DNA of 64,000 nt from Halopiger goleimassiliensis (GTDB lineage Archaea; Halobacteriota; Halobacteria; Halobacteriales; Natrialbaceae), in assembly GCF_000455345.1 (NCBI RefSeq), contig NZ_HG315690.1, positions 2,828,339 to 2,892,338 on the forward strand. Reading direction: 5' to 3'. The notes beneath the pieces were generated by a model that was not told the DNA's origin, ran no database searches, and worked only from the letters and a program-made list of their open reading frames with translations. Below, one piece after another: positions 1 through 64,000 of the stretch. Position numbers and translations under genes: made by a program. Numbering within the stretch: the stretch's first letter is position 1; each line of letters starts with the position of its first letter.

Positions 1-296
1 TCTTCGACTGCGGCGGCGACCCGGCGGCGCTGAAGCGGACGCTCGGACACGGCCTCCTGCGCGAGGACGCCGACTTCCACACCCTCCAGAACGTCGAGGC
101 GGCGTTCCGCCGGTTCGACCGCGTCGGGGAGCGTCGGTTCGAGGCCGAGGAAAGCGCCGACCTCGAGCAACGCCGCCGGGTTCCGCTGATCGCGACGGCC
201 CGCTACATGGCCGCCCACTTCCCGACGCGCCGCGAGGCCGAGCAGACGTTTTCGATCGCGACGCGGCTCGGACGCGGGGAACGGCTTCACGAGTGA
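1..296 (+). CDS. 3' end of an unidentified gene (partial)
   Basis: An open frame entering from the left edge (codons begin at base 3) gives 97 residues and ends in TGA. The visible part is charged and soluble, rich in Arg and Glu, with no membrane segment or Cys pair. Its last third contains RYMAAHFPTRREAEQTF followed by an Arg-rich tail. I do not recognise the family. It reads toward tsr3 with a 75-base gap, so co-transcription is possible but not shown. Codon use matches the neighbours, with strong G/C in third positions. Confidence 0.7.
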   Translation, partial: FDCGGDPAALKRTLGHGLLREDADFHTLQNVEAAFRRFDRVGERRFEAEESADLEQRRRVPLIATARYMAAHFPTRREAEQTFSIATRLGRGERLHE

Positions 297-371
297 CCCG
301 ACGGGGCGAGCGATCGAGTCTCGCGCTCGCCCATCGACTGGCTTTTTTCCGCTCCCGCCGTAGCTCCCGAC

Positions 372-872
372 GTGGAGTGTCACGTCTACTACGAGGGCGA
401 CGACGACCCCGAGAAGTGCACCGCGCGCCGCCTCGAGCGGTTCGACGAGGCGACCCTCTACCGCTCGATGGGGCAGGTGCCCTACGGGATCGTCCTCAAC
501 CCTCACGCCGAGCAGGCGCTCTCGCCGGCCGACGCCGACGAGGGGCTAGGGACCCTCGTGGCACTCGACTGCTCGTGGGAGTCGGCCGAGGCCGCCTCGT
601 TCCGGATGAACGGCGTCCACCGGGCGCTCCCCTTCCTCGTCGCCGCGAACCCGGTCAACTTCGGGAAGCCGTTCCGCCTCACGACCGTCGAGGCGCTGGC
701 TGGCGCGTGCTGTATCCTCGGTGCCCGGGAACGGGCCGAGGAGCTGCTCGAGCCGTTTCGCTGGGGCGAGACGTTCCTCGAGATGAACGCCGAGCCGCTG
801 CGCCGGTACAGCGAGTGTACCGACTCGAGCGAGGTCGTCGCCGTCCAGGACGACTATCTCGCCGACGAGTGA
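372..872 (+). CDS. tsr3: Tsr3-like 18S/16S rRNA aminocarboxypropyltransferase
   Basis: This is a 166-residue protein of the Tsr3 (DUF367/RLI-associated) family. Members transfer the aminocarboxypropyl group of S-adenosylmethionine to a methylated pseudouridine in small-subunit rRNA. Family hallmarks are visible: an ARRL block near residue 18, LSPAD near residue 51, ALDCSW near residue 65, and the highly conserved [15 protein letters not shown] segment around residues 87-101, then an EPLRRY block near the C-terminus. The start is GTG at 372; no ATG in frame keeps the N-terminal [10 protein letters not shown] intact. The ribosomal protein eL40 gene follows 67 bases downstream, which fits a ribosome-assembly neighbourhood. 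Length is typical for archaeal members. Confidence 0.88.
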
Positions 873-908
873 TAGCGAGCGAGAGGATACGCGTCGAGGG
901 ACCACAGC

Positions 909-918
909 GGTTATATGC
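909..918 (+). promoter_or_regulatory. TATA box of the eL40 gene
   Basis: The sequence GGTTATATGC lies about 27 bases before the ATG at 940, the usual spacing of a haloarchaeal TATA box to a transcript that starts at or just before its start codon. The eL40 mRNA is therefore probably leaderless. Confidence 0.6.
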
Positions 919-939
919 GCCACGGGCCAACGGAGCGAT

Positions 940-1089
940 ATGGCACGCTTCGACGCCGCAGAAGACCGGACGCTCGAGAAAATGATCTGCATGCGCTGTA
1001 ACGCGCGCAACCCCGAACGCGCCGACACCTGCCGCAAGTGCGGCTACGGAAACCTCCGTCCCAAGGCCAAGGAACCGCGCGCAGCCTGA
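940..1089 (+). CDS. rpl40e: 50S ribosomal protein L40e (eL40)
   Basis: This is a 49-residue zinc-finger ribosomal protein of the large subunit. Four cysteines, C17-x2-C20 and C31-x2-C34, form the zinc site. The segment [17 protein letters not shown] and the basic tail are typical of archaeal eL40. A TATA box 27 bases upstream and no Shine-Dalgarno indicate leaderless translation. It sits downstream of tsr3, so two translation-related genes are adjacent, but its own promoter suggests separate transcription. Confidence 0.93.
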
Positions 1090-1228
1090 TCGCGGCTCGA
1101 GCGGTCGGTTCTCCGACAGTTCGTTCGCTACGTCGCCGTCGGCTCGAGGCCGGAGTCGGGCGTCGGCTCCATCGGCGTCGCGCATCTCCCAGCTCGCCGA
1201 CGCGAACTGGGGTCGTATTTTCATCAAA

Positions 1229-1242
1229 TCAAAGATACTAAT
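1229..1242 (+). promoter_or_regulatory. Promoter of the small leader ORF / channel gene
   Basis: An AT-rich patch (AAAGATACTAATTA) in GC-rich surroundings has its TATA-like core about 28 bases before the ATG at 1266. This predicts a transcript beginning at the small ORF rather than at the channel gene. Confidence 0.45.
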
Positions 1243-1265
1243 TACCCCGGTTCCAATAGCCGGGT

Positions 1266-1334
1266 ATGAAGCAGTTAGTAACACTGACTGAACGGCACAT
1301 CGAACTGTTCGCGTCGCTGGGAGGTGAGCGGTAA
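1266..1334 (+). CDS. 22-residue leader ORF coupled to the channel gene
   Basis: A short open frame encodes 22 residues beginning MKQLVTLTERHIELF. Its ATG lies at the position expected for a leaderless start (TATA-like core at 1233-1240). Its stop overlaps the next start in TAATG (1332-1336), and its last codons contain the Shine-Dalgarno GGAGGTGA used by the downstream gene. The arrangement suggests that ribosomes finishing this ORF re-initiate on the channel gene. No family is recognised. It could instead be a translated leader without a functional peptide. Confidence 0.5.
   Translation: MKQLVTLTERHIELFASLGGER
1320..1327 (+). promoter_or_regulatory. Strong Shine-Dalgarno inside the leader ORF
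   Basis: GGAGGTGA matches the archaeal anti-Shine-Dalgarno almost perfectly and ends 6 bases before the ATG at 1334. It is one of the few clear Shine-Dalgarno sites here, where most genes look leaderless, and it fixes the start of the channel gene. Confidence 0.7.
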
Positions 1335-2080
1335 TGGAGCCGACTGTGGGGCCGTCGTTTAGCGACCGGATCGCCGCTGTAATCGAGAACAGTCTCCTCA
1401 CCGCCATCGACCTGATTCCGACGGTCATCGGCATGGTCCTGATCGCCTACGCGGGGCTGTTCCTGGGTCGAAAACTCCAGCCGACGATCACGAACGCCGG
1501 TCGTCAGATCGGACTCGACGAGAAGGTCCGCGAAACGCCGTTCGCGGCCGTCTTCCCGGACGGTGAGGACGGGGTCTCGCGGACCTTCGCGGGCCTGTTC
1601 AAGGCCTACCTCGTCGTCGTCGCCTTCCTCGTGGCCGTCGAGTGGTTCATGTACAGCGCCGCCGGCACCTCGCTGGTCTACGTGACGAACATCGGTCAGG
1701 ACCTCCTGAGCTACGTTCCGGGCCTCGTCCTCGGCCTGTTCGTCCTCTTCATCGGCTTCTTCGTGGCGAACTGGGCCGCCGAACAGGTCCGCGAATCCGA
1801 CGTCGCCAACCAGTTCACCCCCGCGCTGAGCGGTGCGACGAAGGCGATCCTCTACTTCGTCGTCATCGTCATCGGCCTCGACACGATCGACGGGATCAAC
1901 GCCGGCGTCCTCCACACGTTCGCCGAAGCCTTCGCCTACGCCGCCGGCCTTGCCGCCGCCATCGCTATCGGCGTCGCCTTCGGCTGGGGTGGCAAGGACT
2001 ACGTCGCCGAAAACATCGACGACTGGTTCGAGGACACCTCCGACGTCGCCAAAGACGCGGCCGCCCCCGGCGACGACTGA
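1334..2080 (+). CDS. Conserved-TM-helix (mechanosensitive channel-like) membrane protein
   Basis: This 248-residue membrane protein resembles the conserved TM helix proteins (PF05552) related to small-conductance mechanosensitive channels. Four or five hydrophobic segments lie at about residues 25-45, 95-115, 132-158, 175-192 and 200-222. They are followed by a GWGGKDYVAENIDDW block that is typical of the repeats in this family, and an acidic tail. The long MscS beta domain is absent, so it may sense tension or act as a subunit rather than be a canonical channel. It is translationally coupled to the leader ORF by TAATG overlap, with a strong Shine-Dalgarno. The channel assignment is by family; activity is inferred. 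Confidence 0.78.
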   Translation: MEPTVGPSFSDRIAAVIENSLLTAIDLIPTVIGMVLIAYAGLFLGRKLQPTITNAGRQIGLDEKVRETPFAAVFPDGEDGVSRTFAGLFKAYLVVVAFLVAVEWFMYSAAGTSLVYVTNIGQDLLSYVPGLVLGLFVLFIGFFVANWAAEQVRESDVANQFTPALSGATKAILYFVVIVIGLDTIDGINAGVLHTFAEAFAYAAGLAAAIAIGVAFGWGGKDYVAENIDDWFEDTSDVAKDAAAPGDD

Positions 2081-2097
2081 ACGCGCTCGCATCCGGC

Positions 2098-2118
2098 GCT
2101 TTTCGACGCGTTTTTTCG
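2098..2118 (+). terminator. Probable T-tract terminator
   Basis: Two T runs (TTTT and TTTTTT at 2111-2116) occur 20-36 bases after the channel gene stop. Archaeal termination commonly uses such T tracts without a stable hairpin. Confidence 0.4.
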
Positions 2119-2177
2119 CTCCGGATACCAGCGGTTGCTCCGATAGCCGTTAACGAAGGGGTCGTGTCGCTCGCGGA

Positions 2178-2231
2178 CTACTCGTCCGGATACTTCGGCT
2201 CCCGTTTTGCCGCCCGCTCGAGCGCCGTCTC
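2178..2231 (-). pseudogene. Relic 3' end of a diverged MBL hydrolase allele
   Basis: On the minus strand this stretch encodes ETALERAAKREPKYPDE followed by TAG, identical in protein to the last 17 residues of the intact MBL hydrolase that ends at 2332. The DNA differs at several positions, and each difference is synonymous, including TGA versus TAG for the stop. It is offset by 154 bases, not a multiple of three, from the live tail. It therefore looks like the tail of a homologous allele that evolved under protein constraint, left after a gene replacement, rather than a recent tandem duplication. Confidence 0.75.
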
Positions 2232-2331
2232 AGACCCACCTTTTTCCGCTCGGGTTCGCTCCCAGCGGTCGCTCACCCCTCGCGCAAAAATCTGGACCAA
2301 AAAGCCGCTCACTCCCGACGGTCGTTCGCGG
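2232..2331. other. Spacer between live and relic MBL tails
   Basis: About 100 bases carry T and A tracts (CCTTTTTCC near 2240; CAAAAATC and CAAAAAGC near 2285-2305) interspersed with repeated CGCTC-type words. Read in the direction of the MBL gene it contains GGCTTTTTGG and GATTTTTGCG, resembling T-rich intergenic words that occur downstream of haloarchaeal genes. It may act as a terminator for the MBL gene. No ORF is supported. Confidence 0.4.
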
Positions 2332-2943
2332 TCACTCGTCCGGATACTTCGGTTCCCGCTTCGCTGCCCGCTCGAGGGCCGTCTCCACGACGTCCCGCAC
2401 GTCGCCGTGGAAGACGCCGCCGTGACCCGAGTACATGTGCTCGACGCCCTCGGGCATGCGCTCGAGGAGGTCCCGGATGCTCTGGATGAGGCGGTCGCGG
2501 GACTGGCCGACCATGTCGGTCCGTCCGAAACTGCCGTAGTCGAACGCGCCGTCGTCGTGGACGACCACGTCGCCCGAAAACAGCGAGTTCTCGGAGACGA
2601 ACGAGACGTGATCGTCGGCGTGGCCCGGCGTGTAGACCACGTCGAACGCCTCGTCGCCGATCGTGACGGTGTCACCGTCCTCGAGCGCCCGCGTTCTGGC
2701 CGGGTGGTCGTCGTAGGCGTACACCTCGGGATCGAAGGCGTCGACGACGGCCTCGAGTTGGGCGACGTGATCGCCGTGCTGGTGGGTCAGCACCACGGCG
2801 TCGACGTCGTCCGCGTGCGATCGAATCTCCTCGACGACGCCGTCCCAGGCCCCGGCGTCGACGAGCGTCGTCCGTTCCCCCTCGGCGAGGAAGGCGTTAC
2901 AGGTGAACGTCTCCGCAGGTTCGGTGACGTGGGTAACCTCCAT
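2332..2943 (-). CDS. MBL-fold metallo-hydrolase
   Basis: This is a 203-residue metallo-beta-lactamase-fold protein. The metal-binding signature H54-x-H56-x-D58-H59 (THQHGDH) is followed by H108 (TPGHADDH), D125 (SGD) and H174 (SGHGG), so the full dinuclear metal set is present. The spacing fits glyoxalase II-like hydrolases, but the true substrate cannot be read from sequence. It stands alone on the minus strand between two plus-strand genes. Immediately beyond its stop lies the relic tail of a second allele, suggesting that the gene body was exchanged by homologous recombination. Confidence 0.85.
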   Translation of the reverse strand: MEVTHVTEPAETFTCNAFLAEGERTTLVDAGAWDGVVEEIRSHADDVDAVVLTHQHGDHVAQLEAVVDAFDPEVYAYDDHPARTRALEDGDTVTIGDEAFDVVYTPGHADDHVSFVSENSLFSGDVVVHDDGAFDYGSFGRTDMVGQSRDRLIQSIRDLLERMPEGVEHMYSGHGGVFHGDVRDVVETALERAAKREPKYPDE

Positions 2944-3114
2944 AACCGGCTACTCGGCCGCCGCCCCCAAAAACGGTGCCGTCGGCTGTCGAGGTCCCGC
3001 CATAGGCGAGCGTATTTCCCGGATATGATGGTTATAATGACATTCGTGTTGTGAAAACTGAAATAAACTCACGACCAAGGAATTTTTGAACCACTGGGGC
3101 ATAGTACCACTTGC

Positions 3115-3291
3115 ATGGGCTTCGGGAGCTACGACGAATCCGAGCAACAGGAAGTAGACGCTGATTTTGACGACGACGACGCTGTGAAATCCGGACAGAA
3201 CAGCCACGAAGGAACCATCGAGTTCGAAAACGGAGCTTCCAGCGACGAGTTGCTCGATCGATTGCAGGAGATCAAAGACGACGACTCCTGA
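3115..3291 (+). CDS. Small acidic haloarchaeal protein (DUF5786-like)
   Basis: A 58-residue, very acidic soluble protein begins MGFGSYDESEQQEVDADF. It has a run of five Asp residues and a predicted short helix LLDRLQEIKDDDS at the end. It resembles the conserved haloarchaeal DUF5786 proteins, whose function is unknown. Its stop overlaps the start of the next gene as TGATG (3289-3293), so it is probably translated together with the DUF99 protein. The region upstream (3030-3100) is AT-rich and may hold the promoter, but no single TATA stands out. Confidence 0.75.
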   Translation: MGFGSYDESEQQEVDADFDDDDAVKSGQNSHEGTIEFENGASSDELLDRLQEIKDDDS

Positions 3292-3857
3292 TGAAGACGG
3301 GGGCGCGGGCGCTGGGCATCGCCGAGTCGTATCGGGGGCGCTCCGACCGGAGCACGCTCGCCGGGGCCGTCGTCCGTGGCGACGGCATCCTCGACGGGCT
3401 TGGGTACGACTCGTGTACCGTCGGCGGCACCGACGCGACCGACGCGGTCGTCTCGCTGGTCGACGATCTCGCCCGCCCCGACGTTCATGCGCTCTTGCTC
3501 GGCGCTGTCGCGCCCGCCTGGTACAACGTTCTCGACCTCGCGCGAATCCACGCCGTAGCCGAGCGACCGACCCTCGCCGTGACGTTCGAGGACAGTCCCG
3601 GCCTCGAGGACGCCCTTCGCGAGCAGTTTTCGGGCGACGCCCTCGAGCGACGACTCGAGACGTATCGCTCGCTGCCCGAGCGTCACGCCGTGTCGGTCGG
3701 CGACGAGACCGTCTACGTCCGTTACCTGGGCTGTGACCGCGAGGAAGCGGTCGAGGTCGTCCGCTCGGTTACCCTCGAGGGCGGCCGGCCGGAGCCGATT
3801 CGCGTCGCGAGCGTGGCGGCGGGTGCGGGGGACGGGTACCGCGAGTCGCTCGAGTGA
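3291..3857 (+). CDS. DUF99 / UPF0215 family protein
   Basis: A 188-residue protein matches the archaeal DUF99 (UPF0215) family, which is distantly related in fold to endonuclease V but has no established archaeal function. Visible family features are the N-terminal RALGIAES motif, an internal VDDLARPDVHALLLG beta-strand region and a WYNVLDLARIH segment around residues 78-90. It starts within the stop of the preceding small acidic protein (TGATG), implying coupled expression. A uracil-DNA glycosylase follows 62 bases downstream, so a DNA-repair context is possible; that link is inference. Confidence 0.82.
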   Translation: MKTGARALGIAESYRGRSDRSTLAGAVVRGDGILDGLGYDSCTVGGTDATDAVVSLVDDLARPDVHALLLGAVAPAWYNVLDLARIHAVAERPTLAVTFEDSPGLEDALREQFSGDALERRLETYRSLPERHAVSVGDETVYVRYLGCDREEAVEVVRSVTLEGGRPEPIRVASVAAGAGDGYRESLE

Positions 3858-3919
3858 GTCGACCGCTCGCGCGTAGCCGACCCGAAAGACGTAGTACCGG
3901 TCCCCCGCACGGAATCGGT

Positions 3920-4513
3920 ATGAGCGAGATGGAGGACCTCCACGTCTCCGACTGCGAGCGGTGCCCGGCGCTCGTCGAGTCCCGCAGTCGGATCGTCAAC
4001 GGGACCGGCCCCGCGGATGCCGACCTGTTGTTCGTCGGCGAGGGGCCGGGCGCGAACGAGGACGAGCAGGGCGAACCGTTCGTCGGCCGCAGCGGCACAG
4101 TGCTCGACGACGGGCTTCGGGACGTCGGCCTCGCTCGCGAGGACGTCCGGATCACCAACTGCGTCCGCTGTCGGCCGCCCGAGAACCGCGATCCGACCGA
4201 CGAGGAACTCGCACACTGTCGGGGCTACCTCGAGACCGAGATCACCCGCCTCGATCCCGAGGTGATCGTCACGCTCGGCAAGGTTCCCAGCGAACACCTC
4301 CTCGAGCGTTCCGTTGCGGTGACGAAGGAAGCCGGCAGTCTCGAGGACGTCCGCATCGGCAGCGAGCCACGGCGGGTGCTGATCTGCGTCCACCCCGCGG
4401 CGACGCTGTACGACCGCAGCCAGGCGGAGACGTTCGAGGCGGCCCTCGAGCGGGCGGCTGAACTCGCCGGTGTGGACGGCTCGAGCGGGCAGACGCGACT
4501 CGACGGGTTCTGA
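3920..4513 (+). CDS. Uracil-DNA glycosylase, family 4 (Fe-S)
   Basis: This 197-residue enzyme removes uracil from DNA in base excision repair. The family 4 motif GEGPGANEDEQGEPFVG lies at residues 40-56 and the second active-site motif HPAAT near the C-terminus. Cysteines C12, C15, C84 and C100 have the spacing of the [4Fe-4S] ligands known in family 4 enzymes; an extra C81 is present. The ATG at 3920 was chosen because it gives the family's usual N-terminus directly before DCERCPAL; a longer in-frame extension has no homology. It is in the same direction as DUF99 and the rhodanese gene. Confidence 0.9.
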   Translation: MSEMEDLHVSDCERCPALVESRSRIVNGTGPADADLLFVGEGPGANEDEQGEPFVGRSGTVLDDGLRDVGLAREDVRITNCVRCRPPENRDPTDEELAHCRGYLETEITRLDPEVIVTLGKVPSEHLLERSVAVTKEAGSLEDVRIGSEPRRVLICVHPAATLYDRSQAETFEAALERAAELAGVDGSSGQTRLDGF

Positions 4514-4576
4514 GCGGTCCGACGGACCTCGGCCCGAACCGTGGCCTTATTCCCTCGGCGTTCGAACCCGCCGGTA

Positions 4577-4945
4577 ATGGACGGCGAAATCTCACCCGAC
4601 GAGGTCAAAGACCTCCTCGAGTCGGACGCGGACGTCCGGATCGTCGACATCCGCGACGAGGCGGCCTACGAGCACAGTCACATCCCCGGCAGCGAGAACG
4701 TTCCGTTCCACGAACTCACCCAGCGCGTCGAAGAATTCGAGGGCGAGGACCACATCGTGACGGTCTGTCCCCACGGGAAGGCGAGCGTCCAGGCGGCCCA
4801 GCTGATCGGCTCCTACGAGGGGACCGCCGACGCCACCGTCGAGAGCATGGCAGGCGGCCTCGAGAAGTACGGCCTGAAGTTCGGTCTCGTCCGCGAGGAC
4901 GACGGCGACAGCGACGACGAAGCCGACGTCGAATCGCCGTTCTAA
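4577..4945 (+). CDS. Rhodanese-like domain protein
   Basis: A 122-residue single-domain rhodanese carries its catalytic loop CPHGKAS with Cys64. The preceding HIPGSENVPFHEL block is typical of the sulfurtransferase fold. Such proteins carry persulfide sulfur or act as protein-interaction modules. The C-terminal 20 residues are an acidic tail (DDGDSDDEADVE) common in haloarchaeal proteins. CTTATTC about 30 bases before the ATG could be its TATA box. The dispersed hairpin element begins about 120 bases downstream. Confidence 0.88.
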   Translation: MDGEISPDEVKDLLESDADVRIVDIRDEAAYEHSHIPGSENVPFHELTQRVEEFEGEDHIVTVCPHGKASVQAAQLIGSYEGTADATVESMAGGLEKYGLKFGLVREDDGDSDDEADVESPF

Positions 4946-5066
4946 TTCGCGGAGACGCGGGGACTACGGGCTCGTTCGCCGGCCTCGGAACTGAATGAGG
5001 ATCAGTTGATCCATTTCGCGCAACTGCTTACGATCGGGTAGCTGAAAAGGAGTTGGTAACAGACCA

Positions 5067-5335
5067 GAGCGTTCTGCTATCGTGGACACGAGGAGTGGCC
5101 ACGCCGCTCACGGGTCACTGGCTCACGGGTCACTGGCTCACGGGTCACTGGCTCACGGGTCACTGGCTCACGGGTCACTGGCTCACGGGTCACTGGCTCA
5201 CGGGTCACTGCGTTCCCCGTTCGCTTTCCGAGGGATTCGCTCTGCTCATCCCTCGCGTTCGTTCCCCGTTCGCTTTCCGAGGGATCCGCTACGCTCATCC
5301 CTCGCTTCCCTCGACCGGACGGCAGCGCGCGCCAC
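5067..5335 (-). repeat. Dispersed hairpin element, copy 1 (inverted, core replaced)
   Basis: The ends match those of the elements at 17862-18045 and 28185-28605 in reverse orientation. One end is GAGCGTTCTGCTATCGTGGA with GGAGTGGCCAC, and the other is GGCAGCGCGCGCCAC. The palindromic core and the complete 11-bp stem of the other copies are missing. In their place are seven copies of a 15-bp unit (5107-5211) and two 45-bp direct repeats (5211-5255 and 5260-5304), each holding a GAGGGAT/ATCCCTC stem with an 11-base loop. All frames run open through the repeats in several phases, which is expected for such DNA and is not evidence for a protein. The rest of the 4946-5490 gap shows nothing else. 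Confidence 0.75.
5107..5211. repeat. 15-bp tandem repeat, 7 copies
   Basis: Seven head-to-tail copies of CTCACGGGTCACTGG are exact apart from the last base of copy seven. The identity suggests recent expansion by slippage. Since 15 is a multiple of three, reading frames stay open on both strands, giving apparent HGSLA or TGHWL repeats that should not be called proteins. Confidence 0.95.
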
Positions 5336-5490
5336 TGCAGTAAGGTCACCTATGGGACGATAGGTTCGCGACCGATCCGGACACGGAACCCGTCGTTTCA
5401 GCTACTGCTATTCGACGGTCGTGCTGGGCCTCGAAAACGACGGAAACCGCGATACAACCGCCCCGACCCGACTCGAGCGCGACTACCGGC

Positions 5491-6210
5491 TCACCACCGC
5501 TCGTGGAGCGTCTCGACGTCGTCCAGGACCGTGTTGGGGGCCGGTGGATCCTTCGTGTAGGCCCGTTCGACGTAGCCATCGGCGTTCGCCAGCAGGACGA
5601 CGTTGTTGTGCATCCAGGCCATGTTCTCCATCTCGCGTTCCTCCTCGGGGTTGTACTGGGAGACGACGCCGAACTCCTCGGTGACGTCCTCGGCCCGCTC
5701 CCGGCTCTCGGGGCGGAGGAACCACCAGTTCCCCGCGTCGAAGTCGACGCCGCGCTCCTCGCCGTAGTCGGCGAGGCGTTCGGGCGTGTCGTACTCGGGA
5801 TCGAACGTCGTCGCCAGGAAGGCGAACTCGTCGGCGAACCCCTCCTGAATCGATTTCGTTTGCGCGTGCACGAGGGGTTCGATCAGCATCGGACAGACCT
5901 CCGAACAACGCGTGAAGACGAACGTCAGCATGACGTGGCGATCGCCGACGAACTCCCGGACCGACACCTCGCGGTCCTGGAGCGGGGCCGGCACCGTCGC
6001 CTCGGGCAGTTCCTCGCCGTGAATCGGATGCGGGAGGTCCCGTTCGGCGTTTCGGTCGTAGTCCGCGGGCGTCTCGAGGACGACGTGTTCGTTCGCGCCG
6101 GTCGATCCGAACGGCAGGGAGTCGATACAGCCGGCCAGCGTTCCGCTGAGCATCGCCGCGCCGGCGCTTCGCAGCACGGTCCGGCGGTCGGGAGTCGAGT
6201 CGGAGGCCAT
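5491..6210 (-). CDS. SCO1/SenC-family Tat lipoprotein
   Basis: This 239-residue secreted copper chaperone-like protein belongs to the SCO family, which assists assembly of the CuA site of cytochrome oxidases or acts as a thiol-disulfide reductase. The N-terminus has a twin-arginine signal (DRRTVLRS) ending in a lipobox LAGC with Cys28 as lipid anchor. The CxxxC copper site is C102/C106 (TRCSEVCP) and the conserved distal His is H201 (WMHNNVV), so all metal ligands are present. It acts on the outer face of the membrane. No oxidase gene is adjacent. Copy 1 of the hairpin element lies just beyond its 3' end. Confidence 0.92.
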   Translation of the reverse strand: MASDSTPDRRTVLRSAGAAMLSGTLAGCIDSLPFGSTGANEHVVLETPADYDRNAERDLPHPIHGEELPEATVPAPLQDREVSVREFVGDRHVMLTFVFTRCSEVCPMLIEPLVHAQTKSIQEGFADEFAFLATTFDPEYDTPERLADYGEERGVDFDAGNWWFLRPESRERAEDVTEEFGVVSQYNPEEEREMENMAWMHNNVVLLANADGYVERAYTKDPPAPNTVLDDVETLHERW

Positions 6211-6446
6211 CTCGAGCGAACCTACTCACAGCCGACCCTAAACCGAATCGGTACGATTCTCGAAGCCGGCGACCGTCCGGGGCTGGCCGCTAGGTCGACT
6301 ACCGGAACGGGCGTGACGAGGCACCCGCTGTCACCACCGAGCGGACGCTACAGTCCCGGCTCCGGAGCGAAAAGCGGTAGTGAATAGGCGATTCGCGAGA
6401 CGGCCGTGGCGTTCGGAAGTCGTCTCAGATCATCGGCGGGCTGAGA

Positions 6447-6740
6447 TCACGCGACGTTGAAGCCGCGGTCCCGAAGGAAATCTTCGACGCGGCCGGTGTG
6501 GTTGCCCTGGAGTTCGATCTGGCCGTCCTCGACGGTGCCGCCACAGGCGAACTTGGACTTGAGATCCGACGACAGACTGTCCAGGTCGACGTCCTTCGGA
6601 TCGAATCCTTCGATGATCGTTACCTCCTTACCGTATCTGCGCTCGTCAATGCGGATGTTGAGTTGCTGTTGGCCCTTGGCCACGTCCTCGCAGACGCAGA
6701 GTTCCTCGGGCAGCCCGCACGTCGAGCAGACTTCCGACAT
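6447..6740 (-). CDS. SUI1/YciH-family translation initiation factor (aIF1)
   Basis: A 97-residue SUI1-domain protein acts in start-codon selection on the small ribosomal subunit. A cysteine cluster (C5, C8, C15, C17) forms a likely zinc ribbon at the N-terminus, followed by the SUI1 core with [30 protein letters not shown] and a C-terminal DFLRDRGF. The core matches archaeal and bacterial YciH proteins. A TATA-like sequence TTTAATA on the minus strand near 6768 lies 28 bases from the start, so the mRNA is probably leaderless. Confidence 0.92.
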
Positions 6741-6761
6741 TACGTTCCTTGCTACGAAATG

Positions 6762-6772
6762 GCCATATTAAA
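6762..6772 (-). promoter_or_regulatory. TATA box of the SUI1-family gene
   Basis: On the minus strand GTTTAATATGG is centred about 28 bases upstream of the ATG at 6740, predicting a leaderless transcript. Confidence 0.5.
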
Positions 6773-6824
6773 CACTATCGGGACCCACACGCCGTCGTGC
6801 GGTTCTTTTTGACCCATCGATCGG

Positions 6825-9101
6825 TCAGGATCGGTCTTCGCCGACGAACGGGAGCCGTTCGCGGGCCAGTTCGTCGACCGCAGCGATGGCCGCGTCGGCC
6901 TCGCCACGGTCGACGCCCCCGCCGTAGACCGCGCGCTCGTAACACGCCTGCACGGTTTGTACCCGATCGTCGGTCGCGAGCCCGTCGCTCGACGGCTCCG
7001 CGTCGGCCTCGCGCTCGAGCGCCCGCAGGTAGGCACGGGGGGATTCGCCGGGACGGCGCGGCCGGTACTCGCGGGCGAGCAGGCCCTCGAGGCGGCGGAA
7101 CGCGCGTTCGGCGTCAGCGTTGGGGTCGTGGCGACGACCGTGCCAGTAGAGAGCGAGCATCTCCCGGGCGCGGGCCGTCACGCCGGTCCGTCGCACGCCG
7201 GCGGCAAAGCCGGCGATGACGACGGCCGCGAGCGCGAGCGTCTCCCGGGAAACCGACACGGGGAGACTCAGTCCGTCGCCCTCGTCCGGTTGAGAGACCA
7301 CGGCCGACTCGTTCGACTCGCCCTCGACCGGGTCGTCGGTCTGGACCGGCGGATCGTCGACCTCGGGCGGATCGGTCTCGGACCCGTTCTCCTCGAACGG
7401 GCGGTCCTCGTCCCCTGTCGACGCCTCGCGGTCCGGGTCGGGGTCCTCCGACGGCGTCTCCGCGGGCATCTCGAGGTCGTCGACGGACGGATCGTCGAGC
7501 GGTTCCTGGTGGACGGCGTCGCGGTCCGACGGCGGGGTCGGCTCGAAGGGGACCCAGCCGTACTCCGGGAAGTAGACCTCGACCCAGGCGTGGGCGTCGA
7601 GGCCGCGGACGAGGTAGGTATCGTCGCCGATCGGTTCGCCGCTGGTGTAGCCGGTCACGTAGCGGGCCGGCACGCCCTCCGCGCGGAGCATCTGGGTCAT
7701 CGTCGTCGCGTAGTAGACGCAGTAGCCTTCCTGCATCTCGAGCAGGAACGCCTCGGCGACGTTCCCGTCGGGCCGCTCGACGTCGAGGGAGTAGGACTTC
7801 GCCGAGCGGAGGTAGCTCTCGATGGCGACGGCCTTCTCGTAGGGCGTCTCGGCGTCGCCCGTGATCGTCGCGGTCCGTTCGTCGAACGCGCTCGAAGTGG
7901 CTTCGGGTCGCTGGAGGTAGTGGCTCTCGATCTCGTCGGGGTAGTCGGTGCCGGCACGCTGGAGTCGCTCGGGATCGCGCTCGAGCACCGCGCTCTCGAC
8001 GGTGTAGGTCTCACCCTCGCGGAGCACCGAGTCGGTGTGGATCTGGCCGTGCGTCGAGACCGTCGCATCCCGGGCCGCCGGGCCGTCGACCGAGACGGGG
8101 TGGGGGGCGACGGGCATGACGCCCAGGTCCGTCTCCGCCCGGATGGCCTGTTCGACCCGCTCGTGCTCGCCCGCCGGCACCGGAAGCCGGCCGAGATCGG
8201 TCTCCTGGCCGGATCGGAGCCACTCGTCGCCGGTGAAGCGGTCGTAGACGCCCGTCCGCCAGTAGGACGGCCTGTCGGTCCGGACGGTGAACCGGGGTTC
8301 CGGCGAGAGGTCGACCGATCCCGCGATGCCGGATCGATCAGGCGAGTGGTCCATCGCCCCCTCGAGCGTGTCCGGTCCCGTGCCGGCCGTCGCCGGCCCG
8401 CTCGACCCGCCGGGAACGACCGTCACCCCGACCCCCAGCGAGAGGACGATGACGACCGCGAACAGCAGGGCGATCAGATCCACCTGGGCGATCGACCCGT
8501 CCCGCCGTGCGAGGTCGCCGAAGCCGACGGTCGCGAGCGCCGCGAGCGTTCCGACCAGGGTGACCGTCGTCCCCGCATCGCCGGTCAACACGAGGAAACA
8601 CAGTGCCATCCCACCCGGGATCACGCTCGAGACGTACCGCCCGCGCAGGGCGAGGTACCACGACAGGAACACGGGTGTGGGGACGAACGCCATCGTCCAG
8701 GTTCCCGCCTCGATCATCTGGAGCAGCGGGAGGCCGGTCGCGAGCGTCAGCGTGTCCGCGACGACCTCGTCGAGCGCGGAGACGACCACGTCCGCGCCGA
8801 CGCCGGCGATCTCGAGGTAGTAGGCGAAGCCGCCGACGCCGGCGACGATCGCCAGCGGTGCGGCCGTCCGCGGACGGATCGTCCGGGCCAGTATCGTGGC
8901 CGCGAGCAGCGACGCGCCCACGATGGCGAACAGCGTCCCCGTGCCGCCGACGACGCGGGTCACCTCGCGCAACACGCTGACGTACGAGGCCGTCAGCACC
9001 AGCACGCTTCCGATCGCCAGCAGTCGGTAGGTGCCCCCGCCGCGGTCGAACTCGAGCGATCCGAACCACTCGCGCGGACGGGTTCCGGTTCCGGTACTCA
9101 T
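6825..9101 (-). CDS. TgpA-like membrane transglutaminase (DUF3488 + transglutaminase + DUF4129)
   Basis: This is a 758-residue membrane protein. N-terminal transmembrane helices span about residues 25-230, an extracellular region follows, then a transglutaminase-like core with Cys461 (EGYCVYYATT) and His504 (DAHAWVEVYFP); the third residue of the triad falls at FEPTPP with Glu520 where Asp is common. An acidic linker of about 90 residues leads to one more TM helix near 635-650 and a cytoplasmic DUF4129-like region. It is the last gene of a three-gene operon: its start overlaps the end of the DUF58 gene by four bases. The trio MoxR-DUF58-TgpA is widespread; a role in envelope or S-layer protein maturation is inference. 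Confidence 0.9.
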   Translation of the reverse strand: MSTGTGTRPREWFGSLEFDRGGGTYRLLAIGSVLVLTASYVSVLREVTRVVGGTGTLFAIVGASLLAATILARTIRPRTAAPLAIVAGVGGFAYYLEIAGVGADVVVSALDEVVADTLTLATGLPLLQMIEAGTWTMAFVPTPVFLSWYLALRGRYVSSVIPGGMALCFLVLTGDAGTTVTLVGTLAALATVGFGDLARRDGSIAQVDLIALLFAVVIVLSLGVGVTVVPGGSSGPATAGTGPDTLEGAMDHSPDRSGIAGSVDLSPEPRFTVRTDRPSYWRTGVYDRFTGDEWLRSGQETDLGRLPVPAGEHERVEQAIRAETDLGVMPVAPHPVSVDGPAARDATVSTHGQIHTDSVLREGETYTVESAVLERDPERLQRAGTDYPDEIESHYLQRPEATSSAFDERTATITGDAETPYEKAVAIESYLRSAKSYSLDVERPDGNVAEAFLLEMQEGYCVYYATTMTQMLRAEGVPARYVTGYTSGEPIGDDTYLVRGLDAHAWVEVYFPEYGWVPFEPTPPSDRDAVHQEPLDDPSVDDLEMPAETPSEDPDPDREASTGDEDRPFEENGSETDPPEVDDPPVQTDDPVEGESNESAVVSQPDEGDGLSLPVSVSRETLALAAVVIAGFAAGVRRTGVTARAREMLALYWHGRRHDPNADAERAFRRLEGLLAREYRPRRPGESPRAYLRALEREADAEPSSDGLATDDRVQTVQACYERAVYGGGVDRGEADAAIAAVDELARERLPFVGEDRS

Positions 9102-10165
9102 ACGCTCACCTCCGGTGTAGCGGCCGTCTCCGACGACGGACGCGGCTCCAGGCCCGCGAGCCGACTCGCCCGCGTGGCGTCGGCGGCTCCCCGAAGCGTC
9201 TCGAACGCCACGTCGGTGTTCCCGATCGTGATCGTCGTGCCGCTCTCGTCGGTTCGAACGAAGACGTCGCCGGCGGTTCGCTCCCGGGCCTCGAGGTCGC
9301 TGCCGTCGGTCGTCGCGAGCGACTCGAGGATCGCCCGGTAGTGGTCCTGGCCGGTCGCCGGCGGCCGGCGTTCACCCTCGAGGACGAGCCCGACGGCCAC
9401 GTTCTGCTCGAGCAGACAGGTCACGAGCGTCGCGACGGCGGTGGCGAACTCGTCGGCGCTGGCGGCCGCCCCCTCGGCAGCGACGGTCACCGAGCCGGCC
9501 TCCTCGTCGGCGACGTGTTCGGCGACGACGAGGTCCTCGTCCGCCCGTTTCGCGCTGGCTTTCCAGTGGACGTCGCGCATGGGATCGCCGCGACGGTACG
9601 CCCGCAGGTGGTCGAACTCGTCGCGCTGGTCCCGGAACGCCGTCTCGACCCGAGATCGAAGTTGGCGGGCGGCCGCGCCGTCGGCCTCGTAGACGCGGGG
9701 GTAGACGACGACCGGCGACGTCTCCTCGTAGACGAACCGTCGCGAGACGAGCCCGAAGACGTCGGTGACGGTGATCGACAGCGGGCCGATCGCCCGTCGC
9801 CCGCGCCCCTCGAGGCGGACGTCGTACTCGAGGCGCGTCTGCCCCTCGAGGGTCGTCTCGAATCGGGCCGGGCCGTCGACCGGCGTGAGGACGGGACCGA
9901 CGCCGTCGCGGACGGTGGCGGCGATCGCTCGATCGGTTTCGACGGTGACCGCGACGGTCCGGCGGTCGCCGGGAAAGCCGTCGTCGACGGGGTAGCGCCG
10001 CACGGTGGGCCTGTCCGCGATCGCGACGATCGCGACGGCGGCGACGCTTACGACGAGCAGCGGCGCGACGAGGGCGTTGAGCGATCGAGGGCCGTGTTGC
10101 CACCCCGTCGCCAGCGCGGCGACGACGACGGCGACGACGGCCCAGCCTCTGGCAGTGGGTCGCAT
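9098..10165 (-). CDS. DUF58 domain protein
   Basis: A 355-residue protein has two N-terminal transmembrane helices (about residues 8-25 and 30-48) and a DUF58 domain whose signature DPMRDVHWKASAKRADEDLVV lies near residues 195-215. DUF58 proteins are distant von Willebrand A-like proteins and nearly always sit beside a MoxR ATPase, as here: the MoxR gene ends 6 bases before this start. It overlaps the TgpA gene by 4 bases. It presumably links the cytoplasmic ATPase to the membrane transglutaminase; that is inferred from context. Confidence 0.9.
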   Translation of the reverse strand: MRPTARGWAVVAVVVAALATGWQHGPRSLNALVAPLLVVSVAAVAIVAIADRPTVRRYPVDDGFPGDRRTVAVTVETDRAIAATVRDGVGPVLTPVDGPARFETTLEGQTRLEYDVRLEGRGRRAIGPLSITVTDVFGLVSRRFVYEETSPVVVYPRVYEADGAAARQLRSRVETAFRDQRDEFDHLRAYRRGDPMRDVHWKASAKRADEDLVVAEHVADEEAGSVTVAAEGAAASADEFATAVATLVTCLLEQNVAVGLVLEGERRPPATGQDHYRAILESLATTDGSDLEARERTAGDVFVRTDESGTTITIGNTDVAFETLRGAADATRASRLAGLEPRPSSETAATPEVSV

Positions 10166-10171
10166 CGGTAT

Positions 10172-11158
10172 TCAGGCGTCGGGATCGACGGGAACCTGCT
10201 CGAGGGCATCGGCGACGACCGTCTCACCGTCGCGCCCGCGGTCGGCCGTGTGGATCCGGTGTGCGAGAACGGCCGGGGCCTCGGCCTGCACGTCGTCGGG
10301 CACGACGTAATCGCGACCGTCGGCGGCGGCCCGCGCCTGTGCCACCCGCAGGAGGGAGATCGATCCGCGGGGGCTGACCCCGACCTCCGCGCGTTCGCGG
10401 GTGTAGCCCGCGAGTCGGGTCACGTAGTCCCGGACCGGAGTTTCGACGCGGACGCTCGCGACCGTCCGGCGGGCGCGGACGAGCGTCTCGCGGTCGGTCA
10501 CCGGCTCGAGTGACTCGATCGGGTGATCCCCGACGGTCCGCCCGAGCAGGTCCGACTCCTCCTCGGGATCGGGATAGCCGAGGTGGAGTTTCTTCGTGAA
10601 CCGGTCGAGTTCCGCGAACGGGAGTTCGTAGGTTCGGTTGGGTTCGACCGCGTTCTGGGTCGCGATGACGACGAACGGCTGGGGGAGGGAACGCGTCTCG
10701 CCGTCGACGGTGACCTGTCCCTCTTCCATCGCCTCGAGCAGCGCCGACTGGGTCTTCGGCGGGGCGCGGTTGATCTCGTCGCCCAGAACGACGTTGCCGA
10801 AGACGGGACCGGGCTGGAACTCGAACTCCCGGCGCTGCTCGTTGAAGACGTTGACGCCGGTGACGTCCGTCGGCAGCAGGTCGGGCGTGAACTGGATGCG
10901 ACTGAACTCACAGTCGATCGACCTGGCGATCGATCGGGCCAGCATCGTCTTGCCGACGCCGGGGACATCCTCGAGCAGGACGTGGCCGCGGCCGAGGAGG
11001 GCGGTGAGCACGTGTTCGACGACCTCGCCGTGGCCGACGATCACGCGCGAGACGTTCGTCTGGATCTCCGAAGTGAGGTCGGCGACCGCCGAGACCGACA
11101 GCGGGTCCTCCTCACCCATCGACAGTTCCGTCGGCGGGGTTTGATCGACGTCGCTCAT
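10172..11158 (-). CDS. MoxR-family AAA+ ATPase
   Basis: This is a 328-residue MoxR ATPase (chaperone-like AAA+). Walker A is EDVPGVGKTMLARS and Walker B is VVLGDEINRAPPKTQSALLEAMEE, a diagnostic MoxR block; sensor region ATQNAVEPNRTYELPFAELDRF follows. The start at 11158 (MSDVDQTPP) was chosen over a longer frame because upstream residues are unlike the family. It is the first gene of the operon with DUF58 and TgpA. Upstream, TTATTATG on the minus strand near 11228 may be the TATA box, leaving a short leader. Confidence 0.92.
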   Translation of the reverse strand: MSDVDQTPPTELSMGEEDPLSVSAVADLTSEIQTNVSRVIVGHGEVVEHVLTALLGRGHVLLEDVPGVGKTMLARSIARSIDCEFSRIQFTPDLLPTDVTGVNVFNEQRREFEFQPGPVFGNVVLGDEINRAPPKTQSALLEAMEEGQVTVDGETRSLPQPFVVIATQNAVEPNRTYELPFAELDRFTKKLHLGYPDPEEESDLLGRTVGDHPIESLEPVTDRETLVRARRTVASVRVETPVRDYVTRLAGYTRERAEVGVSPRGSISLLRVAQARAAADGRDYVVPDDVQAEAPAVLAHRIHTADRGRDGETVVADALEQVPVDPDA

Positions 11159-11405
11159 CGCTGATGCGGGGTTGCGGGGGGAGTGGCGACCGGATGGCTG
11201 TACGTACCCGTCAGAAGGCGGCTCATAATAACGAATCGTCGGTACCGAAATATATGCGTTGTGCCGACCATGCTCGAGCGTCGGCCATCGGAGCCGTCGC
11301 TCCCCGTCGTTCGACGACGCTCCAAGAAGCATAGACCACCGACGGAATCGGAGAGCCGTCGCTGGTCACGTAACGATCTGAAAACGATACCCCTTCTGAA
11401 TCGGC

Positions 11406-11600
11406 TTACAGGCGCTCGAGGTTCGACGCGCGCGGGCCTTTCTCGGCCTGCTCGATGTCGAATTCGACTTCCTGCCCCTCCTCGAGGTCAGGACCGCCGA
11501 CGTCCTCCATGTGGAAGAACACGTCCTCGTCCGCGTCCTCAGTCTCGATGAAACCGTAGCCGCCAGTGTCGTTGAAGAATGCGACCGTACCTTTCGCCAT
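11406..11600 (-). CDS. cspA: Cold-shock domain protein
   Basis: A 64-residue single CSD (OB-fold) RNA chaperone shows RNP1 as GGYGFIE and RNP2 as DVFFHMEDV. A TATA box ATTTATAT (minus strand, 11627-11634) is 27-34 bases upstream. GAGGTG five bases before the ATG resembles a Shine-Dalgarno, although the predicted RNA start leaves little room for it. Strong expression is likely for this family. Confidence 0.94.
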   Translation of the reverse strand: MAKGTVAFFNDTGGYGFIETEDADEDVFFHMEDVGGPDLEEGQEVEFDIEQAEKGPRASNLERL

Positions 11601-11625
11601 TGCACCTCAACAGAATCACGTCTCG

Positions 11626-11635
11626 GATATAAATG
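11626..11635 (-). promoter_or_regulatory. TATA box of the cold-shock gene
   Basis: ATTTATATCC on the minus strand is about 30 bases before the ATG at 11600 and is the best TATA match in this part of the window. Confidence 0.6.
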
Positions 11636-11706
11636 TTCGGGAGGCGTCTCCCTGCATCGGGGCGATATCGGTCGGTACGCAGTCGGTTGCCGGCCACCAT
11701 CGGCGG

Positions 11707-12144
11707 CTACCACTCCTTGCACGTTGGACAGACGACCGCGCCGTCGTCCGTCCAGGCGCGCTCGGTCGATTCCCCGCAGCGCTCGCAGTCGTACTCCCCC
11801 CAGGCGTAGGTCCGAGTCGGCTCTCCAGCATCGGCATCGTCCTCGAATCCGGCGTCGACGTCGTCTTCGAACGTCCCGTCTGCCCCCGATTTCGCGTCCG
11901 TCTCCGTTTTCGTCCCGTCCGTCTCGAGGGCGTCGTCCGCGTTTGCGGTCTCCCCCTCGAGGTTCGCGGTCGCTGCGGCGGATTCGGCCCCGTCGGTGTC
12001 GCCGTCGACGCCCGCCTCGGTACCGTCCTCGTCGGTTCCATCGCCCTCGTCCGCCGCGTCCGCGCTCTCGGCTGACGCCGACTCGAGGAACTCGGTGAGC
12101 GTCGCGTCTTCGGTCACACGCGAGCGTACGAACGGGGTTCGCAT
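11707..12144 (-). CDS. Acidic haloarchaeal protein with C-terminal zinc ribbon
   Basis: A 145-residue protein begins MRTPFVRSRVTEDATLTEFL. About 85 residues of low-complexity Ala/Asp/Glu/Thr sequence follow, then a compact zinc ribbon CERCGES...VVCPTCKEW. The N-terminal VTEDATLTEFL and C-terminal ribbon resemble a small family of uncharacterised haloarchaeal proteins; the middle is a disordered linker. The start at 12144 is preferred because upstream residues in the same frame lose acidic character. No function can be assigned. Confidence 0.72.
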   Translation of the reverse strand: MRTPFVRSRVTEDATLTEFLESASAESADAADEGDGTDEDGTEAGVDGDTDGAESAAATANLEGETANADDALETDGTKTETDAKSGADGTFEDDVDAGFEDDADAGEPTRTYAWGEYDCERCGESTERAWTDDGAVVCPTCKEW

Positions 12145-12292
12145 AGTGATACCGACTCCGGACGCCGACCGGGATCGGCCACCGCACACGTCGACGCGGG
12201 CCACACCGCGGACGCCGTGTGCCGAACGAATCGGCCGGCAGCACCTGCGGGAGACCGGCACGGCCAAGTAGTACCGGTCGAAAGGGTCGCAT

Positions 12293-12487
12293 ATGGAATC
12301 CGCCGCAGTGCTGAACGTACTCGTGGACAACATCGTGGAAGCGACCAGCCTCTTCGGCGACATCGCGGCCGGCGAGGGACTCGCACCGTTGCTCGTGCTG
12401 GCGGGGACGCTCCTGATCGTCTTCTCGATGGCCGTCTTCGGCGTCCTCACGCTGGGTGCCATCGGCAGCCTCTTTACCTCGAGTTAA
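12293..12487 (+). CDS. Small two-helix membrane protein
   Basis: A 64-residue protein has an N-terminal amphipathic region (residues 1-25) and a long hydrophobic stretch (about 29-60, LAPLLVLAGTLLIVFSMAVF) that could form one long or two short membrane helices. No cysteine or charged motif is visible. I do not recognise a characterised family. It lies between divergent neighbours and is probably monocistronic. Confidence 0.6.
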   Translation: MESAAVLNVLVDNIVEATSLFGDIAAGEGLAPLLVLAGTLLIVFSMAVFGVLTLGAIGSLFTSS

Positions 12488-12518
12488 CGCGGCCACCCGT
12501 TCGAATCGTCCGGCGGAG

Positions 12519-13532
12519 TTACGATACCTGCGCGAGCGCCTCGCTCGCGCGCTCGATCGCGTCCTCGAGGTCCGGCCCCAGGGGCGAGCCGACCACGATC
12601 CCGTCGACGTGCTCGAGCGCCGCGGCGAACCGCTCGGCGACGGTCTCGGTCGTTCCGGCGATACAGAAGGCGTCGATCATGGCCGGCGTCACGTGGCCGA
12701 ACGCCTCGTTCAACTCCCCACGCTCCAGGGCGTCGCTGACGTTCGCCGCCGCCTCGCGGTCGACGTCGTGGCGCTCGAGGACCGGGTCGGCCGCGCCGCC
12801 GACGATGAACGCCACCGGCGGCCGGGCTGCCTCGCGAGCCGCCTCGGCCGTCGCTGCCACGCTGACGCTCGCGAACGCTAGCGACTCGAACGACCCGTAC
12901 TCGTCGGGTCGGTCCTCGAGCCCCTGCTCGAGTTGTGCGGCCGACCACTCGAGGTCGCGGGGATGGGCGGCGTTGATCAACACGCCGTCGGCGTGTTTCG
13001 CGCTCATCCGGAGCATGTGTGGCCCCTGCGCGCCGACGTAAACCGGAATCCCGTCGTCGGGCTCGAGGTTCAACGACGCGTCCGTCGCGGTGAAGGTCCC
13101 CTCGTGGGAAACCGTCTCGCCCGCCCAGAGGTCGCGGGCGACGTCGAACGTCTCGAGGACGCGCCGGAGCGGTCGGTCGCGCTGGATCCCGAGGGTCGAA
13201 AGCGAGGAGCGATCCCCCGCACCGACGCCGAAGACGGCGCGTCCGTCGCTGACTTCGTCGATCGTCGCCGTCTGGGCGGCGAGTTTCACAGGGTGGGTCT
13301 CGTAGGGGTTGACGACCCCCGGTCCCAGGCGGACGTCGGCGGTCGCCTCGGCCATCCGCGAGAGGGTCACGAACGGGTCGCGGTTGAAGTAGTGGCTGCT
13401 CGCGAACGCGAGGTCGAAGCCGGCCGCCTCGGCGTCCGCGGCCAGGGAGGCGATCCGATCCGGCGGGTGTTCCGGCGTGAGTTCGATCCCCCACGTCGGA
13501 TCCCTGGCCGCGCTCGAGCGGTCGGCAGTCAT
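12519..13532 (-). CDS. LLM-class F420-dependent oxidoreductase (Mer-like)
   Basis: This 337-residue protein has the bacterial-luciferase-like TIM barrel used by F420-dependent enzymes, and resembles methylenetetrahydromethanopterin reductase-type proteins. Visible are FASSHYFNRDPF, the VRLGPGVVNPYETHPVKLA block, and GRAVFGVGAGDRSSL near residue 105. Haloarchaea lack methanogenesis, so it probably reduces a folate or another substrate with F420H2. The ATG at 13532 overlaps the stop of the upstream small gene as ATGA, which supports this start over one 15 bases earlier. cofE, needed for F420 side-chain synthesis, is 1.3 kb upstream on the same strand. Confidence 0.85.
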   Translation of the reverse strand: MTADRSSAARDPTWGIELTPEHPPDRIASLAADAEAAGFDLAFASSHYFNRDPFVTLSRMAEATADVRLGPGVVNPYETHPVKLAAQTATIDEVSDGRAVFGVGAGDRSSLSTLGIQRDRPLRRVLETFDVARDLWAGETVSHEGTFTATDASLNLEPDDGIPVYVGAQGPHMLRMSAKHADGVLINAAHPRDLEWSAAQLEQGLEDRPDEYGSFESLAFASVSVAATAEAAREAARPPVAFIVGGAADPVLERHDVDREAAANVSDALERGELNEAFGHVTPAMIDAFCIAGTTETVAERFAAALEHVDGIVVGSPLGPDLEDAIERASEALAQVS

Positions 13533-13690
13533 CCGTCGTCCCTCCACGCCTTCGTTCGGTCGGTGCTCGCGGCGACCGTCTCGCCGCGCTCGTCCGCGGC
13601 ACGCTCGAGTGGTCCTCCTACTGGCTCGAGGGGTCGAGGGGCGCGGCCGGTGCGGATCGCGACGCGATCCGGTAGCTCGTGGCGATGCAT
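13529..13690 (-). CDS. 53-residue protein coupled to the F420 oxidoreductase
   Basis: A small basic protein begins MHRHELPDRVAIRTG and continues with PRPLEPVGGPLERAADERG. Its TGA overlaps the ATG of the oxidoreductase (ATGA), a hallmark of translational coupling. Composition, with His, Arg and Pro, is unlike the acidic average of the window but codon choice is normal. I cannot name a family. The reading is supported by the overlap and by clean third-position GC, not by homology. Confidence 0.55.
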   Translation of the reverse strand: MHRHELPDRVAIRTGRAPRPLEPVGGPLERAADERGETVAASTDRTKAWRDDG

Positions 13691-13794
13691 ACGACCAGCC
13701 TCGGCCAGCGCGGTAAAAAGCGCTCCGTCACCGGAGATGGGTGCCGTCGACGGCGGTCGACCGGCGCTCCCTGTTGGCCCGTCGACGGCCGATT

Positions 13795-13929
13795 TCAGCG
13801 GTCGAGCAACCGCTCGAGCAAACTGTCTTCCTCGTGCTTCTTCGAGGCCCACCACGTACCCAGGACGGGGATCGAAAACACGACTACCGCCGCGACGACG
13901 ATCAGCAGTAGCACGAGCGTTTCGACCAT
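13795..13929 (-). CDS. Small single-pass membrane protein
   Basis: This 44-residue protein begins MVETLVLLLIVVAAVVVFSIPVLG. It has one strong transmembrane helix (residues 4-25) followed by a charged cytoplasmic tail KKHEEDSLLERLLDR. It was picked because the hydrophobic helix and charged tail are an orderly membrane-protein pattern and codon use is normal. Function unknown. Confidence 0.6.
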   Translation of the reverse strand: MVETLVLLLIVVAAVVVFSIPVLGTWWASKKHEEDSLLERLLDR

Positions 13930-14020
13930 GGATTCCCGTATCGGCCGTACGATATCAGTGTACGGACGCGAAGCGCACGGCATCCGAGTTGCCGTCGACG
14001 ACCGCCGACCCGGTTGGCTG

Positions 14021-14806
14021 CTACGCCGCGCGCGCCTCGACGAACAGCGCGGCTCCGCGGCGGTCGAACGACGCGTCGGCGAACCCGGCCGCTCGAAGCC
14101 GGTCGTGGAGGTCCGCAACCGTGAACGGCTCGGCGTCGAGCACCTCGCGGGCGACCGCCCGGACCGGCGCGAGGTCGAGGACGTACGCCTCGGCGAGCGT
14201 CGCGGCGACGAACCGCCCGCCGGGGCGGAGCACGCGGTGGCTCTCCTCGAGCGCCGCCGCGACGTCGGGAAAGAGGTGCAACGCCCAGCTACAGACGACC
14301 CGATCGACCGCGTCGGTCTCGAGCCACAGATCGTCCGCGCTCATGCGGGCAAACGCCACGTTCTCGATCCCCGCCCGCGACGCAGTTCGCTGCGCGCGCT
14401 CGAGCATCCGCCCCGAAACGTCGACGCCGAGGACCGACGCGACCGCGGGCGCGAGCCGTCGCGTGAGCCGTCCAGTTCCGCAGGCGACGTCGAGGACTGC
14501 CTCCCCGCCCTCGAGGTCGAGCAGCGACGCGATCCGTTCGCGGTCGTCCAGCGGGGCGGCCGGGCCGCCGACGAAGCGGTAGAGCGGCCAGAACCAGAGC
14601 GGACTCTCGTAGAGAGGTGCCAGCCGGTCGAAAATCGAGGCCGGCGACGCGGCACCGGACGGGACGGGAAAGCGGGGAACCCCCTCGACGACGGGGATCC
14701 GCAGGCCGCAGTCGGGGCAGCGAACGGCCGCCCCGTCCGTCACGTCGGTCCGGAGTTCCCGACCGCACTGCCGGCAGACGTATCCGGGATCGAACGTCGT
14801 CGCCAT
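14021..14806 (-). CDS. Zinc-ribbon class I SAM methyltransferase
   Basis: This is a 261-residue methyltransferase. An N-terminal zinc ribbon (CRQCGREL...CPDCGLRIPVVEGVPRF) resembles the Trm112/RlmA-type lead-in. The Rossmann core has motif I VLDVACGTGRLTRRL, motif II VLGVDVSG, motif IV VDRVVCSWALHLFP and post-I RVLRPGGRFV. The ribbon suggests an RNA, quinone or small-molecule substrate; it cannot be decided from sequence. It ends with a stop just before the small membrane protein gene on the same strand. Confidence 0.85.
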   Translation of the reverse strand: MATTFDPGYVCRQCGRELRTDVTDGAAVRCPDCGLRIPVVEGVPRFPVPSGAASPASIFDRLAPLYESPLWFWPLYRFVGGPAAPLDDRERIASLLDLEGGEAVLDVACGTGRLTRRLAPAVASVLGVDVSGRMLERAQRTASRAGIENVAFARMSADDLWLETDAVDRVVCSWALHLFPDVAAALEESHRVLRPGGRFVAATLAEAYVLDLAPVRAVAREVLDAEPFTVADLHDRLRAAGFADASFDRRGAALFVEARAA

Positions 14807-14838
14807 CGCTCGCCTCTACGACGGCCGCCGACGTAAGG

Positions 14839-15609
14839 TCAGCCCTCGAACCTCCACCCGCGAAGCGCCTGGCGAATCAGGTCGTCCTCGACGCTGCGGA
14901 ACAGTTCGTCGCTTCCCTCGAGGTCGCCGAACTCCCAGTCGCGCACTGCGACGGCGGGGACGCCGTCGGCCCCCTCGCCGGTGACCAGGTTCGCGGCGGC
15001 GGCGAGTTCGTCGACGACCGCCTCGACCGTGACGCCGAGTTCACGGCCGTCGCGGTCGGGTTCGCCACGCCAGTCGCGGCTCGCGGGGATCCCCGCCCAG
15101 CCGATCGCGACGCCGCGCTGGCCGTGTCGGAACGGGCGGCCGCAGGTGTCCGTGACGATCACCGCGACGTCCTCGATGCCCCGTTCTGCCAGCCCGGATC
15201 GGATGCGCTCGGCGCTCTCGGTGGGCCGCTCGGGCAACAGCAGCAAGTCGTGATCGGGCACGTTCGACCGGTCGATCCCCGCGTTGACGCAGATGTGACC
15301 GAATCGCGTCTCGGTCAGCATGAACGGACACTCGATCAGCAACTCGGTGCTCTCCTCCAGGACCGCCTGGGCGAACCGCGGGTCCTTCTCCTCGCCCGCG
15401 ACCGCACCGATCCGGTCGGCCAGTTCCTGCGCCCGCCCGCTGACGGGGTAGTCCGCCAGGTCCGCCGTCCGCCCCTCGGCCTTCGAGACGACCGTGCTCG
15501 CGACCGTGAGCACGTCGCCCGGCTCGAGGGTGGCCCGATCGGCGATCATCGCGGCGAGGTCGTCGCCGGGACGGATCTCGGGCAGATCCGTCACTGGCTC
15601 GAGTTCCAT
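14839..15609 (-). CDS. cofE: Coenzyme F420-0:L-glutamate ligase
   Basis: This 256-residue enzyme adds glutamates to F420-0 using GTP. Family landmarks are EIRPGDDLAAMI, VLTVASTVVSKAEGR near residue 40, the metal-site region VTDTCGRPFRHGQRGVAIG near residue 152, and NLVTGEGADGVPAV near the C-terminus. Length is typical of the archaeal single-domain form, without the bacterial FbiB reductase extension. The neighbouring Mer-like oxidoreductase on the same strand is a plausible user of the cofactor. Confidence 0.95.
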   Translation of the reverse strand: MELEPVTDLPEIRPGDDLAAMIADRATLEPGDVLTVASTVVSKAEGRTADLADYPVSGRAQELADRIGAVAGEEKDPRFAQAVLEESTELLIECPFMLTETRFGHICVNAGIDRSNVPDHDLLLLPERPTESAERIRSGLAERGIEDVAVIVTDTCGRPFRHGQRGVAIGWAGIPASRDWRGEPDRDGRELGVTVEAVVDELAAAANLVTGEGADGVPAVAVRDWEFGDLEGSDELFRSVEDDLIRQALRGWRFEG

Positions 15610-15676
15610 ACCGGAGCGTGGGCGAGCGGCGTCAAAAACACACCGACCCCGTAGCTCGAGCGCGCCCGGGGATCGA

Positions 15677-16177
15677 TCAGCGCGTCCGTTGCTCGACGGT
15701 CACCTCCCCCTCCTCGACGGTGGCGACGAGCATCGTCTCGTGAGTGGCCGGGCTCGCGGCCGTCGCGCTGCCGGGGTTGAGCACGCGAACGCCGTCGACG
15801 ACCGTGTCCACGACCTCGTGGGTGTGGCCGGCGACCGCCACGGCGTCCGAACCCGCCTCGCTCCGGGCCGCGTCGGCCACGCGCTCGTGCCAGGTCCGCG
15901 GCGATCCGGTCCCGTGAGTGACGACGAACGTAACCTCCTCGAGGGTGGCCGTCGCCACTGCCGGGAGATCGAGGCCCGCAGGATCCATGTTGCCGCGCGC
16001 GCAGGTCAACTCGCCGTCCGCCAGCCGTTCGACGCGTTCGTAGGTCTCCACGGAGTCGAAATCGCCGGCGTGGATCGTGTGGTCGGCGGCCGCGATCTCC
16101 TCGGCGACCCAGTCCGGAATCGCGGTCGCTCGAGAGGGGACGTGCGTGTCGCTGACGATCGCTGCCCTCGTGGTCAT
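15677..16177 (-). CDS. YfcE-type metallophosphoesterase
   Basis: A 166-residue calcineurin-like phosphoesterase has the complete metal set: VSDTHV (D-x-H), HAGDFD (GD), GNMD, THGTG and GHTHEV. This is the small YfcE/MJ0936 class acting on phosphodiesters; the physiological substrate is unknown. The ATG at 16177 begins directly before the first motif (MTTRAAIVSDTH), as in homologues. It diverges from the NUDIX-eIF2B fusion, with a 61-base intergenic region. Confidence 0.9.
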   Translation of the reverse strand: MTTRAAIVSDTHVPSRATAIPDWVAEEIAAADHTIHAGDFDSVETYERVERLADGELTCARGNMDPAGLDLPAVATATLEEVTFVVTHGTGSPRTWHERVADAARSEAGSDAVAVAGHTHEVVDTVVDGVRVLNPGSATAASPATHETMLVATVEEGEVTVEQRTR

Positions 16178-16238
16178 ACCCTTCCGTAGGGCGTCCAGTC
16201 CCGAAAGCGATTCCCTCCGGGCGGCCCTCGAGTCGGGT

Positions 16239-17633
16239 ATGAACGAGTCACGGGAGACGGACGGGGGCGAAGACGCGGGTCCGACCCACGTCGTCACCGC
16301 CTGCCTCCGGAATCGCGGCGAGGTGTTGCTGTTGCGCCGGAGCGACGCCGTCGGCACCTACCGGGGCCAGTGGGGCGGCGTCTCCGGCTTCGCCGAGGGC
16401 GACCCCGACGAACAGGTCCGGGTCGAGATCCGCGAGGAAACCGGCCTCGCCGACGAGAGAGTCTCGCTCGTCCGGTCGGGCCGGCCGATCACCTTTGCCG
16501 ACGACGACCTCGAGCGCGAGTGGACGGTCCACCCGTACCTCTTCGACGTCGCGAACCGCGAGGTCGACCCGAGCGAGGAACACGACGCCCTCGAGTGGGT
16601 CCAGCCGACCGCGATCCTCGCGGCCGAGCGCGAGGCGTGGGACGATCACGCCGACTGCCACGAGGACTGGCTCGAGCGCGAGACGGTTCCCGAACTGTGG
16701 CCGGCCTACGAACGCGTCGCCCCGACAGTTCGTTCGATCGCGGCCGACGACGAGCACGGTGCGGCCACGCTCTCGGTCCGCGCGCTCGAGGTCCTGCGGG
16801 ACCGCGCCGGGTTGCTCGTCGCGGAGCGCGAGGAGTTCGGCGTCGATCCCGAGGGCGAGCGTGCCGAACTCGCCGAACTCGCCGAGCGACTGCTCGAGGC
16901 CCGCCCCTCGATGGCGGTCCTCCGGAATCGGGTGAACCGGGCGATGAGTGGCGCGTTCGACGACGCCGCAGCGGAACGCGATGCTGGCGGCGCGCCCGCC
17001 GTCCTCGAGTCGGCCGTCGCGGGGATCGAACGCGCCGTCGACGCCGACGCCGAGGCCGCCGCGAACGCGGGCGAGCGCATCGAGGGGCGGGTGCTGACCC
17101 TCTCGCGGTCGGGGACCGTCCGCGAGGCGCTCGCCCGGGGCGACCCGTCGCGGGTGTTCGTGGCCGAATCCAGACCCGCCTGCGAGGGGACGACCGTCGC
17201 CGAGGAACTGGCCGACGACGTCGTCGACTGTCCCGTCACCCTCCACACGGACGCGGCCGTCGCCCACGTCCTCGAGCGCGAGGACGTCGATCGGGTCGTC
17301 GTCGGCGCGGACACCGTGTTACCCGACGGGGCGGTGGTGAACAAGACCGGCACGCGCGCGGCGGCTATCGCCGCCGCCCGCGAGGGAATTCCGGTCACGG
17401 TCGTCGCCGCCAGCGACAAGGTCTCGACGCGCGAGGAGGTGAACCTCGAGTCCGGCGCTCGCGACGCGGTCTACGACGGCGACGCTGTCGACGTGCTGAA
17501 CCCGACCTTCGACGTGACGCCGGCCGACTGCGTGACGGCGATCGTCACCGAGCGCGGCCCGCTCGAGCCCGACGGGGTCGCCGACGTGGCCGCGGAACTG
17601 CGGGACCTCGAGGGGTGGCGTGACGAGGAGTAA
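16239..17633 (+). CDS. NUDIX - eIF2B-like (ribose-1,5-bisphosphate isomerase family) fusion
   Basis: A 464-residue fusion. Residues about 15-150 form a NUDIX hydrolase whose box is slightly degenerate: the EExG core (REETGL) is intact, but the leading R is replaced and the usual GE is GD. Residues about 165-464 are eIF2B alpha-like, with RIEGRVLTLSRSGTVREAL, FVAESRPACEGT and VVVGADTVLPDGAVVNKTGT. This last motif is shared by initiation factor 2B subunits and archaeal ribose-1,5-bisphosphate isomerase of the AMP pathway. A coupled nucleotide hydrolase and sugar-phosphate isomerase is plausible but inferred. The ATG at 16239 gives a short acidic lead before the NUDIX fold. Confidence 0.88.
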   Translation: MNESRETDGGEDAGPTHVVTACLRNRGEVLLLRRSDAVGTYRGQWGGVSGFAEGDPDEQVRVEIREETGLADERVSLVRSGRPITFADDDLEREWTVHPYLFDVANREVDPSEEHDALEWVQPTAILAAEREAWDDHADCHEDWLERETVPELWPAYERVAPTVRSIAADDEHGAATLSVRALEVLRDRAGLLVAEREEFGVDPEGERAELAELAERLLEARPSMAVLRNRVNRAMSGAFDDAAAERDAGGAPAVLESAVAGIERAVDADAEAAANAGERIEGRVLTLSRSGTVREALARGDPSRVFVAESRPACEGTTVAEELADDVVDCPVTLHTDAAVAHVLEREDVDRVVVGADTVLPDGAVVNKTGTRAAAIAAAREGIPVTVVAASDKVSTREEVNLESGARDAVYDGDAVDVLNPTFDVTPADCVTAIVTERGPLEPDGVADVAAELRDLEGWRDEE

Positions 17634-17813
17634 CCGACCGCTCGAGCTGGGGAAGCGACAGACGGAAAGCGCTCGAGCGCCTCGCAACGGACGGCGGCAG
17701 TGACGACGCGTTACCCCCTCCGAGCCCCGTGTGACGAGGACTTTTCCCCGAGCCGCCGTTCGGAGGTGCCACAGAGTCGTTCGTATACCGCCAAAACGAT
17801 CCGACGAGTGGTA

Positions 17814-17829
17814 CGTCTCAGCTGAGACG
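17814..17829. repeat. 16-bp perfect palindrome
   Basis: CGTCTCAGCTGAGACG reads the same on both strands. It lies 33 bases before hairpin element copy 2 and 185 bases after the NUDIX-eIF2B stop. It could be a protein-binding site or a small cruciform; no promoter is clearly attached. Confidence 0.6.
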
Positions 17830-17861
17830 ACCCCGTATACCCGGTATCCATCTCGTTTGCG

Positions 17862-18045
17862 GTGGCGCGCGCTGTCGTCCGATCGAGTGACAACGAGATC
17901 GGACGACTGAGCCGCGCGAGGTCTTCGCGAACGAAGTGAGCGGAGGCTTGTCAGAGCGTGCTCTGACAGTGGATGAGCGACCGAAGGGAGCGAATCGGCT
18001 GGGGAGGGTGTGGCCACTCCTCGAGTCCACGATAGCAGATCGCTC
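17862..18045 (+). repeat. Dispersed hairpin element, copy 2 (compact form)
   Basis: A 184-bp element with the ends GTGGCGCGCGCTG and CCACGATAGCAGATCGCTC. Inside are a perfect 11-bp stem (17874-17884 with 17897-17907) closed by the 12-base loop GAGTGACAACGA, the conserved GCGCGAGGTCTTCG, a 20-bp palindrome TGTCAGAGCGTGCTCTGACA (17949-17968), GTGGATGAGCGACCG, TCGGCTGGGGAG and a GTGGCCAC site. The stem matches copy 3 with three compensated base-pair changes. Reading frames through it are unlikely to be genes. The rest of the 17634-18180 gap shows only the nearby palindrome. Confidence 0.8.
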
Positions 18046-18180
18046 AGATTCGCTCTCCTCACTTCCGTAGCAGAACGATCCGATTCGCTCTCGTCTCATT
18101 CGTAGGCCGTTTACTACGAGTAGCCCCGAGCGATCGACGCCGGGCAAACCTTCAACGCCGGTACGCTCGTAGACGAACCC

Positions 18181-19110
18181 ATGCGACGCGAACTCGAGCG
18201 TGTGGGCATCCACGAGTCCGTCTCGCAGGTGTTTCCGCCCGACGAACTCGAGGCGTTTCTCGCCGACCTCCCCGTCGACGTGGCGGTGATCGACGACGAC
18301 GGAATCGGCGACTGCGACGCGGTGGTGACCCTCGAGCACCGCGAGGCGTTTCTCGACCTGGCGTGGGTCCACTCGATCCAGGCGGGGGTCGACCGCTTCC
18401 CGTTCGACGCCTTCGAGGCCAACGACGTGGCGCTGACCAACAGTACGGGAATCCACGACCGGACCGTCGGCGAGACGGTCGCGGGCTACCTGCTTTCCTT
18501 CGCGCGACGGTTACACGATCACGTCGCCGACCAGGGGGACAGCCGCTGGGAGCGGCCGGCGTGGGACGAGGCCTTCACCCTCCCCGGGACGACGGCCTGC
18601 GTCGTCGGCACCGGCACGCTCGGCCGCGGCGTCGCGGAGGTCGCCGGCGCGCTCGGCGTCAGGATGGTCGGGGTTCGCCGCTCCGGGGAGCCACACCCCG
18701 CCTTCGACGAGATGTACGCGAGCGACGCGTTGCTCGAGGCCGTCGCCGACGTCGAGTTCGTGGTCGTGACGGTGCCGCTGACCGACGAGACGCACCACCT
18801 CGTCGACGCGACGGTCTTCGACGCCATGCGCGACGACGCCTACGTCGTCAACGTCGCCCGCGGCGCGGTCGTCGACGAGGCCGCGCTGATCGACGCCCTC
18901 GAGGACGACGCCATCGCCGGGGCGGCGCTCGACGTCTTCGAGGAAGAGCCCCTGCCCGAGGAGTCGCCGCTGTGGGGGATGGACGAGGTGATCGTCACGC
19001 CCCACTGCGCGGCGTACACGGAGGACTATTACCGCGACGTCGGCGAGATCGTCCGCGAGAACGTCGACCGCATCGAATCGGGCGACGACCTGTACAACCG
19101 CGTCGTCTGA
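18181..19110 (+). CDS. D-isomer 2-hydroxyacid dehydrogenase
   Basis: This is a 309-residue NAD(P)-dependent dehydrogenase. The nucleotide-binding motif is VVGTGTLGRGVAEVAG near residue 140. Catalytic Arg is in VNVARGAVVDE, Glu in ALDVFEEEPLPEESPLW and His in TPHCAAYTED, so the triad is complete. The N-terminal half forms the substrate domain with the usual hinge. The acid reduced cannot be told. Its stop overlaps the next start (TGATG, 19108-19112), so it forms a translationally coupled pair with a GNAT acetyltransferase. Confidence 0.9.
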   Translation: MRRELERVGIHESVSQVFPPDELEAFLADLPVDVAVIDDDGIGDCDAVVTLEHREAFLDLAWVHSIQAGVDRFPFDAFEANDVALTNSTGIHDRTVGETVAGYLLSFARRLHDHVADQGDSRWERPAWDEAFTLPGTTACVVGTGTLGRGVAEVAGALGVRMVGVRRSGEPHPAFDEMYASDALLEAVADVEFVVVTVPLTDETHHLVDATVFDAMRDDAYVVNVARGAVVDEAALIDALEDDAIAGAALDVFEEEPLPEESPLWGMDEVIVTPHCAAYTEDYYRDVGEIVRENVDRIESGDDLYNRVV

Positions 19111-19622
19111 TGGCCGAGCCACGCATTCGAATTCGCGAGGCGCGAGCGAGCGACGACGCGTCGATCGCCGACGTGCACGCGGCGGCGATCCGCGAACGAG
19201 GGCCCGACGCCTACGACGACGAGCAGGTGCGGGCCTGGCTCGCCAACGTCCATCCCGAGCGCTATCCCACCGACTCCGGGGCCGGCCTCCGCGTGATCGT
19301 CGCCGAACGCGAGTCGGACCCCGGCGACGTCGTCGGCTTCGGCTGGCTCGACTGCGCGCCCAGCGACCGCGACGACGGCACCGGCGAACTCGTCGCCGTC
19401 TACGTCCACCCCGACTGCACCCGCCAGGGGATCGGCCGAGCGCTGCTCGAGCGCCTCGAGGGCGTCGCCCGAGAGTGGGGTCTCGAGGAGGTGGTGCTGG
19501 TGGCCTCCCGCAACGCCGTCGGCTTCTACCGCCGCCAGGGGTACGAGCCGAACGCGACGGTCGAACTCGAACTGGGTGCCGACGTGGCGCTCGAGGCACG
19601 ACGGATGCGAAAGCGACTGTAA
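19110..19622 (+). CDS. GNAT-family N-acetyltransferase
   Basis: A 170-residue acetyltransferase contains the acetyl-CoA binding motif A ELVAVYVHPDCTRQGIGRALLERL, then EVVLVASRNAVGFYRRQGY. Substrate unknown. The ATG overlaps the stop of the dehydrogenase gene. A longer frame continuing upstream is antisense noise from the dehydrogenase and has no GNAT homology. Confidence 0.88.
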   Translation: MAEPRIRIREARASDDASIADVHAAAIRERGPDAYDDEQVRAWLANVHPERYPTDSGAGLRVIVAERESDPGDVVGFGWLDCAPSDRDDGTGELVAVYVHPDCTRQGIGRALLERLEGVAREWGLEEVVLVASRNAVGFYRRQGYEPNATVELELGADVALEARRMRKRL

Positions 19623-19690
19623 CCGGCGACGGACGACCAGTTCCACCCCGGATGGCGACGATTCAAGGACCCCGCCGCCCTCCCGCCGGT

Positions 19691-20161
19691 ATGGAAACGA
19701 CGCGTCACTTCACGGCGACCGTCTACGTCGTCAACGACGGCGCAACTGCCCTCCACGAACACGACCGTCTCGGGATCAGGATTCCGCCCGGCGGCCACGT
19801 CGACCGCGACGAACTCCCCCACGAGGCCGGGCGTCGCGAGGTCCGCGAGGAGACCGGCCTCGAGCCGACCCTGCTCGACGAACCCGAGTCGGTCGACGCG
19901 CCGGATGGCAGACCACTGCCGGAGCCCCGACACCACATGCTCTACGACATCAACGTCCACGACGGCCAGGTCGGCCACCAGCACATCGACCTGATCTACT
20001 ACGCGACGGTCCCCCATCGCGATATCTCGCCTGCCGAGGGCGAAGTCGGCGTCGACGCCTGGGAGTGGTACACCCCGGTCGACCTGCGCGACGCCGACCT
20101 CCAGGCGAACGTCGTCAGGTTCGGGACCGAGGCGATTCGGGCCGCCGCGGACGCCGAGTGA
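19691..20161 (+). CDS. NUDIX hydrolase
   Basis: A 156-residue NUDIX protein with a perfect Nudix box GGHVDRDELPHEAGRREVREE ending TGL near residues 34-56. Such enzymes cleave nucleoside diphosphates linked to X. The start METTRHFTATVYVV at 19691 is preferred because it opens directly on the first beta strand of the fold. A histidine-rich patch (PRHHMLYDINVHDGQVGHQH) follows the box. Same direction as the GNAT gene, 68 bases downstream. Confidence 0.9.
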   Translation: METTRHFTATVYVVNDGATALHEHDRLGIRIPPGGHVDRDELPHEAGRREVREETGLEPTLLDEPESVDAPDGRPLPEPRHHMLYDINVHDGQVGHQHIDLIYYATVPHRDISPAEGEVGVDAWEWYTPVDLRDADLQANVVRFGTEAIRAAADAE

Positions 20162-20290
20162 ACCACCCCTCGAGGACCACGCGACGGGGAGTCGACCCGG
20201 GGTCGATCAGGAGAACGACGTCGGACGATTCCGGTCGATGCGACGGCCGGCGGGCGTTCGGCGTGCGGTCGTCCGAGTCCCTACCACTGA

Positions 20291-20662
20291 TCAACCCGGT
20301 ACCACCCGCTCGAGTACGGCGAACAGTACGTATCCACCGATGGCACCTCCATACGCAATCGGTACGACCTCCACCACGACCGATACTGGTCGCCATGGGA
20401 CGTACAGGAGGGTCACGAAGACGCCGTAGATGAGCCACGGAACGGCCACGAAACGGAGCCGCTGTCGACGGGATCGCGACGATTGCTCGCTCCGCCCGCG
20501 GAGTCGCTCCTGAACGGCAATCTGGACGCCGAGCAAGAGCAGCGGCGCAACCACGATTCCGATCCCCAGGACCACCAGACCACCGAACGAGTCGGACGCC
20601 ATCGGGGGTATCGCAGCGAGCACCGCATACAGCGCGATCGCGAAGTGTCGGTAGGTGGCCAT
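20291..20662 (-). CDS. Uncharacterised membrane protein
   Basis: This 123-residue protein has four predicted transmembrane helices (about residues 6-22, 28-48, 72-90 and 97-116) and a charged cytoplasmic loop (RLRGRSEQSSRSRRQRLR) between the second and third. It is less GC-rich than its neighbours. No family recognised. It is convergent with the NUDIX gene and lies downstream of the M48 protease gene on the same strand. Confidence 0.62.
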   Translation of the reverse strand: MATYRHFAIALYAVLAAIPPMASDSFGGLVVLGIGIVVAPLLLLGVQIAVQERLRGRSEQSSRSRRQRLRFVAVPWLIYGVFVTLLYVPWRPVSVVVEVVPIAYGGAIGGYVLFAVLERVVPG

Positions 20663-20722
20663 CGATCCGATCGTCTTAGCGGTAAAAAGTAAGCAGTCCG
20701 ATCCACGCTCGAGACGGCGGTC

Positions 20723-21892
20723 TCAGGGTTCCGATTCGGATCGTGCGGCGCGGTCGCGTAACCACCGGATACGGGTTTCGGTCGCGGGATGGGTGCTGAA
20801 CTGACCGGTGATCGACGCGGCCTCGTCGGGTGGAAGGATGTCCATCGCAGCCGTACGCCGCTCCCACGATCTGAGATCCGTCTCGGGCGTCCCACGGGCG
20901 TCGTCGAGCGTCTCGAGCGCAGCGGCGAGCGCTGCGGGTTCACCACAGAGCGCTACGGCCCCGTGGTCGGCAGCCCGTTCCCGGCCGACGGCGAAGACGG
21001 CGACCGCGAACTGGGCACAGAACCGGAACGGCGACAGCGCCACCGCGCAGAACCAGTCCGTCAGCGGCGTGTCCGAATCGTCCTCGGACCGGGTGAGATC
21101 GGTGACGAACACCAGCGGGAGCAACAGCGTCTCCATGATGCGCAGGTCGTCGTTGGTGAGATGGGCGAGTTCGTGTGCCAGCACGGCCGTCACTTCACGC
21201 TCCTCGAGTCGCTCGAGGAGGCCGGTCGAGACGACGAGGATCGGGTCGGTGGACGGTCCGAGCGTGTACGATTCCGGCCGCTCCCGGTCGATTACGGCGA
21301 CGGTCGGCGGCTGGACGTCCGCCTGCATCGCGAGCCGTCTGACGGTCGACTCGAGTTCGGGACGCGCGTCGGGGTCGACGCGTTCGGCGAGGACGGCGTC
21401 CCGGAGATTCCCGATGGCCTTCCGGAGGACCCACCGCCAGAACCGGATGACGGCGTAGGCACCGACCGGGAGACCAACCAGCACGAGATACAGGAGTAGC
21501 GGATTGCCGGTCGACAGGACGGCCACTGTCTCGAGGACGACGACCGCCCCGGCAACGGCGGCCCCACCGAAGTACAGCAGCCGCACCCCTATCCGGTCAC
21601 CGTCACGGCCGACGAGCAACCCGACGAAACAGGCGACCGCGAGGACGGCCACCGAGAACACGATCGCCGGGGACACCCCCGCGAGCGCGGACGGAGTCGG
21701 GAGGTCGATGGCCGGACTGGCCTCGTAGAGGAACATCACGGCCGACAGCACGTGGAACTGCTCGAGGAGGAGCAGCGGCAGCATCGCGAACAGGACCGTA
21801 AACAGGGCCCAGAGCAACACCGCCACCGGTAACAGGACGCCGATCGAAGCGATCGTTCTGACGAGCAACGCGAGACGAGTCCGGAAACGCAT
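20723..21892 (-). CDS. M48-family membrane metalloprotease (HtpX-like)
   Basis: This 389-residue integral-membrane zinc protease carries the catalytic motif HELAH at residues 240-244 with the downstream Glu expected in the FRFCAQFAVAVFAVGRERAADHGAV region. Transmembrane helices occur near residues 12-45, 75-95, 105-125 and 132-152. HtpX-type proteases degrade misfolded membrane proteins. It has a good promoter (AGTATATAAC near 21925). The downstream small membrane protein gene follows after 60 bases and could be cotranscribed. Confidence 0.88.
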   Translation of the reverse strand: MRFRTRLALLVRTIASIGVLLPVAVLLWALFTVLFAMLPLLLLEQFHVLSAVMFLYEASPAIDLPTPSALAGVSPAIVFSVAVLAVACFVGLLVGRDGDRIGVRLLYFGGAAVAGAVVVLETVAVLSTGNPLLLYLVLVGLPVGAYAVIRFWRWVLRKAIGNLRDAVLAERVDPDARPELESTVRRLAMQADVQPPTVAVIDRERPESYTLGPSTDPILVVSTGLLERLEEREVTAVLAHELAHLTNDDLRIMETLLLPLVFVTDLTRSEDDSDTPLTDWFCAVALSPFRFCAQFAVAVFAVGRERAADHGAVALCGEPAALAAALETLDDARGTPETDLRSWERRTAAMDILPPDEAASITGQFSTHPATETRIRWLRDRAARSESEP

Positions 21893-21919
21893 TCGAGTGA
21901 GGAGGCGTTTCTCCTCGGA

Positions 21920-21931
21920 GGTTATATACTT
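21920..21931 (-). promoter_or_regulatory. TATA box of the M48 protease gene
   Basis: AGTATATAAC on the minus strand lies about 33 bases before the ATG at 21892. The intervening bases contain GAGGAG and CTCCTC, a possible short hairpin at the start of the transcript. Confidence 0.55.
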
Positions 21932-22070
21932 CCCTTCTTATAGGTCAGAAGCCGATACCGACGAGCGAGACGTCCGGAGACGCCGCTGTAACCGTAGCCG
22001 TTGCTGGTCGTGACAAATCGAACGCAGGGACACGCGGGACGACCGACAGGCTCGGCCGGAACGGCGGCGG

Positions 22071-22466
22071 TCAGGCCTCGAGTTCCCCCTCGGTCTCGGC
22101 CAGCCGTTCGACGTCCGCGGTCAGCGTCTCGAGCAACTCCTCGGCTTGCTGGTCGTCGTAGTCGGTGTGGTACTCCTTCGGGACCCCCTCCGCCGCGAGC
22201 ATGTAGTGGCGGTCCGGTTCGACGTCGTGGTCGGCGAGACAGGCCTTGGCGCACTCGAGCGGACAGCCGTCGATGACGACGATCGGTCGGTCCTCTTTCG
22301 CCGTCTCGACGAGCGGGCCGACGTCGCCGCCGACGCCGGCGATACAGGACATCTCGGCGGTCTTGTTGCGGTCCAGCGAGACGGCCAGATCGTTCGCCAT
22401 CTGAGCCGCGCTCGAGCAGCCCGAACAGGAGTAAACCAGCGGTAAATCCTCGTAGTCGTCGGTCAT
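22071..22466 (-). CDS. DGC-type putative zinc-binding protein
   Basis: A 131-residue protein has the cysteine arrangement of the DGC family: YSCSGCSSAAQ (C-x2-C), EMSCIAGVGGDV, then IDGCPLECAKACLADHDV, which carries the D-G-C triad giving the family its name. It probably binds a metal or Fe-S centre; function unknown. The ATG at 22466 (MTDDYEDLPLVYSC) fits the family's N-terminus better than a longer frame. It lies downstream of the hairpin cluster that follows engB on the same strand. Confidence 0.83.
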   Translation of the reverse strand: MTDDYEDLPLVYSCSGCSSAAQMANDLAVSLDRNKTAEMSCIAGVGGDVGPLVETAKEDRPIVVIDGCPLECAKACLADHDVEPDRHYMLAAEGVPKEYHTDYDDQQAEELLETLTADVERLAETEGELEA

Positions 22467-22563
22467 GTAGGTGGGCACTGTCAGCCGACCTCGATATTCC
22501 TGCCCCCGAACATGTGACCGACGAGTGACGGCGTCGAACGGCCGGACCATACGTCGAACGGCC

Positions 22564-22815
22564 GGGCGCACGGCTCGAGTACGACGAGAGTCGTGCGCCC
22601 CGGGGAAGGGCAGGCCATCGCACCGGTACCGACCGCGAGCGAACGAAAGCGCGGCGCGAAGCGCCGCGGAGAGACGAACGGCGAAGCCGTGAGTCAGTGA
22701 GCGAGCGGGCCGACGACCGATGTGACGGCCCGAAGGGCCGGAACGGAGGGAGGAGGCTTTTCATCAAAGTTTTGCCGAGTTTGGTCGCAAAGCGACCGCA
22801 CGCAGCGCAAAAGTT
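22564..22815 (-). repeat. Cluster of perfect mini-hairpins 3' of engB
   Basis: In 250 bases there are at least five exact hairpins: GGGCGCACG/CGTGCGCCC (22564-22600), CGCGGCGC-GAA-GCGCCGCG (22650-22668), ACGGC-GAA-GCCGT (22678-22690), CGGCCC-GAA-GGGCCG (22726-22740) and GGTCGC-AAA-GCGACC (22783-22797). Three use a GAA loop. Read on the minus strand, the first part after the engB stop is CAAACTTTTGCGC, and GCAAAACTTTGATGAAAAGCC follows. The composition echoes the dispersed element at 28185-28605 but its termini are absent. It may terminate engB transcripts or be a hairpin-rich mobile relic. No gene is supported in 22467-22817. Confidence 0.6.
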
Positions 22816-22817
22816 TG

Positions 22818-23435
22818 TTAGAAGAACTTGAAGAGGTCGTCGCGCTCCTGCTCGTGGAGGTGGTGGCGGACGGCCTCGTTCAGGGGTTCGATGCGGCCCT
22901 GTTTCGCGGTGATGGGGGCGATGGTCTCGGTCCACTGCTTCCACGGGGGATAGAGGCCGAGGCGGTCGCAGAGGTCGTTCAGGCGCTCGTCCCTGTCGTC
23001 GACCTTGTCCATCTTGTTGACGGCGACGACGGTCGGAATTCCGACGTCCTGGAGGAAGTGAAACATCTCCACGTCGTAGGGAATCTCGTCGGGGCCGGAG
23101 TGACGGTCGATGATCTCGACGGCGCTGTTCCCGTCGACGACGAGGATTCCGACGAGGATGTTATCGGCGTACTCCTCGATGTAGCGGACGATGTTCGTCT
23201 TGATCTGCTCGCGGCGATCCTCGTCGACGCCGCTCATGAAGCCGAAGCCGGGGAGGTCGGTGACGACGAAGTCCTCGGAAGCCCAGTCGTAGTGGTTGGG
23301 CTGGCGGGTGACGCCCGGTTTGCCGCCGGTGTCGAACGAGTGGCCGGTCACCTCGCGCATCAGCGTCGACTTCCCCACGTTGGAGCGACCGACCAGCACG
23401 ACCTCGGCGTCGCGGTCGGGACGCGTCTCGAACAT
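22818..23435 (-). CDS. engB: EngB/YihA-family ribosome-assembly GTPase
   Basis: This 205-residue TRAFAC GTPase has P-loop GRSNVGKST (residues 16-24), G3 DLPGFG and G4 NKMDK. In bacteria the family acts in large-subunit assembly; archaeal members are presumed similar. The ATG at 23435 is supported by a TATA box ATATAC at 23461-23466 on the opposite reading, 28 bases away, giving a leaderless mRNA. It diverges from the DUF389 gene. Confidence 0.92.
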
Positions 23436-23458
23436 ACCACCGGGTTGGGCGCTGGCGA

Positions 23459-23468
23459 GGATATACCT
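23459..23468 (-). promoter_or_regulatory. TATA box of engB
   Basis: GGTATATCCT on the minus strand is 27-28 bases before the ATG at 23435 and fixes that start as leaderless. Confidence 0.6.
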
Positions 23469-23518
23469 GCTGTTCCGGCGCGCTCGCGACCCGTCGTTCC
23501 GGGGCCGTCGTACATGGT

Positions 23519-23528
23519 CGGTATTATG
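23519..23528 (+). promoter_or_regulatory. TATA box of the DUF389 gene
   Basis: CGGTATTATG is centred near 23524. Transcription should begin near 23551, which argues for the GTG start at 23554 rather than the in-frame GTG at 23539. Confidence 0.5.
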
Positions 23529-23553
23529 TCCCCGGACTGTGTCAGCCCCGGAC

Positions 23554-24846
23554 GTGCGACTGGTACAGCTGACGGTCCCGACGGGCAAGCGGGAGACGGT
23601 CCTCGAGACGCTCGACGAGCGGGGGATCGACTACGTCGTGACCGACGAGGACAGCAACCGGGAGTACACGGCGGTCGTCTACTTCCCGTTGCCCTCGCCG
23701 GCGGTCGAACCCGTCCTCGACGAACTCGGGGACGTGGGGGTCGACGAGGACGCCTACACCGTCGTCGTCGACGCCGAGACGGTGGTCTCGAGGCGGTTCG
23801 AGGCGCTCAGGGAGGAGTACGAGAAAGGCGACGTCGAGTCGGATCGGATCTCGCGCCAGGAACTCGAGACCGAGGCCGAGGAGTTGACGCCGACGTTCGC
23901 GGTCTACGCGATCATGACGATCGTCAGCGCCGTCGTCGCGACTGCCGGACTCTTCCTCGACTCGCCGGCGGTCGTCGTCGGGTCGATGGTGATCGCCCCG
24001 CTGATCGGGCCGGCGCTGGGCGCGAGCGTCGGGACCGTCCTCGACAACGAGGAGCTGTTCGGGCAGAGCCTCCGGTATCAGGTGGTGGGGGTCGTCCTCG
24101 CCATCGTCGCCGCGGCGGTGTTCGCGTTCGTGGTCCGGACGACCAACATCGTCCCGCCGAGTCTGAACATCAGCGGCGTGGCCGAAATCGCCGAACGGCT
24201 CGCGCCCGACCTGCTGTCGCTGGCCATCGCGCTCGGGGCCGGCGTCGCGGGGATCATCAGCATCGCGACGGGCACCGGCGTCGCGCTGGTCGGCGTGATG
24301 ATCGCCGCGGCGCTGATTCCGCCCGCCGCGGCCGCTGGAATCGCCATCGCCTGGGGACAACCCCAGGCCGCGGTCGGGGCGACCGCGCTCGTACTGGTCA
24401 ACGTCCTCTCGGTGAACCTCGCCGGGCTGGTGACGCTGTGGTACGCCGGCTACCGGCCGGACAATCTGTTCTCGGTCGGCGAAGCCGAACAGCGGCTCCG
24501 ACAGCGCGTCGTCGGCCTGATCGTGATCGTCGGCGTCTTCGCGCTCTTCCTGGGAATGATCACCTACTCCTCGTACGCCGCCACGTCGTTCGAAGAGAGC
24601 GCCCGCGAGGAGGTCGAGATGCTCCTCGAGGACGAGGAGTTCGCCCAGTACCAGCTGCTCGAGTTCGAGGTGATCATGGACGACGATTATCCGTTCACCT
24701 CGCCCGAGCGCGTGATCGTCACGATCGGGGGGCCGCCGGGCGAACCGCAGCCCCGCTTCGCGGAACGGTTACACGAGCGGATCAACGATCACAGCGACGG
24801 CCAGGTCAGCGTCGAGTTGCGCTACGTCAGCATCGTCGAACGCTGA
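23554..24846 (+). CDS. DUF389 / TIGR00341-family membrane protein
   Basis: A 430-residue protein combines an N-terminal soluble region (about residues 1-115, [17 protein letters not shown]) with a DUF389 membrane domain. Around six transmembrane helices follow, with the signature [20 protein letters not shown] and the glycine/alanine-rich helix [26 protein letters not shown]-terminal soluble domain of about 90 residues ends it. Function unknown; it is widely conserved in haloarchaea. The GTG at 23554 is chosen because the family usually begins MRLVQ and because of promoter spacing; 23539 is the alternative. Confidence 0.85.
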
Positions 24847-24939
24847 TCGGTCGCGATCGGCGACGTCCCGATCCCGTACCTCGTCGAGTCCAGTCGCTCG
24901 AGGAACGACGTGCGGCGACGTCCCACTCGGGTGGGAGTA

Positions 24940-25236
24940 CTACCGACGCAAGCGCTCGAGCAGCGACCACTTGCCGTCCCCCGACTCGTCGTCCCTCTCC
25001 GTCTCGTCGGCATCCCCCCGGCCGAGCCGGCGGCGGATCCAGGCTCGCGGTCCGCCGATCCGATTCACGAGGTAGGTCGGGAAGTACAGCGCGAACGCAC
25101 CGAGCCCGAGAAAGACAGCGCCGCGGACCGGCCGTCCGGTTCGCAGGAGTTCGAACCCCACCACGAACATCGGTCCGGCCATCGAGATGCCGGCGGCGAG
25201 TTGTAGCATGTCGAGGAGTCCGAGCCGTCTGATCAT
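24940..25236 (-). CDS. Uncharacterised small membrane protein
   Basis: A 98-residue protein carries two transmembrane helices (about residues 10-30 and 37-58) and a basic-then-acidic cytoplasmic tail ending DGKWSLLERLRR. It begins 28 bases before the Nog1-like gene's 3' end on the same strand. The pattern is common in haloarchaea (two-TM DUF) but I do not recognise a specific family. Confidence 0.65.
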   Translation of the reverse strand: MIRRLGLLDMLQLAAGISMAGPMFVVGFELLRTGRPVRGAVFLGLGAFALYFPTYLVNRIGGPRAWIRRRLGRGDADETERDDESGDGKWSLLERLRR

Positions 25237-25264
25237 CGGTAGGAACTCGTCGTACAGCCTAGGG

Positions 25265-26338
25265 TTACTCCTCGAATGGGAGTTCCGGCTCGTAGTCGAC
25301 CGCCTCGACGGCGGCCTCGAGTACCGTCTCGACGTTCTCGCCGGTTTCGACGCTCATGGTGTAGTCGGCGTCCATCTCCGCGGCGAGGTCGTCCCAGACC
25401 TCCCGTCGGTCGCTCTTGTTCGCGACCGTCAACACGGGCACCTCGGCGAAGCGATCGGCGACGTCGTCACGGAGCTCGAGCTGGGACGCGAGCGGGTAGC
25501 CGCACTCGCCGCTCGGGTCGAGGACGACGAGCATGCAGTCGCCGAGGTGTTCGATCGCCGAGATCGCCTGCGTCTCGATCTCGTTGCGCTCCGCCGGCGG
25601 CCGATCGAGCAGTCCCGGCGTGTCGACGATCTGGTAGCGGATGTGGTTCCGCATCGCGGACCGTTCGGTCCGCTCTGATTCGGCGGACAAGTCCGCCCCT
25701 TCGAAGTGACCCACGCCGATCCCCTTCGTCGTGAAGGGGTAAGAGGCGGTCTCGCCGCGGGCGCTGGTGACCTCGTTGACGAACGACGACTTGCCGACGT
25801 TCGGGTAGCCGGCGACGACGATGGTCGGCTCCTCGGGGTCGATGTCGGGGAGATCGCGCAGGGCGTTGCGCGCCTCGTTGACGAACAGCAGGTCGGCCTC
25901 GATCTGTTCGACGACGTCGGCGAGCCGTGCGAACGCCTGTTTGCGGTGTTTGCGTGCGGTGTCGACGTCGGTCTTCCGGAGCCGAGGCTGGTACTCCTCG
26001 TGGATCTCGCGGGCCTTCCGGCTGGCCCACATCACCTCGGAGAGGCTCTGTCGGAGCGCGTCGACGCCCGTCGTCTCCCGGTTCGCGCCAGCCGTCGACT
26101 CGAGGATCGCGTCCGCGAGTTCGTAGTAGAACGGGTGGACCTCGTCCTCGTACGCGAAGTCGGGCCACGCCGTCACGACGTTCTCGAGGTTGTCCGAGAT
26201 GATGTTCGCGGCCGTCTGGAGCATCGACTGCTGGGCCTCGAGGCCGCCCTTGGCCTTGCCGGCCCGCGCCGCCCGCGAGAACGCCTTGTCGATCAACTCT
26301 TCCGACGTGGGCGTCGTCGGAAGGTCTTCGAAAATCAT
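25265..26338 (-). CDS. Nog1-like (Obg/TRAFAC) GTPase
   Basis: This 357-residue GTPase of the NOG1 family is involved in large ribosomal subunit assembly in eukaryotes. An N-terminal helical domain of about 165 residues (the NOG1 N-terminal region) precedes the G domain: P-loop AGYPNVGKSS (176-185), switch region ASYPFTTKGIGVGHFE, G3 VDTPGLLDR and G4 NKSD. The C-terminus is short compared with eukaryotic Nog1. A TATA-like TTTTATG near 26365 is 27 bases upstream, so it is probably leaderless. It diverges from the MFS gene. Confidence 0.92.
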   Translation of the reverse strand: MIFEDLPTTPTSEELIDKAFSRAARAGKAKGGLEAQQSMLQTAANIISDNLENVVTAWPDFAYEDEVHPFYYELADAILESTAGANRETTGVDALRQSLSEVMWASRKAREIHEEYQPRLRKTDVDTARKHRKQAFARLADVVEQIEADLLFVNEARNALRDLPDIDPEEPTIVVAGYPNVGKSSFVNEVTSARGETASYPFTTKGIGVGHFEGADLSAESERTERSAMRNHIRYQIVDTPGLLDRPPAERNEIETQAISAIEHLGDCMLVVLDPSGECGYPLASQLELRDDVADRFAEVPVLTVANKSDRREVWDDLAAEMDADYTMSVETGENVETVLEAAVEAVDYEPELPFEE

Positions 26339-26359
26339 GCCCGTACGTAGTCGGCGCTC

Positions 26360-26369
26360 TCATAAAAGG
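26360..26369 (-). promoter_or_regulatory. TATA box of the Nog1-like gene
   Basis: CCTTTTATGA on the minus strand is centred 27 bases before the ATG at 26338. Confidence 0.5.
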
Positions 26370-26491
26370 TCGTTCGTTACGGCCCGCATCGGGACCGCTC
26401 GAACGGGTGCGACGCCACCGCACGGTAGCGGAGTCGATTCGACCCCCTGCGATGCCGGATTCGGAACGTTTGAGAGGACCTATCGGAAACG

Positions 26492-27655
26492 GTGACCGTG
26501 AGCCGGAGTCGACTCTTCGCATCTCTCTGTGGGCTCGTCTTCCTCGTCAACCTCGCCAGACTGGTCTTCGCGCCGCTCGTGGACGTCCTCATCGGCGAGT
26601 TCGGGATCGGCGAGGCGACCGTCGGGCTGGTCGTCACGCTCGCGTGGGTCGGCAGCGCCGCCCCGCGATTGCCCACCGGCATCGTGCTTACCCGGGTGCC
26701 GCGACAGTACGTCGTCATCGCCGCCGGGTCGATCCTCGCGGTGGCGTCCGGCTTCGCCGCGACGGCGACCTCCATCGCACACCTCATGGTCGGCGCGTTC
26801 CTCATGGGCATCGCCTCGGGCGTCTACTTCGTCTCGGCGAACCCCTTTCTCAGCGAGCTGTTCCCCGGACGCGTCGGCCGGGTGATGGGAATCCACGGTG
26901 CCTCGAGTCAGATCGCCGCGGTGATCGCGGCCCCGCTGGTAGCGGTGACGGTCGTCGTCGACTGGCGGCTCTCGCTGTGGCTCATCGCCGCCGGCGCGGC
27001 GCTGGTGACGGCGTACACGTGGGTCGTCGCCCGTCGGACCGACCTGCCCGAAGCCGGAGCCGAGGACCGGCAGTTCGTCGCCGGCGCGCTCTCGGAGTGG
27101 AAACTCATCGTCACGGCGCTCGCGATCGTCGGCGCGACGTCGTTCGTCTGGCAGGGCGTGTTCAACTTCTACGAACTCTACATGCAGTGGAAAGGCGTCT
27201 CCCCGCGGCGCTCGGGGCTGTTGCTCACGATCGTCTTCGCGGCCGGCATCCCCGCGTTCTACGTCGGCGGCGACCTCGCCGACCGGCTCCCGCGGGTCCC
27301 GTACCTGCTGTCCGTCGTCGGCGCGTTCGCCGCGACGCTGTTCGGACTCACGGTCACGGAGGGATTCGCCGGACTGCTCGTCCTCTCGGCGGTCATCGGC
27401 CTCGTCATCCACGCGCTGTTCCCGGCGATCGACACCTACCTGCTCGATACGCTCCCCGACTCGACGCGGGGCAGCGCCTACGCCGTGTTCAGTTCGACGT
27501 GGATGCTCGTGCAGGCGCTCGGTTCGTACGTCCTCGGGCTCTTCATCGAGGGCGGCCACAGTTACGACGAGGTGTTCCAGGTCGCCGCCGTCTTCCTCGC
27601 CGCGACCGTCGTCGTCCTCTTCGCCATCGATCGCGCGGGTCGCCTGCCCGGGTAA
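26492..27655 (+). CDS. Major facilitator superfamily transporter
   Basis: A 387-residue MFS permease with about 12 transmembrane helices. Motif A-like loops are present (GSAAPRLPTGIVLTRVPRQYV after helix 2, and GGDLADRLPRVPYLL after helix 8), and GIHGASSQIAAVIAAPL resembles the helix 5 motif C of exporters. Substrate unknown; the early sequence is most like the drug/sugar-efflux-type MFS. The start is GTG at 26492 (MTVSRSRLFASLCG), giving a short positively charged lead into helix 1. Confidence 0.86.
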   Translation: MTVSRSRLFASLCGLVFLVNLARLVFAPLVDVLIGEFGIGEATVGLVVTLAWVGSAAPRLPTGIVLTRVPRQYVVIAAGSILAVASGFAATATSIAHLMVGAFLMGIASGVYFVSANPFLSELFPGRVGRVMGIHGASSQIAAVIAAPLVAVTVVVDWRLSLWLIAAGAALVTAYTWVVARRTDLPEAGAEDRQFVAGALSEWKLIVTALAIVGATSFVWQGVFNFYELYMQWKGVSPRRSGLLLTIVFAAGIPAFYVGGDLADRLPRVPYLLSVVGAFAATLFGLTVTEGFAGLLVLSAVIGLVIHALFPAIDTYLLDTLPDSTRGSAYAVFSSTWMLVQALGSYVLGLFIEGGHSYDEVFQVAAVFLAATVVVLFAIDRAGRLPG

Positions 27656-27709
27656 GCGGACAGACGCTGCATGCAGCGGGCGTATCACCCCTCGAGCCCT
27701 ACCCCGACC

Positions 27710-28081
27710 ATGACCGATTGGCGGGCGGTAGTCGTCGGCTTCCTCGTCGGGACGGTGCTCGGCGTGTTCGGACTCGCGATTCCGGGTGTGGGCCAGCTCG
27801 TTCCCGGCCTCGTCGGCGGCTTCGTCGCCGGCTACATGGCGGGCGGCGGGTTCGGTCGCGGCTTCTGGCACGGCCTGCTCGCGGGAGCGATCGGCGGCGT
27901 CCTCGTCGGGGTCGTGATCGGCCTCCTCGTCGCGCTCGCGGGCTGGGTCGCCGGTCCGGCCGGCGGCATCGCCACCGGCGTGATCGGCCTCGGCATCGCC
28001 GGGGCCAGCATCTTCGTCGCGTTGCTGTTCGCGCTCGAGAGCGCGGTGGCCGGTGCCCTCGGCGGCGCGATGAAGGGATGA
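27710..28081 (+). CDS. DUF5518-like glycine-rich membrane protein
   Basis: A 123-residue protein of four hydrophobic segments packed with Gly and Ala (GLVGGFVAGYMAGGGFGRGFWHGLLAGAIGGVLVG and similar) fits the haloarchaeal DUF5518 pattern. The GxxxG-rich helices suggest tight helix packing or oligomerisation; function unknown. The ATG at 27710 is used; an upstream in-frame ATG at 27671 adds 13 residues without hydrophobic character. It lies 54 bases after the MFS gene and may be cotranscribed. Confidence 0.72.
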   Translation: MTDWRAVVVGFLVGTVLGVFGLAIPGVGQLVPGLVGGFVAGYMAGGGFGRGFWHGLLAGAIGGVLVGVVIGLLVALAGWVAGPAGGIATGVIGLGIAGASIFVALLFALESAVAGALGGAMKG

Positions 28082-28184
28082 CCGCTCGATGCGCCCCGTG
28101 CGGATCATCGAGCGTGCACGAATTTCGAAACCGGCCGGTTCAGGTTGTGTAGATATCGTTCCGTATTCCTGCTGTCAGTCTGTG

Positions 28185-28605
28185 GTGGCGCGTGCTGTCG
28201 ATCGACCGAGTGATTACGAGGTCGATCGACGAAATCGCGCGAGGTCTTCGTGAGCTGCGCGGGACCGCCAGGTCCCGCGAACTGATCGCGCGGCGCAGCC
28301 GCGCGACACGAAGCGAACGAAGGCTTGTCAGAGCGTGCTCTGACAGTGGATGAGCGACCGGAGGGAGCGTTAGCGCGGAACCGGAGGTTCCGCGAACCAT
28401 GCGAATAGTGCGGGACCGCTGGTCCCGCATACCGTGCGAGCGGGCCAGTGGCCCGCGAGCAGACGGCGGCAACGCCGCCGTGAGCAGAAATCGGCTGGGG
28501 AGAGCGAGGTGCGAACGAACGTGAGCACCTCGGAACAGCGAACGGCGAACGGAGTGAGCCGTGAGCGGCGTGGCCACTCCCCGTGTCCACGATAGCAGGA
28601 CGCTC
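28185..28605 (+). repeat. Dispersed hairpin element, copy 3 (expanded form)
   Basis: A 421-bp element shares ends with copies 1 and 2 (GTGGCGCGTGCTG and CCACGATAGCAGGACGCTC). Its 11-bp stem (28197-28207 with 28220-28230) with loop GAGTGATTACGA differs from copy 2 at three pairs, all compensated. Between shared blocks are extra hairpins: 28258-28279, 28287-28305, 28374-28394, 28409-28429, 28440-28456 and 28464-28480, all perfect with 3-4 base loops, and 28505-28532 with a 12-base loop. The shared palindrome is at about 28326-28345. The remaining bases of the 28082-28705 gap are unremarkable. Confidence 0.8.
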
Positions 28606-28705
28606 CGGTTCACCGAGCCTTCCAACGAACCCACCGAACAAAACACGCCTCTACTCATCGCTCATCGCCGAGAACGAGCAGCCGACGCGCTGTACACCGC
28701 AGCGA

Positions 28706-29221
28706 TTACGCGAGCCCGAACCGCTCCTCGAGGTCGTCGTAGTCCGGGAAGTCGGGCCACTCGCTGGCGACCCAGGCGTCGGCGACGGTCATGTCCGACT
28801 CGAGGGCGAAGAAAGCGGGCCGGGGTTCCGCGACGCCCTCCATCCCGTCGAGGTCGTGGACGACGTCGTAGGCCGCGGCGACGTCGTTGCTCGGATCGCT
28901 GAAGATCGGGAACGGACACTCCTCCTCCTCGAGGAACCGCTTGATCGCGTACGGCGTCGAAATCGTGACGCCGACGACCTGCGCGTCGGCCTCGTCCCAG
29001 CCGCGGTCGGCGAGTTCGCCCCAGACGTAGGTGCCGACGAACGAGCCGATCATGGGGGTGAACACGAGGATCGTTCGACCGTCGGCCTCGCTCACCAGCG
29101 AAGAGAGCGTCCGGTCCTCCCAGAACTCGTCGTTGACCAGCGGCCGGGTGAAGTCGGGCGCTTCGTCGCCGGCCGCGGGGTGGTCGGTCGCGGGTAGTTC
29201 GACGACGTCGAAATCGGGCAT
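28706..29221 (-). CDS. Redoxin (AhpC/TSA-fold) lacking the peroxidatic cysteine
   Basis: A 171-residue thioredoxin-fold protein of the AhpC/TSA type contains APDFTRPLVNDEF, ILVFTPMIGSFVGTYVW and GVTISTPYAIKRF. In peroxiredoxins the peroxidatic Cys follows the conserved Pro by seven residues; here Pro56 is followed by Gly63, so it is missing. The only Cys is C102 (EEECPFPIF), in the region where the family often has no cysteine. It may be a non-peroxidatic redox or binding protein. It is the second gene of a pair with the glutaredoxin-like gene, with overlapping stop and start (TGATG). Confidence 0.8.
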   Translation of the reverse strand: MPDFDVVELPATDHPAAGDEAPDFTRPLVNDEFWEDRTLSSLVSEADGRTILVFTPMIGSFVGTYVWGELADRGWDEADAQVVGVTISTPYAIKRFLEEEECPFPIFSDPSNDVAAAYDVVHDLDGMEGVAEPRPAFFALESDMTVADAWVASEWPDFPDYDDLEERFGLA

Positions 29222-29544
29222 CAGTCCGCACCTCCGTCGTGAGCGCCCGCGGACGCGCTCGAGGGGCGACCGCCGTCAGTCGCGACCTCGTCGCCGTAGG
29301 TCGCCTCGAGGTAGTCGACGATGTTGGCGCTCTCGGCCATCGTGACGCCGGTGTTGGCGTCGACGATCACGGGCACTGAGCGGACGCCCGCGACGCGTTT
29401 CACGACGTCCCGTTTGGAGTGCAGCGGTTCGACGAACCGCGACTGGTACTCGAGCTCCAGTTCCTGCAGCGTCCGGGCGACGCGTTCGCAGTACGGACAC
29501 GCCTGTAGCCGGTAGAACGTGATCGGCGGATCGTCGTCGCTCAT
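29221..29544 (-). CDS. Glutaredoxin-like / GST N-terminal thioredoxin-fold protein
   Basis: A 107-residue protein has a CPYC active site (C16, C19) after a YRLQA strand, a cis-Pro loop VRSVPVIVDANTG and a MAESANIVDYLEATYG helix typical of the glutathione S-transferase N-terminal domain. It most likely reduces disulfides. Haloarchaea use gamma-glutamylcysteine rather than glutathione, so the donor may be that. Its start MSDDDPPITFYRLQ at 29544 is preferred over an upstream frame. It overlaps the redoxin start by four bases, so the two are probably cotranslated. Confidence 0.85.
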   Translation of the reverse strand: MSDDDPPITFYRLQACPYCERVARTLQELELEYQSRFVEPLHSKRDVVKRVAGVRSVPVIVDANTGVTMAESANIVDYLEATYGDEVATDGGRPSSASAGAHDGGAD

Positions 29545-29738
29545 ACCCGACCGTTGGGGAAGCGGCCGGATAATCGTGTCGTCGCCGGTGGAACCGACCG
29601 GAACCGCGGGCCGGGTCGAACGCGACGCCCGAGGTCGGTGACGAGTGCGCTCCCCGGTCGCGAAATCGGCTTCCCGTCGGGTTCGAGCGCCGGAAAATGG
29701 TAAACGGTTAACCGATCCGGCCGTAATGGTCGCCATTG

Positions 29739-31139
29739 ATGGCGTTCTCGCTTCCGTTCGAGATCGTGCTCGCCACCCACGAGGTGCCGGTCGTCGGCCT
29801 CGAGATCCAGGAGTCGACGGTGACTATCGTCGGCGTCCTCGCCGTAGCTCTGCTCATCGCACTCTCCGGCTTCTTCTCCTCCTCCGAGATCGCGATGTTC
29901 AACCTCCCGAAACACCGCATCGAAGGGATGGTGGAGGACGAGGTCGACGGCGCGTCACTGGTCAAAGAACTCAAGGACGATCCCCACCGGCTGCTCGTGA
30001 CGATTCTGGTCGGGAACAACATCGTCAACATCGCGATGTCCTCGATCGCGACGGCGATCCTCTCGATCCACTTCGGGGGCCTCGTCGGCGTCCTGCTGGC
30101 GACGTTCGGCATCACGGCGCTCGTCCTCCTGTTCGGGGAGAGCGTCCCCAAATCCTACGCGGTCGAGAACACCGAGTCGTGGGCGATCCGGATATCGAGG
30201 CCGCTGAAGGCCACCGAGTACCTGCTCTTCCCGCTGATCGTCCTCTTCGACTACCTCACCCGGCAGGTCAACCGGCTCATCGGCTCGACGGGCGCGATCG
30301 AGTCGCCGTACGTTACCCGCGACGAGATCCAGGAGATGATCGAGTCCGGCGAGCGCGAGGGCGTCCTCGAGGAAGAAGAACACGAGATGCTCCAGCGCAT
30401 CTTCCGCTTCAACAACACCATCGTCAAGGAGGTGATGACCCCCCGCCTGGACATGACCGCCGTCCCCAAGGACGCCGACATCGACGAGGCGATCCAGACC
30501 TGTATCCAGAGCGGCCACGCCCGCGTGCCCGTCTACGAGGGCAGCCTCGACAACGTGCTCGGCGTCGTCCACATCCGCGACCTCGTGCGCGACCTCAACT
30601 ACGGGGAGACCGACGGCGACGACCTCGAGTTGGACGACCTGATCCAGCCGACGCTGCACGTCCCCGAGTCGAAGAACGTCGACGAACTGCTGACGGAGAT
30701 GCGCGAAAACCGGATGCACATGGCGATCGTCATCGACGAGTTCGGCACCACCGAGGGGCTGGTCACCGTCGAGGACATGATCGAGGAGATCGTCGGCGAG
30801 ATCCTGGAAGGTGGCGAGGACCTCCCGATCGAGGAACTCGACGACCGGACGGTGATGGTCCGGGGCGAAGTCAACATCGAGGACGTCAACGAGGCCCTGG
30901 CGATCGAACTCCCCGAGGGCGAGGAGTTCGAGACCATCGCCGGCTTCATCTTCAACCGCGCCGGCCGCCTCGTCGAAGAAGGCGAGGAGATCACCTACGA
31001 CGGCGTCCGCATCACCGTCGAGACCGTCGAGAACACCCGGATCATGAAAGCCCGGCTGCACAAACTCGAGGAGCCACCCGAGGACGAGGACGGCGAGGGC
31101 GACGCCGAGCTGACGGACGTCGACGAACCGCTCGAGTGA
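29739..31139 (+). CDS. CNNM/CorC-family membrane transporter (hemolysin-related)
   Basis: A 466-residue protein with an N-terminal CNNM (DUF21) membrane domain (about residues 1-200, FFSSSEIAMFNLPKHRIE and VTILVGNNIVNIAMSSIATA), a CBS pair (about 215-345, EVMTPRLDMTAVP, ARVPVYEGSLDNVLGVVHIRDL, MAIVIDEFGTTEGLVTVEDMIEEIVGEI) and a C-terminal CorC/HlyC domain (about 355-445, GEVNIEDVNEALAIELPEGEEFETIAGFIF). The family is linked to magnesium or other cation transport, with the CBS pair sensing nucleotides. ATG at 29739 follows a TTG; it is the better start. Confidence 0.9.
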   Translation: MAFSLPFEIVLATHEVPVVGLEIQESTVTIVGVLAVALLIALSGFFSSSEIAMFNLPKHRIEGMVEDEVDGASLVKELKDDPHRLLVTILVGNNIVNIAMSSIATAILSIHFGGLVGVLLATFGITALVLLFGESVPKSYAVENTESWAIRISRPLKATEYLLFPLIVLFDYLTRQVNRLIGSTGAIESPYVTRDEIQEMIESGEREGVLEEEEHEMLQRIFRFNNTIVKEVMTPRLDMTAVPKDADIDEAIQTCIQSGHARVPVYEGSLDNVLGVVHIRDLVRDLNYGETDGDDLELDDLIQPTLHVPESKNVDELLTEMRENRMHMAIVIDEFGTTEGLVTVEDMIEEIVGEILEGGEDLPIEELDDRTVMVRGEVNIEDVNEALAIELPEGEEFETIAGFIFNRAGRLVEEGEEITYDGVRITVETVENTRIMKARLHKLEEPPEDEDGEGDAELTDVDEPLE

Positions 31140-31179
31140 GGGGCTGTTCTGCCGCCCGATTCGTTCCGCTCGAGCCGTT

Positions 31180-31911
31180 TCAGACGGTGCCGCGGACGGT
31201 CTGCGCGAGTTCGTCGGCGACCGCGGGCGGCACGACGATCCGTCGCGGCCCGGGGACGTACTGGCCGTCCGGCTGGGCGTACGTGAGTGTGACGACGGCG
31301 GCGTCGCCCAGCTCGCGGATCGAGACGTCGACGATCACGTCGAGGTCGATCGCGTGGTCGGGATCTCTGAGATAGAGGACACCCTCGTCACGGTCGAGGA
31401 CGCCGCTCGAGCGGAGGAACGACGAGAGCACGAACGCGACGAGCGCGACCGGCAACAGGAGGGCGGCCAGGCCGGTGAACGGCCCCGGACCGATCCGCGA
31501 GAGGGGCTCGACCTCGAGCGCGAGCCGTCCCAGTCCCATCAGCCCGCCGATGACGACCCCCATCGCGAGCGTCGCGACCGCGGCGTCGATCGCGCGCTCG
31601 AGGCCCCGTTCGGAGGGGGCGGACAGCGAGAGTCGCGTCGCGAGCGACTGGAGTCGGCGTTCGGCGCGCGGATCGACGGCGAGGGAGAGGATCGTGACGG
31701 CGATCGCGGCCACGGTGGCGACGACGACCGGTTCGAAGCCGCCCTGCAGGGCGAGTTCGTACAGCCGCCAGGCGACCACGATGGCGATCATCGCGAAGAA
31801 CGTCCCGACGCCGAACGACCACAGAAGACGGACGCTCCGCGACGTCGTCGCGTCGCGGTGCCACTGGATCGTCTCGGGATCGTCGGGATCGACGGGCGCG
31901 TCCTCGTCCAT
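31180..31911 (-). CDS. Uncharacterised membrane protein
   Basis: A 243-residue protein has four transmembrane helices (about residues 30-50, 57-75, 108-128 and 143-165) and a C-terminal soluble domain (about 170-235) with a strand-rich VIVDVSIRELGDAAVVTLTYAQPDG segment. No recognised motif. It is convergent with the CNNM/CorC gene and lies just downstream of the PiT transporter on the same strand. Confidence 0.65.
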   Translation of the reverse strand: MDEDAPVDPDDPETIQWHRDATTSRSVRLLWSFGVGTFFAMIAIVVAWRLYELALQGGFEPVVVATVAAIAVTILSLAVDPRAERRLQSLATRLSLSAPSERGLERAIDAAVATLAMGVVIGGLMGLGRLALEVEPLSRIGPGPFTGLAALLLPVALVAFVLSSFLRSSGVLDRDEGVLYLRDPDHAIDLDVIVDVSIRELGDAAVVTLTYAQPDGQYVPGPRRIVVPPAVADELAQTVRGTV

Positions 31912-31960
31912 GGTCGAACTCGCGACCGATCGGGTAAAGGCCGTTCGATGTCGCTCGCGG

Positions 31961-33151
31961 CTACAGGAACAGGAACTCGAAGGCCGTGTAACCGGTGAAG
32001 GCCACGAACAACGATCCGGCGAGCGAGAGGACCCACGCGAGCACCGTATAGCCCATCTTCCGGGCGCTGACGCCGCCGCCAGCGCCGGAGGCCGCGTAGC
32101 CGCTCCCGATGATCGAACTGACGACGATCTCGTTGAACGAGACGGGGATACCGAAGAGGACGGCCGCCTGTGCGATCGCGAAGGAAGGGATGAGCGCGGC
32201 GATCGACCGCCGGGGACCCAGCGAGGAGTAGTCCTGCGAGATCGCCTTGATCATCCGCGGCGCACCGGTCCAGGAGCCGATGAGGAGTCCGACGCCGCCG
32301 CCGACCAGCAACGCCAAAAGCGGCAGGCCGAGGTCGCCGGACAGCGGCAGCAACGGGCCGATGGCGAGACCAACCTGGCTCCCGCCAGCCGAGAAGGCGA
32401 CGAGGCCGCCCATAACGAGCAAGAACCGGCGTTGGGCCCTGGCGGGATCGTTCCGAACGCCCATCGCGGTCGGCACCACCCAGAGCAGGATCATCCCCAG
32501 CGTTCCGACGGCGACGCCGACCGATCGGGACGCCGGCACCATCCCGCCGACCGACTGTGCGATCGAGGCTCCGCCGTCGGGCGGTCCGAGGACGGCGAAC
32601 TCGATGTTCGCGACGAGGAGGCCGACGACGCCGGCGAGACCGATCAACACGTATCGCTCCGGCACCGGCTCCTCGCGCAGGGAACGGGCGATCACGTAAC
32701 CGAAGAAGCTCCCGACGAACGGCGTCAGTATCCACATGGTCGCGATCTCGCCGTAGGTCGCCCACGCCGGATCGCCGCCCATCGCCAGGCCGACGCCGAT
32801 GACGGCCCCGGTCGAGGTAAACGCCGTGGCGATCGGATAGCCGGCGAAGACGCCGGTCGCGACCAGCGTGGCCGCGATGACGAGCGCGAGCGTCGCCGCC
32901 GCCGGCGACAGCACGACGCCGCCGATCAGGTCCCCGCCCATCGTCTCCGAGACGTTCGCACCCTGCAACACCGCGCCGGCGAATCCCAGAATGCCGACGA
33001 AGAAGCCGGCCCGCATCACCGAGATCGCGTTCGCACCGACCGCCGGGGCGAACGGGGTCGACCCGCTCGAGCCCGCGCCGATCGACCAGGCCATGAAGAA
33101 GCTGGCGACCGCGGCGACAAGAAACGTCGCGAGCGTCGCGATATCGACCAT
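31961..33151 (-). CDS. PiT-family inorganic phosphate transporter
   Basis: A 396-residue permease of the PiT family with about ten transmembrane helices. Two inverted PiT repeats are visible: FAPAVGANAISVMRAG near residue 35 and the later KAISQDYSSLGPRRSIAALIPSFAIAQAAVLFGIPVSFNEIVVSSIIGSGYA region. The family couples phosphate uptake to protons or sodium. It diverges from the amino-acid ABC operon; the shared 150-base region carries the operon promoter and a palindrome. Confidence 0.9.
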   Translation of the reverse strand: MVDIATLATFLVAAVASFFMAWSIGAGSSGSTPFAPAVGANAISVMRAGFFVGILGFAGAVLQGANVSETMGGDLIGGVVLSPAAATLALVIAATLVATGVFAGYPIATAFTSTGAVIGVGLAMGGDPAWATYGEIATMWILTPFVGSFFGYVIARSLREEPVPERYVLIGLAGVVGLLVANIEFAVLGPPDGGASIAQSVGGMVPASRSVGVAVGTLGMILLWVVPTAMGVRNDPARAQRRFLLVMGGLVAFSAGGSQVGLAIGPLLPLSGDLGLPLLALLVGGGVGLLIGSWTGAPRMIKAISQDYSSLGPRRSIAALIPSFAIAQAAVLFGIPVSFNEIVVSSIIGSGYAASGAGGGVSARKMGYTVLAWVLSLAGSLFVAFTGYTAFEFLFL

Positions 33152-33232
33152 CTATCCCGGCCTTACCAGCGGCCCCTACAAGTGTGTGCCGACCTGTGCT
33201 CGTCGCCGACGACGCGATCCGGTTGAACTATT

Positions 33233-33244
33233 GGTTATCTAACC
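33233..33244. promoter_or_regulatory. GGTTA-TC-TAACC palindrome upstream of the ABC operon
   Basis: GGTTATCTAACC (perfect 5-bp arms) is nested in CCGGTT...AACCGG (33219-33246). It lies about 20 bases upstream of the TATA box at 33263-33273, a position typical of transcription activators or Lrp-type regulators in archaea. An operator is inferred, not shown. Confidence 0.45.
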
Positions 33245-33262
33245 GGAATGTCGGGTTCGATC

Positions 33263-33274
33263 TTAACATATAAG
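33263..33274 (+). promoter_or_regulatory. TATA box of the amino-acid ABC operon
   Basis: TTAACATATAAG has its core about 33 bases before the ATG at 33303, giving a short leader. The surrounding 60 bases are AT-rich. Confidence 0.55.
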
Positions 33275-33302
33275 CCGGTTCCAGGACAGTATCAGGTAAA
33301 CA

Positions 33303-34190
33303 ATGGGAGATCAGCGTAAACAGTTCGACAGAAGAGCGTACCTACAGCTCGCCGGGAGCGTAGGCGTCGCCACGGCCGGCCTCGCCGGCTGTCTCGAGGA
33401 CGCCAACGGGAACGGTGAGGGTAACGGCGACGACGGCAACGGCGACGACGGCAACGGTGAGGGTAACGGCGACGCCGAAGACGAGGGCAACGGCGACGGC
33501 GGTTCCGACATGGAGATCGTCGCCGGGACGGCCCCCGGGTTCGAGCCGTTCGAAATGGTCGAGGACGGCGAACTCGTCGGGTTCGACATCGACCTGCTCG
33601 AGGCGGTGGTCGAGGAAACCGAGTACGAACTCACCGGCTGGCAGGAGATCGAGTTCGACGGCCTGATCCCGTCGCTCGAGGACGGCAACATCGACGTCAT
33701 CGCCGCGGCGATGACCATCACCGAGGACCGTCAGGAGACGATCGCGTTCACCGACCCCTACTACAGCGCCGACCAGTCGGTGCTCGTCCAGACCGGCGGC
33801 GACGTGCAGCCGGCGGAACTCGAGGACCTCGAGGGGCTCAACGTGGGTGCCCAGTCGGGAACGACCGGCGAGGGCATCGTCGAGGAGGACCTGATCGCCG
33901 AGGGGCTGATCGACGAGAGCGACTACGACTCCTACGGTAACTACGTCCTCGCAGTCCAGGAACTCGAGCGGGGGACGCTCGACGCGATCATCATCGACGA
34001 ACCGGTCGCCCAGTCGTTCGCGGCCGACCGCGACGTCGAAATCGCGTTTACCTTCGAACGAGACGAGGAGTACGGTTTCGGCGTTCGCCAGGACGACGAC
34101 GACCTCCAGCAGGCGCTCAGCGAGGGCATCGAGGCCGTCCAGGAGTCCAACCAGTACCAGGAGATCACCCAGGAGTGGTTCGACGAGTAA
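33303..34190 (+). CDS. Polar amino-acid ABC transporter substrate-binding lipoprotein
   Basis: A 295-residue extracellular type 3 solute-binding protein. The N-terminus has a Tat signal (FDRRAYLQL) ending in LAGC with Cys30 as lipid anchor, then a Gly/Asn/Asp/Glu-rich tether (residues 32-65) that would extend it from the membrane. The mature domain has the family features FEPFEMVEDGELVGFDIDLL, ITEDRQETIAFTDPYY and VGAQSGTTGEG. It probably binds glutamine, histidine or a related polar amino acid. First gene of a four-gene operon. Confidence 0.92.
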   Translation: MGDQRKQFDRRAYLQLAGSVGVATAGLAGCLEDANGNGEGNGDDGNGDDGNGEGNGDAEDEGNGDGGSDMEIVAGTAPGFEPFEMVEDGELVGFDIDLLEAVVEETEYELTGWQEIEFDGLIPSLEDGNIDVIAAAMTITEDRQETIAFTDPYYSADQSVLVQTGGDVQPAELEDLEGLNVGAQSGTTGEGIVEEDLIAEGLIDESDYDSYGNYVLAVQELERGTLDAIIIDEPVAQSFAADRDVEIAFTFERDEEYGFGVRQDDDDLQQALSEGIEAVQESNQYQEITQEWFDE

Positions 34191-34201
34191 CCTGACCGGG
34201 C

Positions 34202-35071
34202 ATGGTAGGTGAGTTCGTCGTACCGTCCGTCGCCGCCCTGCCGGCGGCCGCGATCGATCCGTCGCTGCTCTCGCCCGTAGCCGCGGTGCTCGAGGCCGGA
34301 CCGATCGAGGAAGCGGTCGCGGATGTACTCGGCGAGGACTGGGGGTTCGTCGTCCGCAACGCCGACTACCTGCTGTGGGGCGCGGCGATTACGGTCGCGC
34401 TGACGTTCACGAGCATCTTCCTGGGCTTCCTCGCGGGCTTCCCGGCGGGGGCGATCGAGGTCTACGGCTCGGGGTACTCGCGTGCGTTCGTCAGGAAGAC
34501 CGGCGTCTTGCTGCGGGGGACGCCGATCATCGTCATCATGATCTACATGTTCTACGTCCTGCCGATCGAACCCCTCCTCGGGGCGGTCGGCTGGACGCTC
34601 ACCTGGATCGACACCGTCCTCGGGCCGACGCCGTTTACCGTTCCGACGAACGTGCCCGAACCCTTCGTCGCGGCGACGCTCGCGCTCGGCCTGCGAAGCG
34701 CCGCCTACCAGTCCCAGATCTTCCGCGGTGCGCTCCAGAGTATCGACGAGGGTCAGATGGAAGCTGCGCGCTCGATCGGAATGAGCCGACTCCAGGCGAT
34801 CCGGCACGTGATCGTCCCGCAGGCGCTGCGCCGGAGCGTCCCCGGCTTCCAGAACGAGTTCACCATCGTTCTCAAGGACACGTCGATCGCGTTCGCGATC
34901 GGTCTCGCGGAACTGCTCAAACGCAGCCGGGACCTGTTCATCAACGAGACGACCGCCGTACTGGAGGTAATTCTCTTCATGAGTCTGATCTACTTCGTGC
35001 TGACGTTCGGTACGAACCGACTGCTCGACTACCTGAGCAACACCTTCGCGATTCCGGGTGAGACATCGTGA
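34202..35071 (+). CDS. Amino-acid ABC transporter permease 1
   Basis: A 289-residue membrane protein with about five transmembrane helices after a 45-residue N-terminal segment. The EAA loop motif EAARSIGMSRLQAIRHVIVPQALR (about residues 183-205) couples to the ATPase. It starts 11 bases after the binding-protein stop and ends in GTGA shared with the ATPase start (35068-35071), indicating translational coupling. Confidence 0.9.
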   Translation: MVGEFVVPSVAALPAAAIDPSLLSPVAAVLEAGPIEEAVADVLGEDWGFVVRNADYLLWGAAITVALTFTSIFLGFLAGFPAGAIEVYGSGYSRAFVRKTGVLLRGTPIIVIMIYMFYVLPIEPLLGAVGWTLTWIDTVLGPTPFTVPTNVPEPFVAATLALGLRSAAYQSQIFRGALQSIDEGQMEAARSIGMSRLQAIRHVIVPQALRRSVPGFQNEFTIVLKDTSIAFAIGLAELLKRSRDLFINETTAVLEVILFMSLIYFVLTFGTNRLLDYLSNTFAIPGETS

Positions 35072-35853
35072 CCGACACCGAACCGACGACGCCAGCAGAC
35101 CCCGAGACGGAGCATCGAACCGAGCCGCTGTTGCGGATCGAACACGTCGTCAAGTCCTACGGCGACGAACGGGTCCTCGAGGGCGTCTCCCTCGAGATCG
35201 ATCGCGGCGACGTCGAGGTGCTCGTCGGACCCAGCGGGAGCGGGAAGTCGACGCTGCTGCGGTGTCTCAACCGCCTGACGGAGGTCGACAGCGGCCGTAT
35301 CTTCCTGGGCGACCTCGAGGTGACCGGCGACACCGACCCGAACGAGATCCGCCAGCAGATCGGGATGGTGTTCCAGGACATCAACCTCTTCGCTCACCTC
35401 ACCGCCCGGGAGAACGTGACGCTCGGGCTGAAGCAGGTCCGCGGGATGAGCGAGGCCGAGGCGCGTGAACGCGCCGACGCCGAACTCGCGCGGGTGGGCC
35501 TGGCGGACCAAGCCGACTCCTACCCGGCCCAGCTCTCGGGGGGACAGAAACAGCGCGTCGGCATCGCCCGCGCGCTCGCGATGGATCCCGAAGTGATGTT
35601 GTTCGACGAACCGACGAGCGCGCTCGACCCCGAACTCAGCAACGAGGTGCTCGCGGTGATGCGCGAACTCGTCGAGGAGGGGATGACGATGGTCGTCGTC
35701 ACCCACGAGATGCGCTTTGCCCGCGGTGCCGCCTCACGGATCTCGTTCCTCGAGGACGGCGAGATCGTCGAGCGCGGGCCGCCGGACCGGATGTTCGACG
35801 ACCCGACGCACGAACGGACGAAACAGTTCTTCGAGAGCATCCGCCATGACTGA
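35068..35853 (+). CDS. Amino-acid ABC transporter ATP-binding protein
   Basis: A 261-residue ABC ATPase with Walker A GPSGSGKSTL, Q-loop MVFQDINLF, signature LSGGQKQRVGIARAL, Walker B VMLFDEPTSALD and the H-loop VVTHEM. It energises uptake in the polar amino-acid system. Start is GTG at 35068, inside the permease stop. Its last codons overlap the 17-residue ORF that leads to the second permease. Confidence 0.93.
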   Translation: MTDTEPTTPADPETEHRTEPLLRIEHVVKSYGDERVLEGVSLEIDRGDVEVLVGPSGSGKSTLLRCLNRLTEVDSGRIFLGDLEVTGDTDPNEIRQQIGMVFQDINLFAHLTARENVTLGLKQVRGMSEAEARERADAELARVGLADQADSYPAQLSGGQKQRVGIARALAMDPEVMLFDEPTSALDPELSNEVLAVMRELVEEGMTMVVVTHEMRFARGAASRISFLEDGEIVERGPPDRMFDDPTHERTKQFFESIRHD

Positions 35854-35899
35854 CGCCCGCCTCTCGACGGTCGAGACGGAGGTGGCCCTCGACCGATGA
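35846..35899 (+). other. 17-codon bridging ORF between ATPase and permease 2
   Basis: MTDARLSTVETEVALDR begins inside the last codons of the ATPase and ends in TGA overlapping the ATG of the second permease (ATGA, 35896-35899). Its frame differs from both. It could carry ribosomes across the 42-base gap, keeping translation coupled; the peptide itself need not function. Confidence 0.4.
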
Positions 35900-36894
35900 G
35901 CGTCTCGAAGGGCCTCGGCCTCGACCGACTGCGGGGCGCGAACGCCGACCTCGAGCGGCGACTGCTGTTCGGGGCGCTCGCGCTCTTCTGGGCGTGGCTG
36001 GCCGGTCGCTGGGGTTACGACTACGTGCTCGCCCGCACGGGCGTCGGCCCCGGTGCGGGCGAGAGCTTCCTCTCGCCGGCCCCGTTCGAGAACCTCGCCG
36101 AGACGCTCGAGGGATCGGTCCTCGCCTTCGGACCCGTCAGACTGCCGGTCGACTGGCTCGCCTCGCTCGTCGACGGGATCGCCCTCGCGATCGAGATCGG
36201 CCCCGCGCTGGCGACCGGCGCGTGGTACACGGTCGTCCTGACGAGCGTGAGCATCGTCCTCGGCTTCGTCATCGCCGTCCCGTTGGCGGTGCTTCGCGTC
36301 TACGGCGGGCCGTTCCGCTGGCTCTCGCTCGTCTACACGGAACTGATCCGCGGGACGCCGCTGCTCGCCCAGCTGTTCGTCCTCTACTACACGCCGTATC
36401 TGGCGGTACCCCTGAACGACGTGGGGATCGTCGGGCAGGGGTTCGTCCCCGACTACGCCTTCTGGATCGCCATCGTCGGCTTCACGATCAACGGCTCGGC
36501 CTACCAGGCCGAGTACATCCGCGGCGCTTTGGAGAGCGTCGACGAGGGGCAACTGACGGCCGCCCGCGCGATCGGCCTCTCGAAACTCGAGGGGATCCGC
36601 CACGTCGTGCTCCCGCAGACGCTGCGGTACGCGATTCCGGCGTGGACGAACGAACTCGTCTACCTGATCAAATACTCCTCGCTGGCGGGCTTCATCACGG
36701 TGCCCGAACTCTACTACCGCGCCGACCGGATCGCCTCGTCGACGTTCGAATACACGCCGATCTTCACGCTGCTCGCGCTGGTGTACCTCGGGATCGTGCT
36801 CTCGGCGACGAACCTGATGGACCGGGTCGAACGGCGGGTCGCCGTCCCCGGAATCGGCGGTGCGAGCGGACGACAGCAGGGGACGACGGAGTAA
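35896..36894 (+). CDS. Amino-acid ABC transporter permease 2
   Basis: A 332-residue membrane protein, longer at the N-terminus than permease 1 because of an extra hydrophobic stretch and periplasmic-type loop (residues about 20-95) before the permease fold. The EAA motif TAARAIGLSKLEGIRHVVLPQTLR lies near residues 219-240. With permease 1 it forms the heterodimeric channel. It ends the operon; the next gene is convergent on the minus strand. Confidence 0.9.
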   Translation: MSVSKGLGLDRLRGANADLERRLLFGALALFWAWLAGRWGYDYVLARTGVGPGAGESFLSPAPFENLAETLEGSVLAFGPVRLPVDWLASLVDGIALAIEIGPALATGAWYTVVLTSVSIVLGFVIAVPLAVLRVYGGPFRWLSLVYTELIRGTPLLAQLFVLYYTPYLAVPLNDVGIVGQGFVPDYAFWIAIVGFTINGSAYQAEYIRGALESVDEGQLTAARAIGLSKLEGIRHVVLPQTLRYAIPAWTNELVYLIKYSSLAGFITVPELYYRADRIASSTFEYTPIFTLLALVYLGIVLSATNLMDRVERRVAVPGIGGASGRQQGTTE

Positions 36895-37617
36895 TCAGTT
36901 CGTCGTCGACTTCGAATTCTCGTCGGGTTCCGGCGGCGGTTCGGCACCCTCGATGGCTTCCGCCGCGTCGGTGTCCTTCTCGACGTCGACGTGCCAGCGG
37001 TCGACCTCGTCCTCGTACTCGGCGAGCAGCTCCGAGACGTCGTCTTTCAGCACGTCGTCGTTGACGTTGACCTCGAAGACGAACTGCTCGCCGTCCTCCA
37101 CGCCGCGGGTCGACTGCTGGATGTTCGCACTGACCAGTTCGTTGTCGAAGTAGTAGGGCGCGAGCTGGGTCATCACGTTCTGGTAGACGGTGTCCTCGAC
37201 CCGTCGCAGCGCCTTGCGTCCGGCGGAGTCGGCCGCCCGCGCGACGTAGTCGATCGACTCCTTCCAGTTGTCCATCGCGGCCTCGGCGTCGTCCTCCTCG
37301 AGTTGCTCGTAGGACTCCGAGAGTTTCTCGCCGGCGGTCTTGATGTCCTCGTCGGGTCCCTTGCCGGCCTGTTCGCCCTTGCCCTCCTGGACGCTCGCCT
37401 GATCGGCGGTCTTCTCGCTGACGTCCGACTCGAGGGTCTCGTGGGCCTTGGGTCGCCACTCCTCCCACTCCTCGAACGCGCGGGCGAAGCGGGCCCCGTA
37501 GGCCTGGTCGGGGTCGTGGACGCCGGCGTCACGCAGCGCGCGCGTGATGCGTTCGCCGTGTTCGACGACGTCGCCCCAGTCGCCGCGAACTTTGAATCCC
37601 GAGATGCTCTCTTCCAT
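36895..37617 (-). CDS. Coiled-coil acidic protein (DUF5828-like)
   Basis: A 240-residue soluble protein begins MEESISGFKVRGDWGDVV. Long helical stretches rich in Glu/Lys/Asp (residues about 75-150) suggest coiled-coil character. The conserved block RALRRVEDTVYQNVMTQLAPYYFDNELVSANI and the acidic, Pro-rich tail resemble the haloarchaeal DUF5828 family of unknown function. TTTATA about 30 bases upstream (near 37647) is a likely TATA box. Confidence 0.72.
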   Translation of the reverse strand: MEESISGFKVRGDWGDVVEHGERITRALRDAGVHDPDQAYGARFARAFEEWEEWRPKAHETLESDVSEKTADQASVQEGKGEQAGKGPDEDIKTAGEKLSESYEQLEEDDAEAAMDNWKESIDYVARAADSAGRKALRRVEDTVYQNVMTQLAPYYFDNELVSANIQQSTRGVEDGEQFVFEVNVNDDVLKDDVSELLAEYEDEVDRWHVDVEKDTDAAEAIEGAEPPPEPDENSKSTTN

Positions 37618-37727
37618 TCGGCTGGCGCGGTCCTAAGCGTCGGAGCGGTATAAACTTCGTTGCCGGCGCGAAACCGGCCACGACTCGAACGGGGTCGCGA
37701 GTCGGCCCGGTCCCGGGACTGGTCCGT

Positions 37728-38858
37728 TCAGCGCCCGGACATACCGCCGTAGCCGCCGGTCGGCTGGCCGCTCATTCCCTGGCCGTACTGGCCCTGTTCG
37801 GGCATTCCCTGCATGCCCCGGCCGCCCGACTGACCCTGCATCCTCATCTCCTGCTGGCCGCCCTGGGACCCCATCCGGCCCCGTGACTGCATCTGTCCCT
37901 GTCCACTCGTCCCCATCGCGGAGCCGCCGACCTGCTCGAGCAGCGTCTCGCAGGCGTTCATCGTGCGCTCGATCGTCGCGATCGTCTCCGTGATGTGGCC
38001 GTGTCGACCCTCGAACCGCCGGAGTTCCGGGAGCGCCTCGTTGGCGATCCGGACGAACGTATCCGCCACCTCGGGACCGAACATCGAGTCGCGGGCGATC
38101 AGCATCTCGTTGAGCGCGGCGATTTCGGCGACGTCCTGGCAGATCCGGGCGCAGATCCCGAGTTCGGGCGCACCCGTCGCACACTCCGTCGCACACCAGG
38201 CCGCGACGTGGGAGAGTTCGCTGAAGTCCTCGAGCGCGATCCACAGTTCGTCGGTCATGTGGTCCTCGAAGGTTTGCATGCCCATGCCTGCCGACTGCCC
38301 CCCCATGGGCTGCTGGCCCTGCGACGGCATCCCGGACTGGTGGGTCTGCGCTTGCATTTCCTGGCCGTACTGTGACGGCTGCATTCCCTGACTGGATTGG
38401 ATCGACTGCATTCCCTGGCCGGACTGTGGCGATTGCATCCCTTGACCGGACTGCGGTGTCTGCATCCCCTGGCTGGACTGGGACGACTGCATCCCCCGGC
38501 TGGACTGGGTACCCTGACCGGATGGGGACGTTCCGTACTGCTGCTGGCCCCGGGATCCCGTTCCGGATCGCATGGACTGGGATTCGTGCATGGGCTGTGA
38601 GCCCATCGCCGACCCCTGCTCGGGCCGTCCCATCCCGGACTGCTGGCTCTGCGACTGCATCGCCATCTCGGCCTGCCGGCGGCCGGAGCCCTGGGACGTC
38701 GTCTCACTCCCCGATCCCTGTCGCGCCCCCGACTCGCGCTGTCGGCCTCGAGGATCCATCTCGCCCGTCGGTCGGTTCGGTTCCGTCGGCTGGTTCGGTC
38801 GGTTAGCGCCGGTTCCCCGCTCGCTCGAGTGCTGCCCGCGGTGCTGGTCGTTCGTCAT
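37728..38858 (-). CDS. Gln/Met/Ser-rich protein with a DUF326-type four-helix bundle
   Basis: A 376-residue protein. A low-complexity region (residues 1-195) rich in Gln, Ser, Gly and Met contains five 9-residue GMQ repeats (122-166). A central four-helix region (about 197-312) has cysteines C222, C226, C236, C240 and C302, like the DUF326 copper-binding bundle. The tail again is Gln/Met/Gly-rich. Such bundles in bacteria store copper via cysteines in the bundle; Met-rich ends could also bind copper. No copper genes are adjacent, so this is inference. No signal peptide: cytoplasmic. Confidence 0.72.
   Translation of the reverse strand: MTNDQHRGQHSSERGTGANRPNQPTEPNRPTGEMDPRGRQRESGARQGSGSETTSQGSGRRQAEMAMQSQSQQSGMGRPEQGSAMGSQPMHESQSMRSGTGSRGQQQYGTSPSGQGTQSSRGMQSSQSSQGMQTPQSGQGMQSPQSGQGMQSIQSSQGMQPSQYGQEMQAQTHQSGMPSQGQQPMGGQSAGMGMQTFEDHMTDELWIALEDFSELSHVAAWCATECATGAPELGICARICQDVAEIAALNEMLIARDSMFGPEVADTFVRIANEALPELRRFEGRHGHITETIATIERTMNACETLLEQVGGSAMGTSGQGQMQSRGRMGSQGGQQEMRMQGQSGGRGMQGMPEQGQYGQGMSGQPTGGYGGMSGR
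38361..38495 (-). repeat. 27-bp tandem repeat inside the GMQ protein gene
   Basis: Five 27-base units encode GMQSSQSSQ, GMQTPQSGQ, GMQSPQSGQ, GMQSIQSSQ and GMQPSQYGQ. The unit is a multiple of three, so copy-number changes would keep the frame. Units differ at several bases, so expansion is not very recent. Confidence 0.85.
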
Positions 38859-39087
38859 GGGACACCGCCCAGTAGCCCGATCGCGCGAGTAAATCGGCTC
38901 CACCGTTTCGGACGTTTCCACGCTCAACGCCGGCTTGTGCGGGATCGAATCGTCGCGGTACAGGGAGCCTGCGTCGTGCTGGCATCGTACGAACGAGTAA
39001 TGGTGGCTTGAGCCGTGCGAGAGACGCTCCCGCGGGGTTCCGACGGCAGACCGATACCATGAACTATCCGGCGAGCACACTGCCGGT

Positions 39088-39765
39088 ATGCCGATCGAAG
39101 ACCGGGACAACGCCTATCTCATCACCCACGCACTGGCCAAGGACACGCTCTCGCGGATCCGTGACGTCGAAACCGAACAGGTCAGCTTCCGCAAGGGGCT
39201 GGTCAAACTCGGCCGCATCTGTGGCTACGAGATCATCGACGGCCGCATGGAAACGGAGTACGTCGAGATCGAGACGCCCCTCGAGGGGACGATGGGCGAG
39301 CGCGTCCGCGGGCTCGACGACGTCGTCATCATCAACGTTCTGCGGGCGGCGACGCCGTTCGTCGAGGGGCTGCTGAAGGCGTTCCCCCGCGCCCGCCAGG
39401 GCGTCATCAGTGCGAGTCGAGACGAGGAGGCGGGCCGGGACGAGGACGGCTCGTTCCCCATCTCCGTCGACTACGTGAAACTCCCCGAGATCACCGAGGA
39501 GGACACGGTGATCATCGCCGATCCGATGCTCGCGACCGGCTCGACGATGTGTACCGTCCTCGAGCACGTCACCGAGAACTCGCCGACCCCGGAGAACCTG
39601 ATCGTCCTCTCGGCGGTCTCCGCGCCCGAGGGGCTGTTGCGCGTCGGCGAGCAGTTCCCCGAGGCCGACCTGCTGACGGTCTCGATCGACGACCACCTGG
39701 ACGACGACGGCTTCATCGTGCCCGGCCTCGGTGACGCCGGCGACCGGGCCTTCCGAACGACCTGA
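39088..39765 (+). CDS. upp: Uracil phosphoribosyltransferase
   Basis: A 225-residue enzyme that converts uracil and PRPP to UMP. Visible are the N-terminal [17 protein letters not shown] segment, [22 protein letters not shown] near residue 78 and the PRPP loop [20 protein letters not shown] near residue 142, then a C-terminal uracil-binding region [10 protein letters not shown]. Length and order are typical of archaeal Upp. In the same frame immediately after its stop begins a truncated DUF5680 relic. Confidence 0.95.
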
Positions 39766-40104
39766 ATCGACCGCACGCGCATAGAGAAGTCCGACGACCT
39801 CGCCGCGTTCGCCGGTCGCGAAGTCGTCTTCCGATCCGGCGAACCGGTGTGGGCGATGACCTACTACGGCGACCCGACGACGCCGGCGGCCGACCGGGCG
39901 GAGACCTACGCGTTCCTCCGGGCGGCCCTCGAGCGAGCCACGGCCGAGCGACCGTATCGTGGGCCGACGCGGTTCGAACGCGGCGACCGTGCGTACCTGA
40001 GTTCGATCGACGGGACGCTCGATCGGTTCTCCGGCGAGGAACGGATCACGGACGGCGACGAGACGGTCTATCGGGGTGAGTTCGTCGGCGGCCGCCTCGA
40101 GTGA
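39766..40104 (+). pseudogene. N-terminally truncated DUF5680 relic
   Basis: Beginning directly after the upp stop and in the same frame, this stretch encodes FAGREVVFRSGEPVWAMTYYG, then PYRGPTRFERGDRAYL and YRGEFVGGRLE, which match the C-terminal two thirds of DUF5680 proteins. The family's N-terminal portion, about 45 residues, is missing and no start codon precedes the homologous region; the first GTG at 39847 lies inside it. It is best read as a broken gene abutting upp, although a GTG-started fragment could still be made. Confidence 0.7.
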
Positions 40105-40189
40105 CCCCCCGGCCCGGGACACCGACGTTTTGCCCGGCGGACGTACGCGCCGTTTTCCTCCCGCGCCGCTGTAGTCGATCCCTCTGCCT

Positions 40190-41194
40190 TCACAGCAACC
40201 CCGGAAGGAAGGAGAACGCAACGCCGGCGACGACGGCCGCGCCACCGCCGATCAACAGTGTTCGGCCGCGGAACCGCAACGTCTCCGTCGCCTCATCTAG
40301 CGGTTCGGCTACTACGAAGCACCTGTCTCCGCCGTCGCCGATTTCAGTCTCCAGGTAGCCTTCAGGCCCTGCCGTCCCCGAGGCGTGGCCGACCACCGTC
40401 ACTTCGTCCCCGGGTTTGAGTGTCGCCTCGCGGACGACGGTGGTCTCGCCGATCGTTCCGTTCTTCGGATCCGTAACGGTGGGTCGTTCGTCCAACTCGT
40501 CAGCTAATCGCTGGTCGATGTCGTCACCCCGCGAGAACGTTTCGACGTTCTTGAACCTGAAAGAGTGGTGCGACTCCGACCCCGTCACGTCGCCGGTCGT
40601 CCGCCGCTCCAACAGTACCCACGCGCCCTCCGGATTCACCAACACCTCACCGGTGGGCCCGGAGACGTAGAACCGACGTCGCTCCACCCATCGATCACGG
40701 AATAGCCACCGGCGCTTCAGTCCGCTCTTCTCGGAAACCTCGGCCACGTAGCACACCGCTTCGTGTCCGGACAGCGGTGCTTCGACCGTTCCATCGGCGA
40801 CCGTAACTGTCCCGGAAACCACGATTCCGTCGTCCGTCGTACTCCTCGAGCCGACGCCCTCGCCGTCGTCGATCATCGTCCATCGGTCCCGGTTCGACAG
40901 CCCGACCGCAATACCGACGCCTCCCGCACCGATTGCGGCGAGACTGATCGTACCCACCACGAGATGTCGTGAGTCCGGTGCGTACGACGAGCCAACCACC
41001 CACAGGGCGACGACCACGACGGCTATTCCGGCAACTCCGTACGGGTACTGCACCCCGAGGAACCGGTTGACGCTCTCCAGATGCGGTCCGAGGTGCGTCT
41101 TCGTATGGCCGAAATACAGGATAGCGGCGAGAAGGGCCAACAGTCCGAGGTCGAGGACAGCATCACCGTACACAGGAGCGGGGAATCTCCCCAT
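40190..41194 (-). CDS. Membrane protein with GIDE-like domain
   Basis: A 334-residue protein with N-terminal helices (about residues 13-28, 48-68, 75-97), a large soluble middle and one C-terminal helix (about 312-332). The middle part, APLSGHEAVCYVAEVSEKSG then RRFYVSGPTGEVLVNPEGAWVLLERR, resembles the GIDE-type domain of bacterial and archaeal membrane proteins named after the mitochondrial E3 ligase MUL1/GIDE; no RING finger is present. Function unknown. It lies in the degraded patch and is less GC-rich than average, so recent acquisition is possible. Confidence 0.65.
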   Translation of the reverse strand: MGRFPAPVYGDAVLDLGLLALLAAILYFGHTKTHLGPHLESVNRFLGVQYPYGVAGIAVVVVALWVVGSSYAPDSRHLVVGTISLAAIGAGGVGIAVGLSNRDRWTMIDDGEGVGSRSTTDDGIVVSGTVTVADGTVEAPLSGHEAVCYVAEVSEKSGLKRRWLFRDRWVERRRFYVSGPTGEVLVNPEGAWVLLERRTTGDVTGSESHHSFRFKNVETFSRGDDIDQRLADELDERPTVTDPKNGTIGETTVVREATLKPGDEVTVVGHASGTAGPEGYLETEIGDGGDRCFVVAEPLDEATETLRFRGRTLLIGGGAAVVAGVAFSFLPGLL

Positions 41195-41294
41195 CGTCTA
41201 ATTGATTTTGGTTTGACATTCCCCGTCACTGGAAGGACGGGTAGCCGCTGGATCGTTCCGACGGAGACTCCGACGGAAGTCGGCGGCTCGAGCG

Positions 41295-41690
41295 ATGCCT
41301 GCGACTGCGACGCTGTTCAGTACCCTCCGTCAGTCCCTGGGGCTGGCCAGAAGGGTCGGTGTCGCCGTCCTCGAAAGCCGGGTCCGCAGTCTCGAGGGGA
41401 CCGACACCGTTCGAGATGAGGTTCCCGAGCAGCTGTTGGACGTGATCGGCAGCGGCGGGATGCCGCTCGACATGTCCGTCCAACGGGCGCTCGAGGAGCG
41501 GATGGACGCCGATTTCTCGAACGTCCGGATTCACACGGGGGCGAAAGCCGCCGAGGCCGCTGATGCGATCGACGCGAAGTCGTTCACCTGCGGCAACACG
41601 ACATCGTCTTCGACACCGGCGAGTTCGATCGTACGAGTCGGATCGAGGCCGGTGTTGGCGAGAGTCGGGCGGTATCGGTGAGAAGCGAAC
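41295..41690 (+). pseudogene. Frameshifted DUF4157 relic
   Basis: The first frame gives VIGSGGMPLDMSVQRALEE, MDADFSNVRIHTGAKAAEAA and AIDAKSFTCGN, which closely match DUF4157 domains. After CGN (near 41597) the frame is lost; the next frame continues with DIVFDTGEFDRTSRIEAG, the expected family sequence, so a net -1 or +2 shift occurred. The HELxH zinc-protease-like motif that normally follows is absent. DUF4157 domains are known in haloarchaea and in cargo of extracellular contractile injection systems; no other such genes are present here. Confidence 0.7.
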
Positions 41691-41697
41691 GATCCGA

Positions 41698-41898
41698 TTA
41701 CCTGCCGCCGCAGGTGTCGATGCCGAACAGCGCGTTCATCGGACACCACTGGATCACCGCGGTCGCGAAGACGTCGCTGCCGGCGACGAATGCGAGCGTT
41801 CCGATCGTTCGGTCGCGGTTTCGATAGCCGAACAGTAGCAGTGTCGCGCCCACCAGCATGCGCAGGGTGCGGTCGAACCCGCCGACGTTCTTGTCCAT
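41698..41898 (-). CDS. DUF2892 (YgaP-like) small membrane protein
   Basis: A 66-residue protein starts MDKNVGGFDRTLRMLVGATLL, the typical opening of DUF2892 proteins. Two transmembrane segments (about 14-24 and 31-50) flank FGYRNRDRTI, and the C-terminus has WCPMNALFGIDTCG. YgaP-like domains anchor sulfurtransferases to membranes, but this copy stands alone. It is convergent with the DUF4157 relic. Confidence 0.85.
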   Translation of the reverse strand: MDKNVGGFDRTLRMLVGATLLLFGYRNRDRTIGTLAFVAGSDVFATAVIQWCPMNALFGIDTCGGR

Positions 41899-41999
41899 AC
41901 GCGATCGTCGACCGCCGGCTACGTAGTGGTGCCCCCTGCACTGGAACCGGTCCGGACGTCGCTTCGCCAGGCCTCCCGACGCCGCAACCGACTGCCCCA

Positions 42000-44183
42000 C
42001 TACGTTCCCGTCGAGTCGTCCGCGTCGGGTGTCTCGCTTCCGGCCACTCCCTCGTCCGATCCGTACGGATGGCTCGAGAGACCGGCACCGCGCTCGCGCT
42101 CGAGCGCAGGGGCGGCGTCGTGGTGCTCGGAGTAGCCGTCGAACCAGCGGGCGATCCGCTCGAGGCGGTCGACGACGTGGGCGGGTTCGCCCGACCGGGA
42201 GAGTTCGTGACCCTCCCTGGGGTACCTGACCATCCGCGTCTCGACGCCGTGTTTCTTCAGGCCGAGGTAGAACAGCTCGGCCGTGTTGGCGGGCGTCCGG
42301 AAGTCCCGATCGGAGTGGAGCACGAGCGTCGGCGTGTCGACGTCGGGGACGTGGGCGACGGGCGATCGTTCCCAGAGGAATTCGGGTTCCTCCCAGGGCG
42401 TCGTGTCGAAGTCGCCCTCGAGGAGCTGAAACGCGTCCGTCGAGCCGTAGAAGCCGGTGAGGTCGTAGACGCCCCGCTGGGAGACGGCCGCCGTGAAGCG
42501 GTCGCTGTTGCCGACCGCCCAGGCGGTCATGAAGCCGCCGAAACTGCCGCCGGTGACGAACACCTCCTCGTCGTCGACGTACTCGCGCTCACAGACCGTC
42601 TCGACGCCCGCGAGCACGTCGGTGAGGGTGACCTCGCCCCAGTCGCGTTCGATGGCCATGGCGTGGTCCTCGCCGTAGCCCGTCGAGCCGCGGGGGTTAC
42701 ACCAGAAGACGACGTAGCCGCGGGCCGCCAGCGTCTGGAACTCGTGCCACATCGTCCCCGCCGTGGTCCACATCGAGTGGGGGCCGCCGTGGATCTCGAC
42801 GACGAGCGGGTACGACTCCGAACCAGCGGCGTCGGCGTCGTACGATGGCGGCGTGAGGAGCCAGCCCTGGATCTCGGTCGGCTCCTCGCCGTCGTCCGCC
42901 GCGTCCTCGAGTTCGAACCACACCTCCTCGGGCTGGCGAACCGCCCACTCGGCGAGGGAGTCGTCGTTGACGCGGGTCAGCCGGTGGAGTTCGTTCCCCT
43001 CGCGGGTCGTCAGGAAGACGTCCCCGGGGTGGTCCCACTCGCTCTGGACGTACGCGACCGCGTCCGCACCGACCGAGAACGCCTCGACGGTGACGCCGTC
43101 GCCGTAGATCCGCCGCGGGTCCTCGCTCGCGTCGCCCGGCACCGCCCAGCAGACGCGCGATCCCTCGTCGGGCGTCGTGAAGTACAGTTGTTCTTCCGCG
43201 GGGTCCCACTCGTACTGCGACCGCGGTCCGACCGTCCGATCGAGGGGGGCAGTCGGCGTCACCGTCTCGTCGCGCTCGCGGTCGTACACCTCGAGGTCGG
43301 TCTGGCGCAGCGAGGCCTGCTCCTCGGGCGTGAAGGGGTAGGCGATCCGGCCGTCGGTCGTGCCGGCCAGCGAGTCGGGACCGAGCCAGCCGACCGTCTC
43401 GGTCACCGTCTCGACCGTCTCGGACGCGAGGTCGTGGGCCAGGATCTCGTAGCGCAGCGAGTCGTCGGGGTCCTCGCCGACCTTGGTCGCGTAGTAGACC
43501 GTTCCGTCGTCGCCCCACGTCGGCGACACGTAGTCGGCGTCGCCGTCGGTCAGCCGGGTGAGCGGGTGGGCGTCGCGGTCGAGGTCGGCGTCCTCGTCGT
43601 CGGCTTCCGGGTCCGGACCCCCGGGTCCGTCCTCGAGCGCCGCCGCGACGTCGAGGACGTAGACGTGGCTCCGGCGGCCGTCGAAGTACTCCGTCGCGGC
43701 CCGGTAGATGGTGCGGTCGACGACCCGCGGATCGGGCTGGTCGGGTTCGTACTCCGGATCGACGAGGTAGTCGCGGCCGGCCTCGCGGTCGTCGGCGCTG
43801 GCCCGCTGGGAGAACAGCAGCCGCGAGCCGTCGGGGCTCCACTCGAGGCTCTGAACGCCGCCGACGATTTGGGTGACGCGACGAGCCTCGCCGCCGTCGG
43901 TGGGGAGGAGCCACAGTTGCTGGCGGTCGCCCTCGCCGCGCGTGCTGGTGAACGCGAGGTACTGGCCGTCGGGGTGCCACCGGGGCTGGCCGTCGACGCC
44001 GTCTTCGGCCGTGAACTGCCTGGCCTCGCCGCCCCCGACGGGGACGACGTGAACCGTCGCGGCGTAGGACTCGTCGTCGTCCGGTTCGCGCCGGACGAAC
44101 GCGACGCGCTCGCCGTCCGGCGACAGCCGGGGTTCCTCGGCGTGGACGAGGTCGTGATAATCCGCAGCCTGGATCTCGTTCAT
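42000..44183 (-). CDS. S9-family serine peptidase (prolyl-oligopeptidase type)
   Basis: A 727-residue peptidase. The N-terminal half is a seven-bladed beta-propeller-like region with repeated strands (VAFVRREP, WHPDGQYLAFTSTR, WSPDGSRLLFSQ). The C-terminal alpha/beta hydrolase domain has the nucleophile Ser547 in GGSFGGF, the acid in LHSDRDFRTP and the catalytic His in EGHELSRSG, so the triad is complete. It hydrolyses peptides or acylated peptides in the cytoplasm. Divergent from the AAC(3)-like gene. Confidence 0.92.
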   Translation of the reverse strand: MNEIQAADYHDLVHAEEPRLSPDGERVAFVRREPDDDESYAATVHVVPVGGGEARQFTAEDGVDGQPRWHPDGQYLAFTSTRGEGDRQQLWLLPTDGGEARRVTQIVGGVQSLEWSPDGSRLLFSQRASADDREAGRDYLVDPEYEPDQPDPRVVDRTIYRAATEYFDGRRSHVYVLDVAAALEDGPGGPDPEADDEDADLDRDAHPLTRLTDGDADYVSPTWGDDGTVYYATKVGEDPDDSLRYEILAHDLASETVETVTETVGWLGPDSLAGTTDGRIAYPFTPEEQASLRQTDLEVYDRERDETVTPTAPLDRTVGPRSQYEWDPAEEQLYFTTPDEGSRVCWAVPGDASEDPRRIYGDGVTVEAFSVGADAVAYVQSEWDHPGDVFLTTREGNELHRLTRVNDDSLAEWAVRQPEEVWFELEDAADDGEEPTEIQGWLLTPPSYDADAAGSESYPLVVEIHGGPHSMWTTAGTMWHEFQTLAARGYVVFWCNPRGSTGYGEDHAMAIERDWGEVTLTDVLAGVETVCEREYVDDEEVFVTGGSFGGFMTAWAVGNSDRFTAAVSQRGVYDLTGFYGSTDAFQLLEGDFDTTPWEEPEFLWERSPVAHVPDVDTPTLVLHSDRDFRTPANTAELFYLGLKKHGVETRMVRYPREGHELSRSGEPAHVVDRLERIARWFDGYSEHHDAAPALERERGAGLSSHPYGSDEGVAGSETPDADDSTGT

Positions 44184-44309
44184 ACGTTCCCGAAGCAGCG
44201 ACGACGTGAAGAAAGTTCACTTCGGCGAACCTCCCCTCCCTCGGCGACTTTCGCACGCAACGTACGTGACAATGACAAAGCACTCGTGGGTGCCGCGAGA
44301 GGTCGACCC

Positions 44310-45134
44310 ATGAGCGAGACGTTGCCCGAAGAACGGTCCCCCGAACCGATCACGGTGGAGTCGATCGCGAGCGACCTCCGGGACCTCGGCCTCGAGGCCG
44401 GCGACACGGTGCTCGTTCACGGCTCGCTCTCGTCGCTGGGCTGGGTCTGTGGCGGCGCGCCGGCGGTCGTCGACGCCCTCCAGCGCGTCGTGACGGCGGA
44501 CGGAACGATCGTGATGCCGACCCACTCGCCCGGGAACATGGACCCCGCGGACATGGGGAATCCGCCGGTCCCCGAGTCCTGGTACGACACCATCCGCGAG
44601 CAGATGCCGGCCTACCGGCCCGACGTGACGCCGACCCAGGGGATGGGTGCCATCGCCGAGTGTTTCCGATCCTCTCCCGGCGTTCGGCGGAGCGATCACC
44701 CCCAGCACTCGTTCGCCGCGTGGGGTGCCGACGCCGCGTTCGTCACCACCGACCACTCGCTCGAACACTCCCTGGGGGAGGGGTCCCCGCTGGCCCGCGT
44801 CTACGACCTCGCGGGCGACGTCCTCTTCCTCGGAACCACCCACGCGACGAACACCTCGTTACACCTCGCGGAGTACCGCGCCGACCTCGAGATCGGAACC
44901 GAGACCCAGGCCGGCGCGGCCCTCGTCGACGGCGAGCGCGAGTGGCTCGAGTGGGAGGACGTCGCGTTCACCGACGAGGACTTCCAGGCCTGTGGCGACG
45001 CGTTCGAACGCGACCACCCCGATCGATTCGAAGCGGGAACCGTCGGCGTCGCCGACGCGAAACGCATCCCGCAGCGCCCCCTCGTGGACTTCGCCGTGGA
45101 GTGGCTCGAGGCCAATCGGGACGAGGGCGTATGA
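44310..45134 (+). CDS. AAC(3)-family N-acetyltransferase
   Basis: A 274-residue protein of the YokD/AAC(3) family, which in bacteria acetylates aminoglycosides at the 3-amino group. Family landmarks: VLVHGSLSSLGWVCGGAPAVVDAL, GTIVMPTHSPGNMDPADMGNPP, TPTQGMGAIAECF and HPQHSFAAWG. Archaeal members are probably not antibiotic-modifying; a physiological amine substrate is more likely. Start ATG at 44310 chosen from the AAC(3) alignment; upstream frame is antisense to the peptidase. Confidence 0.86.
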   Translation: MSETLPEERSPEPITVESIASDLRDLGLEAGDTVLVHGSLSSLGWVCGGAPAVVDALQRVVTADGTIVMPTHSPGNMDPADMGNPPVPESWYDTIREQMPAYRPDVTPTQGMGAIAECFRSSPGVRRSDHPQHSFAAWGADAAFVTTDHSLEHSLGEGSPLARVYDLAGDVLFLGTTHATNTSLHLAEYRADLEIGTETQAGAALVDGEREWLEWEDVAFTDEDFQACGDAFERDHPDRFEAGTVGVADAKRIPQRPLVDFAVEWLEANRDEGV

Positions 45135-45140
45135 CGGCCC

Positions 45141-45533
45141 CTATCGGCGGACGAGGACGCCCGGCGGCCGAATATCGAAGGAGATCCAGCCGTCGTCCTC
45201 GGCGTCGTCCGGGTAGTAGTGGACGTGATCCTGATCGGTCAGCGTCGAGTTGTCCTCGTACAGCCTGTACCTGAGAACGTACGGTCGGGACTCGGCGATC
45301 GCGTCCCGCTCGAGTTCCCCGTCCGGATCCACGTCGAGTTCGCTGGAGAACACTCGCGCCTCGCTTCGGGTCGCTTCCGCGTTGGCCCGAAAGAGCCACA
45401 GTGCGATCGTGTACGGCTCGTCGGTCTGATTGTACACCGCGAGGTCGAGCATCGGGGACTCGTTTGACAGCGCCGAACAGCACGCGAGCGAAGGGACGAG
45501 CGCGGCCGACCCGAGGAGCAGTCGTCGTTCCAT
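45141..45533 (-). CDS. Uncharacterised secreted lipoprotein
   Basis: A 130-residue protein with a short signal (MERRLLLGSAALVPSLACC) whose LACC can serve as a lipobox. The mature part is beta-rich (LDLAVYNQTDEPYTIALWLF, LRYRLYEDNSTL) and acidic, with DHVHYYPDDAEDDG. Fold resembles small beta-sandwich secreted proteins of haloarchaea; no family named. Its 3' end is 7 bases from the stop of the AAC(3)-like gene, convergent. Confidence 0.65.
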   Translation of the reverse strand: MERRLLLGSAALVPSLACCSALSNESPMLDLAVYNQTDEPYTIALWLFRANAEATRSEARVFSSELDVDPDGELERDAIAESRPYVLRYRLYEDNSTLTDQDHVHYYPDDAEDDGWISFDIRPPGVLVRR

Positions 45534-45579
45534 ATATTACGTCCGCTTTCCCGATAAACTCACCGCAGTGTTGAATAGA

Positions 45580-46578
45580 TTATCCTTCGACCGGCGGCCA
45601 CTCCCAGGCGTCCGCCTCGGCGATGCCCCGGAGTTGTCGCCGGCGATCGGCCAGCTCCGACAGCGAATCGTCGAACTCCGTCTCGTCCACGGTCGGGATG
45701 CCCTCCTCGCGCAGGCGCTCTAAGTCCGGCGGGGGCGGGGTCTCGTCGGCCGGTTCGATGAACGCGGTGTCGAGCGTCTGGAGGTAGCTGTCGACGCTCG
45801 AGCGGGCGTCCTCGACCAGCGTCGGGTTCGGTTCGACCGACTCGTCGACGCCGTGGCGATACAGCGTCAGCGCGTCGTCGAGGATCGGTACGGCCACGGC
45901 GGAGGCGCGGTCGCTCGTCTCGCTGTGGTAGTAGTGGAGGATGGGGTAGGACTTGTGCTGGTCGGCCAGCAGGGAGAGGTCGTCGGCGATCGAGTGCAGC
46001 GGGAGTTCGACGCCGCGGAACTCGTCGTCGGTCCACGACGCGCGAACGAACGCCTCGGGGCGCTCGCCGAGGCCGGTGACGTCGCTGGCGAACGACCGCT
46101 TCTCCGACACCGCGCCCAGCACCGCCAGCACGTACGACACCGCGAGGGTGACGAAGGCCATCCCCGTCGCGGTCGTGAACGAACTCGCGATCTCCCAGCC
46201 GTCGCTGGTCGGCGTGTAGTCGCCGTTGCCGTTCGTGAACATCGTATACGCGACGTAGTAGAACCGACCGGGCCAGTCGGCGGGCGTGCCCGTGTGGGTG
46301 CTGACGAGCGCCCACGTGTCGCTGGCGAACAGCAGCGTCCAGCCCAGCCAGAGCAGGCCGATCCACAGCGCCAGCGTCGCCGCGAGGATCAGCGGTCCCG
46401 CCAGGCTCAACGCCCGGGACCGATTCCCGGTCGTTCGCCGCAGCCCGCGCCACAGCCCCGTCGTCAGCCGACTCGAGAGCGGCCCGGAGCCGCCGTCGAC
46501 CCACAGCGTCGTCCAGAGGATGTCCAGGGTCACGGCCAGCAGGAGGACCAGACCGGCCGCGAAAAGGAGCGGTTGCAT
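45580..46578 (-). CDS. Two-TM-type ion channel with altered selectivity filter
   Basis: A 332-residue protein with four N-terminal hydrophobic segments (about residues 4-24, 60-84, 105-115 pore helix, 135-156). The pore motif after the pore helix reads TNGNGDY (115-121), where K+ channels have TxGYGD, so the conserved Tyr/Phe is Asn. A long cytoplasmic C-terminal region (160-332) is helical and acidic. The fold fits the ion-trap/Ion_trans_2 group; K+ selectivity cannot be assumed. Confidence 0.78.
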   Translation of the reverse strand: MQPLLFAAGLVLLLAVTLDILWTTLWVDGGSGPLSSRLTTGLWRGLRRTTGNRSRALSLAGPLILAATLALWIGLLWLGWTLLFASDTWALVSTHTGTPADWPGRFYYVAYTMFTNGNGDYTPTSDGWEIASSFTTATGMAFVTLAVSYVLAVLGAVSEKRSFASDVTGLGERPEAFVRASWTDDEFRGVELPLHSIADDLSLLADQHKSYPILHYYHSETSDRASAVAVPILDDALTLYRHGVDESVEPNPTLVEDARSSVDSYLQTLDTAFIEPADETPPPPDLERLREEGIPTVDETEFDDSLSELADRRRQLRGIAEADAWEWPPVEG

Positions 46579-46707
46579 GTCCCGGCGGCTTCACCGCCCA
46601 GCCCCGTCAACGACCGGCCGGCGAATCGGTCGACGCCTCGCCGACGGTGACAGTCCCGGAGGGAAACAGACTGAAAGCGGGGTCGAGTCGTCAGGGTACG
46701 CAGGGAG

Positions 46708-48561
46708 TCAAACGCCCCAGAAATACGCGATGCCGAGGACCGTGACGACTGACAGGAGCAACTGCAGGGGCGCGCCGACGCGGAAGTAGTCGGCGAACCG
46801 GTAGCCGCCGGGACCGTAGACGAAGAGGTTCGTCTGGTAGCCGATCGGACCGAGGAAGGCCGTACTCGCGGCGAAGGTCACCGCGAGGACGAACGGATAG
46901 GGGTTCGCGCCGATCCCTGCCGCCGCGGCCGCGGCGACGGGGACGAGCAGGACGACGCTGGCGTTGTTGCTGATCACCTCGGTGATCAGCCCGGTGACGA
47001 TGTAGAACAGCCACAGAACGACGATGGTCGGCAACACGCCCCCGGTCGAGACGACCAGCGAGGCGAGGTAGGCCGCCGCACCCGACCCCTCGAGTGCGAT
47101 CCCGAGCGGGATCACCCCGGCCAGCAGGAAGATGACGTCCCACTCGACGGCGTCGTACAGTTCGTTCGGGCGGAGGACGCCGGTGACGACCATCGCGACG
47201 ACGCCGGCCAGCGCGGAGACGAGGATGGGATAGAGTTCGAGGGTGGCGACGGCGACGACGCCGATCATGATCGCGACGGCGATCGGCGCTTTCTCCGTGC
47301 GATACTCACGGCGCGGCCGCTCTCGAGCGACGATCACGTCGTCACCCCGGGAGAGGCGCTCGAGGGTGTCCGGCGGGGCCTGCACCAGGAGGGTGTCGCC
47401 GACGTCCAGCCGCCGCCCGACGATCCGGTCGCCGACGGTTGCACCCCGTTGGCGGAGTCCGAGGACGGCCGCGCCGAACTCCTCGCGGAACCCCTCGAGG
47501 TCGAGTCGGGTGCCGACCAGTTGCGAGTCCAGCGAGACGACCAGTTCCGTGACGACGCCCGACTCCGCCTCCGCGGCGCGGTGGGCAGCCGTCTCGGATC
47601 GGCCGACGAGTTCGACGCCGGGAGCGTCCTCGAGCGTGTGGAGCGCCTCGCGATCCGTCCGGACGACGAGGACGTCCCCCTCCGAGAGCGACGTCTCCCG
47701 CCGCGGGGCGATCGACCGGGCACCGTCGCGGACGATCTGCACCACGTCGACCGCCGCGCCGAGGGAGTCGGTCGCCTCGCCGACGGTGCCGCCGGCGAAC
47801 GGCGAGCCGGGAACCACCGAGACGTCCGCGACGTACTCCTCGACGTCGTACTCCTCGAGGTAGTCGGCCCGCGGCGGGACTCGCTCGGGTAGCAGGTAGT
47901 GGCTGACGAACACGAGGTAGAGCCCCCCGACGACGACCACGACGACGCCGAGTTTCGTGAACTCGAACATCGAGAAGGGACCGAGTTCGGGGTAGCGCGC
48001 GCCCAGCCTGGCGCTGACGTCGCTCGCGAGGAGGTTCGTCGACGTGCCGATGAGGGTGAGCATCCCCCCGACCTGCGAGGCGTACGACAGCGGGATCAAC
48101 AGCTTCGAGGGCGAGGTGTTGCCGCGATTGGCGACGTCGGTGACGACCGGCACCAGCAACGCGACGACGGGCGTGTTGTTGAGGAAGCCGGAGACGGGAC
48201 TCGTCGCCGCGACGGTCGCGAACAACTGCTTCCGGACGCTCGTCCCCGCGAAGTCGGCGATTCGCCGTCCGAGTTCCTGGACGATCCCCGTGCGGCTGAT
48301 GCCGCCGCTGAGGATCAACATGGCGAGTACGGTGATCGTCGCCTCGTTCGCGAACCCCGAGATGCCCGTCGCGGGGTCGATCCCGGTCCAGGGCTCGAGG
48401 ACGACGAGCACGACGATAAGCAGGATCGCGGTGACGTCGATGGGCAATCGCTCGGTGACGAACAGGGCCAGCGCGAGCACGACGACGCCGAGGACGACGA
48501 GGGCGTCGGTCGTGAGCGTCGGTTGGGTCGCGACGTCCTGCGTCGCCGCCACGGCCGCCAT
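46708..48561 (-). CDS. SLC13-family permease with two TrkA-C domains
   Basis: A 617-residue transporter. N- and C-terminal membrane halves of the SLC13/DASS (CitM) type contain SGFLNNTPVVALLVPVV and ITEVISNNASVVLLVPVA, the paired substrate loops with the conserved Asn-Thr/Asn-Asn. Between them lie two RCK_C (TrkA-C) domains (about residues 220-400), with DVVQIVRDGARSIAPRRETSLSEGDVLVVRT and AVLGLRQRGATVGDRIVGRRLDVGDTLLVQ. TrkA-C domains bind ligands that gate transport. Substrate (dicarboxylate, sulfate) unknown. Confidence 0.9.
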   Translation of the reverse strand: MAAVAATQDVATQPTLTTDALVVLGVVVLALALFVTERLPIDVTAILLIVVLVVLEPWTGIDPATGISGFANEATITVLAMLILSGGISRTGIVQELGRRIADFAGTSVRKQLFATVAATSPVSGFLNNTPVVALLVPVVTDVANRGNTSPSKLLIPLSYASQVGGMLTLIGTSTNLLASDVSARLGARYPELGPFSMFEFTKLGVVVVVVGGLYLVFVSHYLLPERVPPRADYLEEYDVEEYVADVSVVPGSPFAGGTVGEATDSLGAAVDVVQIVRDGARSIAPRRETSLSEGDVLVVRTDREALHTLEDAPGVELVGRSETAAHRAAEAESGVVTELVVSLDSQLVGTRLDLEGFREEFGAAVLGLRQRGATVGDRIVGRRLDVGDTLLVQAPPDTLERLSRGDDVIVARERPRREYRTEKAPIAVAIMIGVVAVATLELYPILVSALAGVVAMVVTGVLRPNELYDAVEWDVIFLLAGVIPLGIALEGSGAAAYLASLVVSTGGVLPTIVVLWLFYIVTGLITEVISNNASVVLLVPVAAAAAAGIGANPYPFVLAVTFAASTAFLGPIGYQTNLFVYGPGGYRFADYFRVGAPLQLLLSVVTVLGIAYFWGV

Positions 48562-48755
48562 GTCCGGCTAGCCACCGGGGAGCCGGGTAAGCGTACTCTA
48601 CGGGAGAGAGACTGTCAGAAGGCGATGATCGTCAGTGCCCGATCGACGCCCGCGGCGTCCGGCGGGCGTCGGAACCGGGGTCCCGTCGTCGATCCGACGG
48701 TCGGTTCGGACGCGGCGTCGTCTCCGGCGTCGCGAGCGGGGACGGAGAGAGCGCG

Positions 48756-49316
48756 TTACTCGAGCAGCCCCAGATCCTCGAGGCGAGAGACGATCTTGTC
48801 GACGGCGTGTTCGGCGTCTTCGGGCTTCTTGCCGCCCGTGATGACCAGCTTCCCGGAGCCGAACAGCAGGGCGACGACCTCGGGTTCGTCGAGGCGGTAG
48901 ACGAGGCCGGGGAACTGTTCGGGCTCGTACTCGATGTTCTCGAGGCCCAGCCCGATCGCGATCGCGTTCAGGTTGAGGTTGCGACCGAGGTCGGCCGAGG
49001 TGACGATGTTCTGGACGACGATCTCGGGGTCCTCGTTGACCTGGATCTGGAGCTCGCGCAGTTTGTCGAAGACGATGCGCAGGCTCTCGTGGACGTCGTC
49101 GGTGCTCTTGGCCCCGGTGCAGACGATCTTCCCCGAGCGGAAGATCAACGCCGCGGACTTGGGATTCTGGGTGCGGTAGACGAGACCGGGGAACTGTTCG
49201 GGGTCGTAGTCGGCCCCCTCGAGGTCCATCGCGACGCTCTGGAGGTCGAGTTCCTGTCCGATACCGGTCGACGCCACCACGTTTTCGATGTTGATGGTGT
49301 CCTTCGGATCCGTCAT
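48756..49316 (-). CDS. tbp: TATA-box binding protein
   Basis: A 186-residue general transcription factor. Two direct repeats of the TBP saddle are clear: FPGLVYRTQNPKSAALIFRS then GKIVCTGAK in the first half and FPGLVYRLDEPEVVALLFGS then GKLVITGGK in the second. It directs pre-initiation assembly with TFB. Its promoter is a good TATA box 29 bases upstream. Haloarchaea often have several tbp genes; this one has the regular, least diverged repeat structure, so may be the main copy (inference). Confidence 0.96.
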   Translation of the reverse strand: MTDPKDTINIENVVASTGIGQELDLQSVAMDLEGADYDPEQFPGLVYRTQNPKSAALIFRSGKIVCTGAKSTDDVHESLRIVFDKLRELQIQVNEDPEIVVQNIVTSADLGRNLNLNAIAIGLGLENIEYEPEQFPGLVYRLDEPEVVALLFGSGKLVITGGKKPEDAEHAVDKIVSRLEDLGLLE

Positions 49317-49342
49317 AAGCCGCTTAAAAAGACGTATTTAAG

Positions 49343-49355
49343 GTTTATAAAGGTT
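49343..49355 (-). promoter_or_regulatory. TATA box of tbp
   Basis: CTTTATAAACC on the minus strand lies about 29 bases upstream of the ATG at 49316. A second TA-rich patch, CTTAAATACG, lies nearer the start, so two initiation points are possible. Confidence 0.6.
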
Positions 49356-49487
49356 GGTACCGCCACCCGAGATGTCCGCTTTATCTGACGGACACGACGC
49401 CTGAACGGTTCCGTTCTCGGGACAGTCAGAGCGTGTCGGACCGAAGGCGGGCGTCGAAGAACGGACGCCCGCCGTCGGATGAGGGAG

Positions 49488-50021
49488 TCAGCGGAACCGG
49501 TCGACCACGGTCCGGAACCGCTCCTCGTGAACCGGGCGAAACGTCTCGTCCGTGGCGTCGAACGCGGACGGCGTCCAGAACCGGGCTGCCTGCGCGTCGC
49601 TGCCTGCTCGTGGCTCGCCGTCGGTCTCGTCGCGGTCGACCGCGTAGAGAATCGACAGCACGTGTTTGCCGTCCCGCGGCGGGAGCGTCGTGGCGTCGAC
49701 GATCGAGAGCACGCCGGGATCGACCGCGACGCCGGTCTCCTCCTCGAGTTCGCGCGCCGCGGCGACCGCGGGCTCTTCGCCGGCTTCGACGTGGCCGCCG
49801 GGAATCGTCCACTCGCCGACGCCCGGGGGTAGCCCGCGTTCGACGCAGAGGACGGCCGGATCGTCGCCCGCGTCGACGACCGCGACCCCGGCACACGGGA
49901 CCGGATTGTGCCAGACGACCTCCTCACAGGTCGGACACCGCGTTCGTTCACGCCCCTCGAGCGTGATCGACTCGAGTGCCGTGCCACAGTACGGACAGAA
50001 CTCCGCCGGTCGGCTCACCAT
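49488..50021 (-). CDS. NudC-like NUDIX hydrolase with zinc ribbon
   Basis: A 177-residue protein. The N-terminal zinc ribbon FCPYCGTALE...RCPTCEEVVWHNP is followed by the NUDIX domain with box GGHVEAGEEPAVAAARELEEETGV. This layout is that of ADP-ribose/NAD-pyrophosphohydrolases; substrate not proven. It lies between tbp and thrC on the same strand, and has a 170-base gap after tbp's promoter region. Confidence 0.9.
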   Translation of the reverse strand: MVSRPAEFCPYCGTALESITLEGRERTRCPTCEEVVWHNPVPCAGVAVVDAGDDPAVLCVERGLPPGVGEWTIPGGHVEAGEEPAVAAARELEEETGVAVDPGVLSIVDATTLPPRDGKHVLSILYAVDRDETDGEPRAGSDAQAARFWTPSAFDATDETFRPVHEERFRTVVDRFR

Positions 50022-50098
50022 CTACGGGCGACTCCGACCTCGAGGGCCATACGGATTGTCGTAGCGGTAGCTCGTCGAGCGCATCGGGACCAACCCGA

Positions 50099-51238
50099 TC
50101 AGAGCGTCTTCAGCCCGCTGCCGGTCAGCGGGACGACGACGTCGTCGCTCGCGGAGAGCGTGCCTTGTTCGCGGTACTGCTCGAGCGCCGCGGGCGCGAC
50201 CGCGCTCGTCGGTTCGACGTAGAAGCCGCTGCGGTGGAGCCGATCCAGCGTGGCCTCGATCGGGTCGCCGCCGAGGGCGATGGCGTCGCCGTCGGTCGCC
50301 TCGATCGCCTCGTAAAGCTCGTCCTCGCGGGCGGGTGCTGCGATCTCGATGCCGTCGGCGACGTCGGTCGACTCGTCGGCCCCGCCGAGAGGGTCGCCGC
50401 CGACCGACTCGACGATCGGTGCGGTGCCGGCGGCCTGCGCGCCGAGCAGTCGGGGCACGTCGTCGACGATGCCGGCCTCCTCGAGCAGGGAAAAGCCCCG
50501 ATAAGCGCCGAGAAAGAGCGTTCCGTGGCCGATCGGGAGTACGACGGCGTCGGGGACGGTCCAGTCCCGCTGAGCCGCAACCTCGAACGCGAAGGTCATC
50601 GTCCCCGCGTAGAAGGCCGGGTTCCAGGCGTGGCTGGCGTACCAGCCCTCGCCGGTCTGGAAGGGCGCGTCGTCGCCGTCGGCGGTCTCGCCCTCGACAG
50701 TCCCGATACAGGCGTCGGTCACGTCCTGACGGCTGCCCTCGATTCGAACCGGCCGCGCGCCCGCCCGCTGGATCGCCATCAGCTTCGACTGTTTGACGTC
50801 CGCGGGGACGTAGACGTCGGCCTCGAGCCCCGCACGGGCTGCGTAGGTAGCGATGGCAGCGCCGGCGTTGCCCGAGGAGTCCTCGACGACCTTCTCGACG
50901 CCGAGTTCGACCGCCCGCGAGAGCGTCGTCGTCGCGCCGCGGTCCTTGAACGATCCCGTCGGGAAGACGTACTCGAGTTTGAACGCCGCGTCCCACGCCG
51001 GCGCGTCGACCAGCGGCGTAAAGCCCTCGTGGAACGTGACGTGGGGTTCGATCGGCAGGAACTCGAAGAACGTCCAGAGCCCGTCGCTCGTATCCAGCCG
51101 CGAGAGCGGCAACGGTTCGCCCTCGGGGTAGGGGCGGTCGGCGAACTCGAGGGCGCGGCCACAGGCACACCGCCACGGTTCCGCCGGGCCGGCATCGTAG
51201 GTCCGCTCGCAGTCGGGGCAGTAGAGATCAGCGGGCAT
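50099..51238 (-). CDS. thrC: Threonine synthase
   Basis: A 379-residue PLP enzyme converting O-phosphohomoserine to threonine. The N-terminal zinc ribbon CPDCERTYDAGPAEPWRCACG is common in archaeal ThrC. Catalytic Lys is in FPTGSFKDRGATTTLSRAVELG near residue 95, and SSGNAGAAIATYAARAG forms the phosphate loop. The glycine-rich LPIGHGTLFLGAYRGF segment follows. Its stop is adjacent to the NUDIX gene and its start is next to the aspartoacylase-like gene. Confidence 0.92.
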   Translation of the reverse strand: MPADLYCPDCERTYDAGPAEPWRCACGRALEFADRPYPEGEPLPLSRLDTSDGLWTFFEFLPIEPHVTFHEGFTPLVDAPAWDAAFKLEYVFPTGSFKDRGATTTLSRAVELGVEKVVEDSSGNAGAAIATYAARAGLEADVYVPADVKQSKLMAIQRAGARPVRIEGSRQDVTDACIGTVEGETADGDDAPFQTGEGWYASHAWNPAFYAGTMTFAFEVAAQRDWTVPDAVVLPIGHGTLFLGAYRGFSLLEEAGIVDDVPRLLGAQAAGTAPIVESVGGDPLGGADESTDVADGIEIAAPAREDELYEAIEATDGDAIALGGDPIEATLDRLHRSGFYVEPTSAVAPAALEQYREQGTLSASDDVVVPLTGSGLKTL

Positions 51239-51239
51239 G

Positions 51240-52199
51240 TTAGTAGGTATCGACGTCGGTACCGACCGAGCAGACGTACTCGCCGGTCGCGACCTGCGGA
51301 AGTCGCCGCGTCCGCCAGAGAATACCGCTGCTGTCGGCAGTGACGGTCGCCTTCGGTTCGCCGAACGGGGAGGTCACTTCGAAGAGCGTCTGCCCGCGAC
51401 TGACCTCTTCACCGAGGTCCGCCTGGAAGTCGACGAGACCGCCGACCGGCGAGCCGTACTGTTCGAAGCCGCCGGCCCGGGTCTGGCGCTCGGGCGTTCG
51501 CTCGCCCTCGAGGAAGTCGTAGTACCGGAGCACGTTGAACACGCCCCGGACGCCCTTCTCGATGCTCCGTTCGTCCCAGCCGACGGCACCGCCGAGTTCG
51601 GGATCGACGGTCGGAATCCCCTCGTCCGGGGCGACCCGGGCGAGTTGACCGTCCGGCCCCTTCTGGTCGAGGACGTAGCCACAGCCGAAGGCCTTCGCGA
51701 GTTCGAGACACTCCTCGTACATGCGATGGCGGCGGCCACAGCGGACCCGTACTTCGTCGATCATCCGGCTGGTCGAGCCCTGATGGAGGTCGAGAATGAG
51801 ATCGGCCCGCGTCGCCGCCTCGAACGTCGCCGCCGAGATGCGCTCGCTCGAGGTGCCGTTCTCGTCACCCGGGTAGGTCCGGTTCATCTTCGTGTCGTCG
51901 ATCGGATTCCGGTGCTGGGCCACCTGGAACCCGTGGTAGTTGACGATCCCGGTCAGCAGGATCGTCCCGGAGAGCTCAGACGGATCGAGCTGTGGAACGA
52001 CGCGCTGGATGACGCCGATCCCGTTCAACTCGTCGCCGTCGCTGGCCGCCTGCACGTACAGCGTCTTCCCGGACTCCGCGCCGTTGACCACGGCCACAGG
52101 TAGCCCGAAGGGGCTTCCGTCCCGGGTTTCGCCCACCTCGAGCCGGCCCGTATCGATCTCGCCGGGTCCGGCGCTCGCCGTTCCGAGCGTCGTCGTCAT
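51240..52199 (-). CDS. Succinylglutamate desuccinylase/aspartoacylase-family protein
   Basis: A 319-residue metal-dependent hydrolase-like protein (M14-related, AstE/AspA). The zinc site fits NGAESGKTLYVQAASDGDELNG (a divergent HxxE) and LDLHQGSTSR; RNPIDDTKMNRTYPGDENG matches the substrate loop. The true substrate is not evident. The ATG at 52199 is used since the TATA box (AGTATAATGG near 52228) lies 27-29 bases before it and overlaps an earlier ATG at 52226, which therefore cannot be transcribed. Confidence 0.83.
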   Translation of the reverse strand: MTTTLGTASAGPGEIDTGRLEVGETRDGSPFGLPVAVVNGAESGKTLYVQAASDGDELNGIGVIQRVVPQLDPSELSGTILLTGIVNYHGFQVAQHRNPIDDTKMNRTYPGDENGTSSERISAATFEAATRADLILDLHQGSTSRMIDEVRVRCGRRHRMYEECLELAKAFGCGYVLDQKGPDGQLARVAPDEGIPTVDPELGGAVGWDERSIEKGVRGVFNVLRYYDFLEGERTPERQTRAGGFEQYGSPVGGLVDFQADLGEEVSRGQTLFEVTSPFGEPKATVTADSSGILWRTRRLPQVATGEYVCSVGTDVDTY

Positions 52200-52221
52200 G
52201 TCCGTGACGATGGACCGATCA

Positions 52222-52232
52222 ACCATTATACT
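52222..52232 (-). promoter_or_regulatory. TATA box of the aspartoacylase-like gene
   Basis: CAGTATAATGG on the minus strand; transcription should start near 52200, which selects the ATG at 52199 as a leaderless start. A 16-bp palindrome lies 30 bases upstream (52261-52276). Confidence 0.6.
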
Positions 52233-52260
52233 GTCCTTTGCCCGTGACGTCCGCCGGATT

Positions 52261-52276
52261 CGAACCGATCGGTTCG
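52261..52276. repeat. 16-bp perfect palindrome
   Basis: CGAACCGATCGGTTCG lies between lysS and the aspartoacylase-like gene, about 30 bases from that gene's TATA box. It could be an operator or contribute to lysS termination. Confidence 0.6.
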
Positions 52277-52312
52277 CCGACAGTACGGGAACCGCAGAAG
52301 GAATCCGACGTG

Positions 52313-54010
52313 TTAGCGCTCCCGCCGCAGCCGATCGACGACGAACTCGCGATCGACTTTCGCGAGGAACGGGCCGAGTTTCGGTCCCTGGTCCTCGTCG
52401 AAGAAGAGCCGGTAGCCAGCGCCGAAGAAGTCGCCGATGTCGACGTCGTGTCGCTTCGCCGTCTCGTAGATCTCGCCCTGTAATTCGTCGGGGTCGACGT
52501 CGTCGCCCGACGCGACGAAATCGGCGAGGTCCTCGAGCGCGGCTTCGGTGGCCGCGTCGAACTCGTGGTCGGGGATCTCGGAGCGTTTGAGTTCGTAATC
52601 GAACTCGTTGCCGGTCCGGCGCGCCCAGTTGCGGGCCTTCTCGACCCGCGCGAGGGCGTCCTCGACGGCCCACTCGGGCGCGTCGTCGGGGATGTGCCCC
52701 TCCTTGCGGGCGACTTCCTCGCGCAGGTCGGGGTCGTCGAACATTCCGAGGACGGCGGCGAAGGTGTAGGGAAGCCGGATCCGCTCCTCGCGCGGTTCGT
52801 CCACGACGAACGGATAGACGCGTTCGGCGAACGCCTGCTCGTCCTCGTCGGCGTCGACCTCGCCGAAGTAGATCCGCTCGAGGCGGTCGAACTCGTCGAC
52901 CAGCTGGTCGAGCCGTTCGATGCTGAAGTCCCTGGCCTTGGCCGGATCTTTCGCGAAGAAGTAGCGCAGGACCTCCGGCTCGAGCAACTCGAGGACGTCC
53001 GAGACCAGAATGACGTTGCCCTCCGAGGAGGAGAACGGCTCGCCCTCGAGGGTGAACCACTCGTAGACCATCGGGACGGGCGGTTCGATCTCGAGGACGT
53101 TGCGCGCGACGTCCTGCCCGCTGGGCCAGGAGCCCTCGGCGTGGTCCTTGCCGAAGGGTTCGAAGTCGACGCCGAGGGTCTGCCACTGGCCGGGCCACTC
53201 GAAGCGCCAGGGCATCTTGCCCTCGCGGATCGAGACGGTGCCCTCGTGGCCACAGCCCTCGATGGTCTGATCACCGGCCTCGATGTCGGTACACTCGTAA
53301 TCGACGGTGCCGACCTCGCCAGCGTCTACGTCGACGCTCGTGACGGTCTCCGTGATCTTGCCACACTCCTCGCAGATGGGGTTGAACGGAACGTAGTCGC
53401 CGTCGGCGTCGACCTTGTCCTGGTACTGCGAGAGGACCTCGCGAGCGCGGTCCCGGTGCTCGAGGACGTGCCGAACGACGTCGTCGAACGAACCGTCCTC
53501 GTAGAGGTCCGTCGTCGAGACGAAGTCGATCGGCACGTCGACGGCGTCGGCGCTGTCCTGGATGATCGCCGCAAAGTGGTCGCCGTAGGAGTCACAGCAG
53601 CCGAAGGGGTCGGGGATGTCCGTGTACGGCGAGCCGAGGTTGCGCCCGAGCGCGCCCGCGTCGACCTCCCCGAGGTCGACGAGGTTCCCCTCGAGGTCAC
53701 AGAGGGTTCGGGGCAGTTTCCGGAGCGGGTCCCGATCGTCGGCGGTGAAGACCTGCCGGACCTCGTAGCCGCGTTCGCGCAGGACTTCGGCGACGAAGTA
53801 GCCCCGCATGATCTCGTTGACGTTGCCCAGGTGGGGGACGCCCGACGGCGAGATGCCGCCCTTGACGACGATCGGTTCCTCGGGATCGCGCTCGAGAACG
53901 CGATCTGCGACCGTATCGGCCCAGAACGCGTGTCGGGCGTCCTCGTCGTCCCGCTGGAGTGTGTAGGGGCTGTACTCGTCCGGAACGGTGGGTTCGGAAT
54001 CGTCGCTCAT
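52313..54010 (-). CDS. lysS: Lysyl-tRNA synthetase, class I
   Basis: A 565-residue class I LysRS, the archaeal form unrelated to the bacterial class II enzyme. HIGH-like motif SPSGVPHLGN (residues 54-63), KMSKS-like SSSEGN (near FSSSEGNVIL), plus a zinc/cysteine region ICEECGKITETVTS and IEGCGHEGTVSI. Charges tRNA-Lys. Its start overlaps the stop of pyrH by four bases (ATGA), so the pair is coupled. Confidence 0.95.
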   Translation of the reverse strand: MSDDSEPTVPDEYSPYTLQRDDEDARHAFWADTVADRVLERDPEEPIVVKGGISPSGVPHLGNVNEIMRGYFVAEVLRERGYEVRQVFTADDRDPLRKLPRTLCDLEGNLVDLGEVDAGALGRNLGSPYTDIPDPFGCCDSYGDHFAAIIQDSADAVDVPIDFVSTTDLYEDGSFDDVVRHVLEHRDRAREVLSQYQDKVDADGDYVPFNPICEECGKITETVTSVDVDAGEVGTVDYECTDIEAGDQTIEGCGHEGTVSIREGKMPWRFEWPGQWQTLGVDFEPFGKDHAEGSWPSGQDVARNVLEIEPPVPMVYEWFTLEGEPFSSSEGNVILVSDVLELLEPEVLRYFFAKDPAKARDFSIERLDQLVDEFDRLERIYFGEVDADEDEQAFAERVYPFVVDEPREERIRLPYTFAAVLGMFDDPDLREEVARKEGHIPDDAPEWAVEDALARVEKARNWARRTGNEFDYELKRSEIPDHEFDAATEAALEDLADFVASGDDVDPDELQGEIYETAKRHDVDIGDFFGAGYRLFFDEDQGPKLGPFLAKVDREFVVDRLRRER

Positions 54011-54729
54011 TCCTCGCTCGCCCAGTAGGTCGGTTCCGCGCCGACGCCCTCCGGGACGACGTCGGTGCCGTCGTGTTCGCCGAACCGGACCGCCCGCGCG
54101 ATCCGGTCGGGATCGGTGCCGTCCAGGACGATCGTCCGCATGCCCGACCGCTGGATGATCTTCGCCGCCAGCAGGTCGACCGGGGCCGAGGCACCGGCGT
54201 TCATCTCGAGGCCGGCGATGGCGTCGACGAGTTCGGTCGCGGTGAGTTCGTCGTACTTCGTCGCGTCGTCGTCCTCGTTCGGGTCGGCGCTGTAGACGCC
54301 GGGGACGCTCGTCGCGTAGACGAGCAGGTCGGCGTCGACGTACTCCGCGAGCGCGGCCCCGACGGCGTCGGTCGTCTGTGCGGGCGCGACCCCACCCATG
54401 ACCGAGATACCGCCGCGTCGCAGGGCTTCGCCGGCTTCCTCGTAGTTCTCCGCCGGCGCGGTGACCGCGTCCTCGCCGAGTGCGGCGATCAGCAACCGCG
54501 CGTTGAGCCGGGTAACGTCGATCCCCAGCTGGTCGAGTTCGATCTCGTTCGCTCCCAGGTCACGTGCAGCAGCGATGTACTCGCGGGCGACGCCGCCGCC
54601 CCCCACGACCGCACCGACGCGACAGCCGTCCGCCACGAGGTCTTCGACGACGGCCGCGTGCTCCGCAACCCGATCCCCGCCCGGTTCGGGCACGAGCACG
54701 CTCCCGCCGATAGAGACGACCACTTTCAT
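54007..54729 (-). CDS. pyrH: Uridylate kinase
   Basis: A 240-residue UMP kinase of the amino-acid kinase fold. N-terminal KVVVSIGGSVLVPEPGG, then VVGGGGVAREYIAAARDLGA, and the acidic AGASAPVDLLAAKIIQRSGMRTIVLDGTDP near the end. Phosphorylates UMP in pyrimidine supply, fitting the upp gene elsewhere in the window. Last four bases overlap lysS. Confidence 0.94.
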   Translation of the reverse strand: MKVVVSIGGSVLVPEPGGDRVAEHAAVVEDLVADGCRVGAVVGGGGVAREYIAAARDLGANEIELDQLGIDVTRLNARLLIAALGEDAVTAPAENYEEAGEALRRGGISVMGGVAPAQTTDAVGAALAEYVDADLLVYATSVPGVYSADPNEDDDATKYDELTATELVDAIAGLEMNAGASAPVDLLAAKIIQRSGMRTIVLDGTDPDRIARAVRFGEHDGTDVVPEGVGAEPTYWASEE

Positions 54730-54869
54730 ACTACCGCGGTCTTACCGGGTCGGAATCTTAAGGGTTGCCAACCGGGCCGCTCGCGGCCCCAGATCCTGAG
54801 AATCCGCAACACGACGAGGATCCCCACGCACTCGTGGTCCGCGGACCGAGGCTACCACTCCGTCGCGGG

Positions 54870-55655
54870 CTACTGCGGCCCCGGTCCATCCGCGACCATC
54901 CGTTGCTCGAGGTCCTCGCGGATCGACTCGGCGCGGTCGCGTTCCGCGGCCGCGGCCGCGTCCTCGCCGAGTTCCTCGAGCGCGCGGGCGCGCTCCTCGT
55001 GGACGGTGACCGTCCGGTAGCCGAGTCGGACGGCGTTGTCGAGACACTCGCGGGCGAGTTCGGGTCGGCCCCGCTCGAGTTCCATGAAGCCGATGTTGTA
55101 CCACGCCTGTCCGAGTCGCGGGTTCGCGCGGACGGCGTCCTCGGCGTGCTGGAACGCCCGCTCGTCCTCGCCGCGTTCCCAGAGCGCGTACGCGAGATTC
55201 GTGTGAGCCTCCGCCGCGAAGGGGCCGTCCTCGAGGACGGACAGCGCCTCACGGTGGGCCCCAGCCGCGGCGTCCCACTCCTCGAGTTCCGCGTGGGCGA
55301 TCCCCTTGTTCACCCAGGCCTCCTGCTCGCGTTCGGGATCGTCGGCGAAGCGGGCCGCCCGCTCGAAGGCGTCGGCGGCCTGTTCGTGGCGGTTGATCCC
55401 GACGTACTCGAGGCCGACGTCGATCAGGGCGTCGGCGTCGACCTGCTCGGTCGGCACGTGCGCCTCGTCGAGCAGGTCCGGCAGTACGCGGGTGTCGACC
55501 GGATCGATCTCGTCGGGCGAGAGCGAGAGCATCGGCCGTCGCGCCTCGGGATCGCCCGTCCCGTCCTCGGGCAGTTCGAACTCGAGGTCGAACCCCTCGT
55601 ACGGATCCTCGAACCCCTGACCGCTGGAGTACTGATGGCTCTCCCGTTCTGCCAT
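54870..55655 (-). CDS. TPR-repeat protein
   Basis: A 261-residue soluble protein with an acidic N-terminal region (MAERESHQYSSGQGFEDPYE) then at least four TPR motifs from about residue 95 to 240: ALIDVGLEYVGINRHEQAADAFERAARF, AWVNKGIAHAELEEWDAAAGAHREAL, AHTNLAYALWERGEDERAFQHAEDAV and AWYNIGFMELERGRPELARECLDNAV. TPRs mediate protein binding; partner unknown. The ATG at 55655 is used because the frame upstream overlaps the opposite gene. Convergent pair with the CapA-like gene upstream. Confidence 0.85.
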   Translation of the reverse strand: MAERESHQYSSGQGFEDPYEGFDLEFELPEDGTGDPEARRPMLSLSPDEIDPVDTRVLPDLLDEAHVPTEQVDADALIDVGLEYVGINRHEQAADAFERAARFADDPEREQEAWVNKGIAHAELEEWDAAAGAHREALSVLEDGPFAAEAHTNLAYALWERGEDERAFQHAEDAVRANPRLGQAWYNIGFMELERGRPELARECLDNAVRLGYRTVTVHEERARALEELGEDAAAAAERDRAESIREDLEQRMVADGPGPQ

Positions 55656-55737
55656 ACGTCGGTCGTTCGTTCCGACTCGTCGGTCAGAGAAGTTTCGATT
55701 TCGACGCGTCCGGACGCTCCACTTCGGTGCGGCGGGT

Positions 55738-56766
55738 TCAGTCGAGCGGGAGGACGAGCGCCTCACCGTCGCGGCCGAACGTCGTGCCGTACGGTTCGGA
55801 GCGGTCGCGCATTCGTCGACGGGACCACTCGGCGGCCTCGGAACCCGCCTCGTGGACCGCACAGTCGCCGATCTCGATCGGCTCGAGGCGAAGCGTCTCG
55901 AGAGCGCCGTCGGCGTCCGTCTCGAGGACGAAGAGGAAGCCCCGGTCGTTTCGCAACTCGGGATCGACGCGGTAATCGTCGACGAAGTCGCCGGCATCGT
56001 ACATAATCGGACTCCCCTCGTGGACCTCGATGCCCTGGAAGACGTGGGCGCTGTGGCCGTGGATGACGTCGACCCCCTCCTCGACGAGCCAGCGGCCGAA
56101 CGCGCGGAACGCGTCGGGCGGCTCCGTGACCATGTTCGGCCCCCAGTGCAGCGAGGCGACGAGCAGGTCGGGATCCGTCGCTCGGGCGCGATCGAGGGCC
56201 GTTCGAACCCGCTGGCGCGTCCGGGCGTCCTGGTCGTTCCACCGCTGCCCGCCAGGGGTACGACGCGTCTCGTCGATCGGAATCCACGCCGTCCCCGGCG
56301 AGTCCTCGTCGGCCGCGTACTCCGGCGTGTTGTCCGTGAACGAGACGACCGCCAGATCGAGGTCGGCGATCGATCGGGTCGCCGGCTCGAGCGCCGCGTC
56401 GATCGTCTCCCCCGCCCCCGCGTGGGCGATCCCCGCCTCGTCGAGGTGCGCGAGCGTATCCCGCAGGGCGACTTCCTCGTAGTCGAGGACGTGGTTGTTC
56501 GCGAGCGCACAGACGTCCACTCCCGCGCGCTCGAGCGCGGGCACCGCCCGGTCGGGATCCGCGCGGAAGTGAAACGGCCGGTGCGTCCGCTGCCACTCGC
56601 TCCCGCGGTTCGAGAGGACGCACTCGAGGTTGATGACGAGGCCGTCGAGGTCCCGGAGGCGGTCGCCGACGTCGCCCCAGACGGCGTCGACCGAGCGGCG
56701 TCGCTGGCGGTCGTCGACCACCCGACCGAGCATGACATCGCCCGTGAACCCGATCTCGAGGGTCAT
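55738..56766 (-). CDS. CapA/PgsA-family metallophosphatase-like protein
   Basis: A 342-residue protein of the CapA (poly-gamma-glutamate biosynthesis) family. MTLEIGFTGDVMLGRVVDD opens the domain; GLVINLECVLSN, CALANNHVLDY and LVASLHWGPNMVTEPPDAFRAFGRWLVEEGVDVIHGHSAHVFQGIE give the Asp/Asn/His metal ligand set. The family is a calcineurin-like phosphoesterase branch. Haloarchaea with PGA synthesis carry capB/capC nearby; none are here, so PGA synthesis is not implied. No signal peptide. Confidence 0.85.
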   Translation of the reverse strand: MTLEIGFTGDVMLGRVVDDRQRRRSVDAVWGDVGDRLRDLDGLVINLECVLSNRGSEWQRTHRPFHFRADPDRAVPALERAGVDVCALANNHVLDYEEVALRDTLAHLDEAGIAHAGAGETIDAALEPATRSIADLDLAVVSFTDNTPEYAADEDSPGTAWIPIDETRRTPGGQRWNDQDARTRQRVRTALDRARATDPDLLVASLHWGPNMVTEPPDAFRAFGRWLVEEGVDVIHGHSAHVFQGIEVHEGSPIMYDAGDFVDDYRVDPELRNDRGFLFVLETDADGALETLRLEPIEIGDCAVHEAGSEAAEWSRRRMRDRSEPYGTTFGRDGEALVLPLD

Positions 56767-56877
56767 ACGCGATCGGTCGACGTGCACGTGCAAAATCCCC
56801 TTCCAGCCGCGCCACCCGCCGCGGGTCCGAACGCCACCTGCGATAGCTACAAACCGCGAGGGCGGCATACCTGAACT

Positions 56878-57714
56878 ATGTACGTACTCGGAGTTCTCGA
56901 CCGCGGGGCGAGCCGGGAGACCCTCGAGACGGTGGTCGATCGGGTGGTCGACCGACTCTCCCGCGAGGGCCGCGTCGGCGTCGTCCGGTACGACGCCACG
57001 ATCGCCGACGGCACCGCCGCGAGCGAGTCGCTCACGTTCGGCGGCGACGTCACCTACGACCTGGGAGCCGACGGCGACTGGGAAGCCTGCGGGACCGGGA
57101 TGACGGTCGCGGACGCACTCGATCGGTTGACCCCGACCTGCGACTACGCCGTCGTGGTCGGCGTCCCGGACCTCCGGTACCCGACGATTCAGGTCGGGCC
57201 GGAGGCGCAAGCGAACGAGGAAGACGACGTTCTCGCGTCGGTCGAGACCGCGGGCGACCTCGAGGAGACGACCCTGCTCGAGGCGCTCGAGGCGACCGAG
57301 CCCCACCAGACGCTCGAGTCGCTGGTCGCGCGCGTCAAACGATCGCCGGACGCCGATCTGGCGGGGGCCATCGCCACGTTCACCGGCCGCGTGCGGACGA
57401 AAGACGACGCCGCGGACGCACCGACGGAGTACCTCGAGTTCGAGAAGTACGAGGGCGTCGCCGACGAGCGGATGACCGCGCTCGAGGCCGACCTCGAAGA
57501 GCGCGACGGGGTCCACGCGGTCGAACTCTACCACCGAACCGGCGTCGTCGAGAGCGGCGAGGACATCGTCTTCGTCGTCGTGCTCGCGGGTCACCGCGAG
57601 GAAGCGTTTCGCACGGTCGAAGACGGAATCGACCGCCTCAAAGACGAGGTCCCCCTCTTCAAGAAGGAGGTCACCGTCGAGGACGAGTTCTGGGTCCACG
57701 AGCGCACCGAGTAA
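56878..57714 (+). CDS. moaE: Molybdopterin synthase large subunit (MoaE) with degenerate MobB-like N-domain
   Basis: A 278-residue fusion. The N-terminal ~130 residues resemble MobB (GTP-binding helper of molybdenum-cofactor biosynthesis), but the P-loop is replaced by VLDRGASRETLETVV, lacking GK[ST]. Residues about 150-275 are MoaE, with GAIATFTGRVRTKDD, LEFEKYEGVADERM and AVELYHRTGVVESGEDIVFVVV and KKEVTVEDEFWVHE. MoaE adds dithiolene sulfur to precursor Z with MoaD. The nucleotide-binding role of the N-domain is therefore doubtful. Same-direction neighbour DUF7123-like gene follows. Confidence 0.88.
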   Translation: MYVLGVLDRGASRETLETVVDRVVDRLSREGRVGVVRYDATIADGTAASESLTFGGDVTYDLGADGDWEACGTGMTVADALDRLTPTCDYAVVVGVPDLRYPTIQVGPEAQANEEDDVLASVETAGDLEETTLLEALEATEPHQTLESLVARVKRSPDADLAGAIATFTGRVRTKDDAADAPTEYLEFEKYEGVADERMTALEADLEERDGVHAVELYHRTGVVESGEDIVFVVVLAGHREEAFRTVEDGIDRLKDEVPLFKKEVTVEDEFWVHERTE

Positions 57715-57960
57715 TTCTATCCAACCCACGACGCGTAGAAACGAAGTGGATTCAGTCTCGAGTGAGTGTCCATTCTCCATGAGAACCCAGACAGAGATAA
57801 TGGATTAGAATCGGTTCTAAAACGTCTCGGGCGTTCTGAGACCGTCGTAAAAAGTCAAGATCGCGTGAATAAAAGATTCATTATCCGCGATACGCCTGAA
57901 CGCAGTCGAAATCTCCCGAAGTAACCAGCCTTTATAACAGGTATCCGGAACAAGCGGGAG
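57715..57960. other. AT-richer intergenic stretch
   Basis: This 245-base gap is distinctly more AT-rich than its neighbours, with ATAATGGATTAGAATC near 57797 and ATTCATTATCC near 57872 forming a loose inverted pair around GATAATG. No ORF, RNA gene or strong promoter other than the TATA at 57930 is supported. It may hold regulatory sites for the downstream small gene. Confidence 0.4.
57930..57939 (+). promoter_or_regulatory. TATA box of the small winged-helix gene
   Basis: CTTTATAACA is about 27 bases before the ATG at 57961, predicting a leaderless transcript starting there. Confidence 0.6.
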
Positions 57961-58206
57961 ATGTCGATGAGCACGACAGCCCAACCCTCCACGGAAAGCA
58001 AGGAACGCCGCCTCAAACGCTACCTTCGCGAACGCGCCGAAGACGGAGAGCTGTACTTCAAAGGCAAGTTCATCGCCGACGACGTCGGCATGTCGCCGAA
58101 AGAGATCGGCGCGCTGATGGTCAAACTCTCCGACTCGGTCGAGGACCTGGAGATCGAGAAGTGGTCGTACACGAGCGCGACCACGTGGCGCGTCGCCCCC
58201 GCGTAA
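57961..58206 (+). CDS. Small winged-helix-like haloarchaeal protein (DUF7123-like)
   Basis: An 81-residue protein. RERAEDGELYFKGKFIADDVGMSPKEIGALMVKLSDSVEDLEIEKWSYTSATTWRVAP has the helix-turn-strand layout of a small winged-helix DNA-binding domain and resembles the conserved haloarchaeal DUF7123 proteins. No function assigned in the family. ATG at 57961 fits the promoter; 57967 is a nearby alternative. It is flanked by an AT-rich region upstream and 207 bases of featureless DNA downstream. Confidence 0.8.
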   Translation: MSMSTTAQPSTESKERRLKRYLRERAEDGELYFKGKFIADDVGMSPKEIGALMVKLSDSVEDLEIEKWSYTSATTWRVAPA

Positions 58207-58381
58207 CTGTCGTGCACGGACGTACGACACCCCTCCCGCTGCCTCGGTCACTCCACCGCTGACGGATTCCCCCTGATCCGTCGTCCCCGCTTGCTGTTTC
58301 GCCGGCGTGCGACGGTGCACCCGGCACGCTCCGTTCTCGCCCGCCAGTGACGACGTCGGTGAGCCGTCCGGCGACGACAGG

Positions 58382-58391
58382 CGATTTATAC
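58382..58391 (+). promoter_or_regulatory. TATA box of the site-2 protease gene
   Basis: CGATTTATAC is about 27 bases before the ATG at 58414, predicting a leaderless transcript. Confidence 0.55.
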
Positions 58392-58413
58392 GATCGGCCC
58401 GATACCTCGGGTA

Positions 58414-59565
58414 ATGGACGACCGTGACGCGTTCGGGACCGGCCCGTCCCGGGTTCGGCCGCCCGCGGACGGACCGCCGCTCGAGCGGATCGAATCCGTC
58501 TTCTCCGTCTACGAGACCGACGAAGAAGGCGAGCGACTCGTCTACTACGGCGAGCCGCTGGTCGCCCCCGACCGGGTGATCGAAGAGCTGTGGCCGGTCT
58601 TTCGCGACCGGGGGTACGAAGTTCGGCTCGGGACGCGCCACAGCGAGTACGTACTCGTCGCCGAACCGAAATCCGACGGCGTCGACGGCATCCCCTGGAC
58701 GAACCTGGTACTGTTCGGACTGACGGTCCTCTCGACGCTGTTCGCCGGGTCGATGTGGTACCACATCGATCCGGTCGCGAATCCGACCGAGATGTGGCAG
58801 GCCTGGCCGTTCACGGTAGCAATCCTGGGCGTGCTGGGCGTCCACGAGATGGGCCACTACGTCCTGAGCCGGTACCACGACGTCGACGCCACGCTGCCCT
58901 ACTTCATCCCGGTCCCGACACTGATCGGGACGATGGGCGCGGTCATCAAGATGAACGGGCGGATGCCCGACCGGAAGGCGCTGTTCGACATCGGCGTCGC
59001 CGGGCCACTCGCCGGGCTGGTCGCGACGGTCGTCGTCAGCGTGATCGGACTCCACCTGCCGCCCGTCACCGCCCCCGAGTCGGTCGTGCAAAGCGCCGAC
59101 GCGATACGGATCCAGCTGGGGTATCCGCCGCTGCTCGAGGGGCTGGCGTGGCTCTTCGACCAGCCGCTGTACCGTGGCGACCCGACGGCGGCGGTGAACC
59201 CGGTCGTCATCGGGGGCTGGGTCGGGCTGTTCGTTACGTTCCTGAACCTGCTCCCCGTCGGTCAACTCGACGGCGGCCACATCCTGCGAGCGATGGCTGG
59301 CGAGTACCAGCAGACCATCGCGGCCATCGTGCCGGGCGTGCTGTTCGCGCTGGCCGGCTACCTCTACTACGTGACCGACGTCAGCGGGAACGCGGTCGCC
59401 ATCTGGGCCGTCTGGGGCGTGTTCACCGCCGTCCTCGCCTCGGTCGGCCCGGCTCGGCCGGTGCGGGACGACTCGCTGGGTCGCAAGCGGTTCGTCCTCG
59501 GCGTCGTCACCTTCGTCCTCGGGATCCTCTGTTTCACCCCGGTTCCGATCCAGATCATCGGCTGA
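58414..59565 (+). CDS. M50/site-2-protease-family membrane peptidase
   Basis: A 383-residue membrane zinc protease. HEMGH at residues 144-148 gives two zinc ligands and the catalytic Glu; NLLPVGQLDGGH with Asp286 gives the third ligand. About six transmembrane helices. The N-terminal ~95 residues are soluble and acidic (SVYETDEEGERLVYYGEP), a haloarchaeal feature. Such proteases cut within membranes to release regulators. Substrate unknown; convergent with thiL. Confidence 0.9.
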   Translation: MDDRDAFGTGPSRVRPPADGPPLERIESVFSVYETDEEGERLVYYGEPLVAPDRVIEELWPVFRDRGYEVRLGTRHSEYVLVAEPKSDGVDGIPWTNLVLFGLTVLSTLFAGSMWYHIDPVANPTEMWQAWPFTVAILGVLGVHEMGHYVLSRYHDVDATLPYFIPVPTLIGTMGAVIKMNGRMPDRKALFDIGVAGPLAGLVATVVVSVIGLHLPPVTAPESVVQSADAIRIQLGYPPLLEGLAWLFDQPLYRGDPTAAVNPVVIGGWVGLFVTFLNLLPVGQLDGGHILRAMAGEYQQTIAAIVPGVLFALAGYLYYVTDVSGNAVAIWAVWGVFTAVLASVGPARPVRDDSLGRKRFVLGVVTFVLGILCFTPVPIQIIG

Positions 59566-59569
59566 AGCG

Positions 59570-60472
59570 CTATCCGTGCGTGTAGCCCCGGTCGGCGAGC
59601 GCCTCGCCGTCGAGGGTGATCCCCGCAGCCCGGTCGACGACGGTGCCGATCCGCGTCACCGGGACGTCGCAATCGGACCGGACGGCCGCGAGGTCGTCCT
59701 CGGGAACCGTCGCGACGAGTTCGAAGTCCTCGCCGAACGTGATCGCTCGCTCGAGCACCGGCTCCGCGCAGACCTCGCGAAGCCGGTCGTCGATCGGCAC
59801 GCGGTCGCTCTCGACGGCGAAGCCGCAGTCACTGGCCTCGCCGAGTTGATGGAGCGAGCGCGCGAGACCGTCGCTCGAGTCCATCATCGACGTGGCGTAC
59901 GGAGCCAGCGCGCGACCGGGGCCCACCCGCGGTTCGAACCGGAAGAGATCGTTCGCGCGCTCGTAGAGGGGGTCCGCGTCGGCTCCGGAAGCGTCGGCCG
60001 CCCGCTGGAATAGCTCGAGAGCGGCCGCCGTCCGGCCAAGTGTGCCGGTGACGACGACCGCGTCCCCGGGATTCGCGCCGCCCCGCCCCACCGGATCGTC
60101 CGTGCGACCGACGGCGGTCGTCGTCACGGTGAACTCCTGGTGATCGTCGAGGTCGCCGCCGACGTAGTCGGCCCCGACGCGCTCGCAGACGTCCCGCGCG
60201 CCGCGGACGTACGCGAGGAGTTCCTCCTCGTCGAATGTGGGGGCCGCGTAGGCGGCGACGGCCGCGGTCGCCTCGGCACCCATCGCGGCGACGTCGGAGA
60301 GCGACGCGCCGACGGATCGCCAGCCGGCGGTGTACCGGGTCGTCCCCTCGGGAAAGTCCGTCCGGTCGTGGAGCATGTCCGTCGTGATCACGAGGTCGTC
60401 GACGACCGCGGCGTCGTCGCCGACGGCCTCGAGTTCCCCCTCCAGCAGCGCCAGCGCGGCGCGTTCGTCCAT
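59570..60472 (-). CDS. thiL: Thiamine-monophosphate kinase
   Basis: A 300-residue kinase forming thiamine diphosphate from the monophosphate. GDDAAVVDDLVITTDMLHDRTDFP gives the N-terminal Mg-binding site, and AAMGAEATAAVAAYAAP, GGDLDDHQEFTVTTTAVG, MMDSSDGLARSLHQLGEASDCGFAVE and ITFGEDFELVATVP complete the fold. The ATG at 60472 is used; an upstream extension lacks homology. Divergent from the eS19 gene with a 127-base shared region. Confidence 0.94.
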   Translation of the reverse strand: MDERAALALLEGELEAVGDDAAVVDDLVITTDMLHDRTDFPEGTTRYTAGWRSVGASLSDVAAMGAEATAAVAAYAAPTFDEEELLAYVRGARDVCERVGADYVGGDLDDHQEFTVTTTAVGRTDDPVGRGGANPGDAVVVTGTLGRTAAALELFQRAADASGADADPLYERANDLFRFEPRVGPGRALAPYATSMMDSSDGLARSLHQLGEASDCGFAVESDRVPIDDRLREVCAEPVLERAITFGEDFELVATVPEDDLAAVRSDCDVPVTRIGTVVDRAAGITLDGEALADRGYTHG

Positions 60473-60566
60473 ACCCGCCGTTTCACCTCGAGGGCGAAAA
60501 ACGGTCCGGGATAGCGCCGCGGTAGCGTCGAACCGCGGCGTTGGTGGCCCACGAACGGATACGATG

Positions 60567-60577
60567 GTCTTAAATGC
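60567..60577 (+). promoter_or_regulatory. TATA box of the eS19 gene
   Basis: GTCTTAAATGC is about 28 bases before the ATG at 60600, giving a leaderless transcript. Confidence 0.55.
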
Positions 60578-60599
60578 CGCGGACGGAAACTGGACGGCA

Positions 60600-61055
60600 A
60601 TGGCTACGATGTACGACGTTCCGGCGGACGACCTCATCGAGGCGCTCGCCGAGGACCTCGACGACCGACTCGAGGAACCGGAGTGGAGTCAGTTCGCGAC
60701 GGCAGGCGTCGACCGCGAACTGCCCCCCGAACAGGAGGACTTCTGGGCGACGCGGGCCGCGAGCCTGCTGCGCAAGGTCGCCGACCGCGGTCCCATCGGC
60801 GTCGAGCGACTCTCGACGGAGTACGGCGGTGCCAAGCCCGGCACCACCCGCTACCGCGTCGCGCCCAACCGGCGCGCCGACGGCTCCAAGAACGTGATCC
60901 GGACGATCCTCCAGCAGCTCGAGGAGGAAGGGCTCGTCGAGACCGCCGAAGGCGAGGGCCGACGCGTCACCGCCGAGGGACAGAGCCTGCTCGACGACAC
61001 CGCCGGCAACGTCCTCGAGGAACTCGACCGACCGGAACTCGAGCGCTACGCCTGA
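60600..61055 (+). CDS. rps19e: 30S ribosomal protein S19e (eS19)
   Basis: A 151-residue small-subunit protein with a winged-helix fold. Landmarks YDVPADDLIEALAEDL, FWATRAASLLRKVADRGPIGVERLSTEYGG, RRADGSKNVIRTILQQLEEEGLVE and the C-terminal RRVTAEGQSLLD block match archaeal eS19 over the full length. Promoter spacing indicates leaderless translation from 60600. It is followed, 108 bases later, by the PDCD5-like gene in the same direction, a conserved archaeal pair. Confidence 0.96.
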   Translation: MATMYDVPADDLIEALAEDLDDRLEEPEWSQFATAGVDRELPPEQEDFWATRAASLLRKVADRGPIGVERLSTEYGGAKPGTTRYRVAPNRRADGSKNVIRTILQQLEEEGLVETAEGEGRRVTAEGQSLLDDTAGNVLEELDRPELERYA

Positions 61056-61163
61056 TCCCGTCACGAGCGAGTAGTTTTCCGGCCGAACACCCCCTCGAAA
61101 GCCGTCAGTACCGTCGGTAGTCCGTAATCATTTTCCCCGGCGCGAAACAACACGGAGATAGCT

Positions 61164-61514
61164 ATGAGCGGCGCACCCGACGACGAGAAACTCGAGGAGT
61201 TACGGCAACAGAAGATGGAGCAACTCCAGGAGCGAGCCGAAGCCCAGCAGGAAGGCGGCGAGCAGGAGGCCGCAAAGCAGCAGGCCGAGGCCCAGAAACA
61301 GGCCCTGCTGCGCCAGCACCTGACCGACGAGGCGCGCAAGCGGCTCAACACGGTCAAGATGAGCAAACCCCAGTTCGGCGAACAGGTCGAACGTCAGGTC
61401 GTCGCGCTGGCCCGCAGCGGGCGCATCCAGGGCAAGATCGACGACGACAAGATGAAACAGCTGCTCAAGGAGCTCAAACCCGACTCGAAGAGCTTCGACA
61501 TCAAACGACGGTAG
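61164..61514 (+). CDS. PDCD5-family DNA-binding protein
   Basis: A 116-residue helical protein. A Gln/Glu-rich N-terminal helix (residues 1-45) precedes the conserved [19 protein letters not shown] block and a basic C-terminal region [22 protein letters not shown], matching archaeal PDCD5/DUF proteins that bind DNA or RNA. GGAG about 6-7 bases before the ATG may act as a Shine-Dalgarno. It sits beside eS19, a pairing seen in many archaea. Confidence 0.92.
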
Positions 61515-61526
61515 CCGAACGACGCG

Positions 61527-62123
61527 ATGGACCTGGGATTGCTCTACAGCGGGGGGAAAGACTCGACGCTCGCCGCCTTGCTCCTCGAGGAGTTCTACGA
61601 CGTCACGCTCGTGACCGGGCACTTCGGGATCACCGACGACTGGAAACACGCCCGCGAGACGGCCGGCGACCTCGGGTTCGCGTTCGAGCGACTGGAACTC
61701 GACCCCGACGTCGCCCACGAGGCCGCCGACCGGATCCGCGAGGACGGCTTTCCGCGAAACGGGATCCAGCAGGTCCACCAGCACGCCCTCGAGCGGTTGG
61801 CCGCGGCGGAGTTCGACGCCATCGCGGACGGCACCCGGCGCGACGACCGCGTGCCGACCGTCTCGCGCGCCCAGGCCCAGAGCCTCGAGGATCGCCACGG
61901 CGTCGACTACGTCGCGCCGCTGTCGGGGTTCGGCCGGGCGGCGGTCGACCGACTCGTCGACGCGACCCTCGAGGTGACCGTCGGTCCCAGCGAGGAGATC
62001 CGGCGGGCCGACTACGAAGCGGAACTGCGCGCGATCATCGCCGACGAGGCCGGCCCGGAGGCGATCGGCGACTGTTTCCCGGACCACGACCAGACGTACG
62101 TGACCGGCGTCCGGGACGAGTAG
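61527..62123 (+). CDS. PP-loop ATPase family protein (ATP-pyrophosphatase)
   Basis: A 198-residue protein with the PP-loop SGGKDST (residues 8-14) of adenylating ATP-pyrophosphatases, followed by VTGHFGITDDWKHARETA and an RAQAQSLEDRHG segment. It resembles the archaeal group near Dph6 and is often found beside ribosomal genes. Substrate unproven. ATG at 61527 is 12 bases after the PDCD5 gene stop, consistent with an operon eS19 - PDCD5 - PP-loop. Confidence 0.82.
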   Translation: MDLGLLYSGGKDSTLAALLLEEFYDVTLVTGHFGITDDWKHARETAGDLGFAFERLELDPDVAHEAADRIREDGFPRNGIQQVHQHALERLAAAEFDAIADGTRRDDRVPTVSRAQAQSLEDRHGVDYVAPLSGFGRAAVDRLVDATLEVTVGPSEEIRRADYEAELRAIIADEAGPEAIGDCFPDHDQTYVTGVRDE

Positions 62124-62190
62124 CCACCGTTCGGTGTTCGATCCTCGAGCGTCCGATAGTTCTACGTCGCAACCGGTCGATGTCCGTGAC

Positions 62191-62838
62191 GTGACGACAT
62201 CCGTGTACTTCGATCTCGACGGAACGCTCCTCGAGTACACGCGGCCGTTCGACGAGATCTTCGCCGACGTGATGCCCGCCGGCGTCGACGTCACCGAGTC
62301 GATGGCGGCAGCCTACTCCGAACGAGTACTCGCCGGACTCGACGATCTCGAGGACGATCCCTACGAGCAAGCGTTTGCGGCGATCTGCCGCGAGTACGAC
62401 GTCTCCGCGGACCCCGCAGCCCTCGCGGCTGAACGCGTTCGAACGGAGGTCGCCGCGACGCGCGTCCCCGAGTCGGTCCGTCGCCTCGTCGAACTCGTCG
62501 CGCGAGATCACGACGTGGGGATTCTGACGAACGGCGACGGGCGGATGCAACGGCGGAAACTCGAGGTTCACGGCCTCGACGACCTCGTGGATACGATCGT
62601 CGTCTCCAACGAGTTCGGTGCTCGAAAGCCCGCTCCGGAACTCTTCGAGCACGCGAAGTCGGAACTGCCGGCCGAGACGTTCGTCTACGTCGGCGACTCG
62701 CTCGAGGAGGACGTCTTGCCGGCGCGAGAGCACGGGTTCGAGACGGTGTACGTCGGCAACGAGCACCCACCGGAGACGACGCTGACAGTCTCTACTGTCG
62801 AGGATCTGGCGACAGTGCTGGGGCCGCTTCTGGACTGA
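62191..62838 (+). CDS. HAD-superfamily phosphatase
   Basis: A 215-residue HAD hydrolase with motif I FDLDGTLLE, motif II ILTNGD, motif III Lys in GARKPAPELF and motif IV VGDSLEEDV. Type I cap region. Likely a small-molecule phosphatase. Start GTG at 62191 (MTTSVYFDLDGTL) is the family-consistent choice; an earlier GTG at 62134 adds 19 residues of low plausibility. It precedes hisS by 75 bases. Confidence 0.86.
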   Translation: MTTSVYFDLDGTLLEYTRPFDEIFADVMPAGVDVTESMAAAYSERVLAGLDDLEDDPYEQAFAAICREYDVSADPAALAAERVRTEVAATRVPESVRRLVELVARDHDVGILTNGDGRMQRRKLEVHGLDDLVDTIVVSNEFGARKPAPELFEHAKSELPAETFVYVGDSLEEDVLPAREHGFETVYVGNEHPPETTLTVSTVEDLATVLGPLLD

Positions 62839-62912
62839 AACCGTCGCGGCGCTGGCTCGAAGACTGTGCGGAAACGAAAGGATAGAAGTCCGCGGTCGGC
62901 CAATCCATTCCC

Positions 62913-64000
62913 ATGTACGACCGGATCAAGGGCTTTCGCGACTTCTATCCCGGCGAGATGGCCGCCCGGCGGGAGACGATCGACACCGTCGAGGACACCG
63001 CCCGCCGCTACGGCTTCCGCGAGATCGGCACGCCCGCGGTCGAGCGCGCCGAGATGTGGACCGACAAGAGCGGCGACGAGATCGTCGAGGAACTGTACGC
63101 CTTCGAGGACCAGGGCGGCCGTCACGTCACCCTGACGCCCGAACTGACGCCGACGGTCGCGCGGATGGTCGTCGCCAAGCAACAGGAACTCTCGAAGCCG
63201 ATCAAGTGGTTCTCGACGCGGCCGTTCTGGCGCTACGAACAGGTCCAGCAGGGCCGCCAGCGTGAGTTCTACCAGACCAACGTCGACATCTTCGGCTCGT
63301 CGGAACCGGAGGCCGACGCCGAGATCCTCGCGTGGGCGGCCGACGCGCTCACCAACCTCGGACTGACGGGCGAGCACTTCGAGTTCCGGGTCTCCCACCG
63401 GGACATCCTCGGCGGCGTCCTCGAGACCTACGACGCCGACGTCGATATCGACGAGGCGATCCGGGCGGTCGACAAATCGGAGAAGATCTCCACCGCGGAG
63501 TACCACGACCTGCTGGTCGAGGCCGGCCTGGACTACGACCAGGCCGCCGAGTTCGACGACCTCATCGCGGCGGGCGACCTCGAGGCGGTCGAGGAGTTCG
63601 CGAACACCGAACGCGTCACCGACGCCGTCGAGAACCTCCAGCACGTCCTCGACGCGGCCGAGGACTTCGGCGCGCGCGAGTACTGTACGATCTCGCTCGA
63701 GACGGCCCGCGGACTCGACTACTACACCGGCGTCGTCTTCGAGTGTTTCGACTCCGCGGGCGAGGTCTCGCGGTCGATCTTCGGCGGCGGCCGCTACGAC
63801 GACCTCATCGAGAGCTTCGGCGGCCAGCCCACGCCCGCGGTCGGCGTCGCGCCCGGCCACGCGACGCTGTCGCTGCTGTGTCAGCGGGCCGGCGTCTGGC
63901 CCGAAGAAGCGGTGACGACCGACTACTACGTCCTCCAGATCGGCGACACCCGCTCGGAGGCGGCCCGGATCTGCCGGGAGCTCCGCGAGCGCGGCCACGT
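62913..64000 (+). CDS. hisS: Histidyl-tRNA synthetase (3' end outside window)
   Basis: At least 362 residues of a class II HisRS. Motif 1 region MYDRIKGFRDFYPGEMAARRE, motif 2 FRYEQVQQGRQREFYQ-like segment PFWRYEQVQQGRQREF, the histidine A loop LETARGLDYYTGVVFE and motif 3 FGGGRYDDL are all present. The C-terminal anticodon-binding domain begins (TTDYYVLQIGDTRSEAARICRE) as the window ends. Typical archaeal length would be about 430 residues, so roughly 70 residues are missing. Confidence 0.95.
   Translation, partial: MYDRIKGFRDFYPGEMAARRETIDTVEDTARRYGFREIGTPAVERAEMWTDKSGDEIVEELYAFEDQGGRHVTLTPELTPTVARMVVAKQQELSKPIKWFSTRPFWRYEQVQQGRQREFYQTNVDIFGSSEPEADAEILAWAADALTNLGLTGEHFEFRVSHRDILGGVLETYDADVDIDEAIRAVDKSEKISTAEYHDLLVEAGLDYDQAAEFDDLIAAGDLEAVEEFANTERVTDAVENLQHVLDAAEDFGAREYCTISLETARGLDYYTGVVFECFDSAGEVSRSIFGGGRYDDLIESFGGQPTPAVGVAPGHATLSLLCQRAGVWPEEAVTTDYYVLQIGDTRSEAARICRELRERGH

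Follow-up and report, generated by a model that had tools for sequence, protein, structure and literature searches.

A structured haloarchaeal element tied to duplicated 3' ends of core genes, and the ghost tail of an MBL-fold hydrolase gene in Halopiger goleimassiliensis

The nearest described relatives of the element discussed here (called E) are the SMRs, MITEs and PATEs of haloarchaea (PMC3119063). SMR-A and SMR-B of Haloquadratum walsbyi are dispersed, non-coding sequences of about 80-110 bp, associated with palindromes and with unknown means of mobilisation; they have terminal inverted repeats, make no target duplication and lie inside other mobile elements, SMR-A being nested in IS605/PATE palindromes (PMC3119063). 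MITEs and PATEs are also non-coding, hairpin-bearing and multicopy. MITEs have terminal repeats and short target duplications (5, 8 and 10 bp are the commonest lengths for Halobacterium transposons), and PATEs, with near-terminal palindromes as in IS605, have no target duplication (PMC3119063). Haloarchaeal transcription terminators have a T-stretch and a hairpin directly after the gene (PMC7237163). An element coupled to duplicated gene tails has, as far as our search of the open-access literature shows, not been described before: a search for the core motif string of E returned unrelated papers only, and further searches returned the SMR, MITE and PATE elements, not the arrangement tail-E-tail.

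The window (the whole 64,000-nucleotide stretch that was analysed) contains an intact gene for an MBL-fold hydrolase. The best NCBIfam match of its product is hydroxyacylglutathione hydrolase, at a score under the family cut-off, and a match to the gene was found in 100 of 100 related genomes. The features of the locus are these:

2332-2943, minus strand: intact MBL-fold hydrolase gene, 203 aa, from its open reading frame
2332-2385, minus strand: live tail (copy X1), the final 17 codons and TGA, from the tail comparison
2306-2331, minus strand: leader of E (CCGCGAACGACCGTCGGGAGTGAGCG), directly after the stop codon of the MBL gene
2235-2305, minus strand: core of E, with CTTTTTGGTCCAGA, a hairpin closed by UUUUU/AAAAA and the end AAAAAGGTGGG, from covariance model R1
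2232-2234, minus strand: 3-nt junction (TCT) from E to the copied tail, reading GGTGGGTCT and then GAGACGG, as in genomes G004 and G158
2178-2231, minus strand: relic tail (copy X2), a second set of the final 17 codons and TAG, from the tail comparison
2166-2176, minus strand: CCGCGAGCGAC following the relic stop, like the first bases of the leader of E; a gapped repeat reaches the leader

Live and relic tails have the same translation, ETALERAAKREPKYPDE and then the stop, and lie 154 bp apart from start to start; the relic is therefore out of frame with the gene. Over the 54 bases of each tail, seven bases in six codons differ, all synonymously (live/relic: GCC/GCG, GCA/GCG, GCG/GCA, AAG/AAA, GAA/GAG and TGA/TAG). 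The preliminary description of the locus was thus correct in reporting a second, out-of-frame copy of the final 17 codons and stop 154 bp on, with six synonymous codon differences including the stop. When direct repeats 60-400 bp apart were ranked over the 64-kb window, this pair came second, behind a 15-bp tandem repeat. Besides that repeat and a 40-bp pair at 48894 the window has no comparable short-range repeat, and an order-3 Markov null of the window gave no such repeats, even at a lower threshold. The duplication of the MBL tail is not a chance repeat. It may be added that the 15-bp tandem repeat (GCTCACGGGTCACTG, 6-7 units) and an adjoining 46-bp direct repeat lie between two genes, at 5106-5210 and 5211-5305, and that the 40-bp direct repeat at 48894-48933, with a spacing of 279 bp and a score of 31 in the short-range scan, is probably coding.

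The roughly 100 bp between the two MBL tails are a conserved dispersed element. When the genome was searched with the DNA of positions 2150-2420, the matches elsewhere were mainly to this interval and not to the tails. Given that the interval is an element, E, and not filler, the explanation of the ghost tail changes. In gene sense the order within E is leader hairpin, CTTTTTGGTCCAGA, another hairpin with UUUUU/AAAAA as its closing pairs, and finally AAAAAGGTGG. The leader, which in many copies starts 0-8 nt past the stop codon, reads CCGCGARCGA...GAGCGGC and is elsewhere a clean hairpin. Loops and arms are highly variable in sequence with pairing maintained: 8 of 15 predicted pairs show double changes (in a small alignment of 33 rows, from a model seeded with the window copy), and the outer-stem triplet covaries as CCA/TGG, CGA/TCG, GTA/TAC, GGA/TCC and GCA/TGC. 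The window core scores 91.1 bits (E = 3.4e-21) against covariance model R1, of which it is itself a seed; the other copies are independent. In window 2000-2500 no Rfam 15 covariance model matched at an E-value of 1 or lower, and at six other E loci no match reached the gathering score.

Many unrelated genes share one rule for the junction between element and copy, namely GGTGG, about 3 nt that match the gene, 1-2 extra bases (mostly C or T) and then the rest of the tail; it is visible in flanked loci, for example at window 2232-2240. A sequence similar to the CCGCGAGCGAC that follows the relic stop also occurs at two other loci (L015 and L201). T5 tracts are present in both orientations, in addition to the hairpins. 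Since T-tracts terminate transcription in Haloferax volcanii (PMC7237163), we infer by analogy that E acts at transcript 3' ends, probably as a 3' end or transcription-termination structure, whose T-tracts would serve the sense direction and CCACCTTTTT the antisense direction.

By covariance model, the genome of the window has seven strong copies of E. Five of these lie between duplicated tails of four genes, MBL, purH, hisH and thiolase, the purH locus having the form tail-E-tail-E-tail (three tails with two E between them) and hisH a duplicated tail with E between. The preliminary description had proposed a replacement of the MBL gene body that left the resident tail behind; the presence of the same arrangement at three other genes of this genome speaks against it. 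A cut through a thiolase gene by E, considered for the locus C2:307840, was rejected, as the locus has a normal thiolase end, duplicated and without truncation. A flank-blind pattern for the E core, run class-wide against one genome per bacterial and archaeal species, found only haloarchaea among the matches listed, from many families. Of 61 related genomes, 55 contain E according to the covariance model, at 1-45 copies per genome that has it; outside the order, the 69 genomes sampled from the rest of the phylum gave nothing but weak matches of 37 nt, in three of them. The genome with 45 copies (G065) belongs to another family of the order and is a possible place in which to seek recent spread. 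Another genome (G113) has an array of five E and six gene tails with 124-bp spacing and nearly identical units (L232). Five places in G142 (L226-L230) carry a multicopy repeat of about 160 bp (TACAGGCGGAGGCGTTACCGCTGCGG...) with an E-like core in which GTA/TAC replaces CCA/TGG; these near-identical copies were considered as an autonomous parent element and rejected, being a related repeat with no gene inside.

E and copied gene ends occur together. Among the matches listed, 116 unselected copies had enough flanking sequence. Direct repeats of 25-180 bp stand on the two sides of 54 of them, and in 53 of these 54 the distal repeat copy starts 0-7 nt past the end of E; of 892 randomly chosen positions in these loci, 9 attain the same score and none abuts. 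Counted from the genes, a downstream tail copy is found at 34 of 90 gene ends with E near, against 1 of 395 with no E within 400 bp. At most flanked loci the repeat spans the end of the upstream gene, to the stop codon or past it, and many tail pairs are 100% identical. The genes concerned are core genes: purH, hisH, ileS, pheT, gatB, dph6, etfA, malic enzyme/phosphotransacetylase, thiolase and MBL. Duplication is not obligatory, because about half of the copies are unflanked, and in 27 of these 62 a convergent gene has its stop codon at a distance of 0-4 nt from the AAAAAGGTGG end. Unflanked copies with this end against a convergent stop are seen at L078, L082, L083, L099, L116, L175 and other loci, often with the motif GTTCTAGAA. 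A module of gene tail, E and copied tail, with pairing kept and the copy starting at the end of E, recurs at many genes across Halobacteria.

We consider it fairly probable that such a module (gene tail, E, tail of the same gene) has the ghost tail as its distal part, and that the history of the module is one of arrival with duplication, later homogenisation and precise loss. E would arrive downstream of a stop codon, in an event that duplicates the gene end. Gene conversion and unequal crossing over would then keep the two tails similar, while recombination with alleles of other strains would bring synonymous differences into them. Recombination between tail and tail may finally remove E precisely and so produce a patchy distribution, a step modelled on the repeat-mediated deletions proposed for Haloquadratum (PMC3119063).

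At the MBL gene, E and a clean tail copy are present in 9 of about 66 genomes of the family (G000, G004, G014, G050, G058, G127, G131, G140 and G158), and three more have a degraded module. The module is thus patchily distributed in the family, and the relic is found in other genera, at a spacing of 149-168 bp and with the same, nearly constant right junction, GGTGGGT(C/G)N/GAGACGG (the slash marks the junction), a pattern that the preliminary description had itself counted against its reading. Each target gene likewise keeps its own E junction across genera. Three genomes (G123, G125 and G137) have an empty MBL site, tail-TAG-(C/G)ACCGCGAGC..., where G140 has E and a second tail, with 65 bp duplicated; G058 (filled) and G041 (empty) form a second such pair. 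Because the flanks are repeats, gain of E and its precise loss cannot be separated at these sites: an empty site looks identical before insertion and after precise loss, and no insertion is polarised. In G127 the array tail-E-tail-E-tail holds two different cores, of which one matches the E that G131 has in single copy and the second those of G130 and G054, as unequal exchange between alleles would produce.

These comparisons bear on the most probable rival, that of repeated and independent entry of E, as a site-specific insertion element, into the same tails, with 30-180 bp of target duplicated each time by means of a transposase, target-primed copying or microhomology template switching; the tails would then be similar through recent insertion and not through conversion. 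Such insertion would fit the resemblance of the copy in each genome to that genome's own gene, the arrays with n E and n+1 tails, and the common junction rule at unrelated genes. It is nevertheless unlikely. In G004 and G158 the E copies are orthologous, junction and downstream DNA match, and both genomes have the same ancestral difference, GAA in the live tail and GAG in the relic, so that they appear to have inherited one module. E copies from different species are also more alike when they stand at one and the same gene than when they stand at different genes (similarity 0.594 vs 0.504; 0 of 500 permutations), which favours old modules over constant re-insertion, and an incidental look near E revealed no mobilising enzyme.

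The differences between the tails provide the evidence for homogenisation. Live and relic MBL tails of one genome differ on average at 3.4 of 54 bases, compared with 11.7 for the tails of different E-free species. The distance to E-free orthologues is 9.96 of 54 for relic tails and 10.35 for live tails (p = 0.5); since relics are no further away than live tails, they look homogenised by recombination and not decaying. In G004 and G158 the two tails of each species share about four changes that are absent from the other species of the two; this one species pair is a clear case of concerted evolution. In 45 coding tail pairs taken together, codon positions 1, 2 and 3 carry 24, 17 and 106 differences (72% third), with 100 synonymous and 36 non-synonymous changes among the altered codons. 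The expected third-position share, about 48%, is our own estimate for a live gene changing mostly at third positions together with a free relic; the excess over it (p = 2.6e-9) is indicative, as the pairs are partly related. It supports, in a general form, the inference of the preliminary description that the copies were still coding during part of their divergence, for which recombination with alleles of other strains is the simplest source. Gene conversion alone was rejected as the source of the synonymous-only differences, because a relic free of constraint should take up new changes at all codon positions; that conversion within the genome does not by itself yield the third-position excess is a counterpoint to the module explanation too.

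Divergence while coding had led the preliminary description to its reading: a single homologous recombination with a related strain, leaving the resident tail behind. Several observations agree with this reading. The differences between the window tails are synonymous only, the pooled third-position excess points the same way, the window relic differs from the live tail of G154 at 2 of 54 bases and from its own live tail at 7 of 54, and haloarchaea exchange DNA by homologous recombination (PMC10085750, PMC12814878). A comparison over 54 bases, in a genus with one sampled genome, cannot prove a donor. A single replacement explains neither E itself nor the recurrence of the arrangement in many genera and at a large number of genes; many tail pairs are identical; and in G140, compared with G123, G125 and G137 (the one clade in which close relatives without the element are available), it is the live tail that is of the resident type and the relic that is the odd one. 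We regard this history as improbable, and a one-off allele replacement as an unlikely maker of the duplication, while exchange with other alleles probably does shape the duplicated tails; divergence during coding is retained, though not as a one-off event. That the 3' end was simply duplicated in tandem and then decayed is disfavoured and very improbable, for although the direct repeats are closely spaced and relics are visibly decayed in G054 and G130, the duplication is bound to E and relics overall are no further from orthologues than live tails.

The reading preferred here, a module of tail, E and tail, turns an apparent oddity of one locus into a rule for the whole class, Halobacteria, by which a structured intergenic element is tied to the duplicated ends of core genes. 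It raises the questions of how short non-coding elements spread without gene breakage, how gene conversion works over stretches of about 50 bp, and how 3' ends are formed in archaea. It is also a warning that ghost tails with synonymous differences only need not signal the replacement of one gene.

Some features of E recall integrative elements that insert in the 3' ends of genes and leave a displaced tail, with an intact gene beside the element, a tail copy at its far side and synonymous differences to be expected. E differs in being about 100 bp long, in lacking an integrase and in using many protein-coding genes. REP and BIME sequences are, like E, intergenic hairpin repeats near gene ends, but E is longer and has a different invariant sequence, and we know of no REP that duplicates the adjacent gene tail. 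Transcription terminators share the T-stretch and hairpin, and lack the conserved sequence, the second closed hairpin and the coupling to a copied gene tail. With the SMRs E has in common its size, non-coding and dispersed nature, haloarchaeal host, association with palindromes and unknown mobilisation; in contrast to them it is without matching termini, lies at the ends of housekeeping genes and is often flanked by long duplications (54 of the 116 copies). No terminal inverted repeats of the MITE type were seen in the 116 copies read by eye, which start with CCGCGARCGA and end with AAAAAGGTGG, and the flanking repeats, 25-180 bp long, gene-specific and including a gene end, are not the short duplications of fixed length typical of MITEs. 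As in PATEs and IS605-type elements there are hairpins, yet duplications are frequent. It is possible, though we put it forward tentatively, that E represents an undescribed class of haloarchaeal element, whose arrival would copy the adjacent gene end in a manner unlike known transposition and leave the gene intact, tail-E-tail then serving as a recombination cassette for the clean gain, swap and loss of E behind housekeeping genes. E belongs with the dispersed small hairpin elements, and there is a real chance that the process by which it duplicates gene ends is new.
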